Made by a program: the position numbers and the translations under genes. A DNA stretch of 34,681 nucleotides from a virus. The notes below the pieces were generated by a model. The model searched no databases, was not told the origin of the DNA, and saw nothing but the letters and a program-made list of their open reading frames with translations. Shown piece by piece: positions 1-34,681 of the stretch (the first letter of the stretch is position 1; every line of letters starts with the position of its first letter). The stretch is taken from IMG/VR virus record IMGVR_UViG_3300022602_000255, positions 1 to 34,681 of that record. The stretch is one strand, 5' to 3'.

Positions 1-202
1 TAGTTACCGCAGTAGTAGAACCATTACTAGCCAATACTAAAGAACTGGCAGAAGTTAATTTACCTGCAAATGTAACATTCTGACTTGTATCTATTGTTAA
101 CGCTGTAGTCGTACCATTAGTCTGTAGTACAAGATTGCCCGAAGTATCAGACGTATAGACTAAGCCAGTCGTTGTTGTGGTTCCTGCCGCGATTGAACTC
201 AT
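1..202 (-). CDS. Tail fibre protein, N-terminal part (runs off the window)
   Basis: The reading frame opens at an ATG (200-202) that overlaps the stop of the preceding gene as ATGA and stays open to the window edge, giving 67 residues. The start MSSIAAGTTTTTGLVYTSD, followed by repeated Asn/Gly/Thr turns (NLVLQTNGTTTALTIDTS), is the N-terminal pattern of many phage tail fibre or receptor-binding proteins. It is translationally coupled to the fibre gene upstream. The C-terminal receptor-binding part is missing from this window, so host specificity cannot be judged. Confidence 0.75.
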   Translation of the reverse strand, partial: MSSIAAGTTTTTGLVYTSDTSGNLVLQTNGTTTALTIDTSQNVTFAGKLTSASSLVLASNGSTTAVT

Positions 203-1494
203 ATTGTTACCCACCTTTGTCCGCTAGTAAGCGTAACTGATACGCCCGTTGAAATTGATACAGGCCCAACAGAAAATGCGTTATTGCCTGATGCGATAGT
301 ATAGCTAGTTGATACTGTTGTACCGTTAATCATAAAGCCGTTAGATGAAATAACCTCTGGGGCTATTAATTCACCCGTGCTCGGCTTGAATGTGTACTGT
401 GTATTTGAAGTGTAGATAACCTGTGCCGTGCCGCTTGTCGCATGAGCAAACAAAGGATAGTAAGCCGTAGATGAAGATGTATCATTGCTGATACTTGATC
501 CGCCGACCGAGTACCATCCAGGCGTACTAGATACTTCGCTATAACCCTCAAACTGTTTTGTTGTGGAGTTATAACGGATCATTCCTTCTACTGGAGATCC
601 TGGTTCCTGTCCTGTTGTGCCAACCGGCAGCAAAATAGCCCCAGTCGTTGGAAAAGAAACAATACCCGTTGTCGCTACGCTAAGTGCAGTCACCGCACCT
701 GCATTGCCTACCTTCATCACAATACTATCTGTAGCACCAACGCCAGATGTAGACTGTAAGGTTAAGCTAGAACCTGTGCCTGTTCCGCCGTAAAGCACTG
801 GGCCAGTAGCAGATGTTGTAAATGTAGGAGTAGTAATCGTAGGGCTTGTAGCCAATACTACGTTACCAGTACCTGTAGAACCAGTTAAAGACGGAGCCTG
901 TGCCGCAGATCCAGTCCCGGTCGATGTATAAAACTGTGGAGTAGTAGTTGTATTACCCGATAAGAATGTAGTCGTACTGGCTGCGGACTGATAAGGTACA
1001 GAACCTAAACTACCACCCGCTAGATTCGTTGCGGTAGTAGTCGTAGTACTAGATGTAATCTTAACAAAGTCACCTGCTACGCTACTCCAAAATACAATAG
1101 CCTTCTCGCCATTGGCTACTGTTACCCCGGTCGTTGGGCCTGTTACACCCCTGATAACAACCGCATATCCACCAGATGTACTATTGTTAACAACATACAT
1201 CTTAGATGAGTTGGGTACATTGATATTCCTGATTGCCGTTCTAGCCCCTGTGCACAAGAGCTGCATATACTGAGCCGTTGTGGAATTGGGTGAAGCAACA
1301 ATATTGGAGCCAGAGCTACTGCCGTTTGTAATGGAAAACGTAATATCCGAATCGTTCGTGATATTGTTTGTACCGGCAATAGCAATATCTACATAGTCGG
1401 TTACCCCCAGAGATACATCATCTCCCCAGGTTCCTGACTCAGTTCCAGTAATTGGAAGAGCTAAGCCTAATAATGTTGTGTAATTAATCGTCAT
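199..1494 (-). CDS. Tail fibre protein with duplicated C-terminal tip domain
   Basis: This is a 431-residue, Thr/Ser/Gly-rich virion protein. The N-terminus (about 1-60, LGLALPITGTESGTWGDDV) is the attachment-type segment often seen in fibre proteins. The middle is low-complexity beta-rich sequence, and around residue 300 there is an EGMIRYNSTTKQFEGY segment typical of phage fibres. The last 50 residues match the last 50 of the fibre at 2452-3378 at 25 of 50 positions (core SVGPVSISTGVSV..SG.RW), so both fibres carry the same tip domain. It lies in a tail block with overlapping or closely spaced genes. The exact receptor is unknown. Confidence 0.8.
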   Translation of the reverse strand: MTINYTTLLGLALPITGTESGTWGDDVSLGVTDYVDIAIAGTNNITNDSDITFSITNGSSSGSNIVASPNSTTAQYMQLLCTGARTAIRNINVPNSSKMYVVNNSTSGGYAVVIRGVTGPTTGVTVANGEKAIVFWSSVAGDFVKITSSTTTTTATNLAGGSLGSVPYQSAASTTTFLSGNTTTTPQFYTSTGTGSAAQAPSLTGSTGTGNVVLATSPTITTPTFTTSATGPVLYGGTGTGSSLTLQSTSGVGATDSIVMKVGNAGAVTALSVATTGIVSFPTTGAILLPVGTTGQEPGSPVEGMIRYNSTTKQFEGYSEVSSTPGWYSVGGSSISNDTSSSTAYYPLFAHATSGTAQVIYTSNTQYTFKPSTGELIAPEVISSNGFMINGTTVSTSYTIASGNNAFSVGPVSISTGVSVTLTSGQRWVTI

Positions 1495-1502
1495 CTCATA
1501 TC

Positions 1503-2450
1503 CTATTGAGTGGGTACTGGAACCCAGCTTGGCGATTCAGCATCATTTACAGCAGCCCATCCAGGCGATTGAGAATCCCCTACATTTTGCCACGAAGGAG
1601 ACTGATTGTCATTAACTAAACTCCAATAACTTATACCTAATGACGCAACAGTTCCACTTGCTCCTACACCAGTCAACTGTGCCGTCCTGGCTCCCATCGT
1701 TACCGTGCCAACCAAACCGCTCGCCCCGACACCCGTCAAAGCTATTGTGATGTTTGGCGTTACAGATCCAACTGCACCATTTGCCGTATTAGATCCAAGT
1801 GGTACTGATACCGCACCTGGATATCCCTGTGCTCCTACGCCGGTCAAAGCTACCGTAATAGACTGGCTTACATTTCCTACGCTACCAGCGGCATTAACTC
1901 CAGTTACAGACTCTGTATCGCTCTCAGATACTGATCCAACCGTACCAGCTGCCGTAACACCAGTCAAAGCTACGTTAGCTGAGTATGCTACCGTTCCTAC
2001 ATTGCCCGCAGCAGCTACGCCCGATAGCGTTCTACCCTGCGTTGCTACAACAGTCCCGGCCAATCCACTAGCCAATACACCAGACAAAGCTTCTGTATTG
2101 CTAACGGCTAACGTACCTGCATATCCAGATGCCTGGTTGCCACTTAGGGTTAACGATAGGCCAAAAGATACAGTTCCAGCCACTCCCGATGCACCCACAC
2201 CAGTCAAAGCAACTGTAATGTTTGAGCTTACCGTTCCTACATTACCTTGACCATTTACACTTAATACTGGATCTTGATCGCTCTCAATCATTGTCCCAAC
2301 TGCGCCGGATGCGCCTACACCAGTCAGGGCAGCGGTAGATAAATAGCCAACAGTACCAATATTACCTGCCGCATTTACACCAGTCAAAGGCTGGCTCACA
2401 CCACCCAAAGCATTGAATGGGGCTTGGGCAAATGTGGTTAAGCCAAACAT
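1503..2450 (-). CDS. Repeat-built tail protein (about 13 LTGVGASGxVGTV repeats)
   Basis: This is a 315-residue protein made almost entirely of about 13 imperfect repeats of roughly 19-22 residues with core LTGVxAxGxVGTV. A short N-terminus (MFGLTTFAQAPFNALGG) precedes them. The C-terminal tail has three SP.W motifs (NQSPSW, SQSPGW, AESPSW) near residues 283-311. Such regular Gly/Val repeats suggest an elongated beta-helical or solenoid fibre segment. It sits between two fibre genes, which supports a structural tail role. The repeats also leave a long open frame on the other strand that is not a gene. Function is inferred from repeat structure and position only. Confidence 0.7.
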   Translation of the reverse strand: MFGLTTFAQAPFNALGGVSQPLTGVNAAGNIGTVGYLSTAALTGVGASGAVGTMIESDQDPVLSVNGQGNVGTVSSNITVALTGVGASGVAGTVSFGLSLTLSGNQASGYAGTLAVSNTEALSGVLASGLAGTVVATQGRTLSGVAAAGNVGTVAYSANVALTGVTAAGTVGSVSESDTESVTGVNAAGSVGNVSQSITVALTGVGAQGYPGAVSVPLGSNTANGAVGSVTPNITIALTGVGASGLVGTVTMGARTAQLTGVGASGTVASLGISYWSLVNDNQSPSWQNVGDSQSPGWAAVNDAESPSWVPVPTQ

Positions 2451-2451
2451 C

Positions 2452-3378
2452 TCAGAATACCAACCAACGTGATCCGCTTGGAACTGTTACTGAAACACCG
2501 CTATTTAAAGTTATCGGGCCTACACTACTTGCTGAATAACCACTAGGAATGCTGTAGCTTGTACCAATAGTTTTGTTATTAACAATAATTCCATTAGACG
2601 CAACCAACTCCGCACCCTGCAACTGGTTGGGCGTAGTGACGTTTCCAGCCGTACTAATGGTTAAAGAATCAGATGTTGTACCAGTATTACCTGAGTTAAC
2701 AACAAAATGTATGGCATTGGAGCCATATGTTGTTAGTACTAAATCAGACCCTACTGATTCAACAAAATTAGCATTTGCGGCATTAGCCGCATTATTTCCG
2801 TATCCCGCCGCCGAATAACTATAAGTGGAACTGTTTGTCCCCATCTCCATATAAACGGATGAATAGTTATTTGCAGTAGTTACATAAGAAGCATAAGATG
2901 TATTTCCACCATTATTATTCTGTAAAACTACATTTGACCAAGTGGTATCTGTGCCGTAAAAAGTTGCGAGCTGACCAGTAGTAGAAACACTATACCCGCT
3001 CGTTCCTACATTTAACGTACCAATCGTAGTAGTAGCATTAGATACATAAGTTAATATATTAACGTTGCCGTTTGCATCTTGAATAACAGCTTTCTCAGCA
3101 GGATAGTCTACCCAAACATTAACAGTACCGCTAAACGTAACAACGCTACCACTATTGCTAGAGGCTAATATCGTTGTACGAGCCAAAGCTCCGGTAGTAT
3201 AAGTACCGTATCCAACCTCCCAGTTACCAGCAGAATCCGTTGCTGTGTAGTAGGTTGTGTTGCCACTTGTTAAAACAGTAAAGGCTTGGAACCCAGTAAC
3301 CGTAGTCCCAAGAGTAAAGCTACTGGTGGTATACGATGTACTGGTTACTTGGACTCTATCGGCTAGTTGTAGAGCCAT
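2452..3378 (-). CDS. Tail fibre protein
   Basis: This is a 308-residue protein. The N-terminal ~110 residues (ALQLADRVQVTSTSY, NTTYYTATD, WEVGYGTYTTG, TTILASSNSG, VDYPAEKAV) match a domain found at the head of many phage fibre proteins, where it probably binds the tail. The middle is Asn/Ser/Thr-rich. The last 50 residues form the tip domain shared with the fibre at 199-1494. Two fibres with the same tip but different shafts suggest module exchange or parallel receptor-binding proteins. The start ATG has a ribosome site (TAAAGGTAAATC) just upstream. Confidence 0.8.
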   Translation of the reverse strand: MALQLADRVQVTSTSYTTSSFTLGTTVTGFQAFTVLTSGNTTYYTATDSAGNWEVGYGTYTTGALARTTILASSNSGSVVTFSGTVNVWVDYPAEKAVIQDANGNVNILTYVSNATTTIGTLNVGTSGYSVSTTGQLATFYGTDTTWSNVVLQNNNGGNTSYASYVTTANNYSSVYMEMGTNSSTYSYSAAGYGNNAANAANANFVESVGSDLVLTTYGSNAIHFVVNSGNTGTTSDSLTISTAGNVTTPNQLQGAELVASNGIIVNNKTIGTSYSIPSGYSASSVGPITLNSGVSVTVPSGSRWLVF

Positions 3379-3387
3379 GATTTACCT

Positions 3388-3864
3388 TTAGGTTGTAGAC
3401 AATCTCAAAAGAGCTGAACTTGTTGTATTGGATGGCATTGTCAATGTAAACGTACCAGCCGTAATTGTCTGTGCTCCAAATGTATGTACGCTGACCGCAG
3501 CATTAGACTGGCTTGAGTTATAGATCAAAACAGTATCAAAAGCCGTTGAAAGTGTAACAGTTGAGTACACCAGGTTAGCCGATGGTGTCCAGTATCCTAC
3601 TCCCGCCGTAGCAGATGAGTTGGTAGAAGACGGAGCTGTTGCGTTTGTCACCGTTATACCGCCCGCCGTATAGCCCGTACCGCTTACCTCATTGGTAGCT
3701 GAATAAGCTGTAGTTGCAGCGTTAACGGTAGCTGTAGTTACATACAAAGCAGCTTTGAATGTATCTGCCGTAGAAGTTCCACGGGTTGGTGCAGTTCCAA
3801 AGTTATGAGTCGCAGTCATTAACTGGCTCAAAAAGGAAGTGCACATGCTCTGGGTATTACTCAA
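3388..3864 (-). CDS. Small virion/tail protein, paralogue of the 4066-4491 protein; TTG start
   Basis: This 158-residue protein appears to start at TTG (3862-3864), because a strong ribosome site (AAGGAG) lies seven bases upstream; the first ATG would lose six residues. It shares with the protein at 4066-4491 the segment NEVxGTGYTAGG, a preceding ALY stretch, and a C-terminal FTxTMPxNxxSxALxR. The two are therefore ancient duplicates. The fold is probably a beta-sandwich given the Thr/Ser/Val content. It lies between connector and fibre genes and is likely a tail or baseplate component; no specific function is recognised. Confidence 0.65.
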   Translation of the reverse strand: MSNTQSMCTSFLSQLMTATHNFGTAPTRGTSTADTFKAALYVTTATVNAATTAYSATNEVSGTGYTAGGITVTNATAPSSTNSSATAGVGYWTPSANLVYSTVTLSTAFDTVLIYNSSQSNAAVSVHTFGAQTITAGTFTLTMPSNTTSSALLRLSTT

Positions 3865-3874
3865 AATATTCTCC

Positions 3875-4066
3875 TTATGCCATTGATGCGGCTACTAAAT
3901 CTATAAAAGGGCTGGTTTTAAGCGTTACATGAGCAGAACGATGAACTAATTCACCTTCGTGGTAATACTCGACCCAGGTCGTTGATTCAATATCATTGTC
4001 GATTGAACCCTCTTTCTTTTCAAGAAGAGAATGATCCATATCGCCTTTGGTTGTTGTAATAATCAT
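3875..4066 (-). CDS. Small hypothetical protein between two paralogues
   Basis: This is a 63-residue, mildly acidic protein. Its ATG overlaps the stop of the upstream paralogue by one base (TAATG), so translation is probably coupled. The sequence has a central STTWVEYYHEGELVHRS stretch with mixed charge and a hydrophobic C-terminus (FIDLVAASMA). It separates two duplicated structural genes, so it was either inserted between them or duplicated and diverged beyond recognition. I do not recognise a family. Confidence 0.6.
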   Translation of the reverse strand: MIITTTKGDMDHSLLEKKEGSIDNDIESTTWVEYYHEGELVHRSAHVTLKTSPFIDLVAASMA

Positions 4067-4491
4067 TAAGCACTCCTGATTAAAGCTGTTGATGAACTAT
4101 TTGCCGGCATGGTCACTGTAAATGAATTAGAGCAACTCTTGTCTGATCCAAAGTCAATTACCGCAATAGATGCATTGCCTGCCGTAGCATCGTAAATCAA
4201 AGCGCATCTAGTGGTAAATGAAGCTGGAGTCCAAACAACATTATTCCAATTCAAATAAACAACGCTATTCGTAGCATCATAGTTTATCGTAAGTCCAGTC
4301 ATTAGCTGACCGCCAGCCGTGTATCCAGTTCCAACCACTTCATTCACAGATGAGTATGTAGTTGTGGATAAATTCAGGGTAGCCAATCCCGTATACAAAG
4401 CCATGTAAATATTGTCTGTTGCAAGATTAAATACCCCGCCATTGAATAGCTGGTATTTAAAGCTTGTGGTCTGACCTTGGACTATGCTCAT
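4066..4491 (-). CDS. Small virion/tail protein, paralogue of the 3388-3864 protein
   Basis: This is a 141-residue protein. Shared landmarks with its neighbour at 3388-3864 are YSSVNEVVGTGYTAGG near the middle and FTVTMPANSSSTALIRSA at the C-terminus. Its stop/start junctions overlap both neighbours (TAATG downstream; start inside the end of the connector gene upstream), which indicates a translationally coupled structural operon. It is likely a tail-associated protein. No catalytic motif is visible. Confidence 0.65.
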   Translation of the reverse strand: MSIVQGQTTSFKYQLFNGGVFNLATDNIYMALYTGLATLNLSTTTYSSVNEVVGTGYTAGGQLMTGLTINYDATNSVVYLNWNNVVWTPASFTTRCALIYDATAGNASIAVIDFGSDKSCSNSFTVTMPANSSSTALIRSA

Positions 4492-5591
4492 GGTACGGGT
4501 TGAATCCTAATTTGACCAGAGCGGTACGCATCTTGACGATCCATACCATCTCCAAGGCGTTTTGCAATGGCTAATGCTTCCTTGTACTTGTTATCGTAAA
4601 AGGCAATTAAATCTTTATCGCCCTTTTGGTAGGTATATGCCTCAACCAAAGTGCCGTATAAAAGTACAGAATCAAAGTTATTACCAAGCCAAGATTGTCC
4701 CGCTGCGTTAGTAATTGTTAAAACTGGTACGGCAAATCCTGATCCTGATCCACCGAGATAAGTATTGGATACAGTCAAAGAATCACCAACAACATATCCT
4801 GTTCCACCAGATGCGATAGTAGCTGATGTAACTACTCCAGCGGTCACAATAATCGTAGCATAAGCATAAGAACCAGTACCCCCAGACAAAGGAACGTTGT
4901 AATATGTGCCAGAGACATATCCCGTTCCTCCACTAGATATAGTACCCAAAGCAGTAATCGGAGCCTGAACAATACTATCTGGATAGAAAAAGTAATGTAA
5001 CTCAGCCGCATAAGATTGATCAGGAGTCGGCCCAAGCATAAAGCTAAGATATAAAGGCGCAGAGCTTTGAGGGCCAAATAACGCATAGTGTCTAGGCAAG
5101 CTCTGATAGCTTGATGTTGGATAACACTCACGAATAAAGTTAACGTCTTTATTCAGTAAATACAAATAATCTGTTTGAAAAACAACCGTTCCAGATACCG
5201 CAGCAATGTTGTACTGAGACAAAGTAACTGTTGTTCCAGATACGCTAAGCACTTTACACTGAACACCAATACCTGTTCCGCTTACGTTTTGACCGGCAAA
5301 GATATTTGTAGCAGATGCAACAGTAATGGTATTTGTGCCAGATGTTCCAGTAGCCGTGGTACTAACACTTGAATATACCGCCAATGAATAAGGAGCTAAA
5401 AAATCATTAGGACAAGACAAGTATGAGTTACCAGCAGTCAATACGCCCGTTACATTCTTACGCAAAGAAGGAAACTGCACAGAGTTAAATACTCTTTGTT
5501 CCGCTTGCTGTATGAATGTATTGATGTCAACCGTAGGGAATGTATATTCCAAATACGAGTTGACCTCATTAACGAGCTGACTATAGTTCAT
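4488..5591 (-). CDS. Putative connector/tail adaptor protein with two inserted beta domains
   Basis: This is a 367-residue protein. The core is helical at the N-terminus (YSQLVNEVNSYLEYTFPTVDINTFIQQAEQR in part) and C-terminus (DRQDAYRSGQIR) and carries LLNKDVNFIRECYP and LGPTPDQSYAAELHYFFYP, a pattern of head-tail connector proteins in related uncultured phages. Two segments look inserted: about residues 76-139 (NIFAGQNVSGTGIG..TVTLS) and about 211-295 (two GGTGYV half-repeats). The first resembles a module in the 868-residue virion protein at 9619-12225. Start and stop overlap the neighbours. The adaptor role is inferred. Confidence 0.65.
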   Translation of the reverse strand: MNYSQLVNEVNSYLEYTFPTVDINTFIQQAEQRVFNSVQFPSLRKNVTGVLTAGNSYLSCPNDFLAPYSLAVYSSVSTTATGTSGTNTITVASATNIFAGQNVSGTGIGVQCKVLSVSGTTVTLSQYNIAAVSGTVVFQTDYLYLLNKDVNFIRECYPTSSYQSLPRHYALFGPQSSAPLYLSFMLGPTPDQSYAAELHYFFYPDSIVQAPITALGTISSGGTGYVSGTYYNVPLSGGTGSYAYATIIVTAGVVTSATIASGGTGYVVGDSLTVSNTYLGGSGSGFAVPVLTITNAAGQSWLGNNFDSVLLYGTLVEAYTYQKGDKDLIAFYDNKYKEALAIAKRLGDGMDRQDAYRSGQIRIQPVP

Positions 5592-5905
5592 GCCATTGGG
5601 CCTCTGGCAATTCTGCCGCGCTCAGCTGCGCCATTACCTCTGGTTTCTTCACCAGATGTTTTGACTTCGTGATTGTTACCAATAGAAACTGTTCCGTTTA
5701 AAGGAGTCCAGTTCTTACGAGTAGGCATCTTTACATCAAGACCGATATGATCGGGCAAATCGCTATCAGAATCAATGCTTGTAGGCGTTACTGGTTTATC
5801 CTTCATTGTGTGTGGCTTTTGGTATTCAACAGCAGGGCCGTTGTATTTACCTTTAGCTTTAACAATAGCAGGGCTATTCTTTTTTGTTGGTTTAATGACT
5901 TGCAT
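5588..5905 (-). CDS. Small hydrophilic virion-module protein
   Basis: This is a 105-residue protein, basic at the N-terminus (MQVIKPTKKNSPAIVKAKGKY), acidic in the middle (SDSDLPDH), with a Gly/Arg-rich end (RGNGAAERGRIARGPMA). Its stop overlaps the start of the connector gene. It probably lacks a compact fold along much of its length. It lies in the string of tiny genes between two connector genes, so it may be a minor virion or assembly protein. I do not recognise a family. Confidence 0.6.
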   Translation of the reverse strand: MQVIKPTKKNSPAIVKAKGKYNGPAVEYQKPHTMKDKPVTPTSIDSDSDLPDHIGLDVKMPTRKNWTPLNGTVSIGNNHEVKTSGEETRGNGAAERGRIARGPMA

Positions 5906-5906
5906 A

Positions 5907-6098
5907 TTAACCTCCGCGCTGATAGCCAGCCCTAGCCAAATTACGACCCATAGACTTCATGCTATCTTGGTTAACACCAGCAAGACCGCCCTTTGCAAGC
6001 TTAGTAGGTTTCTTACCTTTATGCATATGGCTTTCGTGCTTGTGCACTTCTTTTGCAGCTTCTTTATCTGCAATCTTTTTAACTTCTGCTTTCTTCAT
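5907..6098 (-). CDS. Small His/Lys-rich protein with K-x-GG motif
   Basis: This is a 63-residue, very basic protein (KKAEVKKIADKEAAKEVHK..., HESHMHKGKKP, KLAKGGLAG) ending in GRNLARAGYQRGG. The AKGG segment and the GRNLARA tail recur in small proteins of related phages. It belongs with the other K-x-GG proteins at 7762-9137. Strong positive charge suggests nucleic-acid or capsid-interior binding, but this is inference from composition. Confidence 0.6.
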   Translation of the reverse strand: MKKAEVKKIADKEAAKEVHKHESHMHKGKKPTKLAKGGLAGVNQDSMKSMGRNLARAGYQRGG

Positions 6099-6108
6099 AA
6101 CCGCTCCT

Positions 6109-6498
6109 TTAGGTAGTAGAAATTGTAACCGTGCCCACCTGATTTGTGGTAACTAAATTATTAGGAGTCAGTACAGAATCAAACTGACTTGACCCGCCTA
6201 TCGGGTTCCAACCCCACTGAATATCCCTTGATCCACCAGATGGAAATCCCAGGCCATCAAGTCCAGATGCAACATAACTTAAGTCCGGCCTTGGCTGGCG
6301 AACAGCTTGAGGATCATCAACTGGATACATACCCAATTGAAGCTGTGGCTGATCTGGATCCCAACACTCAGGACAAACCTTTAGCTGATACAGCTTGGTC
6401 TTGATGACCTCCATCTTGAGTTGGCTAAGCTTGTACCTCTGACCGCATCTATCGCATTCAGCAATGGAAAATTTGCCAGAAGCGAACCTATTGCCCAT
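6109..6498 (-). CDS. Zinc-ribbon virion-module protein
   Basis: This is a 129-residue protein. The ATG at 6496-6498 follows GGAG and overlaps the upstream stop as TGATG; an in-frame TTG one codon earlier is less likely. Two cysteine pairs (CDRCGQRY and CPECWDPDQPQL) form a zinc ribbon in the first third of the protein. The rest is Pro/Gly-rich and ends in a Thr/Val beta-like tail. It is coupled to the upstream connector-like gene. Small zinc-ribbon proteins of this type occur in the structural blocks of related phages. The partner is unknown. Confidence 0.65.
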   Translation of the reverse strand: MGNRFASGKFSIAECDRCGQRYKLSQLKMEVIKTKLYQLKVCPECWDPDQPQLQLGMYPVDDPQAVRQPRPDLSYVASGLDGLGFPSGGSRDIQWGWNPIGGSSQFDSVLTPNNLVTTNQVGTVTISTT

Positions 6499-7460
6499 CA
6501 ATAAGCTCCGCCACCACCACCCAAGAATTGCTGTCTTGGCACAAACCGAATAGCCGCCTTCTCTCTATCCTCGCCAGCAGCAATATCAAACTGCTCATCA
6601 TAAGCTTGCTTTAACATCTGTACTCGCTGAACTAATTCTGGGACTTTCATAGCTATGTGGTAGGCTAACCCAGCAGCCACGGCCGGCAAAAACCTGAAAT
6701 TCATGTCTTGGACATTCGGGCCTGCGCCCGCGTCCTGTACACGCCGTAAGCGCCAGTAAGCAAAGACATAGGGTGTAGATGCATCGGGTGTTGGCCATAC
6801 AGTTACTGCTGGTAGTTTAGGAACATAGACCGCAGCACCCAGTACATAAGACTGAGCCGTGGTGTTCGCTTGTGCCCTAAAGCAATTCTGTAAGGTATTA
6901 CCTGAAATGTATGAATAGTAAATAATCTCACCGCTTGTAGAGCCAAGCTGGATATAGCCATTTGCAGCCAATCCTACCGTGCTAGAAAGCGTTATTGTGG
7001 TAGCCGTAGATGATACTGCTGCTGCCACTTGAATTGTTGTTGTAGACGTTTCTCCGGACAATCTCTGAACCCATACCTGAATAGGTCTAGCCTGGGTTAG
7101 TTTGTTGGGGATAGTCGCATAGGTTGATACACTGATACGAGTGATAGTTAGGTCAGATTGATTAGAGGTGCTGTTAGCATTGGTGCGGATCACATGATCC
7201 AACAAATCAATCGTATCAGTGGGCAACGCATAAGTATTTAAACCAGGCGTAAGAGTAATCGTACCCTGGTCTATAGTCCACATATTAATGCCACGGTTTT
7301 GCCACTCGATGGTCATTAAGTTCATCGATCTGCGAGCAGTACGCAAATCGTAACCGGAACGCATCTCCCTACCAGCTCTCTCCCACGCTTCTTCTGCTAT
7401 CTCAGCAAAGTCTAGGTCAAAGCTGGTTGTTCCGGTAGTGGTTCCGATATTTATGGACAT
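6498..7460 (-). CDS. Putative head-tail adaptor protein with inserted beta module
   Basis: This is a 320-residue protein. The N-terminal half (FAEIAEEAWERAG, LRTARRSMNLMTIEWQNRG, LTPGLNTYALP) and the C-terminal helix-rich part (FLPAVAAGLAYHIAMKVPE, LKQAYDEQFDIAAGEDREKA) fit adaptor or tail-tube proteins of podovirus-like phages. Residues about 142-213 (TITLSSTVGLAANGYIQLG, EIIYYSYISGNTLQNCFRAQ) are a common mobile beta module spliced into the core, which then resumes at PAVTVWPTPD. The start overlaps the upstream stop (TAATG). The adaptor assignment is from pattern memory, not from a search. Confidence 0.65.
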   Translation of the reverse strand: MSINIGTTTGTTSFDLDFAEIAEEAWERAGREMRSGYDLRTARRSMNLMTIEWQNRGINMWTIDQGTITLTPGLNTYALPTDTIDLLDHVIRTNANSTSNQSDLTITRISVSTYATIPNKLTQARPIQVWVQRLSGETSTTTIQVAAAVSSTATTITLSSTVGLAANGYIQLGSTSGEIIYYSYISGNTLQNCFRAQANTTAQSYVLGAAVYVPKLPAVTVWPTPDASTPYVFAYWRLRRVQDAGAGPNVQDMNFRFLPAVAAGLAYHIAMKVPELVQRVQMLKQAYDEQFDIAAGEDREKAAIRFVPRQQFLGGGGGAY

Positions 7461-7765
7461 TATGCATTAGGCTGTTCTACAGCAGATGAGGCTTGTTCGA
7501 CAGATGTATCTGCAACAGATTCGTCAGCATCCACGGTAGTGTCAGTATTATCAGCACTATCATCCACGGCAGTAACTTCTTCATCTACCTTCTCCTGCGT
7601 AACTTCTTTAGGCGCATTTTGAATTGGATTGAGTTGTGCATCCAAATCATTAATTACTCCTTGAAGATCAGGATCAATGCCGTTATAAGCAGCCATTTGA
7701 TGCTCTGCTCTTTTGTTTAATTCATCAAGAATAAATAATGCATCTTCGTTGCTAATCTGAATCAT
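7460..7765 (-). CDS. Acidic small protein
   Basis: This is a 101-residue protein. The N-terminal half is helical (NEDALFILDELNKRAEHQM, DLQGVINDLDAQL). The second half is disordered and acidic (EKVDEEVTAVDDSADNTDTTVDADESVADTSVEQ). Both ends overlap the neighbours by TAATG/ATGA-type junctions. Such an acidic tail next to several very basic small proteins could allow charge pairing, but no function is recognised. Confidence 0.6.
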   Translation of the reverse strand: MIQISNEDALFILDELNKRAEHQMAAYNGIDPDLQGVINDLDAQLNPIQNAPKEVTQEKVDEEVTAVDDSADNTDTTVDADESVADTSVEQASSAVEQPNA

Positions 7766-8022
7766 TTCTTTTTCCTTGTTTTAGCGGATTTAATAAAGTC
7801 TGCCTTTGATGGAGCACCTTTAGAGCCTGGCTTACGCATATGCTTACCAGAACCTGCTGCTATCCTCTCTTGCTTAGCATGGATATTGGCATAAAGACCA
7901 GGATGATTAGCCATTCCGCCCTTCTTAAACTGCTCAAAGTCAGTATCATCACGGCGTTTTTTAATCTTTCCTTTTGGCATTTTGGAAGCATTAATATCCC
8001 CCATACCGCGGCTTGCCATCAT
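7762..8022 (-). CDS. Conserved small basic phage protein (GLYANIHAKQERI family)
   Basis: This is an 86-residue, Lys/Arg-rich protein. The segment FKKGGMANHPGLYANIHAKQ, then RIAAGSGKHMRKPGSKGAP and a C-terminal KTRKKK, is a recognisable conserved pattern of small phage proteins of unknown function. The ATG at 8020-8022 overlaps the upstream stop as ATGA; a second ATG follows directly. It shares the K-K-G-G motif with neighbouring small proteins. It is probably a nucleic-acid-associated virion or packaging-accessory protein, by inference. Confidence 0.65.
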   Translation of the reverse strand: MMASRGMGDINASKMPKGKIKKRRDDTDFEQFKKGGMANHPGLYANIHAKQERIAAGSGKHMRKPGSKGAPSKADFIKSAKTRKKK

Positions 8023-8195
8023 TTGTGCATCCCCTTAAGAGTCTGAGCCAAGCGAGCACGTTGCCCCAGTTTACCTGGAGCTTTTGCCGCTTTAGCTAAT
8101 TTCTTGGCTGGAATCTTTTTTCCTTCAGGAACGCCAAGCTGCTCGCGTAATGCGCCAGCTTTTTTGATGGCGTGTTGAATCCATTTCTCAGCCAT
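8019..8195 (-). CDS. Conserved small basic phage protein (AEKWIQHAIKKxGALR type)
   Basis: This is a 58-residue gene with ribosome site AAGGAG six to seven bases before the ATG at 8193-8195. The protein begins MAEKWIQHAIKKAGALREQL and ends AQTLKGMHK, with a KIPAKKLAKAAKAPGK linker. Short basic proteins with this WIQ.AIK...GALR start are common in phage structural operons, with unknown function. The stop overlaps the next start (ATGA). Confidence 0.65.
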   Translation of the reverse strand: MAEKWIQHAIKKAGALREQLGVPEGKKIPAKKLAKAAKAPGKLGQRARLAQTLKGMHK

Positions 8196-8204
8196 GATTA
8201 CTCC

Positions 8205-8426
8205 TTAACAGGCTTTACCGCCATGCTTCATGTGAGCTTGATGCTTGTGCAAATGCTCAACAGCCTCATGGTGCTTAGTGTGACCAGCAGCGTGTTCGCC
8301 GTAGTGGTGGTGATGATGCTTATGACCCTCAACCTCATGCTCTTTGAGATGATGAACCATGTGCTTGTGCTCATGCTCATGGGGAGCTTCGCCGTGTTCC
8401 ATAATGGGAGCGTGATCGTGTTTCAT
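8205..8426 (-). CDS. Extremely histidine-rich small protein
   Basis: This is a 73-residue protein with 25 histidines, including a run of five, interspersed with Glu and Lys (EHEHKHMVHHLKEHE, HKHHHHHYGEH). It ends in HMKHGGKAC. The frame has normal spacing and a ribosome site (AAGGATCAAAC) before its ATG, and lies among other His/Lys-rich genes on the same strand. The composition predicts metal binding (Ni, Zn or Cu) or pH-dependent charge. Whether it is in the virion is unknown. Confidence 0.6.
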   Translation of the reverse strand: MKHDHAPIMEHGEAPHEHEHKHMVHHLKEHEVEGHKHHHHHYGEHAAGHTKHHEAVEHLHKHQAHMKHGGKAC

Positions 8427-8435
8427 GTTTGATCC

Positions 8436-9137
8436 TTATTTCTTATGATGAATCTTACCGCCATGCTTTTTAGCATTAACGATTGGGCCATTACCAATAT
8501 CATTGCCCTTCATTTTAGGCATCATCGCACGAGTATGACCTTTTTGCTGAATACCGTGTTCGCCATGAGCGCGTTTACCTTCGCCCTTTTCAATGCTAGA
8601 TAAACCAGATTTCATTTCTCTGGATTCTTCTTTCATTTCTTTCTTGCCGCCAGATGCTTTGCTCTCAGCTACGCCAATAGCGCCGCCTTTAGCATAATGA
8701 TGCTTTTTAGCTGCTCCGCCGTGCTTCATAGCCTTTTCGCCCATGTCTTTTGAATGGGGTTCTGTTGTACCACCATGCATATGCATATGGTGCTCAGCCA
8801 TCGCCAAGTGGTGATGAGCTAAGTGTTTGTGATGAGCCTTTGTTAAACCACCATGCGCCATTCCAGGAGCGCCCATAGGAGCAGCCATAGGAGCTGGAGC
8901 TGCTGGGGCAGCCATAAATTTAGGACGGTTACGTCCAGCTTTCATTAATGCAGCCATTGCCATAGCCGCTTTAGGATTCATTGCCATATCGCCACCTCTT
9001 TTAAAATGTTTGCCTTTATCGGCTTCCGCAAAATCACGCCCCACGGATTGTGGAACGTGCACCTTCTTTGCAAAAGCCTTATTATGGGCTATTGCTTCCA
9101 TAAAGTCATGTTGTTTCTTACTGCTACTTGGCATCAT
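8436..9137 (-). CDS. Conserved phage protein with PSSSKKQHDFM N-terminus and His/Gly-rich tail
   Basis: This is a 233-residue protein. Residues 1-48 (SSSKKQHDFMEAIAHN, KKVHVPQSVGRDFAEADKG, FKRGG) are a widespread small phage domain of unknown function. The middle has an Ala/Pro/Met-rich stretch (FMAAPAAPAPMAAPMGAPGM) and the rest is His/Lys/Gly-rich with repeated K/H-GG motifs (MAHGGLTK, MKHGGAAKKHH, YAKGGAIG, KKHGGKIHHKK). The start overlaps the upstream stop as TGATG; the second ATG has slightly better spacing to AAGG. It is probably a virion-associated or assembly factor. Confidence 0.65.
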   Translation of the reverse strand: MMPSSSKKQHDFMEAIAHNKAFAKKVHVPQSVGRDFAEADKGKHFKRGGDMAMNPKAAMAMAALMKAGRNRPKFMAAPAAPAPMAAPMGAPGMAHGGLTKAHHKHLAHHHLAMAEHHMHMHGGTTEPHSKDMGEKAMKHGGAAKKHHYAKGGAIGVAESKASGGKKEMKEESREMKSGLSSIEKGEGKRAHGEHGIQQKGHTRAMMPKMKGNDIGNGPIVNAKKHGGKIHHKK

Positions 9138-9376
9138 CAGCCTTTTTGGCGAATAAGGAGATCAATCTTTTCTTCAAGCCTGTTAAAGCGTTGATCAATG
9201 TGGTCTGTAATTCGATTAACTTCTGCATTGGTGACGTACTCACGAGCAATCTCCTCTCTGGTTTTGTTTAACAGAATATCAAGTCTTTTGACTTCTGCAA
9301 ACTTCTCTTTTAAAAAGAACCCAATTATCCCTATCAATAGAGATAAAACACCGTTCCAAACAACCATTGCATCCAT
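9137..9376 (-). CDS. Small membrane-anchored coiled-coil protein
   Basis: This is a 79-residue protein. Residues about 5-23 (VVWNGVLSLLIGIIGFFLK) form one membrane segment. The remainder is charged helix with heptad character (EVKRLDILLNKTREEI, QRFNRLEEKIDLLIRQKG). One-membrane-span coiled-coil proteins of this size occur among phage spanin, holin or tail-associated proteins, and no other lysis gene is visible in the window. A lysis role is possible but not supported further. It follows directly on the preceding stop. Confidence 0.6.
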   Translation of the reverse strand: MDAMVVWNGVLSLLIGIIGFFLKEKFAEVKRLDILLNKTREEIAREYVTNAEVNRITDHIDQRFNRLEEKIDLLIRQKG

Positions 9377-9619
9377 TTAACACTTCCATTTTCTTAAGCT
9401 CTTATTTACTCTGCTTTCCGGGTCGTTTGCTGTCTCTGATCCGGTCAATTTCTTCTTTAATCCTTCCATCCTCGCGCAGAAAGAATCTTTCCTTGAGCCA
9501 CCCTCTGGTTGAGGAGGCTTGAGGTTCATTCCTTGCTTCTTGGCGGATTCTCTCCCTTTGGAGTTCAGACCACCAGCCGGGTTTTTCCCCTCTTTTCGCT
9601 GCCAAGCTGGTGTCTTCAT
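9377..9619 (-). CDS. Conserved small phage protein (WQRKEGKNPxGGLN type)
   Basis: This is an 80-residue basic protein. The segments TPAWQRKEGKNPAGGLNSKG, GMNLKPPQPEGGSRKDSFCA and VNKSLRKWKC are highly characteristic of a small conserved protein of unknown function in tailed phages; I recall it as a DUF6321-like family but cannot verify the number. The start overlaps the stop of the large virion protein (TAATG). The Lys/Arg/Gly content suggests DNA or capsid contact. Confidence 0.65.
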   Translation of the reverse strand: MKTPAWQRKEGKNPAGGLNSKGRESAKKQGMNLKPPQPEGGSRKDSFCARMEGLKKKLTGSETANDPESRVNKSLRKWKC

Positions 9620-12225
9620 TAAGCCATTGCCTCTTGACAGACTACGTTTACTTGCATCGTTGCACCAGCAGAAGTAGTAACCGCTATCGTCAAAATATCG
9701 GGTACGTTACCTCTAATGTTGGTGAGCACTGGGAAGAAGTTACTTAGATCAAGCTGCTGCAAACCGTTGTTAGCAGTAGAGAACGCGTAAACGACCTCAC
9801 CACCAGACAATTCAGTAGCGCTTAAATCCTGCTGAGCAAACGAGTTGTATGAACCCAAAGTATTCAGAGCAACGAAGTTTGCGCCAACTAAAGTAGTTTG
9901 GTTAGTCGGTGTAGACGCGATCAACTCAACCAAGCAAGTTGCTGAAGAATTAATCAACAGTGTTGTTGGCAGTAACTGACCACGGTCAATCAAACCAATT
10001 TGATAGCTATTACCTGACGCTGGGGCATTGTTCAAGGGGTTACCTGTCACAACATCTTGGAACGTAAGTGTGCTAACTGTGTTAGACATAATACGCCCAG
10101 TGTACGGGGCAGTAGCTGCGCCGTTTGCTGTAATATTTGTCGTTGCTGTTGGTGAAATATTACCAAAATACACTACTGCCGTATTGGAAGAAGGTAAAGA
10201 GTTAATTGTAAATATGCCGTTATACGCATTTGTACCGCTTGAAACCGTTACGCCAGACACAGTGATCTGATCATTGATATTCAAGTAATGTGGTGTAGAA
10301 AACGTTATAGTGGCATAGTACTGTGTAAGACCCGCAATAGTTGTACTAGCAAGCCCAGACCAACCAGTAATGGATGGCAAACTAGCTTGATAATAAATAA
10401 ACTTACCAACAAACTGATTAACACCCCAATACGTTGCAGTTGGAGTTGTTGCTGCTCTCCCCAAGAATGGATAGTTAACAATCTGAATAGTCAACGTAGT
10501 TGTTGTATTAACTTGCTGAATCAAATATGTTGCGGCTGGGTAAGTTGTTGTACCAGTAATGTTGCCTGTAGCTCCTGCAATAGCGGATGCGCTACTAACT
10601 GTATATGTACCGGCAGCGCCAGCAATATTGAAGTTGTAAGTACCGGCAGCTTGAGCAGTCAGAACGTTGCTTAAGGCAACTGTTGCACCTTGGATAAAGT
10701 TAACAATAGTACCCGCAGGCACGCCTGTACCAGACACAATCATACCTGCGCTAATATTATTACCAGAAGATAACAAAATAGTACTTGTACCTACAGCGCC
10801 CAAACCAACAAATGTAGGTGTAGCGGATGCTGAGTTAGTTGCAGTTAATTGATTAACAATTGTAGGTGAACCTGTAATACCTGTACCAGTCAAAATTTGA
10901 CCGTTATTGAAGTATGTATTAGCTGAAACCGTTGTAACTGTAAGCACTGCACCAGAGATAGTGTAAGCAGTAGCGATACCGTTTTGTGTAAACGAACTTA
11001 GTGTGATGTACTGTGCGGGTTGGTTTTGAGCCGTAACTGTAACAGGGTATCCATGCGTACCGCTGAAAGTAATTAAAGCATTACCACCATTACCTTGTCC
11101 AACAACTGAGCTTATAGTGGCTGATCCCCCAACTGCGCCAGAACTACCAATCGTAAGTGATGTTTGTGTACCGCTTGATACCGCAGCATAAGTTTGGTCA
11201 AATAAATTTGTACCCATTGGCTTCATGCGGAAAGACATTGCTGGGTAGCGTTTAGAACTTGCAGGAACCGTTTGGTTCTGTGTTACTGCGTCATTACCAT
11301 ATGAATAAGTAAAACCACGTTGTGGGTCACGACCGCCTTCAATAAGCACTGACACGCCGTAGTGAGTCATCACAGATGATGCGCCTGTGGTTGCGTTTCT
11401 TTGTTCGTAACGGACTGGCAAGTTACCTGTACGGCTCCAAGGTTTAACTTGAAGTGTTCCGTTAATAGTTGCATTACCTGCACCTACTTGGTGAAGAATC
11501 CAAGGCTCACCGTTAATAGTTACGCCCCAACGCAAAGCGCCCGCACCGTACCATGCGTATTCCATCCAAACCATTTGGACAGCGTTCCAGTTAAGGGAGT
11601 TAATAATATTTTGATTACCGTTCCATACACTCATGTCAAACACGGTATCGACTGGTGTACCACCTGAGTCAGAACGAATTACACAGTACATTCCAAAAGG
11701 GTTAGTTGCTGTCGGGTTGTTCTGCATAATAAATATGCCGTTGGAATCATCAAAGATACCAACACGTTGGAATTGCCCAGTAGCAGCGCCACCGAAATTA
11801 ACGTTAGACGCCATGTACATTGTCTTACCAGGCTGGTAGCGATGGTATGGACGAGACTGACGAATCGTAATGTCACCTGGAGAATTAGCGCCACCAATAG
11901 TCATAGTGACACCACCAAGACCTGGGTTTTGTGCAATACTGGCGTTGCCAGAAACGTTTTGAATAAAGTTTTCCCAGCGCAGTGGCTGAGTGCCGTACTC
12001 AAAGTCGGCTTCATAAATATTTTGAGCTTGGCTAACTTCCATTTTACCCAATACGTCACGCAAACGTTGGGGTAGGGTTACCTGTGCCGATCCATCAATA
12101 CCATACCAAGCTGTACTTGGAGTCTGTACCCCCATAGCACCTGTTTGAATGCCTGGTGATGGAATTTGTGTAGCAGAACCGTTACCTGCTGCACCAGAAA
12201 AGAAATTCCGCAAATTCATACTCAT
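9619..12225 (-). CDS. Large virion structural protein with inserted beta modules
   Basis: This is an 868-residue protein. The N-terminal ~340 residues form a well-conserved-looking core (LPQRLRDVLGKMEVSQAQNI, YEADFEYGTQPLRWENF, RPYHRYQPGKTMYMASNVNF). From about 365 to 725 the sequence is Thr/Ser/Gly-rich and contains beta modules such as NISAGMIVSGTGVPAGTIV..TVALS (482-533), related to the insert in the connector at 4488-5591. The core resumes at GQLLPTTLLINSSATCLVEL and ends NVVCQEAMA. AGGGG precedes the ATG. A strong terminator lies just upstream. It is likely a major tail or capsid-surface protein; the exact role is unknown. Confidence 0.65.
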   Translation of the reverse strand: MSMNLRNFFSGAAGNGSATQIPSPGIQTGAMGVQTPSTAWYGIDGSAQVTLPQRLRDVLGKMEVSQAQNIYEADFEYGTQPLRWENFIQNVSGNASIAQNPGLGGVTMTIGGANSPGDITIRQSRPYHRYQPGKTMYMASNVNFGGAATGQFQRVGIFDDSNGIFIMQNNPTATNPFGMYCVIRSDSGGTPVDTVFDMSVWNGNQNIINSLNWNAVQMVWMEYAWYGAGALRWGVTINGEPWILHQVGAGNATINGTLQVKPWSRTGNLPVRYEQRNATTGASSVMTHYGVSVLIEGGRDPQRGFTYSYGNDAVTQNQTVPASSKRYPAMSFRMKPMGTNLFDQTYAAVSSGTQTSLTIGSSGAVGGSATISSVVGQGNGGNALITFSGTHGYPVTVTAQNQPAQYITLSSFTQNGIATAYTISGAVLTVTTVSANTYFNNGQILTGTGITGSPTIVNQLTATNSASATPTFVGLGAVGTSTILLSSGNNISAGMIVSGTGVPAGTIVNFIQGATVALSNVLTAQAAGTYNFNIAGAAGTYTVSSASAIAGATGNITGTTTYPAATYLIQQVNTTTTLTIQIVNYPFLGRAATTPTATYWGVNQFVGKFIYYQASLPSITGWSGLASTTIAGLTQYYATITFSTPHYLNINDQITVSGVTVSSGTNAYNGIFTINSLPSSNTAVVYFGNISPTATTNITANGAATAPYTGRIMSNTVSTLTFQDVVTGNPLNNAPASGNSYQIGLIDRGQLLPTTLLINSSATCLVELIASTPTNQTTLVGANFVALNTLGSYNSFAQQDLSATELSGGEVVYAFSTANNGLQQLDLSNFFPVLTNIRGNVPDILTIAVTTSAGATMQVNVVCQEAMA

Positions 12226-12249
12226 ACTTACCCCTATTAGATTAAAGAA

Positions 12250-12268
12250 AGGGGGGACATGCCCCCCT
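12250..12268 (-). terminator. Rho-independent terminator
   Basis: A 7-bp G/C stem (AGGGGGG paired with CCCCCCT) with a five-base loop is followed on the minus strand by TTCTTTAATC. It lies between the 239-aa virion gene and the 868-aa virion gene and would reduce readthrough, setting different expression levels for the two. Confidence 0.7.
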
Positions 12269-12273
12269 AGCTA

Positions 12274-12993
12274 TTAGTCAAAGTTACCGTATGGGTAAGT
12301 TGTGGAGTTACCAATGTTGTTATCGGCTTGTCTATAACGAACGGTAAATACGAGCTGTCCACCTGTAGGTGCTGCTACGCTTGTACCAGTAATAGATAGC
12401 GTCCAAACTAATTGTGAGAAGAAACTAGGCTGTGTTCCAACTTGTGGGTTCTGAATATCAGAAGTTGTAGCTGTTAGGTTTGCCAAGTTTGTTGCTGTGT
12501 AAGTAGTAGTCAAACGACCTGCTGTACCAACACCAGTGCTTGAAGAAATTACTGCTGTTGCGTATGTAGGTGTTCCAGCTGCTGCTGTTAACGCATTAGA
12601 AACAAACACAGATGTGTTGCTCAATGTTGCACCAGACTCACCAGTAATTGCAACTGGATAGTCAACAATAATGTCAACGATCTGAGAATTGATTGGCAAA
12701 TACATTACCGCACCACGATAAACCTGTGTAGATGTATCGGTAGCAGGAGTAGTTGTTGTTGGGCCTGATGTGCTGAATGTAGAGCTAGGTGTATAAATTA
12801 CACCGGCTGTATTAGGAATACCATTGCTCCAAGCAAAAGTTCCAGAGTTACCGCCGTAGTTAGCTGTGCCAGGAGTTGTATTAGATAAATCAATATAACA
12901 GCTTTGAATTAATTCTGCGTAACCAACGTCACGAAGAGGGCCAAATCTATTATCGCCAGATAGCACTGGCCCTTCAAAGGTACTGCGTCCCAT
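12274..12993 (-). CDS. Virion structural protein
   Basis: This is a 239-residue protein starting MGRSTFEGPVLSGDNRFGPL. The body is Thr/Ser/Gly-rich beta sequence (YRGAVMYLPINSQIVDIIVDYPVAI near residues 90-115) ending FTVRYRQADNNIGNSTTYPYGNFD. The start motif and the position just after the capsid genes fit an abundant head or head-decoration protein of related phages. It has its own promoter candidate (13086-13113), an unusual folded leader, and a strong terminator directly behind it, so it may be made at high level. No enzymatic motif is seen. Confidence 0.6.
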   Translation of the reverse strand: MGRSTFEGPVLSGDNRFGPLRDVGYAELIQSCYIDLSNTTPGTANYGGNSGTFAWSNGIPNTAGVIYTPSSTFSTSGPTTTTPATDTSTQVYRGAVMYLPINSQIVDIIVDYPVAITGESGATLSNTSVFVSNALTAAAGTPTYATAVISSSTGVGTAGRLTTTYTATNLANLTATTSDIQNPQVGTQPSFFSQLVWTLSITGTSVAAPTGGQLVFTVRYRQADNNIGNSTTYPYGNFD

Positions 12994-13018
12994 AATAAGT
13001 TTCCTTATGCAAAAGTTA

Positions 13019-13065
13019 CCTTGTTAATCGTTGCATCGTGACCCCTGGGCGGGCTGGCAACAAGG
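13019..13065 (-). promoter_or_regulatory. Folded 5' leader with two mutually exclusive hairpins
   Basis: In the ~110-base untranslated leader of the 239-aa virion gene, CCTTGTT (13019-13025) can pair with AACAAGG (13059-13065), while GTTGC (13030-13034) can pair with GCAAC (13057-13061). The two right arms overlap, so only one pairing can form at a time. This could stabilise the mRNA or switch translation. It does not match a riboswitch class I know. Confidence 0.3.
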
Positions 13066-13085
13066 TTGAATTCCCAGATGCGTAG

Positions 13086-13113
13086 ATAATACACGAAATC
13101 AAAAATTAATCAA
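13086..13113 (-). promoter_or_regulatory. Sigma70-type promoter candidate for the 239-aa virion gene
   Basis: On the minus strand TTGATT (13108-13113), a 16-base spacer and TATTAT (13086-13091) form a reasonable -35/-10 pair, about 90 bases before the next start codon. It overlaps the end of the HNH gene, so the gene behind the endonuclease would not depend on readthrough. Confidence 0.4.
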
Positions 13114-13672
13114 GAAGTTTGTTTGACTTTTTAAGATTTTCTTCCTGCGTAATGACTCTTAAATTCCACGGCACATGGAGGCCGCAAACGTCCGGCGAGA
13201 TCAATGGAATGATGTGATCCACCACATATCTTTCGCCAGTAATCTTAGTTAACTTCTGGGCCTGTAAATACATCTCACGCATAGCCAGCTTTTGCTCTGC
13301 CGTGATCCAAGCCGGAGTAGCATTTCTATGCCGCCTTTTACGAACGCTAACCAACGCTTTGTATAGCTCTGGATTTTCCTGTTTATATTTTTTCTTGTAT
13401 TGGTTAACTTCTTCTTTAGGTCTGGCATTAGCCCTAGCCTTTACCGCTTCTTTATTTTTTTCGTAATACCTGCGACCAGCTTCTTTTGCCGCCTCAGACT
13501 TTGGCTTTTCTTTTCTTTTCTCATTATCAATCTTCCAGTCTTCCTTCATGCATTCAACGCAAGTGCCTTTGGTTTTGCGTAGCGCTATATGACCACGACT
13601 GCATGGCTGTCCGGTAAAGTAATGAGTAGCGCCCGTTTTCTTTGCTTCCAATCTGTTATTTGGGTATTCCAT
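13106..13672 (-). CDS. Freestanding HNH homing-type endonuclease
   Basis: This is a 188-residue protein. The ATG at 13670-13672 follows AGGAG at five bases; the frame is open further upstream but that part overlaps the capsid gene. The N-terminus has a zinc knuckle (C24, H28, C38, C41 in GQPCSRGH..GTCVEC). The middle is Lys/Arg/Glu-rich helix. The C-terminal HNH motif has D152-H153 (VVDHIIPL), H166, N170 (WNLR) and N179. Such proteins cut double-stranded DNA and spread as selfish genes. It sits between the capsid gene terminator and a new promoter, as expected of an insertion. No intron is apparent. Confidence 0.85.
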   Translation of the reverse strand: MEYPNNRLEAKKTGATHYFTGQPCSRGHIALRKTKGTCVECMKEDWKIDNEKRKEKPKSEAAKEAGRRYYEKNKEAVKARANARPKEEVNQYKKKYKQENPELYKALVSVRKRRHRNATPAWITAEQKLAMREMYLQAQKLTKITGERYVVDHIIPLISPDVCGLHVPWNLRVITQEENLKKSNKLLD

Positions 13673-13715
13673 ATCAACTCCTGTTATACGATACTGGAAA
13701 TTATAACACAAAGAA

Positions 13716-13735
13716 AAAGGGGCCGAAGCCCCTTT
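13716..13735 (-). terminator. Strong intrinsic terminator after the major capsid gene
   Basis: On the minus strand AAAGGGGC-TTCG-GCCCCTTT makes an 8-bp stem with a TTCG tetraloop, and the stem merges into TTTTTCTTT. It lies 25 bases after the capsid stop, so capsid mRNA probably ends here. A perfect TATAAT (13700-13705) follows before the HNH gene but lacks a good -35. Confidence 0.85.
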
Positions 13736-13760
13736 GAAAATATTAATTTCTTTAATGAAA

Positions 13761-14663
13761 TCAATAAGTTCCGTAAATACCGAGAGGATCAGACCACCCG
13801 AATGAATAACGCTCTCTACTCTTGTAGCGAACGTTCCCTGTATCAAAATCCCCGTCCATTGAATTTTGCAATGGGGTTCTTTCGAAGTGCTTCATACCGT
13901 TAGGTACATCGGTTAACAAGAACCAAGCATTAGGCGCTGTCAAGAAGTGATTGATTGTGTATCCTTCTGGGATAGAACCATTGTTCTCGATAGCATTAAT
14001 GTCGTTGTTGTTTGTACCAACGCGCAGTTTAGTTTCGAGCAAACGAGTTGCAACGAACTGTAGTGCAGGTGGAACAATCAATTTCTTGGGCTTAGCAGCG
14101 ATCAAAAGACCACGCTCATCTGTCCATGCAGCGATTTGAATGACGGCATTCTCAAGAGAAGTCTCATTCAAGTCAGCAGGAGTAGATGGGCTGTTGCTGT
14201 TTGTACCGCCGTTCACCAATGGGTGAGCAGAGTTAAACAAAGAAACGCCGTCACCACCAACATATGCAGAGTTGAAACCGTTGTTCAAAGGAGCTGCGGC
14301 TTTAACTTGTTTGGTGTAAGCCATTGCACGAGCCAAGCCCTTGGTGTAACGAGCAGACAAGCTGTCGTACAGGTTATCTTCAATCGCCTCTTCAGTGATT
14401 GAAAATCCAAGAGCAATAGTCTCGTGGTTATAGCGAGTTGTCCATGCCTCTTGTGCATTGTCATAAGCGATGGCTGAGCCTTCGTTCTTGACTGGTGCAG
14501 CAGAGAAACCGGATAACTTGGTCTCTTCTTCAAAGCTACGCTCAGATGTCTCTGTTTCGTAGATCTCTTTATGCTCTTCCCCATAACGGGCATACTCTAA
14601 TCCGAACAATGCGTTCAGTCCAGGAAGTAACTCTTTAAGCAGTTGTGCGCGTGAAATAGCCAT
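13761..14663 (-). CDS. Major capsid protein (Mu gpT / HK97-like)
   Basis: This is a 300-residue protein. The sequence MAISRAQLLKELLPGLNALF, then YGEEHKEIYETETSERSFEE, GFSITEEAIEDNLYD and LFNSAHPLVNGG, resembles the major head subunit of the Mu gpT type, which has the HK97 fold and forms the icosahedral shell. The length is close to the gpT family. There is no large N-terminal propeptide; a separate scaffold-like protein is encoded upstream. It follows the 288-aa capsid-associated gene by 12 bases and ends in a strong terminator, as expected of a highly expressed coat gene. Confidence 0.85.
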   Translation of the reverse strand: MAISRAQLLKELLPGLNALFGLEYARYGEEHKEIYETETSERSFEEETKLSGFSAAPVKNEGSAIAYDNAQEAWTTRYNHETIALGFSITEEAIEDNLYDSLSARYTKGLARAMAYTKQVKAAAPLNNGFNSAYVGGDGVSLFNSAHPLVNGGTNSNSPSTPADLNETSLENAVIQIAAWTDERGLLIAAKPKKLIVPPALQFVATRLLETKLRVGTNNNDINAIENNGSIPEGYTINHFLTAPNAWFLLTDVPNGMKHFERTPLQNSMDGDFDTGNVRYKSRERYSFGWSDPLGIYGTY

Positions 14664-14675
14664 TTATGTTACTCC

Positions 14676-15542
14676 TTAAACTGTAACTGGGTAGTAGTAA
14701 CCGTGTACGCCGAAGTTAAACTTAACGAGTAACTCTGGGTATTGGTTAAATACTAAGGTTGAAGATGCGACCATTGCTGGGTTTGGTGCTACGTTTACGG
14801 AAATAGATGTCGCACCGGCCGTTGCTGCTGATGCAACAAAGCTACCAGAGGAAATGTATTGACCGTTAGCAGCAAGAGTTCCAAGATCAGTACCAACTGG
14901 CAATGCATTTGGAATTGCAGCGCAGGTAATAGTCGTAGAAGAAATGCTGGTATAAGTAGTAGTACCTAGTGGCACAACGGTATCAGGAACAACGTTCAAA
15001 ACACGCATTGGCACAGCAGCCGTAGTTGTCAATGATGCGGGAGATGTAACACCGATGTATGAATCACCTGTATTAACGTTACCTACACCAGCTGACCATG
15101 AACGGTTGATAGCTACATCTTGACCAATCAAAGCCAAAGAACCAGAAGCAAGAGTACCGCCAGAAGCCAAAGCTACTACACGGAAAACTTGATCAGGATC
15201 ATCAGCAACGATAGCAACTGCATCACCAGCTAAAGTGTTAGCGGGCCAGTATTGGCTGTAACGCTTTTGCTTGGACACTGGGTCTGTATAAGAACAGCCA
15301 AGAAAAATACCAACGATATTGTCTGTTGGTGCGTCTGTACCCCATGTGCTTACACCAGTACTTGTGGTAATGGTAGATTGCACAACGAAGCCACGAGCCA
15401 ATTTAACGATATCGCCGTAGTACAAGTTTGTACCGTAGTTGTATTGGATAGGTAGGTTTCTAGTAGAACCAGAAAATACCTGTCCACCGATCAGATTGAC
15501 CGGCTTGAACCCGTATGGGGCCGAGACAGTTGGATATGCCAT
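14676..15542 (-). CDS. Capsid decoration/minor head protein
   Basis: This is a 288-residue protein (MAYPTVSAPYGFKPVNLIGG..., IVGIFLGCSYTDPVSKQKRY, YWPANTLAGDAVAIVADDPD, FNFGVHGYYYPVTV). This pattern occurs just upstream of gpT-like capsid genes in related phages. The beta-rich sequence with PANT.AG.A.A.VADDPD suggests a surface-binding decoration or cement protein. A Thr/Ser-rich segment in the C-terminal third may be a small insert. The gene is tightly spaced in the head operon. The role is inferred from position. Confidence 0.65.
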   Translation of the reverse strand: MAYPTVSAPYGFKPVNLIGGQVFSGSTRNLPIQYNYGTNLYYGDIVKLARGFVVQSTITTSTGVSTWGTDAPTDNIVGIFLGCSYTDPVSKQKRYSQYWPANTLAGDAVAIVADDPDQVFRVVALASGGTLASGSLALIGQDVAINRSWSAGVGNVNTGDSYIGVTSPASLTTTAAVPMRVLNVVPDTVVPLGTTTYTSISSTTITCAAIPNALPVGTDLGTLAANGQYISSGSFVASAATAGATSISVNVAPNPAMVASSTLVFNQYPELLVKFNFGVHGYYYPVTV

Positions 15543-15558
15543 TTAAGGACTCCTAAAA

Positions 15559-16008
15559 TTAAGATTTACCGAATGTCACCTCGGAACGTCTGTCTTTAAA
15601 CAGAGGCATCCTTGGATCACTATTACGCATGAAACTATTGTCAACGGATTCCATCTGAGCTTGGTTTTGCTTAGCGTAGTAATCTGACGCTTGCTTAACA
15701 AACTCGGCTGGAATTCTGCATAACAACAGTCCACCTACTTCAATGCCACCTTTAAATCTACCATCATTAACTTCGTGCATCATCAACTCAGGATAATCCT
15801 CTGCCTTGCAAGGCTCATAACCTTCGCGCAAACGCATAGAAATATTCTTAGGATCAGCACTTCCCGCCATGCTAATGCGAATGTATCTGTGCTCCCATCC
15901 AGGACGGGGGTCAGGCATTGGCAATTGCTCTGGCGGCCTCCATGCATCAGGTCTTTGACTTATTGCACGGGTTTCTGTTTCTCTGGGTTTACGATTTTGT
16001 TCTGACAT
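15559..16008 (-). CDS. Head-module protein of unknown function
   Basis: This is a 149-residue protein with an Arg/Pro-rich N-terminus (RKPRETETRAISQRPDAWRP) and a folded middle (GWEHRYIRISMAGSADPKNI, REGYEPCKAEDYPELMM, IEVGGLLLCRIPAEFVKQAS). It ends in a charged helix and KDRRSEVTFGKS. It lies between scaffold-like and capsid genes with only two bases to the upstream stop, so it is probably needed in head assembly. I do not recognise a named family. Confidence 0.6.
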   Translation of the reverse strand: MSEQNRKPRETETRAISQRPDAWRPPEQLPMPDPRPGWEHRYIRISMAGSADPKNISMRLREGYEPCKAEDYPELMMHEVNDGRFKGGIEVGGLLLCRIPAEFVKQASDYYAKQNQAQMESVDNSFMRNSDPRMPLFKDRRSEVTFGKS

Positions 16009-16010
16009 GA

Positions 16011-16937
16011 TTAAGCTCCTGATCTTTGTTTAGCAACCTGACGGGCATAGTCCTCTAATGAGACACCAAGCCGCTTGGCGATGTTTACCTGACTTGTAGT
16101 AAGTACGATTTTTTTAGACGCTGTACTCCTAGACGCAGGTGCAACTATCGACTTTTTCTGGGGTGGAGGAGATGCATCCACTTCAGTGTCGCTTTCAAAA
16201 GCATCTGGGAACCTAGTACGCATTTCGGAATCAATTCTTCGGTAGTACTCTTCGCTCGATGGATTTAATCGCTCATCTTGCGTGAGTTCCTCGTGTATGG
16301 CAAGCGCATAACTGGTCATGCGCCGATTTTGCCCGAACCAAGGATTCTTATCTTTCCAGGCCTCCGCCTTTCGGTCTAGCTGCGCTGGTTGCGTTACCTG
16401 CGTTTGTACCTCATTTCTTTCCTCTTGTAAAGGGGCTGGCTTGAAATTATGTAACTCTCTTGCCTTAATTGTCACGGCAGTTAGTTCACTTTGTGCTTCA
16501 GCCAGAGCATCAGAGTCCCCCATTTCATAAGCAGCTTTGTACTTATTCTTAGCGGACTGAAGCTCATTTTCAACCACTTTCTTTGCCTGTTCCAGCAAAG
16601 CAGTTTGCCCTTGATTCAGGGAACCTTTGAGTTTTTTATTCTCCTCTACTACGGACTGCGCCAGCTTTAATGCTTCCTCGCGCTCACGGTATGCCGCTTC
16701 TTTAGCACGGCGCTCATCGTGATATCCCTTGGTAAAGTGTTTAATCCGCTTCTTTACGGAGTCGTTGTAAGTTTCCAATTCATCATCGGAAAACTCTTTT
16801 GGCGGTTCATCGGCGGGCTTGCGTCCACGATCTGGCTCAGGAGTATCGTCAACAATTTCAAGTTCAGGAGCTTCCTCAACTTCAATTTTGTCCTCTACTT
16901 CATCTGGGAATTTAAATTCTCTTTGTTCAGTTGCCAT
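16011..16937 (-). CDS. Probable scaffolding protein
   Basis: This is a 308-residue, highly charged protein. The N-terminus is acidic (VEDKIEVEEAPELEIVDDTP). Residues about 55-165 form a long predicted coiled coil (SVKKRIKHFTKGYHDERRAK, REREEALKLAQSVVEENKKL, KVVENELQSAKNKYKAAYE). The C-terminus is basic with a possible capsid-binding helix (SQVNIAKRLGVSLEDYARQV). Charge pattern, helical content and position between portal and capsid are typical of phage scaffolds, which guide shell assembly and then leave. No protease motif is seen. Confidence 0.65.
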   Translation of the reverse strand: MATEQREFKFPDEVEDKIEVEEAPELEIVDDTPEPDRGRKPADEPPKEFSDDELETYNDSVKKRIKHFTKGYHDERRAKEAAYREREEALKLAQSVVEENKKLKGSLNQGQTALLEQAKKVVENELQSAKNKYKAAYEMGDSDALAEAQSELTAVTIKARELHNFKPAPLQEERNEVQTQVTQPAQLDRKAEAWKDKNPWFGQNRRMTSYALAIHEELTQDERLNPSSEEYYRRIDSEMRTRFPDAFESDTEVDASPPPQKKSIVAPASRSTASKKIVLTTSQVNIAKRLGVSLEDYARQVAKQRSGA

Positions 16938-16946
16938 GTTGTTTCC

Positions 16947-17351
16947 TTATGCTGCTCGTTGAATACCGCGAGGATCTTGCACAGTGGCTTCAACTTGATC
17001 GTCTTTGATCAAGCGGAATTCTTTGCCGTGTATTTTGATTCGCGTACCAGAGTTGGGGCGAACTATTACAAAGTCACCTTCTTTGCATGATGGCCCAGAT
17101 GGAAATCTGGTTGTATCTTTGTATGCATCAGGCCCCATCTTTATGACGAACAGTACCGGTGTCAGTACCTCTTCAAAATGCATGGTTTGTGATGATTTAA
17201 TTAACTCTCCTTCGCCTTCAAATTTTTCATCTACTTCCGGCAGTACCGTTAGCAAATGAAACGTTTTAGGTTCGGGAAGTTGCGTTGCTTTATCTTCGGC
17301 CTTCTTGTTAAGAATTCCAGACAAGTCTACGGCTTGAACATCAAAGTTCAT
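16947..17351 (-). CDS. GroES-like co-chaperonin
   Basis: This is a 134-residue protein. From about residue 32 it follows the 10-kDa chaperonin plan: LLTVLPEVDEK (first strand), a flexible loop at 45-62 (GEGELIKSSQTMHFEE) where GroES has its GroEL-binding mobile loop, VLFVIKMGPDAY, GDFVIVRPNSGTRIKIHGKE and LIKDDQVEATVQDP at the end. Phage co-chaperonins such as T4 gp31 cap the host GroEL and allow folding of the coat protein. Its place between portal and scaffold fits this. The first 30 residues are an extra basic/acidic extension. I am fairly sure of the fold. Confidence 0.75.
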   Translation of the reverse strand: MNFDVQAVDLSGILNKKAEDKATQLPEPKTFHLLTVLPEVDEKFEGEGELIKSSQTMHFEEVLTPVLFVIKMGPDAYKDTTRFPSGPSCKEGDFVIVRPNSGTRIKIHGKEFRLIKDDQVEATVQDPRGIQRAA

Positions 17352-17384
17352 AGTTTTCCTCCGCAGGGGGCTATAAAAAAGCTT

Positions 17385-17409
17385 ACCGATACACCCCCGC
17401 CATATCGGT
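17385..17409 (-). terminator. Possible weak terminator
   Basis: On the minus strand ACCGATA and TATCGGT form a 7-bp stem with an 11-base loop, followed four bases later by TTTTTT. It lies between the 67-aa gene and the GroES-like gene. The large loop and the offset T run make it uncertain; it may only tune readthrough. Confidence 0.35.
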
Positions 17410-17417
17410 TCGCCGGG

Positions 17418-17621
17418 TTATTCGTTGTTTTCGTCTTCTTTGAAACGCTGCATCATGGTGTCTATCTCTCCTTTGCAAAGGGACAAGCCCTTGAAGACAC
17501 CGCACATTTCAGAATACTCGGCATAGTCTCTGGCACTTTTACCAGCCAATGCAATTGCATATTGGTCTTCAATCTGCTTGATCTTTACCAATAGATGTTC
17601 AAGTATTTTGTGTTCCATCAT
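17418..17621 (-). CDS. Small helical protein coupled to the portal
   Basis: This is a 67-residue protein. It is mostly charged helix (EHKILEHLLVKIKQIEDQYA, KGEIDTMMQRFKEDENNE) with one central AGKSARDYAEYSEMCGVF stretch. The ATG overlaps the portal stop (ATGA), so the two are co-translated. Small helical proteins after the portal are common in phages but their role is unsettled. Confidence 0.6.
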   Translation of the reverse strand: MMEHKILEHLLVKIKQIEDQYAIALAGKSARDYAEYSEMCGVFKGLSLCKGEIDTMMQRFKEDENNE

Positions 17622-20188
17622 TCACCCTTTTTAGGCTCTTGTTTTCTAACGTTCTGAGCTTTAGCCTGTTGCTCAGCCTGTTTCTCACGGATATCGTTCA
17701 TCCTCTTAGCCGTTTCCTCAGCCAGCGTCATGCGTTGCATTTCTTGGGCCTCCCTGATCTTTGCCATCTGCTGATCTTGCTCCATGCGTTGTGCGTGTTG
17801 TTCTTGCAACATTTGCAAATCAAGCGCGTGTTGTTGCTGGTTGTGCATTAAGTTTTGCTGGGCTTCAGCAATCTTTTTTTGCTCTTCAATCGCTGGATTA
17901 GGCCCGGCTTTTTGTTGGGCTTGCTGAGCTTTGATCTGCAACTCTTGCTGTTTAATAGCTAGATCGCCATCAACTTTCTTAGCCTTAGTCTGCGCTTCCA
18001 TCTGAGCAATTTGCAATTCAGCTTGTTGCATTTGAACCAGAGGATCTTGTGCTTGTTGCTGTGCTTGCTGTTGCGCGGCTTGACCTTTACTCTGCTGTAA
18101 AACTTGCTGAGCTGCCTGAGCCGTGAGCTGAGAAATTTGAACTTCAAGCTCTTGTGGCATATCTTCATCTGGAGCAGGTAACGTAGCACCCAGTTGTTGC
18201 TGGATCTTATTCCTATACTGGAATGCCAAGTGCTCAGATATATGCGCCATGATGGCTGCGCCCATCTGTTGCCCCATAGGACTTTGACCAATCTGCGCCT
18301 GGAGTAAAGGATCTTGCATCATTGCCTGGTGAACCGCAATATGTGCATCGTGATCCTGGTACATAAACGCCTTGGTTGGTTTTCCTTTTAAGAAAGCCAT
18401 GTTCTCTGATATTGGGTCTCTTGGTTTTTGATCGTCTTCAGTAGGAACAATATCCTCGGCATTAGGTATTCCAATTACATCTAACATCTGTCTGTGTAAC
18501 TTGGGTAAGTTATAAATCTGGGGCGCTTGCTGTGCCATCTGCATTGCAGCCTGATACTGCATAAGCCTTTGCGCCATCGTAGAACTATTGGGATCACTGA
18601 CTGGTATAACTTCAACCATGTCGTAATCACTTTGCTTCGCGCTTTTATCTGCTTTCTCAGGATCGTATTCATAATCCATCGGTGCAAAGTCACGGATCAT
18701 TGGCTTGAGCAGTTTGAATTCCTGCTTCATAGAGTAATGAACCCTAGCTTGTACCGCACTCATGGTCTTAAGCTGTCTCTCTAATAGAGCAAGCGTAGTT
18801 CCGACCGGTGCATTTGCTGACATATCACTGATATTCATGTCAGATATTGCGCCAAGCTTTCTTGCCTCGTCAGTAATCGTGGCAAGTAATCCACTGAGTA
18901 CAGAACTGGGTTCTTTATAAGGCAACGTCATTATGTTGTCCTTAATTGAACCCCCAGGAACGTCAACATCCCTGAATTCGCCCGGTGCAATCGGGGTATC
19001 GTCACCTTTTACGCGCAATCCGCGAGCTTTTAGACCGCCGGGCAGGTTGGCCAGTGATCCAGCGTCCACCAATTGACGAATAATCATCGTACCGGCTCTA
19101 GCATAACCACCAATTAAGTGAATAAGACCAAATCCGTAGGCTCCAAAACCAGGAATATAGGTATATTGAACAAAATGTTGCCTTTTAAGGTGCTTTTTAT
19201 CCCCTTGTTCCCAGTTTCTACGGATAGAAAGTACTTTATTCGACCCTCTTTCAATCGTAATAACATAAGGAAGGGCTATTTCGTTCTCATCTTCATCACC
19301 CGGCATCACATAATCCACATGGATCTCGGCCAAATGGTATCTATCGTCATCCGTAATTGAGTATCCAGCTTCGTCAGCCTTCTTTTTCTCAATGTCAGTC
19401 GGTATATGCATGGGTTCACCCAGCTCAACCTCCCTATAAAAACCACTTACTTGTAATTTTTTGATTTCATTTTTGGTCTTACGCATCATATGTGTGACGC
19501 GCTCGCAGTGCATTACACCGCTAGACCCATATGGCATGATCAAATCTTCTGCGCCAACATACATGGCTACTGGTCTACCAAGATTTTGATCTGGATAAAG
19601 CTTTTTAAACGCTGATCCAATAAGACCTAAGTTAAGTAAAAGCCTTTCATGTTCAGGACGGTACTCTGGCATCTTCTCTACCAGATAATAGTTCATGTGA
19701 TTCTGAACTCTTTGCGATGCTTCCATCTTGAGGCGGTCTATCGCCCCCATGATTTCCGTTTTTACCGGGCCAGCCGCAGGAAACGTTTCAGTAATCGTTT
19801 CTGCTTGGAACCTAATCCCAGCTTCTGTAAGCACCGTGCTGAAAACACCACAAGCTCCGTTCCAAGGTTCCGTTCTTTCTTCATATTTCATCCCCAATAC
19901 TTCAAGACCTTTGACATATGTTTCAGCCCAGTCCTTACGGGAATGAACATCCGCATCCACTTCTTCCATCAACTTTTGAGCCAAAGACTGAAGCTCGCCT
20001 TCATCCATGTCTTCAGCCAAGTTAGCGTAAAAATCTTCCGATCCTTCGTGTTCATGTTTTGGATCTAAGTCAATTTCAATCCCGCCAATGCCAACGTGCA
20101 CGGCCTCTGGATTTTCAACTTCAATCTCTATATCCGGTTCAACCGTATTGAGTTGCGGAACGTTTGAATACAATGCTTTATCTAACAT
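17618..20188 (-). CDS. Portal protein (P22-like)
   Basis: This is an 856-residue protein. The acidic N-terminus (NVPQLNTVEPDIEIEVENPE) and core (RKDWAETYVKGLEVLGMKYEERTEPWNGA in part, LLLNLGLIGSAFKKLYPDQ, VPGGSIKDNIMTLPYKEPS, GTTLALLERQLKTMSAVQAR) match large P22-type portals, which form the twelve-fold ring for DNA entry and exit and hold TerL and the tail. From about 680 on the chain is Gln/Ala-rich (QAAQQVLQQSKGQAAQQQAQ) and probably a long coiled-coil barrel like that of P22. It directly follows TerL and a small membrane protein. Confidence 0.85.
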   Translation of the reverse strand: MLDKALYSNVPQLNTVEPDIEIEVENPEAVHVGIGGIEIDLDPKHEHEGSEDFYANLAEDMDEGELQSLAQKLMEEVDADVHSRKDWAETYVKGLEVLGMKYEERTEPWNGACGVFSTVLTEAGIRFQAETITETFPAAGPVKTEIMGAIDRLKMEASQRVQNHMNYYLVEKMPEYRPEHERLLLNLGLIGSAFKKLYPDQNLGRPVAMYVGAEDLIMPYGSSGVMHCERVTHMMRKTKNEIKKLQVSGFYREVELGEPMHIPTDIEKKKADEAGYSITDDDRYHLAEIHVDYVMPGDEDENEIALPYVITIERGSNKVLSIRRNWEQGDKKHLKRQHFVQYTYIPGFGAYGFGLIHLIGGYARAGTMIIRQLVDAGSLANLPGGLKARGLRVKGDDTPIAPGEFRDVDVPGGSIKDNIMTLPYKEPSSVLSGLLATITDEARKLGAISDMNISDMSANAPVGTTLALLERQLKTMSAVQARVHYSMKQEFKLLKPMIRDFAPMDYEYDPEKADKSAKQSDYDMVEVIPVSDPNSSTMAQRLMQYQAAMQMAQQAPQIYNLPKLHRQMLDVIGIPNAEDIVPTEDDQKPRDPISENMAFLKGKPTKAFMYQDHDAHIAVHQAMMQDPLLQAQIGQSPMGQQMGAAIMAHISEHLAFQYRNKIQQQLGATLPAPDEDMPQELEVQISQLTAQAAQQVLQQSKGQAAQQQAQQQAQDPLVQMQQAELQIAQMEAQTKAKKVDGDLAIKQQELQIKAQQAQQKAGPNPAIEEQKKIAEAQQNLMHNQQQHALDLQMLQEQHAQRMEQDQQMAKIREAQEMQRMTLAEETAKRMNDIREKQAEQQAKAQNVRKQEPKKGE

Positions 20189-20197
20189 ATTAAATCC

Positions 20198-20410
20198 TTA
20201 AATTACTCTTGATAAAGAATGAGTTTTTTTCATTTCTTCATAAGACACGCCAAACTCTTTTAAACTACTTTCTACATAAGACAAATCTGGCGCAGGATAT
20301 GGGCGAGCACTCTTTAGTTGTTTAACTTGAATTTTCAAAGAAATAATTGTGTGCTTTAAATAAAGCCAAGCAATTATTTTTAATAAAATATTATCTATGA
20401 ATTTCAACAT
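20198..20410 (-). CDS. Small protein with hydrophobic N-terminus between TerL and portal
   Basis: This is a 70-residue protein. Residues about 5-27 (IDNILLKIIAWLYLKHTIISLK) are hydrophobic and may form one membrane segment or an amphipathic helix. The rest is soluble and basic (IQVKQLKSARPYPAPDLSYV...). There are 8-9 bases to each neighbour and an AAGGAATG-type ribosome site. The gene is more AT-rich than TerL and portal, which may mean later acquisition. Function unknown. Confidence 0.55.
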   Translation of the reverse strand: MLKFIDNILLKIIAWLYLKHTIISLKIQVKQLKSARPYPAPDLSYVESSLKEFGVSYEEMKKTHSLSRVI

Positions 20411-20418
20411 ATCATTCC

Positions 20419-21900
20419 TTAATAATAAGCTCTACGCCTTTTCCAGTATTGAGGTTCTTCTTCCTCATCACTGGGTAATCTTAAAAACCCACCCTGCCTA
20501 AATCTAATCAACGCCTGGCTTGAGCTATCCACATAGTCATCATGTTCCGCATTAGGGAACCTGGCCATCTCTTCAATTAAATCATCCGCCCACCGTTTAT
20601 CTGGCGCCCATACTTTCCCTGAATTAAACAAATCGGCCACACTATTAAGCCGCACAAATTTGTCATTTCCACGGGTAGGAGTGTACTCGCTAACCGGTAT
20701 TCCCATAGATCTTAATTCAAACACAAGCGGAGCACCAGCTGCTTTTGCCTCAACAATAAACGCATCGGGCTGCCATTCTTTATATCCTTCCAGCGCAGCT
20801 TTCTTGAGTGCAGGAAATTCCAGCTTATCTCTATATGCATCAAGGAGAATAATATGTTTATCAGTCGGGTCTTCGTTTAAACTAAAAACACCCCAGGTCG
20901 TACACGCAGAATAATCCGCCCGCTCCGATTTTGTAAACGCAGTATCCCAACTCTGAATAATAAAATCACAAGGCGGCGGCATATCACTCTTCCACCTTCT
21001 CCACGATTCCCGCTTAATAATCGCGCCCTCTTCACCAGTTGGCTGCTGCTGATACTGGGCGTTCCACTTGTATATCCCAATCTCTTCTTTAACAGCGGAC
21101 AATTCTTTAAGCGGCCAAAACTCAGGCCATAGCGGATTACCAGACGGCATGATCGCCGGTAACTCAATAACCTCCCAGTCCTCGCCGGAGGCGTTACGCA
21201 AAATTTTGCCAGTTAAGTCCTTGTCACTCCACCGTGTCATCACAATCACAATCCGACCACCAGGTTGCAGACGCTGACGCGGGCCAGATGTATACCATTC
21301 AAACACAGAGTCAAATACAGTCGGATCCCCTTGGGCTAACCTCGCCTCCTGCTCAGAGTGAGGGTCATCAATAATCATTAAGTCCGCGCCTTTACCCGTC
21401 ATCGTACCGCCCACACCAATTGCTATATATTCACCCCCAGCATTGGTGTTCCATTTACCAGCGGCCTTACTATCAGCAGCCAAAGCAATACCAGGAAAGA
21501 TAGAATCGTATTGCTCGCTATCCACCAAATTACGAACCTTTCTACCAAATCCAACAGCCAAATCGGCAGTGTTACTCGACTGGATAACTTTCTTATCAGG
21601 ATAGTTACCAAGGAACCAACTAGGCAAAAGGTAAGATGCAAACTCAGACTTAGTATGCCGAGGAGCCATATTGATAATAAGACGCTTACAATCCCCATGT
21701 ACAACCTCTTCAAATTTTTTAGCCATCACAGCGTGGTGTCTGCCGTGCACAAACCCCGGCCACATATATTTCACATAATCCAAAAAGCTCTGCTGACACT
21801 TTTCCCTTTGAAGCGCGTCCTTGTACTCCGTCATTTGTTTTAAAAACTTCTCTTGCTCGGTAGCCGGCAAGCGAGACAACAACTCTTCAATCTGGGACAT
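20419..21900 (-). CDS. terL: Terminase large subunit
   Basis: This is a 493-residue protein. The ATPase part has a Walker A-like MAPRHTKS (78-85) with the deviant form common in this terminase family, Walker B MIIDDP (175-180) and a coupling segment VIVMTRWSDKDLTG. The nuclease part shows QSWDTAF (D319), FIVEAKAAG (E384) and HDDYVDSSSQAL (D454-D458), as expected of an RNase H-fold nuclease that cuts concatemers. It drives DNA into the prohead through the portal encoded downstream. Start: ATG six bases after AGGA. It overlaps the regulator upstream by 14 bases. Length is normal for the family. Confidence 0.93.
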   Translation of the reverse strand: MSQIEELLSRLPATEQEKFLKQMTEYKDALQREKCQQSFLDYVKYMWPGFVHGRHHAVMAKKFEEVVHGDCKRLIINMAPRHTKSEFASYLLPSWFLGNYPDKKVIQSSNTADLAVGFGRKVRNLVDSEQYDSIFPGIALAADSKAAGKWNTNAGGEYIAIGVGGTMTGKGADLMIIDDPHSEQEARLAQGDPTVFDSVFEWYTSGPRQRLQPGGRIVIVMTRWSDKDLTGKILRNASGEDWEVIELPAIMPSGNPLWPEFWPLKELSAVKEEIGIYKWNAQYQQQPTGEEGAIIKRESWRRWKSDMPPPCDFIIQSWDTAFTKSERADYSACTTWGVFSLNEDPTDKHIILLDAYRDKLEFPALKKAALEGYKEWQPDAFIVEAKAAGAPLVFELRSMGIPVSEYTPTRGNDKFVRLNSVADLFNSGKVWAPDKRWADDLIEEMARFPNAEHDDYVDSSSQALIRFRQGGFLRLPSDEEEEPQYWKRRRAYY

Positions 21901-22294
21901 CTAAATTCCTAAAATTTATATACACCGGCCGCACACTCCTATCCATCCCCTTCATCTTCTTTAACACCCCAAGCTTAACCAGCCGATCTATTATCTCGTG
22001 CGTACTCCCCAAACTCTTACTCTTCCTGTGCTCCATCACCTCTCTCACAGTCGGCCCATATCCCCTCATCTTCCAATACTCATCTATAAATATAAATACG
22101 TTTGCTTGGTTTTTTGTCATCTTAAGTTCTAAACACTGTTCGTAATTTAGATCCTTTCGTTTTGCAATCATCTTAGTATTTAATACTTTAGTGGGGTGGC
22201 ACATGAAACGTTTAGTGTGACCCCCTAAAATAGTTCTAATTAAACGCTCTCTCTTGCGTTCCATTAATTCTAAATACTTACTAACTGGATCCAT
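21887..22294 (-). CDS. LexA-like winged-helix DNA-binding protein (no peptidase domain)
   Basis: This is a 135-residue protein if it starts at the ATG 22292-22294, which follows GAGGAG at seven bases. An upstream in-frame ATG (22346-22348) has no ribosome site and would run through a direct repeat. The C-terminal half (MTKNQANVFIFIDEYWKMRG, GPTVREVMEHRKSKSLGST, IIDRLVKLGVLKKMKGMDRS) matches the LexA DNA-binding domain pattern, including the GxxPTVRE turn. LexA's autocleavage domain is missing. Sitting between TerS and TerL it may regulate late genes or act in packaging. Confidence 0.65.
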   Translation of the reverse strand: MDPVSKYLELMERKRERLIRTILGGHTKRFMCHPTKVLNTKMIAKRKDLNYEQCLELKMTKNQANVFIFIDEYWKMRGYGPTVREVMEHRKSKSLGSTHEIIDRLVKLGVLKKMKGMDRSVRPVYINFRNLDVPD

Positions 22295-22305
22295 TGCTTT
22301 GCTCC

Positions 22306-22349
22306 TCAGTCCTATAGTCCTGCATTCTTCAGTCCTATAGTCCTGCATT
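22306..22349. repeat. Two 21-bp direct repeats, possible operator
   Basis: A 21-base unit (core AGTCCTATAGTCCTGCAT) occurs at 22306-22326 and 22329-22349 with no mismatch and a 23-base period. Each unit itself contains two AGTCCT half-copies around CTATAG-like sequence. It lies in the gap just before the LexA-like gene, close to its ribosome site, so it could be the site that protein binds. Confidence 0.6.
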
Positions 22350-22369
22350 TTTTTATATATTTTTTTTGA

Positions 22370-23134
22370 CTATGCTGATTTAAGACCGAGGGGGTCATCA
22401 TTGTTTTTGGAGGGTGGGTGTGGAATATTTTTAGATAGTGATTGAGGGTCTGGAATAGTATGCGTGGGTGCTAGTGACTCCGTCTGAGCTGAAGTGGGGG
22501 TCGGGGCGGGGTGGGTCTGCGCGTCCTGGAAACTTTCCCCGGCCTCCTGCTCCTGCTCGTTCGCGCTCTGCGTGTGCTCTGTTAATTGTGGCGCGGTTAG
22601 TTCGTTGAGTAATGAGTCGGCATCGCGGGCAATTACATCTTCTGCCGAGCTATTCACTAAAGAGCTAATCTCTTTTAATATCTTGGCCTTTATATCCTCG
22701 CTTGAGTGTATAACCTTGCTCTCTGTCCTGTGCGTGAAGAGACTTACCTCCGTCATTGTGCCAATGGTGCGGGCGCATTGAACCTTAACCGCCTGGGAAG
22801 TCTCGGGGTTTGTGAGCACATCGACCAGCGTAGAGACGGCCAAGGAGCGCAGGCCTTCCGCGGTTTGATATTTCATCACTTCATTCGCCCGGTTTATAGC
22901 CTCTATGGTTTGGGCTATGTTCGGGTTTGATCTGAGCTTTGACGCTTCGACCTTCGCAGTATTTGGCTTTGCCTTCGCACTATAAGCCCTGCGATATGCT
23001 CCCGAGCCTGTCTCTCCTTTGACTATCTCTTCAGCAAATCTCTTTTGTTTCGGTGTTAATCCTTTACCCAGGCCTCCGAGCACATCCACAAACGGATTGT
23101 TTTTAATCTCCTCCTTTATTGTTGCTCTAGGCAT
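22370..23134 (-). CDS. terS: Terminase small subunit
   Basis: This is a 254-residue protein. The core LTPKQKRFAEEIVKGETGSG, AYRRAYS, NTAKVEASKLRSNPNIAQTI matches the HTH region of the Terminase_2-type small subunit, which recognises phage DNA and feeds it to TerL. Residues about 95-160 are helical (VSTLVDVLTNPETSQAVKVQ) and probably make the ring. The last ~65 residues are Pro/Ser/Gln-rich and disordered. GGAG lies at a good distance before the ATG. It is the first gene of the late operon, directly behind the control region, with TerL one gene later. Confidence 0.85.
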   Translation of the reverse strand: MPRATIKEEIKNNPFVDVLGGLGKGLTPKQKRFAEEIVKGETGSGAYRRAYSAKAKPNTAKVEASKLRSNPNIAQTIEAINRANEVMKYQTAEGLRSLAVSTLVDVLTNPETSQAVKVQCARTIGTMTEVSLFTHRTESKVIHSSEDIKAKILKEISSLVNSSAEDVIARDADSLLNELTAPQLTEHTQSANEQEQEAGESFQDAQTHPAPTPTSAQTESLAPTHTIPDPQSLSKNIPHPPSKNNDDPLGLKSA

Positions 23135-23170
23135 TTAAACTGCTCCGCTTCGCTGTTAATAATGGGCGCG

Positions 23171-23199
23171 ATCATACCAGAACACAACCAGAACTGCAA
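23171..23199 (-). promoter_or_regulatory. Extended -10 promoter candidate for the late operon
   Basis: On the minus strand TTGCAG (23194-23199), a 17-base spacer ending TGG, and TATGAT (23171-23176) give an extended -10 (TGnTATGAT) with a weak -35. It lies 37 bases before the TerS start. A weak -35 fits a promoter that needs an activator or phage factor. Confidence 0.5.
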
Positions 23200-23225
23200 C
23201 CAGGCGAGACAATCGCCCGCTTTAA

Positions 23226-23254
23226 TATTGCATGAGCCGGGATTGTATGCAATA
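23226..23254. promoter_or_regulatory. Inverted repeat TATTGCAT/ATGCAATA, operator candidate (distal)
   Basis: TATTGCAT at 23226-23233 and its exact complement ATGCAATA at 23247-23254 are separated by 13 bases. The same half-sites recur at 23333-23351. The site lies upstream of the -35 of the minus-strand promoter candidate. Confidence 0.55.
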
Positions 23255-23297
23255 GATAAAAGCTATCGACTTTCAATTTTGCATAGAAACAATTCAA

Positions 23298-23326
23298 TTT
23301 ACAAGGTAAACGCAATACTTTAAGAT
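23298..23326 (+). promoter_or_regulatory. Sigma70-type promoter candidate for the plus-strand island
   Basis: TTTACA (23298-23303), a 17-base spacer and TAAGAT (23321-23326) form a -35/-10 pair. The start point would fall in the palindrome at 23333-23351, so a bound repressor would block it. The first gene starts 48 bases after the -10. Confidence 0.55.
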
Positions 23327-23332
23327 CACGTT

Positions 23333-23351
23333 ATGCAATAGGTTATTGCAT
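23333..23351. promoter_or_regulatory. Palindromic operator candidate ATGCAATA-ggt-TATTGCAT
   Basis: A perfect 8-bp inverted repeat with a 3-base centre overlaps the expected transcription start of the plus-strand promoter. It uses the same 8-bp half-site as 23226-23254, in opposite arrangement. Such placement is typical of a repressor or autoregulator site. Confidence 0.65.
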
Positions 23352-23373
23352 TAACTACTAAGGAGCTTACACC

Positions 23374-23601
23374 ATGACCAACGAACAATTATTACAGATC
23401 AAACAATCAGAGGCTTTTAGACGTTCAGCGAACCGCATGGAACGCGCGAACGCAGGGAGCTTTGCTACTGCTATCGCCCGGGCTTACTACTGCGCGGACA
23501 CAAACAATGCTCGCAAATTAGAGCAGGGATTTGCCGAGCTATTCCAACGCTTTATGAGTCCGGATGAGCTAGCACTATTCCGCGAGCCGACAACCGTTTG
23601 A
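23374..23601 (+). CDS. Small hypothetical protein, first gene of the plus-strand island
   Basis: This is a 75-residue, mostly helical protein (NEQLLQIKQSEAFRRSANRM, GSFATAIARAYYCADTNNAR, FAELFQRFMSPDELALFREP). The start follows AAGGAGCTTACACC, a leader reused before several genes here. It is the first gene behind the operator-covered promoter. Similar proteins occur, to my memory, on proteobacterial plasmids and mobile elements, but I know no function. Confidence 0.65.
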   Translation: MTNEQLLQIKQSEAFRRSANRMERANAGSFATAIARAYYCADTNNARKLEQGFAELFQRFMSPDELALFREPTTV

Positions 23602-23605
23602 ACCC

Positions 23606-23624
23606 TTGGGGACTTGTTCCCCAA
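23606..23624 (+). other. Intercistronic hairpin
   Basis: TTGGGGA (23606-23612) pairs with TCCCCAA (23618-23624) around a five-base loop, right after the first gene's stop. There is no T run, so it is more likely an mRNA stabiliser, processing site or attenuator than a terminator. Confidence 0.5.
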
Positions 23625-23643
23625 TAACTTAGGAGCTTAAAAA

Positions 23644-23832
23644 ATGCTAACTCTATCAACTGAAACCCCTCAAACCTATTTCACTCGAGACCAGGCCGAG
23701 CGCATTTGCTCACAGTGCACCGCGGACGAGACGGAGGGATGGACTTACAAAGTAGAAAACGTCAACAACTCTAAGAAACTTGTTGCTATTCGCGTATTTG
23801 ATGAAACCAACCACCCTCTAGGGTACTTCTAA
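23644..23832 (+). CDS. Small hypothetical protein
   Basis: This is a 62-residue protein (TYFTRDQAERICSQCTADET, EGWTYKVENVNNSKKLVAIR, VFDETNHPLGYF). The order helix-Cys-x-x-Cys followed by WTY.V and a final V.DE....LGY strand is a small alpha/beta pattern I associate with uncharacterised mobile-element proteins. The single Cys pair could bind metal only as a dimer. The leader is AGGAGCTTAAAAA, of the shared type. Confidence 0.65.
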   Translation: MLTLSTETPQTYFTRDQAERICSQCTADETEGWTYKVENVNNSKKLVAIRVFDETNHPLGYF

Positions 23833-23844
23833 GGAGCTTACACA

Positions 23845-24084
23845 ATGAACCACATACCAAGAACCGCATTAAAAGATATTAGCCTCAGAATGAATGAGGG
23901 CTATGACCTGGGGCTAGCACTGTTCCGAGTCTCTAACCATTACGCGCTCGACCGCCAACAACTGCGCGAGGCATACGAAAGAAAGATTAAACGTGAGGAG
24001 CTTGCCTCTAATACCCTGCTCGCGCTCGGTATGCTTTCCGCCTTCCTTTGCCCGGTTTTCTTTTACTTACTCGCAAGGGCTTAA
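23845..24084 (+). CDS. Small protein with C-terminal membrane segment
   Basis: This is a 79-residue protein. The N-terminal 50 residues are charged helices (DISLRMNEGYDLGLALFRVS, RQQLREAYERKIKREELASN). Residues about 55-77 (LLALGMLSAFLCPVFFYLLA) form one membrane span, so the soluble part probably faces the cytoplasm. It begins after AAGGAGCTTACAC and its last codons are themselves the ribosome site of the next gene (GCAAGGGCTTAA). A tail-anchored helix protein could act on host membrane processes; this is inference. Confidence 0.65.
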   Translation: MNHIPRTALKDISLRMNEGYDLGLALFRVSNHYALDRQQLREAYERKIKREELASNTLLALGMLSAFLCPVFFYLLARA

Positions 24085-24086
24085 TT

Positions 24087-24362
24087 ATGAAGGCATACAT
24101 TCACACCAACAATTTAAGGCCGGACGGCACGAAAGATTGTTTTCTAACCGTCTCCGCCCCTGCCAAATCAGAACCGCTCGCTTGGCAACTTTTAGGACTT
24201 CAGGCCACGCGCTCCGGCTATGGTTCGCGCATCCCTACACAGTACAAAATTCAATATTTAGGAAAGTGGAGGCGCGTTTACTGTCGCATTTATTCCAATA
24301 TTGGAACGCTTTATATTGGGAAACTATCCGACCGGCTAACTATCAGCATAGAAAAGGCTTAA
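24087..24362 (+). CDS. Plasmid-type conserved hypothetical protein
   Basis: This is a 91-residue protein starting at the ATG that follows AAGGGCTTAATT. It reads LRPDGTKDCFLTVSAPAKSE, TRSGYGSRIPTQYKIQYLGK and WRRVYCRIYSNIGTLYIGKL. This WRRVYCR.YSN.GT.YI pattern is one I recall from many plasmid and prophage proteins of Proteobacteria, of unknown function. The end (GAAAAGGCTTAA) again supplies the next gene's ribosome site. A longer frame from 24048 is open but lacks a ribosome site. Confidence 0.7.
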   Translation: MKAYIHTNNLRPDGTKDCFLTVSAPAKSEPLAWQLLGLQATRSGYGSRIPTQYKIQYLGKWRRVYCRIYSNIGTLYIGKLSDRLTISIEKA

Positions 24363-24364
24363 TT

Positions 24365-24613
24365 ATGAAATTCGACCACTACACCTATCACTTGGCCGGC
24401 CATTATTTGCCCGCGCTCATCAACGGAGACTACTCCGGGCTAAACGACCAGGAGGAAGCCGAGCTAAACGTTTTTATTGACTCGCTCCCGGTATCCGGGC
24501 ATTTTGACGTTATTAGCGAAGAACCAGATTTTAAACAATGCGACATTTCCGAACTGCACGCGGACTGCTACGAAGTGCGCTTATATTTTCAAACCCAGGA
24601 GGCTACACAATGA
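24365..24613 (+). CDS. Plasmid-type conserved hypothetical protein (HLAGHYLPALINGDYSGL type)
   Basis: This is an 82-residue acidic protein beginning MKFDHYTYHLAGHYLPALIN and followed by GDYSGLNDQEEAELNVFIDS. The N-terminal helix ending in ALINGD.SGL.D.E is a recognisable conserved pattern of small plasmid and phage proteins (I believe DUF6926-like, unverified). In other elements it tends to lie near proteins like the preceding one, which supports a shared, plasmid-like module. The stop overlaps the next start (ATGA). Confidence 0.7.
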   Translation: MKFDHYTYHLAGHYLPALINGDYSGLNDQEEAELNVFIDSLPVSGHFDVISEEPDFKQCDISELHADCYEVRLYFQTQEATQ

Positions 24614-24867
24614 ACCAGATAGAAATCGAGGCCGGAGCTTTTACGCTTACGCACTCGCCAAGCGCTCCCCAGGTAGACACTACCGGAGATTTATTTGGAG
24701 CTACTCCCGCCCTTAAGATGAAACACTTGGAGAGCTTCGCGCCCGCCATGTACTTCGCATTGATCGAAACCCTAGAACTACTCACAGACCCGGAGGCCGA
24801 GCCAGAGGACGCAGACCAGGTTACAGAGAAAATTCAACAAATACTCAACCAAATCAAAGGAGCTTAA
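24610..24867 (+). CDS. Small acidic hypothetical protein
   Basis: This is an 85-residue protein starting at the ATG that overlaps the previous stop, behind GGAGG. The first 35 residues are extended and polar (IEAGAFTLTHSPSAPQVDTT). The rest is acidic helix (FAPAMYFALIETLELLTDPE, AEPEDADQVTEKIQQILNQI). The last codons AAA GGA GCT TAA double as ribosome site for the next gene. Family unknown; an acidic surface could mimic DNA, which would be speculation. Confidence 0.6.
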   Translation: MNQIEIEAGAFTLTHSPSAPQVDTTGDLFGATPALKMKHLESFAPAMYFALIETLELLTDPEAEPEDADQVTEKIQQILNQIKGA

Positions 24868-24870
24868 ACC

Positions 24871-25317
24871 ATGAAACAACAAATAATTGACGCGCTTTAT
24901 AGCTTCGCCAACAAACGCCCAGGACTAGAACCCCGCGACTACATTAGAAGTTGGGACGATAGCGAAGGCCGGGCAACATACCGCGCAGAATCCAGGAACA
25001 TAACCAAAGACCTAAACCATGCCCGCACACTACTTCGTCGGCTTGAACTCTCAGGCATCAGCGCACAGGAAATAATCGAGGCCTCTAAAGAAGCATTTTC
25101 GGGGCGCTTAACTATTTCCGCGACTGATGACGGCATTGTTAAAGTGTCCTATTGTGTAGGCCAATACTTTCCGACCGAATACAGAAAGGCAGTCGCTTGC
25201 GTATGCGCTCGGGCGCTCTGGAACTATTGGCGCGAGGATTCAAAAAGCGCGGACAGTATTAGACAGCTTGCCTGCCGTGAATTTCCCCGCGCTATCGCTC
25301 GCGCTTATTTTAACTAA
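24871..25317 (+). CDS. Hypothetical protein, 148 aa
   Basis: This is the largest protein of the island. It is helical at the N-terminus (KQQIIDALYSFANKRPGLEP), carries a DYIRSWDDSEGRATYRAESR segment, a central RRLELSGISAQEIIEASKEA and a C-terminal helix with Cys residues (AVACVCARALWNYWREDSKS). The start follows AAGGAGCTTAAACC. Plasmid-borne small proteins with similar YI..W...E.R..YRAE patterns come to mind, but I cannot name a function. Confidence 0.65.
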   Translation: MKQQIIDALYSFANKRPGLEPRDYIRSWDDSEGRATYRAESRNITKDLNHARTLLRRLELSGISAQEIIEASKEAFSGRLTISATDDGIVKVSYCVGQYFPTEYRKAVACVCARALWNYWREDSKSADSIRQLACREFPRAIARAYFN

Positions 25318-25326
25318 AGCCAAACT

Positions 25327-25521
25327 ATGAATAATTTAATTATTGCCTACCATGAAAAACACGAACGCAACGGATGGGGCGAAGTATGCAGACACCCGGC
25401 AACCTGGGAAGGATGGCACGATTTTGACCGCTCCATGATCGCAGAGCTAATTAAAAACGGCTCGGAGGTTATCACCTGCGGGTGGAATATGTACCAAGTA
25501 ATTAAGGAGGCCAAACAATGA
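25327..25521 (+). CDS. Small hypothetical protein
   Basis: This is a 64-residue, Trp-rich protein (HEKHERNGWGEVCRHPATWE, GWHDFDRSMIAELIKNGSEV, ITCGWNMYQVIKEAKQ). Four Trp, two Cys and four His residues suggest a compact fold. The ribosome site before it is weak (TAAAGCCAAACT), so it may depend on coupling with the upstream gene ten bases away. The end overlaps the next start (ATGA). Confidence 0.55.
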   Translation: MNNLIIAYHEKHERNGWGEVCRHPATWEGWHDFDRSMIAELIKNGSEVITCGWNMYQVIKEAKQ

Positions 25522-25679
25522 ACCACACCGAACGCGACTACATACAAGCCGGCTTCGACTTCGAGCGCGGACGTATCCAGGCCGACATTTTGCGCTTAAT
25601 GATCGAATCGGAACACATCAGCGACCGCCAGGAGGCGCGCAGATTGATCGACCAGGGACGCGCAGAGGCCAGACGATAG
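25518..25679 (+). CDS. Small helical protein, 53 aa
   Basis: The ATG at 25518 follows AAGGAGG at seven bases and overlaps the previous stop. The protein (MNHTERDYIQAGFDFERGRI, LRLMIESEHISDRQEARRLI) is helical and Arg-rich. A start of the kind D.YI.AG.DFE.GRI recalls the METYSKEDRHYIAGFEAGCD start of the right-arm protein at 33583-33783, which may be a distant relative. It ends just before a strong terminator. Confidence 0.6.
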   Translation: MNHTERDYIQAGFDFERGRIQADILRLMIESEHISDRQEARRLIDQGRAEARR

Positions 25680-25681
25680 AC

Positions 25682-25723
25682 GCGCTCACAGTCCACGCGC
25701 AAGCGCGGATTGTGGGAGCTTTT
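25682..25723 (+). terminator. Long hairpin terminator with GCAA tetraloop
   Basis: Arms 25682-25698 and 25703-25719 pair almost completely (two mismatches, two G-T pairs) around a GCAA tetraloop, followed by TTTT at 25720-25723. It starts three bases after a stop codon and ends the first half of the island. The long stem might also serve as an RNA structure with its own role. Confidence 0.75.
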
Positions 25724-25760
25724 AACGGCTCAATTCAATCAACTAAAAGGAACTAAAACA

Positions 25761-25943
25761 ATGGAAACTTTAGAACTGAACGAGTACCAACTAAACGGAT
25801 TCAAAGACCGCAAGGCATACTTGGAGAGCTTGTGCGAAGAGTACGACCGCCTGATTGTCTACTCGCTCGCATCAATCCTGGGAGCATCCGAGGACTTCGA
25901 CGGGCTTTTAACGAGCTTAGAGGACTACTGCGAAGAATACTAA
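25761..25943 (+). CDS. Small acidic protein, 60 aa
   Basis: The ATG at 25761 follows AAAAGG; a longer frame from 25710 would overlap the terminator. The protein (METLELNEYQLNGFKDRKAY, LESLCEEYDRLIVYSLASIL, DFDGLLTSLEDYCEEY) is acidic and helical. It stands alone between two terminator blocks, so it may have its own transcript, though I see no clear promoter in the 40 bases between. Confidence 0.6.
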   Translation: METLELNEYQLNGFKDRKAYLESLCEEYDRLIVYSLASILGASEDFDGLLTSLEDYCEEY

Positions 25944-25952
25944 AGCATTACA

Positions 25953-25976
25953 CCCAGGAGAAATCCTGGGCATTTT
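25953..25976 (+). terminator. Terminator with GAAA tetraloop (first of a tandem pair)
   Basis: CCCAGGA (25953-25959) pairs with TCCTGGG (25964-25970) around GAAA, followed by CATTTT. It comes ten bases after the 60-aa gene and is followed at once by a second hairpin. Confidence 0.75.
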
Positions 25977-25980
25977 CGCG

Positions 25981-26003
25981 CCAGGGTTCGCCCTGGTAAT
26001 TTT
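25981..26003 (+). terminator. Terminator with TTCG tetraloop (second of a tandem pair)
   Basis: CCAGGG (25981-25986) pairs with CCCTGG (25991-25996) around TTCG, followed by TAATTTT. The pair of terminators insulates the two halves of the island. The next 14 bases are the recurrent GGAATAGTAACGAA motif. Confidence 0.75.
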
Positions 26004-26017
26004 GGAATAGTAACGAA
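26004..26017 (+). repeat. GGAATAGTAACGAA motif, copy 1
   Basis: This is the first of six copies in 26.0-28.2 kb. It directly follows the tandem terminators and precedes an AAGGAATT ribosome site and the 46-aa gene. The position right after a terminator fits a transcription start or an mRNA 5' element. Confidence 0.7.
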
Positions 26018-26031
26018 AAAGGAATTAAAAA

Positions 26032-26172
26032 ATGTGGATTGTCTACTACATGGAAAAGTGCCCGATTGTTGGAGATTATTTGGAGCACAAGAAATTTGAT
26101 AGCTACCAGGGCGCGAGAGCATTTGCCCGAGTAAAGCGCGGGCGCATAGAAAAACGGCTCGCATTTCAATAA
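26032..26172 (+). CDS. Small basic protein, 46 aa
   Basis: The ATG at 26032 follows AAGGAA at eight bases. The protein (MWIVYYMEKCPIVGDYLEHK, KFDSYQGARAFARVKRGRIE, KRLAFQ) has a short beta-like start and a basic helical end, and could bind nucleic acid. It opens the second, more AT-rich half of the island. Confidence 0.6.
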   Translation: MWIVYYMEKCPIVGDYLEHKKFDSYQGARAFARVKRGRIEKRLAFQ

Positions 26173-26206
26173 TGGAATAGTAACGAAAGGAAACACAAAA
26201 TGAAAA
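26173..26206 (+). repeat. 34-bp perfect direct repeat, copy 1 (motif plus leader plus start codon)
   Basis: It holds GGAATAGTAACGAA (26174-26187), then AGGAAACACAAA and ATGAAAA. The identical 34 bases recur at 26508-26541. The repeat covers the whole translation-start region of the gene behind it. Confidence 0.9.
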
Positions 26207-26352
26207 GATGGAAGATTGAAATAGAACTTGAATTACAAGACGATGCAGACCCGAATAAATGGGTTTATACAGCCATTGAGGAACTGCTAGAAGATGGAGA
26301 GGCATTGATTAGTGGCAGACATATAGAAAAGGAGCTAAAAAATGAAGATTAA
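26200..26352 (+). CDS. Small acidic protein, 50 aa
   Basis: The protein (MKRWKIEIELELQDDADPNK, WVYTAIEELLEDGEALISGR, HIEKELKNED) begins with an alternating strand and continues as helix, a beta-alpha pattern. Its start lies in the 34-bp repeat. The last eleven bases overlap the next gene, and AAGGAGCT within its final codons is that gene's ribosome site. Confidence 0.65.
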   Translation: MKRWKIEIELELQDDADPNKWVYTAIEELLEDGEALISGRHIEKELKNED

Positions 26353-26515
26353 ATTTGAAGATTTAGAAGTGGGTCAAATATTTTATGACCCAAACACTCA
26401 AGAGAAATTTGAAAAAGTTTGCGGGAATAGTGCCGACTGGTTAAATGGATTGGGGAAAAGCGCAAAGCTGTGCACGTTTGATGCGGACGAACTTGTTTAT
26501 TTAATTTTGGAATAG
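26342..26515 (+). CDS. Small hypothetical protein, 57 aa
   Basis: The protein (MKIKFEDLEVGQIFYDPNTQ, EKFEKVCGNSADWLNGLGKS, FDADELVYLILE) reads like a small SH3- or OB-like beta barrel (FEDLEVGQIFYDP). It starts after AAGGAGCTAAAA inside the previous gene. Its stop TAG is part of the second GGAATAGTAACGAA motif, so motif and gene end are physically joined. Confidence 0.65.
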   Translation: MKIKFEDLEVGQIFYDPNTQEKFEKVCGNSADWLNGLGKSAKLCTFDADELVYLILE

Positions 26516-26541
26516 TAACGAAAGGAAACACAAAATGAAAA
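26508..26541 (+). repeat. 34-bp perfect direct repeat, copy 2
   Basis: It is identical to 26173-26206, 335 bases downstream. The motif part is 26509-26522. The two copies flank a two-gene cassette (50 aa and 57 aa) that could be lost or duplicated by recombination between them. Confidence 0.9.
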
Positions 26542-26708
26542 AATTTATTATCAGAGCTAGTGAAACAGTTTATTACTGGAAAGAAGTACGAGCGAATAGT
26601 GAGCAAGAATTAAAAGATGAAATATCAAAAGGAGAAATTCTATTTAACAACGATGACATAGTAGAAGGCGATCATTTTGAATTGATTGATATAGAGGAGA
26701 TTAAATAA
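26535..26708 (+). CDS. Small acidic protein, 57 aa
   Basis: The protein (MKKFIIRASETVYYWKEVRA, NSEQELKDEISKGEILFNND, DIVEGDHFELIDIEEIK) has strand-helix-strand character; the first ~30 residues (a strand, then V.A.SEQELKDEI) resemble small DpnD/PcfM-like or phage beta-alpha proteins, but the match is weak. It starts inside the 34-bp repeat and its stop overlaps the next start (TAATG). Confidence 0.65.
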   Translation: MKKFIIRASETVYYWKEVRANSEQELKDEISKGEILFNNDDIVEGDHFELIDIEEIK

Positions 26709-26899
26709 TGATTACAGAAAACGAACTAAAAGAAGCGGGTTATACAGTTCTTAAAAAAGGCGCGTGGCTAAGACTTGACCCAGGGATTCTCTCGAATGAC
26801 TGGGAATTGATTTGTGAAGATTTGAAAGTAGACCCGAATTGTGACGAGATCATTGTCGCTATTACCGGAGTAAAAGAAGTTTATAAGGAGAATGAATAA
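26708..26899 (+). CDS. Small acidic hypothetical protein, 63 aa
   Basis: The protein reads ITENELKEAGYTVLKKGAWL, RLDPGILSNDWELICEDLKV, DPNCDEIIVAITGVKEVYKE. It alternates helix and strand and has no catalytic motif. TAATG overlaps at both ends and GAGGAG upstream point to a coupled operon. Family unknown. Confidence 0.65.
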   Translation: MITENELKEAGYTVLKKGAWLRLDPGILSNDWELICEDLKVDPNCDEIIVAITGVKEVYKENE

Positions 26900-27114
26900 T
26901 GGCTAAATTTATTATTGAAGATGGACAACCAATAGTGAGGTCGGATTGGTGGATAGATGATTTTGAAATGAGGGCTACTGATCTGGGGTTGACGCTAACC
27001 CAGGAACAAATCATTCAGGCCATGAAGGAGGTTGCGGATTGTCACGATGCCGAGCAGGGTATCAACTGGGCAACTATTGACTACGCATTAGAAAATCAAA
27101 GGGAACAACAATGA
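26899..27114 (+). CDS. Small hypothetical protein, 71 aa
   Basis: The protein (KFIIEDGQPIVRSDWWIDDF, MRATDLGLTLTQEQIIQAMK, EVADCHDAEQGINWATIDYA) has an acidic N-terminus and helical body. The order WWIDDFE..A..LGLTLT..QI...M......D...GI.W..I is a pattern I have seen in uncharacterised phage and plasmid proteins. Overlap by ATGA with the next gene. Confidence 0.65.
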   Translation: MAKFIIEDGQPIVRSDWWIDDFEMRATDLGLTLTQEQIIQAMKEVADCHDAEQGINWATIDYALENQREQQ

Positions 27115-27350
27115 ATACAGACAATTTAGAACGGGCAATTACTCTTGTTTGGAACGCATACAAGGACGAAATAATCCAGGAGGGAGATTGGTGGTTTAAC
27201 TTGGACGAGCATACGCTCAATTTTTTTGACCAGGAAAGAGATGGCCTTATGACTGTTTCGGTTTATAACGCGCCAAATAATCAGACTTGTTACGATGATC
27301 CATTTGATTTTTCAATGGAATTTATTTACAACGCGGAGGCCTTAGCATGA
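27111..27350 (+). CDS. Small acidic hypothetical protein, 79 aa
   Basis: The protein (NLERAITLVWNAYKDEIIQE, GDWWFNLDEHTLNFFDQERD, NNQTCYDDPFDFSMEFIYNA) is acidic and aromatic-rich. It overlaps both neighbours by ATGA. The acidic, aromatic composition is common among small inhibitor or DNA-mimic proteins, but nothing here proves that role. Confidence 0.65.
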   Translation: MNTDNLERAITLVWNAYKDEIIQEGDWWFNLDEHTLNFFDQERDGLMTVSVYNAPNNQTCYDDPFDFSMEFIYNAEALA

Positions 27351-27502
27351 CACAAAAAGATTACCAAGACATAAGCAAAGCATTGAGCCTACTCTGGCTA
27401 ATTTTGCAGGAAAAAGGTGGTGGCACGGATGAGCAAAAACTAATATTAAACGATGCCCAGGACGTATTACGCGGTTATGAAAGTTGTGGGGGTGAAGTAT
27501 GA
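27347..27502 (+). CDS. Small helical protein, 51 aa
   Basis: The ATG at 27347 overlaps the previous stop. GGAGG lies nine bases upstream. The protein (MTQKDYQDISKALSLLWLIL, QEKGGGTDEQKLILNDAQDV, LRGYESCGGEV) forms two helices joined by a Gly loop. Function unknown. Confidence 0.6.
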   Translation: MTQKDYQDISKALSLLWLILQEKGGGTDEQKLILNDAQDVLRGYESCGGEV

Positions 27503-27648
27503 CAGTAGCAGAACTAATTCAAGAGCTTTTAAAAGTGGATGATATAACCAAACAGGTATATACATTTAATAACCAAGAACTGCGCCCGGTAACAATGGTA
27601 GATGAGCTGTCCGACCGGGTAGATATAAATTTAGGCGAGCAACTATGA
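27499..27648 (+). CDS. Small hypothetical protein, 49 aa
   Basis: The protein starts MTVAELIQELLKVDD and ends VDELSDRVDINLGEQL. The start T.AELIQELLK.. is the usual opening of a small conserved phage family whose members begin with an acidic helix followed by a short beta unit. Overlaps of ATGA at both ends tie it into the operon. Confidence 0.6.
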   Translation: MTVAELIQELLKVDDITKQVYTFNNQELRPVTMVDELSDRVDINLGEQL

Positions 27649-27833
27649 ACTATCAACGCATCCAACTAGACACTTGGCTCAAAACTTACGCACTACACCC
27701 AGAGGATTTTGTGGCCTGGCTTGACCAGGTAGACGATCTAAAAGTGTTTAAAACTGTTACATTCGCGCTTGAACCAGACGAATCCACGACCGGAACAGCA
27801 CAGAAAATCACCCTGGAGGAGCGAAATGGATAA
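27645..27833 (+). CDS. Small hypothetical protein, 62 aa
   Basis: The protein reads NYQRIQLDTWLKTYALHPED, FVAWLDQVDDLKVFKTVTFA, LEPDESTTGTAQKITLEERN. It is alpha/beta and slightly acidic. Its last codons (CTGGAGGAGCGAAAT) contain the strong ribosome site of the tiny membrane protein that follows. Function unknown. Confidence 0.6.
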   Translation: MNYQRIQLDTWLKTYALHPEDFVAWLDQVDDLKVFKTVTFALEPDESTTGTAQKITLEERNG

Positions 27834-27930
27834 TGATGGAATAGTAACGAACTGGATAATCGTAGATATTGCGGTAGCTATAATCGTAGCTCTACTTCTA
27901 ATAGGGCTTGGCATATGGCTATTGAGCTGA
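27826..27930 (+). CDS. Tiny single-span membrane protein, 34 aa
   Basis: ATG at 27826 follows GGAGG at a good distance, overlapping the previous gene by eight bases. The product (MDNDGIVTNWIIVDIAVAII, VALLLIGLGIWLLS) is a short polar head followed by one membrane span of about 23 residues. It resembles phage membrane micro-proteins such as holin-like or superinfection-exclusion peptides. The GGAATAGTAACGAA motif lies inside it and is read as GIVTN. It is below the usual gene-calling size. Confidence 0.6.
   Translation: MDNDGIVTNWIIVDIAVAIIVALLLIGLGIWLLS
27838..27851 (+). repeat. GGAATAGTAACGAA motif, exact copy inside the 34-aa gene
   Basis: It matches copies at 26004, 26174 and 26509 base for base but lies in coding sequence (read as Gly-Ile-Val-Thr-Asn). 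Looser copies follow at 27987-28000 (GGAATAGTGACGGC) and 28142-28155 (GGAGTAGTGACGAA), about 150 bases apart. Confidence 0.7.
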
Positions 27931-28139
27931 TACCCCCAGTAAAAGACAAAGCGATATTTGTCCTGTATATCGTTCAACAACCCTCTGGAATAGTGACGGC
28001 TAGCGCAGACTATATGGGGAAATCAGATGAGGTGTTGGACATTGGAATGGAGGCCTTAGCCCACCTCAATGCCCTCTCCCACCTGAGCGAACACAATCTG
28101 TACGTCAGCAACCGATTAAATTCACTTGATATTCAATGA
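27915..28139 (+). CDS. Small hypothetical protein, last gene of the island
   Basis: This is a 74-residue protein (AIELIPPVKDKAIFVLYIVQ, QPSGIVTASADYMGKSDEVL, DIGMEALAHLNALSHLSEHN). A strand pair is followed by a helix; the ribosome site is weak, so it probably relies on readthrough from the overlapping 34-aa gene. A degenerate motif copy is read as GIVT in it. Its end overlaps the end of the TOPRIM gene on the other strand by 18 bases, so the two operons converge without a gap or terminator. Confidence 0.6.
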   Translation: MAIELIPPVKDKAIFVLYIVQQPSGIVTASADYMGKSDEVLDIGMEALAHLNALSHLSEHNLYVSNRLNSLDIQ

Positions 28140-28946
28140 TCGGAGTAGTGACGAACCGCTAGCAAAAATACCGTTAGCCATATGATGATCGTTAAAATCA
28201 TAGCCAAGGACATCGGAAATCCAATATGGAAATCCAATTTCCTTGGCTGTTTTTTCGCCTGTTAGTGACGCATCATTATCCGCAACCACAAACCCAGACT
28301 TTAACTGCTTTGCTACTTTAATCATATTGCTAGCCGAGAAACAAACATATATCTTGTACCGATATTTAAACGACTTCAATACTTTTCTAATTGATAGTGC
28401 CGTAGCGTACCCTTCGCAAAGAATATTAGTTCCCTTGTTATCGAATATAAATGACGCATTGGCCGTGCGTTGACCGAATAGAAACTTCTTATTGCCCTGC
28501 TCGTCTATCAACTGGCAGCCAACCAACGCGCCGTCTATCCTCATCGGTATGACTAAAATCTTTTTCCCGTCTTTATTCCAGACCATTCCCTCCTCGTCCT
28601 TGAACCCTTTGGCATCCAGGTAAGGATGGTGTAATGACTCGCATTGATTGAGAATCCAGACCGCCTTTTGTCCCGCCTGTTTCTGTTGTTGTAACGTCTT
28701 ATCGTGTACTGCCTTGGCTTCCCTGGCCATCTGAGTTAAGTTAATACCGACTGTGGTTTCCGGCTTCCATACAGATATTTCAGTCTCTGTCGCATGATTC
28801 TGTACCAGGCCATAGTTACCCATGTACTTGACTGCACCATTCTTTTTCTTTGGGTGATCCTCTGTTGGATACCGCGCCCACCTACCCAATGGGGGAATAG
28901 TATCTAAAAGTATGCCGTGCGCCCTTGCAAAATTAACGAAGTCCAT
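28122..28946 (-). CDS. TOPRIM-domain primase-like protein
   Basis: This is a 274-residue protein from the ATG 28944-28946 (AGGA eight bases upstream); a longer frame lacks a ribosome site. The TOPRIM motifs are ILCEGYATALS with E178, VADNDAS with D223 and D225, and D250. The N-terminal part (GRWARYPTEDHPKKKNGAVK, GNYGLVQNHATETEISVWKP) is the usual front of phage and plasmid TOPRIM primases, but there is no zinc-binding Cys cluster. It probably synthesises primers with the helicase two genes upstream. The start overlaps the HTH gene by 14 bases. Confidence 0.8.
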   Translation of the reverse strand: MDFVNFARAHGILLDTIPPLGRWARYPTEDHPKKKNGAVKYMGNYGLVQNHATETEISVWKPETTVGINLTQMAREAKAVHDKTLQQQKQAGQKAVWILNQCESLHHPYLDAKGFKDEEGMVWNKDGKKILVIPMRIDGALVGCQLIDEQGNKKFLFGQRTANASFIFDNKGTNILCEGYATALSIRKVLKSFKYRYKIYVCFSASNMIKVAKQLKSGFVVADNDASLTGEKTAKEIGFPYWISDVLGYDFNDHHMANGIFASGSSLLRSLNIK

Positions 28947-29172
28947 AGCTCTTATCCTTGCCAAATATGCAATCAAATACTTTTCTATCCGCCAAATAAT
29001 ATCCCTTATCCCAAATTGAATATACAACTGGCACATCAAACTCCTTGCGAAGTATTGTTATATCCCGCTTGAAAGTGGCCGGAGATATTTTTAACCGCTC
29101 AATGAATGCGCTTTGTGGTAATGCCGTGCTTGTGTTTAGCATCTGGTTATAAATTGGTAGTCTTTTAATCAT
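28933..29172 (-). CDS. Standalone helix-turn-helix protein (WYL/DeoR-like N-domain)
   Basis: This is a 79-residue protein. It reads RLPIYNQMLNTSTALPQSAF, IERLKISPATFKRDITILRK and EFDVPVVYSIWDKGYYLADR. The order helix - SxATFKRDI recognition helix - L...F..P..Y....GY.L wing is that of the DNA-binding domain of WYL-type regulators, without the WYL ligand domain. Between helicase and primase-like genes with ATGA overlap, it may be an operon autoregulator or an origin-binding accessory protein. Confidence 0.7.
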   Translation of the reverse strand: MIKRLPIYNQMLNTSTALPQSAFIERLKISPATFKRDITILRKEFDVPVVYSIWDKGYYLADRKVFDCIFGKDKSYGLR

Positions 29173-30647
29173 TTAATTCCTCCCTTTTTAATCTTCATTA
29201 TGTAAGCCCTGAGTTTTCTGTCTACGAATTTCCTTACTTCACCGTTGGGTTCTATCGCCCTGGATGTATCCAATCCTCTTGGCCATACCCCAAATTTTTC
29301 TTTATAAGTGTGCGCCATTCGCCCGTCAGACCATCCGTTGTATCGTTTGTAATACTGCATCATGTACCAGAAATCCTGCTTTGAAGTCTCGCCCATAGTG
29401 CCGGACAACTCCTCCATCTCCCCGGCCACGGATGAAATCTTATTTTTCTTTTCCTTTACAAATCCACAATGGTGACAAGTATCTCCGCCAGTCCACATCG
29501 CCCCGCATTTAGGACATTTGCTGGCTTCTTTCTGCTCCTTGGTTGGTTCTTTCTTTGCCTTCTCCCTGCCGTCATCCAACTCATGGACACCGTCCGAATA
29601 AACTTCCTCCCACTCTTTTCTAAACCGCAAATAGTTACCCGAATGATCTAGCCAGACTGCAAACTCTTTGCCCTCATGGCCACGCATAACGCGCCCCATC
29701 TGCTGAATGTGTGAGGATAGTGACTTAGAGAATGGCCTGGCTGATACACCAATCATTACATCTGAGCAATCAAATCCCTTGGTAAGAATATCTGTAGCTA
29801 TAAGTCCGTGTATCTCTGTGTCCGGCTTGGAAAAGTTTCTAATTACATCTTCCTTGAACTCATCATCATCTCGGTAACTAATAGAGACAAAGTTATATCC
29901 CTGCTCTGCGAACTTCTTAGATAAATCTGCGCCGTGCTCTACTCCAGAACAAAAGATAACCGTCTTTTTTGGCCCGCCAAATATCTCGTGCGTCTTTTTA
30001 ATCCACTCGGCCACGATGTCACCAGTAATCTTCATCCCTCGGCTAGTAGATTCTGCTTGTGACCACTCGCCTGCTACTTTCTTTGCGCCCTCCATATCTA
30101 TCTCTTTGGCTATGAATACGCGCAAAGGCACAAGAACCTTATCGTCAACCAACTGTTTGGTTGTGACTGTGGATATAACGTTTTGATAGATGTTGCCCAG
30201 GCCTTTTGTAAAAGGTGTGGCTGTAAGTCCTATAACCCTGACGCCAGGATTATTTTTAATGAACTCTACTGTCTGTTGCCGGGTTTGATGCGCCTCATCT
30301 ACGATTAGCAACTGTAAATCTGGCATATCTTTCCTGCGCTCTAAAGTCTGCGCTGAGCATACCTGGATACGCTCATAGGGACGATAACGCCAATGGCCTG
30401 ACTGCATTACACCGTGATCTATCTTGTATTTGTCTAGCCTAGTACTGGTTTGATTGCATAAGACGATCCGGTCTAAGATCATCGCTGCTTTGTTTAGCTT
30501 CTTTTTTGTGGCATCTAATAGTGCGATAGCCATCTCTGTCTTGCCCGCGCCAGTTGGTGCGTATAGTATCTGCGTCCTATGGCCTTGGGCAAACCCCTTC
30601 CGTAGCGCCTCAAGTGTGGCACTCTGATAATCTCTTAGTTGTAACAT
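29169..30647 (-). CDS. SF2 DEAD/DEAH-type helicase, RadD-like, with zinc finger
   Basis: This is a 492-residue protein. It has Walker A APTGAGKTE (30-38), DEAH (117-120), motif III TATPF (142-146), and motif VI QQMGRVMRG (315-323). A four-Cys zinc finger (C378, C381, C391, C394) follows. The end (KRYNGWSDGRMAHTYKEKFG, VWP) is the tail seen in RadD-like and phage helicases. It likely unwinds or remodels DNA during phage replication or recombination. GGAG precedes the ATG. A weak hairpin (30662-30679) lies in the short gap before it. Confidence 0.9.
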   Translation of the reverse strand: MLQLRDYQSATLEALRKGFAQGHRTQILYAPTGAGKTEMAIALLDATKKKLNKAAMILDRIVLCNQTSTRLDKYKIDHGVMQSGHWRYRPYERIQVCSAQTLERRKDMPDLQLLIVDEAHQTRQQTVEFIKNNPGVRVIGLTATPFTKGLGNIYQNVISTVTTKQLVDDKVLVPLRVFIAKEIDMEGAKKVAGEWSQAESTSRGMKITGDIVAEWIKKTHEIFGGPKKTVIFCSGVEHGADLSKKFAEQGYNFVSISYRDDDEFKEDVIRNFSKPDTEIHGLIATDILTKGFDCSDVMIGVSARPFSKSLSSHIQQMGRVMRGHEGKEFAVWLDHSGNYLRFRKEWEEVYSDGVHELDDGREKAKKEPTKEQKEASKCPKCGAMWTGGDTCHHCGFVKEKKNKISSVAGEMEELSGTMGETSKQDFWYMMQYYKRYNGWSDGRMAHTYKEKFGVWPRGLDTSRAIEPNGEVRKFVDRKLRAYIMKIKKGGIK

Positions 30648-30685
30648 TTAATTCTCCACTACCGGGACAAAGCCCCCGGCTTGGC

Positions 30686-30955
30686 TTAAAAACCATTTCT
30701 CTCCTTTAATATTTTCTCTACCCATTCTGCAACCCGGTGAGGATCGTTTGATTTCAATGGGTTGAAGTCGTTCCAGTCAGAGCCATCCAAACCTAACCAT
30801 TCCTTCGGATTAAGCTGATCCACCATGTCAAATATCGAACTCAAGCAAGTAGGGCAGAATGACATGAGCATGATGCCGAAATAGCCTTGTACACCACCCT
30901 CATCATCCGTATAGTCGCATGAACAAGCCGTGCATTTGTGTGTTTCAGTATCCAT
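30686..30955 (-). CDS. Zinc-ribbon small protein with EWLGLD motif (paralogue A)
   Basis: This is an 89-residue protein. Two Cys pairs (THKCTACSC and FCPTCLSS) enclose a 20-residue loop, a zinc-ribbon layout. It goes on with KEWLGLDGSDWNDF and ends in KILKERNGF. It aligns with the next protein upstream (30945-31142), which has the same start and second Cys pair but lacks the loop. The ATG lies inside the preceding gene's last codons. Confidence 0.65.
   Translation of the reverse strand: MDTETHKCTACSCDYTDDEGGVQGYFGIMLMSFCPTCLSSIFDMVDQLNPKEWLGLDGSDWNDFNPLKSNDPHRVAEWVEKILKERNGF
30924..30946 (-). repeat. 23-bp duplicated segment (copy at 31108-31130)
   Basis: The 23 bases coding for ETHKCTA-type sequence match those at 31108-31130 in 22 of 23 positions. 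This shows that the two zinc-ribbon genes arose by recent tandem duplication. Confidence 0.8.
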
Positions 30956-31142
30956 TTTTTTCCTTTAATTTAGCTTCTAAAGCCCTTGCGTTCTGTTGAA
31001 AATTCAAAGTGTCCATGTATATCTGTTCAATTTCCTCATCAGTTAACCCTACCCATTCTTTTTGCTGACCTACCATATCCCATATACAGGCATAACAAGT
31101 CGGACAGCAAGCCGTGCATTCGTGTGTTTCTTTTTCATTCAT
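30945..31142 (-). CDS. Small protein with fused Cys pairs and WVGLTDEE motif (paralogue B)
   Basis: This is a 65-residue protein (MNEKETHECTACCPTCYACI, WDMVGQQKEWVGLTDEEIEQ, ALEAKLKEKNGY). Relative to paralogue A, the loop between the two zinc Cys pairs is missing, so CTAC runs directly into CPTC. The zinc ribbon is therefore shortened and may no longer fold, or may bind metal differently. WVGLTDEEI and the KLKEKN end are shared with other proteins of this operon. Confidence 0.65.
   Translation of the reverse strand: MNEKETHECTACCPTCYACIWDMVGQQKEWVGLTDEEIEQIYMDTLNFQQNARALEAKLKEKNGY
31042..31061 (-). repeat. 20-bp repeat coding KEWVGLT (second copy 31278-31297)
   Basis: GTTAACCCTACCCATTCTTT occurs exactly at 31042-31061 and 31278-31297, in the WVGLT part of two adjacent genes. 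The identity at base level indicates recent sharing, not convergence. Confidence 0.85.
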
Positions 31143-31156
31143 GTGTTCTTTTCCTT
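31139..31156 (-). repeat. Junction cassette AAGGARAAGAACACATGA (also 31741-31758, 31923-31940)
   Basis: The 18-base sequence includes ribosome site, the last codons (Lys-Glu-Lys-Asn-Thr), the stop and the next start (ATGA). It is repeated at three junctions here with only R varying, and again at 34256-34273. Confidence 0.85.
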
Positions 31157-31744
31157 TTTTATTAGTTGCTCATCAATATATTTATCCAAATATTCACCGC
31201 TGGGTATCCCCTCGGCTAAATAAGTTTCACGACCATGTGCAAATTCATTTCTGAGCCATTGATAACGGACTGCATCTGTTAACCCTACCCATTCTTTAGT
31301 TTGTGGTGTGGAATCAAACCAACAATCTAGTATAAACATTAGCGTTTCTCCATTGTCCCCATCGCCTCCACTTTTGAAACAGAAACTATCTCCACAGTGC
31401 TCAAAGTCTGTATCAGCAATGAATTTGTATAATTCCTCTGACCGTGGGTCATGGTCGTTGCCATCTTCCCATCGTTGACTAGGGCTTTTAAACTCCGCCA
31501 CAGGCTTATCTTGTTCTTTGTTTATTGGGTTTACTTTTAATTGTTGTGCATATTCCATTTGTTGTTTTTGCCATTCAACATCTTCCTTTGGGTATTGCAA
31601 TAAAACTTTATTGTTTAAATGTGAAAATTGATCTTGCTTTAATGCTTCTTCTAAGGCTTCTCTTGCCCAGCGCTGATACTCGTAATCCATTGCATTTACA
31701 TTTGCAATTTTCTCAAGCGTTTGTTTCATTACTTCTTTAGTCAT
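31139..31744 (-). CDS. Mosaic small protein with WVGLTD motif, 201 aa
   Basis: The N-terminal part is helical (TLEKIANVNAMDYEYQRWAR, EALEEALKQDQFSHL). The middle is charged and contains an acidic Cys/Gly segment (FEHCGDSFCFKSGGDGDNGE). Then comes KEWVGLTDAVRYQWLRNEFA, and it ends KKEKNT. Parts resemble different small proteins in related phages, so it looks assembled from modules. The start overlaps the upstream stop in the shared junction. Function unknown. Confidence 0.6.
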   Translation of the reverse strand: MTKEVMKQTLEKIANVNAMDYEYQRWAREALEEALKQDQFSHLNNKVLLQYPKEDVEWQKQQMEYAQQLKVNPINKEQDKPVAEFKSPSQRWEDGNDHDPRSEELYKFIADTDFEHCGDSFCFKSGGDGDNGETLMFILDCWFDSTPQTKEWVGLTDAVRYQWLRNEFAHGRETYLAEGIPSGEYLDKYIDEQLIKKEKNT

Positions 31745-31926
31745 GTGTTCTTCTCCTTAGTTGGCTCTAATGTTTTTGCAAGATATGCTTCTGTTTTTTG
31801 TTTTGTTTTTTTCATATGTACAAGCATCTTTTCAACATCTTCAATTGAATATAAACCTTCAGGTATATGAAACCGTGCCATGTCATACGTTTTATATTCA
31901 TACCCATCTTCTTTTTTTATTTTCAT
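31741..31926 (-). CDS. Small basic protein ending in KEKNT, 61 aa
   Basis: The start is taken at the ATG 31924-31926 inside the junction cassette; an upstream in-frame ATG at 31954-31956 lacks such a site. The protein (MKIKKEDGYEYKTYDMARFH, IPEGLYSIEDVEKMLVHMKK, TLEPTKEKNT) is charged and helical. Function unknown. Confidence 0.6.
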   Translation of the reverse strand: MKIKKEDGYEYKTYDMARFHIPEGLYSIEDVEKMLVHMKKTKQKTEAYLAKTLEPTKEKNT

Positions 31927-32123
31927 GTGTTCTTTTCCTTCTTTACCTCTTTCCACTCGCCGCCCTCAACTGGTTGCCAACCATGTGTCTCTGTCAGCAC
32001 TTCGTTTTGATGCCACTGCTCAAGCACGGTTATGGTTTGATTTTGACTGTCGTAAGAATCGTAGTAATAATATTTTTTATCTACCCATCTGAGTTGTGTT
32101 GTTGGTGTTAGTCTTTTATTCAT
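31923..32123 (-). CDS. Small Tyr/Trp-rich protein ending in KEKNT, 66 aa
   Basis: The protein reads NKRLTPTTQLRWVDKKYYYY, DSYDSQNQTITVLEQWHQNE, THGWQPVEGGEWKEVKKEKN. It is beta-like, with L.WV...YYYYD..... TVL.QW, and W.PV..GEW.EV is frequent in small phage proteins. It overlaps the ParB-like gene's stop by ATGA. Function unknown. Confidence 0.6.
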   Translation of the reverse strand: MNKRLTPTTQLRWVDKKYYYYDSYDSQNQTITVLEQWHQNEVLTETHGWQPVEGGEWKEVKKEKNT

Positions 32124-32917
32124 ATGATCTCCGTTTCGAGCTTCTTAATCTTTTTCTCTAGCCATTTGATTTGCTTGCGAAGCTCATCGTTCTCATTCTG
32201 ATACTGATCCCGGCTCAGCTTTACCGCCTTCAACTCCATCTCCATGTCCTTGATCTGTTGGCGCAAGTCTTTGATGTGCTCTTTTGCTTCGACTGGATCG
32301 GGCGAATTCTTGATGGCCAACTGATCTGTCAACAACTGGTTTTCCTGGATTAATATCTCTAATGCCTCGTTAGCTGTTTCTAATTTAGATTCATTAACTA
32401 CTGGTTCAGGTGTTTTGGTTTCAACCTTAGCCGGACGCTTACGCTCCTGTACTTCGCCGTCCTTATCCTTGTACTTGATAGTCTCTGGCTGTTTGCCCTT
32501 GCGTAATCCTGCGACAAACGGTTGGGATACGTTGCATTGCTTGGCTATCTCTGCCGTGCTCCAGCTCGACCACTCAAAGTTATCGAGCATCATCATTACT
32601 GCGTTGCGCTTATCCTCGGTTGTCCTGGGTTTGCCGTGCTTGTCATTGGCTCCTACGGCGTACAGAATGGCCTCTGATAGCGTTCCTGCTGTGACTTCTG
32701 CCTCAATGCCTGTCCGCTTTGCTTTGAGGGCTGCAAAGTACCTATGAAAGCCATCTGCCAGGTAGTAATGTATGCCGTCATGGAATACTCTTACTGGCGG
32801 AAACTCCTGCCCTTCAAGCATAGCCTCCGCATAGTTATCTACTGTAGGCTGATCAATCTCCTTTCTGCTCTGCGTCCCGCAATCTATTCTTAATTTTTTC
32901 AATGTGACTATTTGCAT
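32120..32917 (-). CDS. ParB-like nuclease-domain protein with HTH and coiled coil
   Basis: This is a 265-residue protein from the ATG 32915-32917 behind AGGAAGGAA. Residues 1-75 form a ParB/sulfiredoxin-like fold with LADGFHRYFAA (53-63). An HTH lies at about 119-140 (WSTAEIAKQCNVSQPFVAGL). From ~190 on, a long coiled coil (LIQENQLLTDQLAIKNSPDP, IKDLRQQIKDMEMELKAVKL) suggests dimers. Phage ParB-like proteins act as regulators, nucleases or segregation-like DNA-binding proteins; without a ParA partner here, regulation or DNA processing is likelier. Confidence 0.75.
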   Translation of the reverse strand: MQIVTLKKLRIDCGTQSRKEIDQPTVDNYAEAMLEGQEFPPVRVFHDGIHYYLADGFHRYFAALKAKRTGIEAEVTAGTLSEAILYAVGANDKHGKPRTTEDKRNAVMMMLDNFEWSSWSTAEIAKQCNVSQPFVAGLRKGKQPETIKYKDKDGEVQERKRPAKVETKTPEPVVNESKLETANEALEILIQENQLLTDQLAIKNSPDPVEAKEHIKDLRQQIKDMEMELKAVKLSRDQYQNENDELRKQIKWLEKKIKKLETEII

Positions 32918-33050
32918 GGTCTGTTCCTTCCTGTTTGGTTTCAAAAGTTAATCCGCATTTTTTGCAACGGTAGATTGTGCCAAACGTTTGTCTGACTTCT
33001 CCGCGCTCCGCTCCTGGTCTGCCCAGGTATGTTCTTATTGTTTCAATCAT
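32853..33050 (-). CDS. Small zinc-finger-like protein
   Basis: The ATG at 33048-33050 lies five bases after AGGA and gives 65 residues; the codon before it is also ATG. The protein (IETIRTYLGRPGAERGEVRQ, IYRCKKCGLTFETKQEGTDH, ANSHIEKIKNRLRDAE) has a C2H2-like finger: CKKC, then H..SH. It overlaps the ParB-like start by 65 bases, more than other junctions here. Probably nucleic-acid binding. Confidence 0.55.
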   Translation of the reverse strand: MIETIRTYLGRPGAERGEVRQTFGTIYRCKKCGLTFETKQEGTDHANSHIEKIKNRLRDAEQKGD

Positions 33051-33186
33051 CATCTTCCTCGCAATTAGGACAGCCTGGATGGTCTGGATCGCGACAGTCT
33101 GGGTTGTGCATCCTTGCCCAAAACATACGCTCCTCAAATCTATCCTTTGCCCGCAACTCAGCTATTTCTGTATCATCATCTTCCAC
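33043..33186 (-). CDS. Small acidic Cys protein with GTG start, 47 aa
   Basis: No ATG opens this frame at a suitable place; GTG at 33184-33186 follows directly on the previous stop (TAATGTG). The product (VEDDDTEIAELRAKDRFEER, MFWARMHNPDCRDPDHPGCP, NCEEDDD) has three Cys and two His in HNPDCRDPDHPGCPNC, a possible metal knot. It fills the gap between two coupled genes. A shorter product from the internal ATG (MFWARM) is possible. Confidence 0.5.
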   Translation of the reverse strand: MEDDDTEIAELRAKDRFEERMFWARMHNPDCRDPDHPGCPNCEEDDD

Positions 33187-33187
33187 A

Positions 33188-33424
33188 TTAGTCTCCAAAA
33201 TTTTCTAAAATATATTCTTTAAGATAGTCAGGCATATCGCCTGGTATCCTAATCCTTAACTTCTCCAACGCCCACTCTTGGAGTATTTCCTTTGGACGTA
33301 CCTTGATGTACTTGCCGTCTTCGTCTTTTGCGCTGGCTATGGCCACGCAAATAGCCTCTAATGAATCCATAGATATCGAATATTTCTCACTCGGATCCGT
33401 AGATATAAAATATTTCTCACTCAT
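33188..33424 (-). CDS. Small protein with duplicated N-terminal decapeptide, 78 aa
   Basis: The first 20 residues are two copies of a ten-residue unit (SEKYFISTDP and SEKYSISMDS) made by a 30-base tandem duplication. The remainder (LEAICVAIASAKDEDGKYIK, VRPKEILQEWALEKLRIRIP, DYLKEYILENFGD) looks like a small globular helical protein. Start overlaps the upstream gene. Function unknown; the unduplicated form would start with one SEKYxISxD unit. Confidence 0.6.
   Translation of the reverse strand: MSEKYFISTDPSEKYSISMDSLEAICVAIASAKDEDGKYIKVRPKEILQEWALEKLRIRIPGDMPDYLKEYILENFGD
33365..33422 (-). repeat. 30-bp tandem duplication in a coding sequence
   Basis: Units 33365-33392 and 33395-33422 match at 25 of 28 bases with a 30-base period, keeping the frame. 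Three differences show the event is not brand new. Confidence 0.8.
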
Positions 33425-33641
33425 ACCATCCCCTTGAAAGTAAACCTAATATTGCATACCCGCCGGCCAGCAGTAGAACGTACTCAATGAAATTATCAAT
33501 GTGATACGTCCAGTCTGGCTTGACGTTTAACATTCTTTTTTGTATCCAGTCCTGATCTGGATTGTGATGATTAATCTTGGGTTCATAGTAGATCCCAATT
33601 TGTAGTCCTGTTTTCGTCTGATACGGTATTACTCTTGCCAT
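33417..33641 (-). CDS. Small membrane protein, 74 aa
   Basis: AAGGA lies six bases before the ATG. The soluble N-terminus (RVIPYQTKTGLQIGIYYEPK, INHHNPDQDWIQKRMLNVKP) is followed by one membrane span near residues 52-69 (FIEYVLLLAGGYAILGLL) and a short tail. It overlaps the next upstream gene by 59 bases, unusually long, yet both have good ribosome sites. Function unknown. Confidence 0.6.
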   Translation of the reverse strand: MARVIPYQTKTGLQIGIYYEPKINHHNPDQDWIQKRMLNVKPDWTYHIDNFIEYVLLLAGGYAILGLLSRGWYE

Positions 33642-33783
33642 TGCCAGTCCTTAAGTGGTGAAGTATGTCTTGTACATATAAATTATGCTGTTTGCCCCAT
33701 CGCTCTATTTCCATCACGATAAAGTCGCAACCAGCTTCAAACCCTGCTATGTAATGCCTATCCTCCTTGCTGTATGTTTCCAT
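33583..33783 (-). CDS. Small hypothetical protein, 66 aa
   Basis: The protein reads METYSKEDRHYIAGFEAGCD, FIVMEIERWGKQHNLYVQDI, LHHLRTGNGKSNTVSDENRT. A phage-typical start (D..YI.GFEAGCDF.), helical and charged, resembles the 53-aa protein at 25518-25679. AAGGAA precedes the ATG by six bases. Function unknown. Confidence 0.6.
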   Translation of the reverse strand: METYSKEDRHYIAGFEAGCDFIVMEIERWGKQHNLYVQDILHHLRTGNGKSNTVSDENRTTNWDLL

Positions 33784-33916
33784 AGTTTTTCCTTATGTAT
33801 TGAAGTAATGATCTATCCTCTTTTATTCTTATTAAATATTCCAACTTGCCCTTCTTTTCGTAATCACGCTTAAGCTTTTGTATCCGAGCCTTTAGTAATT
33901 CCTGCATCTCTATCAT
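33758..33916 (-). CDS. Small coiled-coil protein, 52 aa
   Basis: ATG 33914-33916 overlaps the upstream stop (ATGA) behind AAGGAAAAC. The product (MIEMQELLKARIQKLKRDYE, KKGKLEYLIRIKEDRSLLQY, IRKNYGNIQQGG) is a basic, probably coiled-coil helix. It fills the only gap in this part of the operon. Confidence 0.6.
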   Translation of the reverse strand: MIEMQELLKARIQKLKRDYEKKGKLEYLIRIKEDRSLLQYIRKNYGNIQQGG

Positions 33917-34095
33917 TTGTTTTCCTTTTTAAACTTATCCTGATCTCTAGCCATCTTCATTACTTCCTCGTCAACCAACTCATTGATCTTCTTACCTACA
34001 TATTCGGTTTTCTTGCCAAATATCTTTTCAAAGTTTTCGCTAAACTTTTGATGATCGAATGGTCTTTGTGCTGATCCTTTTCCGCCGTCACTCAT
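33913..34095 (-). CDS. Conserved small phage protein (MSDGGKGSxxRPFD type)
   Basis: This is a 60-residue protein. MSDGGKGSAQRPFDHQKFSE, then NFEKIFGKK, is a very widespread start of a tiny protein of unknown function in tailed phages of several families. The rest is charged helix (INELVDEEVMKMARDQDKFK). Overlaps of ATGA at both ends. Confidence 0.7.
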   Translation of the reverse strand: MSDGGKGSAQRPFDHQKFSENFEKIFGKKTEYVGKKINELVDEEVMKMARDQDKFKKENK

Positions 34096-34259
34096 TCTTT
34101 ATCTCCTTCTTCCATTTCTTTGAGCATATGGTTTAAGGCAGACATTTTCTTTGCTGATTCCATACGCTTAGAGTGCAGGTGCTCCATAGCTTCGCTTAAT
34201 GCCATGTATGCTCCATATAACTCTGCGATTTCATCTTTAATCTCTTCTTTGGTTTTCAT
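34092..34259 (-). CDS. Small helical protein, 55 aa
   Basis: The start is taken at ATG 34257-34259 inside the junction cassette rather than at an upstream in-frame codon without ribosome site. The protein (MKTKEEIKDEIAELYGAYMA, LSEAMEHLHSKRMESAKKMS, ALNHMLKEMEEGDKE) is one long charged helix, probably a coiled coil. Function unknown. Confidence 0.6.
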   Translation of the reverse strand: MKTKEEIKDEIAELYGAYMALSEAMEHLHSKRMESAKKMSALNHMLKEMEEGDKE

Positions 34260-34273
34260 GTGTTCTTCTCCTT
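34256..34273 (-). repeat. Junction cassette AAGGAGAAGAACACATGA, fourth copy
   Basis: It is the same 18 bases as at 31741-31758 and lies 2.5 kb away in an unrelated gene pair. It gives the preceding protein its KEKNT end and the following gene its ribosome site and start. Confidence 0.85.
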
Positions 34274-34672
34274 CAGCTTGGCTTGAATCGCAAAATATAA
34301 ACTTTCCCAATCGTGATGCTCTGCAACTAATTTTTGTTTATCATCATCATTGAGTCCTACCCATGTGCGTTGTGGTTGGGTGTAAACAGGAATGGTGTAT
34401 TCTTCTTTTGCGCCAGCTTCCTCCTCTCTAAACAAAGAAGTCTTACAAGCACCGTGTTTGTTCATCCACGCAACAGGCTCATCCTTCGTTTCTAGTTGTT
34501 CTTTATAAGTAGATTTAGATGCCATGTTTTGCACATCTTTTGTCATTCCTTCGTACTCAAGGATTGCTCTAGCAAACAATACAGGAAAGTCAGCCGTGCC
34601 ATTTGCTTCAACCAACCCCTCTGCTTTGCCACTCATGTGCAAATAAATGTTGTGTATTTCTTCGTCAGTCAT
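34256..34672 (-). CDS. Small protein with PVAWM and WVGLND motifs, ending in KEKNT
   Basis: This is a 138-residue protein. The N-terminus (TDEEIHNIYLHMSGKAEG) and helix FPVLFARAILEYEGM are followed by DEPVAWMNKHG (65-74) and IPVYTQP (94-100), a motif pair spread over many phage small proteins. Then comes TWVGLNDDDKQKL and the KLKEKNT end shared with this operon. The frame stays open to the window edge without a good ribosome site, so the true start may lie outside. Confidence 0.6.
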   Translation of the reverse strand: MTDEEIHNIYLHMSGKAEGLVEANGTADFPVLFARAILEYEGMTKDVQNMASKSTYKEQLETKDEPVAWMNKHGACKTSLFREEEAGAKEEYTIPVYTQPQRTWVGLNDDDKQKLVAEHHDWESLYFAIQAKLKEKNT

Positions 34673-34681
34673 TCTTGTCCC

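Follow-up and report, generated by a model that had tools for sequence, protein, structure and literature searches.

Organization of the locus

The window, that is the whole stretch of DNA analyzed, is a linear IMG/VR virus record of 34.7 kb with only one divergent gap, in which the sites described below (23226-23351) are located. Late genes lie on the minus strand in the order terS, a gene for a LexA-type HTH protein, terL and structural genes; small genes are read from the plus strand from 23374 onwards, and genes for a helicase, a primase and a ParB-like protein are placed on the minus strand, heading towards this small-gene island (Table 1). No near relative of the window was found among 50,697 phage records, where TerL alone gave matches, and weak ones. 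A search of genome contigs for a TerS relative, made to find a provirus and thereby the host, returned none, and tRNA and Rfam searches gave no match. A profile search yielded 44 TerS relatives, and 29 upstream regions were compared; the relatives share descent and cannot be read as independent counts.

Island genes are shuffled among the relatives, and the promoter and leader in front of them stay conserved. The leader AAGGAGCTTACA is found twice, at 23360 and 23831; AGGAGCTTA is additionally present at 23631 and 24858. In one relative (L102, the L028 contig), an ORF at 7065-7739, whose TDPPYGINE motif makes a DNA methyltransferase likely, lies between the helicase and primase genes, roughly where the window has its WYL-like gene.

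Table 1. Features of the divergent region and the genes around it, with forms of the start-point site in relatives
Feature	Position	Strand	Remarks
LexA-type winged HTH protein without S24 peptidase domain	21887..22348	-	PF01726 E 1.2e-8; model resembles LexA DNA-binding domains
Terminase small subunit (terS), first gene of late operon	22370..23134	-	PF03592, phrog_51
terS (late operon) promoter TTGCAG-17-TATGAT, TG one base before -10 box	23171..23199	-	identical place and sequence in L019, L007, L020, L006, L022
GTTCTGGTTGTGTTC, GTTC-N7-GTTC direct repeat in terS promoter spacer	23180..23194	-	separate element
Central pair P1, TATTGCAT-N13-ATGCAATA (TATTGCA-N15-TGCAATA)	23226..23254	.	between divergent promoters
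Third dyad AATAGATAAAAGCTATC	23251..23267	.	relatives have AATAGGTTTTACCTATC or GATAGGTTTTCCCTATC
Partial half-site ATGCAAAA (TTTTGCAT on plus strand)	23277..23284	-	kept in L006, L007, L020, L022; absent in L019, L041
Plus promoter TTTACA-17-TAAGAT of small-gene island	23298..23326	+	top plus-strand match in scan blind to boxes
Partial half-site ACGCAATA, inside plus-promoter spacer	23310..23317	+	kept in L006, L007, L020, L048
Start-point operator ATGCAATA-GGT-TATTGCAT	23333..23351	+	exact palindrome in 3 relatives; half-site 8-10 nt past -10 box
Partner N5			window, L006, L007, L020, L048 (one change)
Partner N0 TGCAATATTGCA			L019, L046
Partner N19			L022, L023
Partner 15 bp upstream, outward polarity			L045, L028; near matches L041, L042, L019
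Start-site form TGCAATATCGCA			L029, L030, L032, L035
Start-site form GCAATATATTGC			L027, L039, L049
Small-gene island, behind plus promoter	23374..28139	+	gene content mosaic among relatives
79-aa DeoR/WYL-type HTH protein	28933..29172	-	weak candidate regulator; HTH_11 E 0.001, below cut-off
ParB-like protein, HTH and coiled coil	32120..32944	-	candidate regulator; phrog_1033 E 1e-22; ATG start 32917 likely

A cluster of half-sites on and upstream of a promoter start

Four of the window's five exact ATGCAATA/TATTGCAT words fall within these 126 bp, at 23226-23233 (minus strand), 23247-23254 (plus), 23333-23340 (plus) and 23344-23351 (minus); the fifth, at 33450, is intragenic, and no further one occurs in the 34.7 kb. 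They form two inverted repeats with centres of 13 and 3 bases, as described in the sequence-only reading, and the partial copy that it placed near 23277 is present there. It overlooked a sixth site, the other of the two one-mismatch copies, at 23310, and did not mention that the two inverted repeats are opposite in polarity (TATTGCAT..ATGCAATA versus ATGCAATA..TATTGCAT). First-order Markov simulations of the window (300 runs for exact words, 60 for words with at most one mismatch) gave maxima of 2 and 4 sites, respectively, in any 126 bp, compared with 4 and 6 observed, and the clustering is far beyond chance. That the sites are functionless AT-rich repeats is a notion to which the shortness of 8-base words lends itself, but it is contradicted by these simulations and by conservation across diverged relatives, and is barely conceivable. 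A separate dyad, resembling AATAGGTTTTACCTATC, partly coincides with the right half of P1; relatives of both groups have it too.

Promoters were called by consensus match alone. TTTACA-17-TAAGAT is the best-scoring plus-strand promoter in the divergent gap; the second palindrome begins 6 bases past its -10 box and thus covers the likely start point, in agreement with what had been predicted for it. The terS promoter carries no ATGCAATA site, and a different direct repeat, GTTCTGGTTGTGTTC, is found there instead.

Conservation of the start-point site

A lack of the palindromes in relatives had been named beforehand as one observation that would speak against the sequence-only reading; the comparison was made, and the sites survived it. 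A scan of viral contigs for ATGCAATA-N3-TATTGCAT matched 16 contigs, three of which an independent protein search recovered as relatives with TerS identities of 84-93%. With promoters scanned blind to the boxes, the -10 box of the top plus promoter has a G[CT]AATA half-site 8-10 nt downstream in 18 of the 29 upstream regions; among them are promoters whose -35 and -10 sequences differ. The start half-site is fixed and its partner variable, with intervals of 0, 5 or 19 bp on the downstream side and of 15 bp on the upstream side. L033, L034 and L036, whose promoter is different, have lost the full box; all that they carry is GCAATATC at 14 nt. Neither boxes nor dyads of this kind occur in wider relatives with TerL identities of 73-76%, indicating that the system belongs to the window's clade. 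As for unrelated contigs that matched the palindrome patterns, the N13 matches inspected had no window-like regulatory context, except for L208, which matches the L028 promoter; the other N13 matches inspected were thus taken as chance.

Group II relatives L029, L034, L035, L051, L053 and L054 have dyads of their own at a comparable place upstream of terS, for example GTGTAAACGTTTACAC, CTGTAAACGTTTACAG and GTGTCA..TGACAC. Their arms change together, so that they could be either altered operators or a paired stem.

A palindrome at the beginning of a transcript might also function as a 5' RNA hairpin which stabilizes the island mRNA. Indeed, ATGCAATA-GGT-TATTGCAT of the window can form an 8-bp hairpin at the 5' end, and stems of 9-10 bp are formed in L022 and L023; however, no stable fold is obtained in L019, L041, L045, L046 and L028 despite the kept TGCAAT, and P1 lies outside the predicted transcripts. 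With a fold that is stable in the N5 and N19 forms and weak in the N0 and single-site forms, the dyad was rejected as a conserved RNA hairpin, and we find such a role very unlikely.

Geometry of the central pair

Half-sites of P1 are invariant (14/14 columns), whereas only 4/15 columns of the spacer are (7 distinct sequences from the window and nine relatives); within the 57-bp block this gives a hypergeometric p of 3e-5, with shared descent ignored. Outside P1, ATTGCA-N15-TGCAAT was encountered in the fetched contigs scanned only at the plus promoters of L028 and L045. Centres of the half-sites are separated by two helical turns (21 bp) in P1 and by a single turn (11 bp) in the start-point site of the window. 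The distance from P1 to the start half-site is 95.5-97.5 bp, near nine helical turns, in every lineage having both, and that from P1 to the terS start differs by 11 bp, about one turn, in L041, L042, L045 and L046. This geometry suits binding to one face of the helix, without proving looping, and the helical phasing is inseparable from common descent in these data.

The sequence-only reading proposed that one regulator could switch between the island and the late operon by looping. Such a mechanism would require an oligomeric protein that bridges P1 and the start-point site and controls both transcription units together. The constant P1-start distance and the one-turn shift relative to the terS promoter in some lineages argue for it. 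On the other hand, constancy of the distance may reflect simple descent, P1 is missing from that place in L023, L027, L028, L048 and all of group II, most of which keep a start-point site, and the terS promoter itself is devoid of the site. The part of the proposal that stood is the occurrence of conserved like sites on the start and between the promoters; joint control of both promoters by one regulator, with a switch between them, and looped repression are possible but rather doubtful.

Candidate regulators

The LexA-like and WYL-like proteins had been put forward as possible regulators. Of 17 relatives tested, only L019 and L022 share the WYL-like gene with the window. It is absent from G024 (L041) and G012 (L028), whose contigs span the region, and this protein is disfavoured because both relatives keep the sites. 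Much of the clade has LexA-like and ParB-like proteins, the former being encoded in 33 of 36 relatives tested. Between G016, which has the box, and G017 (L033), which does not, 105/108 residues of the LexA-like and 271/273 of the ParB-like protein are identical, a result that goes against the LexA-like candidate and disfavours either protein as the sole determinant. The difference between the two genomes is a swapped cassette comprising the promoter and first genes. Since G017 manages without the box despite having nearly the same LexA-like, ParB-like and TerS proteins, the box is not indispensable. No small island gene following the boxes was found among the relatives, whose island content is mosaic.

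The same pair of genomes bears on the possibility that the sites serve terminase in DNA packaging (pac recognition). TerS rings can contact repeated sites, as in pac of the SPP1 type, and the sites of the window adjoin terS. Nevertheless, TerS of G016 and G017 is identical at 232/249 residues with the box in G016 only, and the box follows the plus promoter start rather than terS, which makes a packaging function highly improbable.

AlphaFold modelling gave low to medium confidence for the LexA-like and ParB-like proteins; the low-confidence model of the latter has matches in ParB, Noc and KorB. Being short and palindromic, the N0 form ATGCAATATTGCA recalls parS and the KorB operator. Sites of ParB and KorB are short palindromes with a fixed spacing; here, by contrast, 3-5 bp separate the halves in the window form and 13-15 bp in P1, the spacing varies among relatives, and the ParB-like protein is retained where the box is absent.

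The LexA-like protein and the GTTC repeat

The LexA-like protein (153 aa) has the winged HTH that in LexA is N-terminal, with the match limited to residues 76-140 and a modelled fold matching 3k2z, 3jso and 1lea. A C-terminal S24 autoprotease/dimerization domain was not recognized (TIGR00498 31.8 bits, compared with a cut-off of 110.95), which distinguishes it from Caulobacter LexA, and no match was obtained in the phage collection. Its recognition helix reads SLGSTHEII in group I and SLGNVHQTI in group II.

The GTTC-N7-GTTC repeat inside the terS promoter has the form of the LexA SOS box of Caulobacter crescentus (PMC9578287). It is the sole copy in the window, where 0.87 is expected by chance, and is restricted to group I, most members of which keep it. 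The ATGCAATA sites are distinct from this box, and were rejected as LexA boxes because the only GTTC-N7-GTTC of the window lies outside P1 and the start-point site. Because the repeat is restricted to group I and located in the promoter of the very operon to which the LexA-like gene belongs, GTTC rather than TGCAAT seems the more natural partner of this protein or of host LexA.

The GTTC pair is shifted by 11 bp in L042, L045, L046 and L049, one copy being lost and one gained adjacently, which suggests selection for the pair. L041 and L048 have it in degenerate form only.

A putative repressor site at the start of the small-gene island

A literature search for ATGCAATA as an operator found nothing relevant. 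For phage repressors of the λ CI/Cro type, the divergent control region contains a number of similar operators, one of which lies over a promoter start. The window likewise has several like sites, one covering a promoter start; unlike in the λ type, its sites are not of fixed length, their spacing differs between relatives, and no CI-like repressor gene is adjacent.

Binding of the boxes by a host transcription factor, CytR-like or other, through which the phage would read the state of its host, is possible, if tentative. No phage gene was found to track the presence of the box. Operators of CytR, a LacI-family protein of Escherichia coli, consist of TGCAA/TTGCA half-sites in inverted and other arrangements with relaxed spacing from zero to about three helical turns (PMC3454398). 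The window shares this core and the relaxed spacing, TGCAA-N2-3-TTGCA boxes of CytR are formally close (PMC3454398), and TGCAATATTGCA of L019 and L046 fits TGCAA-N2-TTGCA. However, the CytR octamer is GTTGCATT and that of the window TATTGCAT, CytR sites lie between CRP sites and those of the window on the start point, and the polarity of P1 is opposite. No CytR/LacI-type gene was recognized in the window genes scanned, the HTH candidates tested being of LexA, ParB and DeoR/WYL types. Moreover, among γ-proteobacteria CytR is known only from Enterobacteriales and Vibrionales (PMC3454398). On paper the sites would act in a similar manner, but membership among CytR operators cannot be claimed.

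The comparison of sequences indicates that the operator region is real and conserved. The sites, their conservation, the position at the start point and the divergence of the spacers were observed directly, and we consider it probable that they constitute a divergent phage control switch in which a putative repressor bound at +1 represses the small-gene island. Most likely, the switch is of a fairly ordinary kind, and the sites are docking sites for a repressor. A DNA-binding protein would recognize the half-site (A)TGCAATA and, at the plus promoter, occupy the start half-site together with a nearby second one. Its presence there would block initiation or escape of RNA polymerase, keeping the island repressed. 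The second bound pair, P1, about 95 bp upstream and between the promoters, would probably stabilize this repression; from P1 to the terS start is about 60-90 bp, and an influence on that promoter is possible as well.

One point against an operator is that the half-sites differ in spacing and polarity to a degree unusual for a rigid dimer. A phage regulator of a new type, with loosely joined DNA-binding heads, could bind TGCAAT half-sites singly, whichever their polarity and whether 0, 5, 15 or 19 bp apart; one half-site would be fixed at +1, and the operator would move together with the leading genes of a mosaic early operon. We regard this as unlikely.

Repression from the start point, as favoured here, would give this clade of uncultured phages a well-defined and conserved operator at the sole divergent promoter region of the window. 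Tolerance of repressors to changed half-site spacing is known mainly from CytR, and a fixed half-site at +1 with a movable partner may serve as a test case for it.
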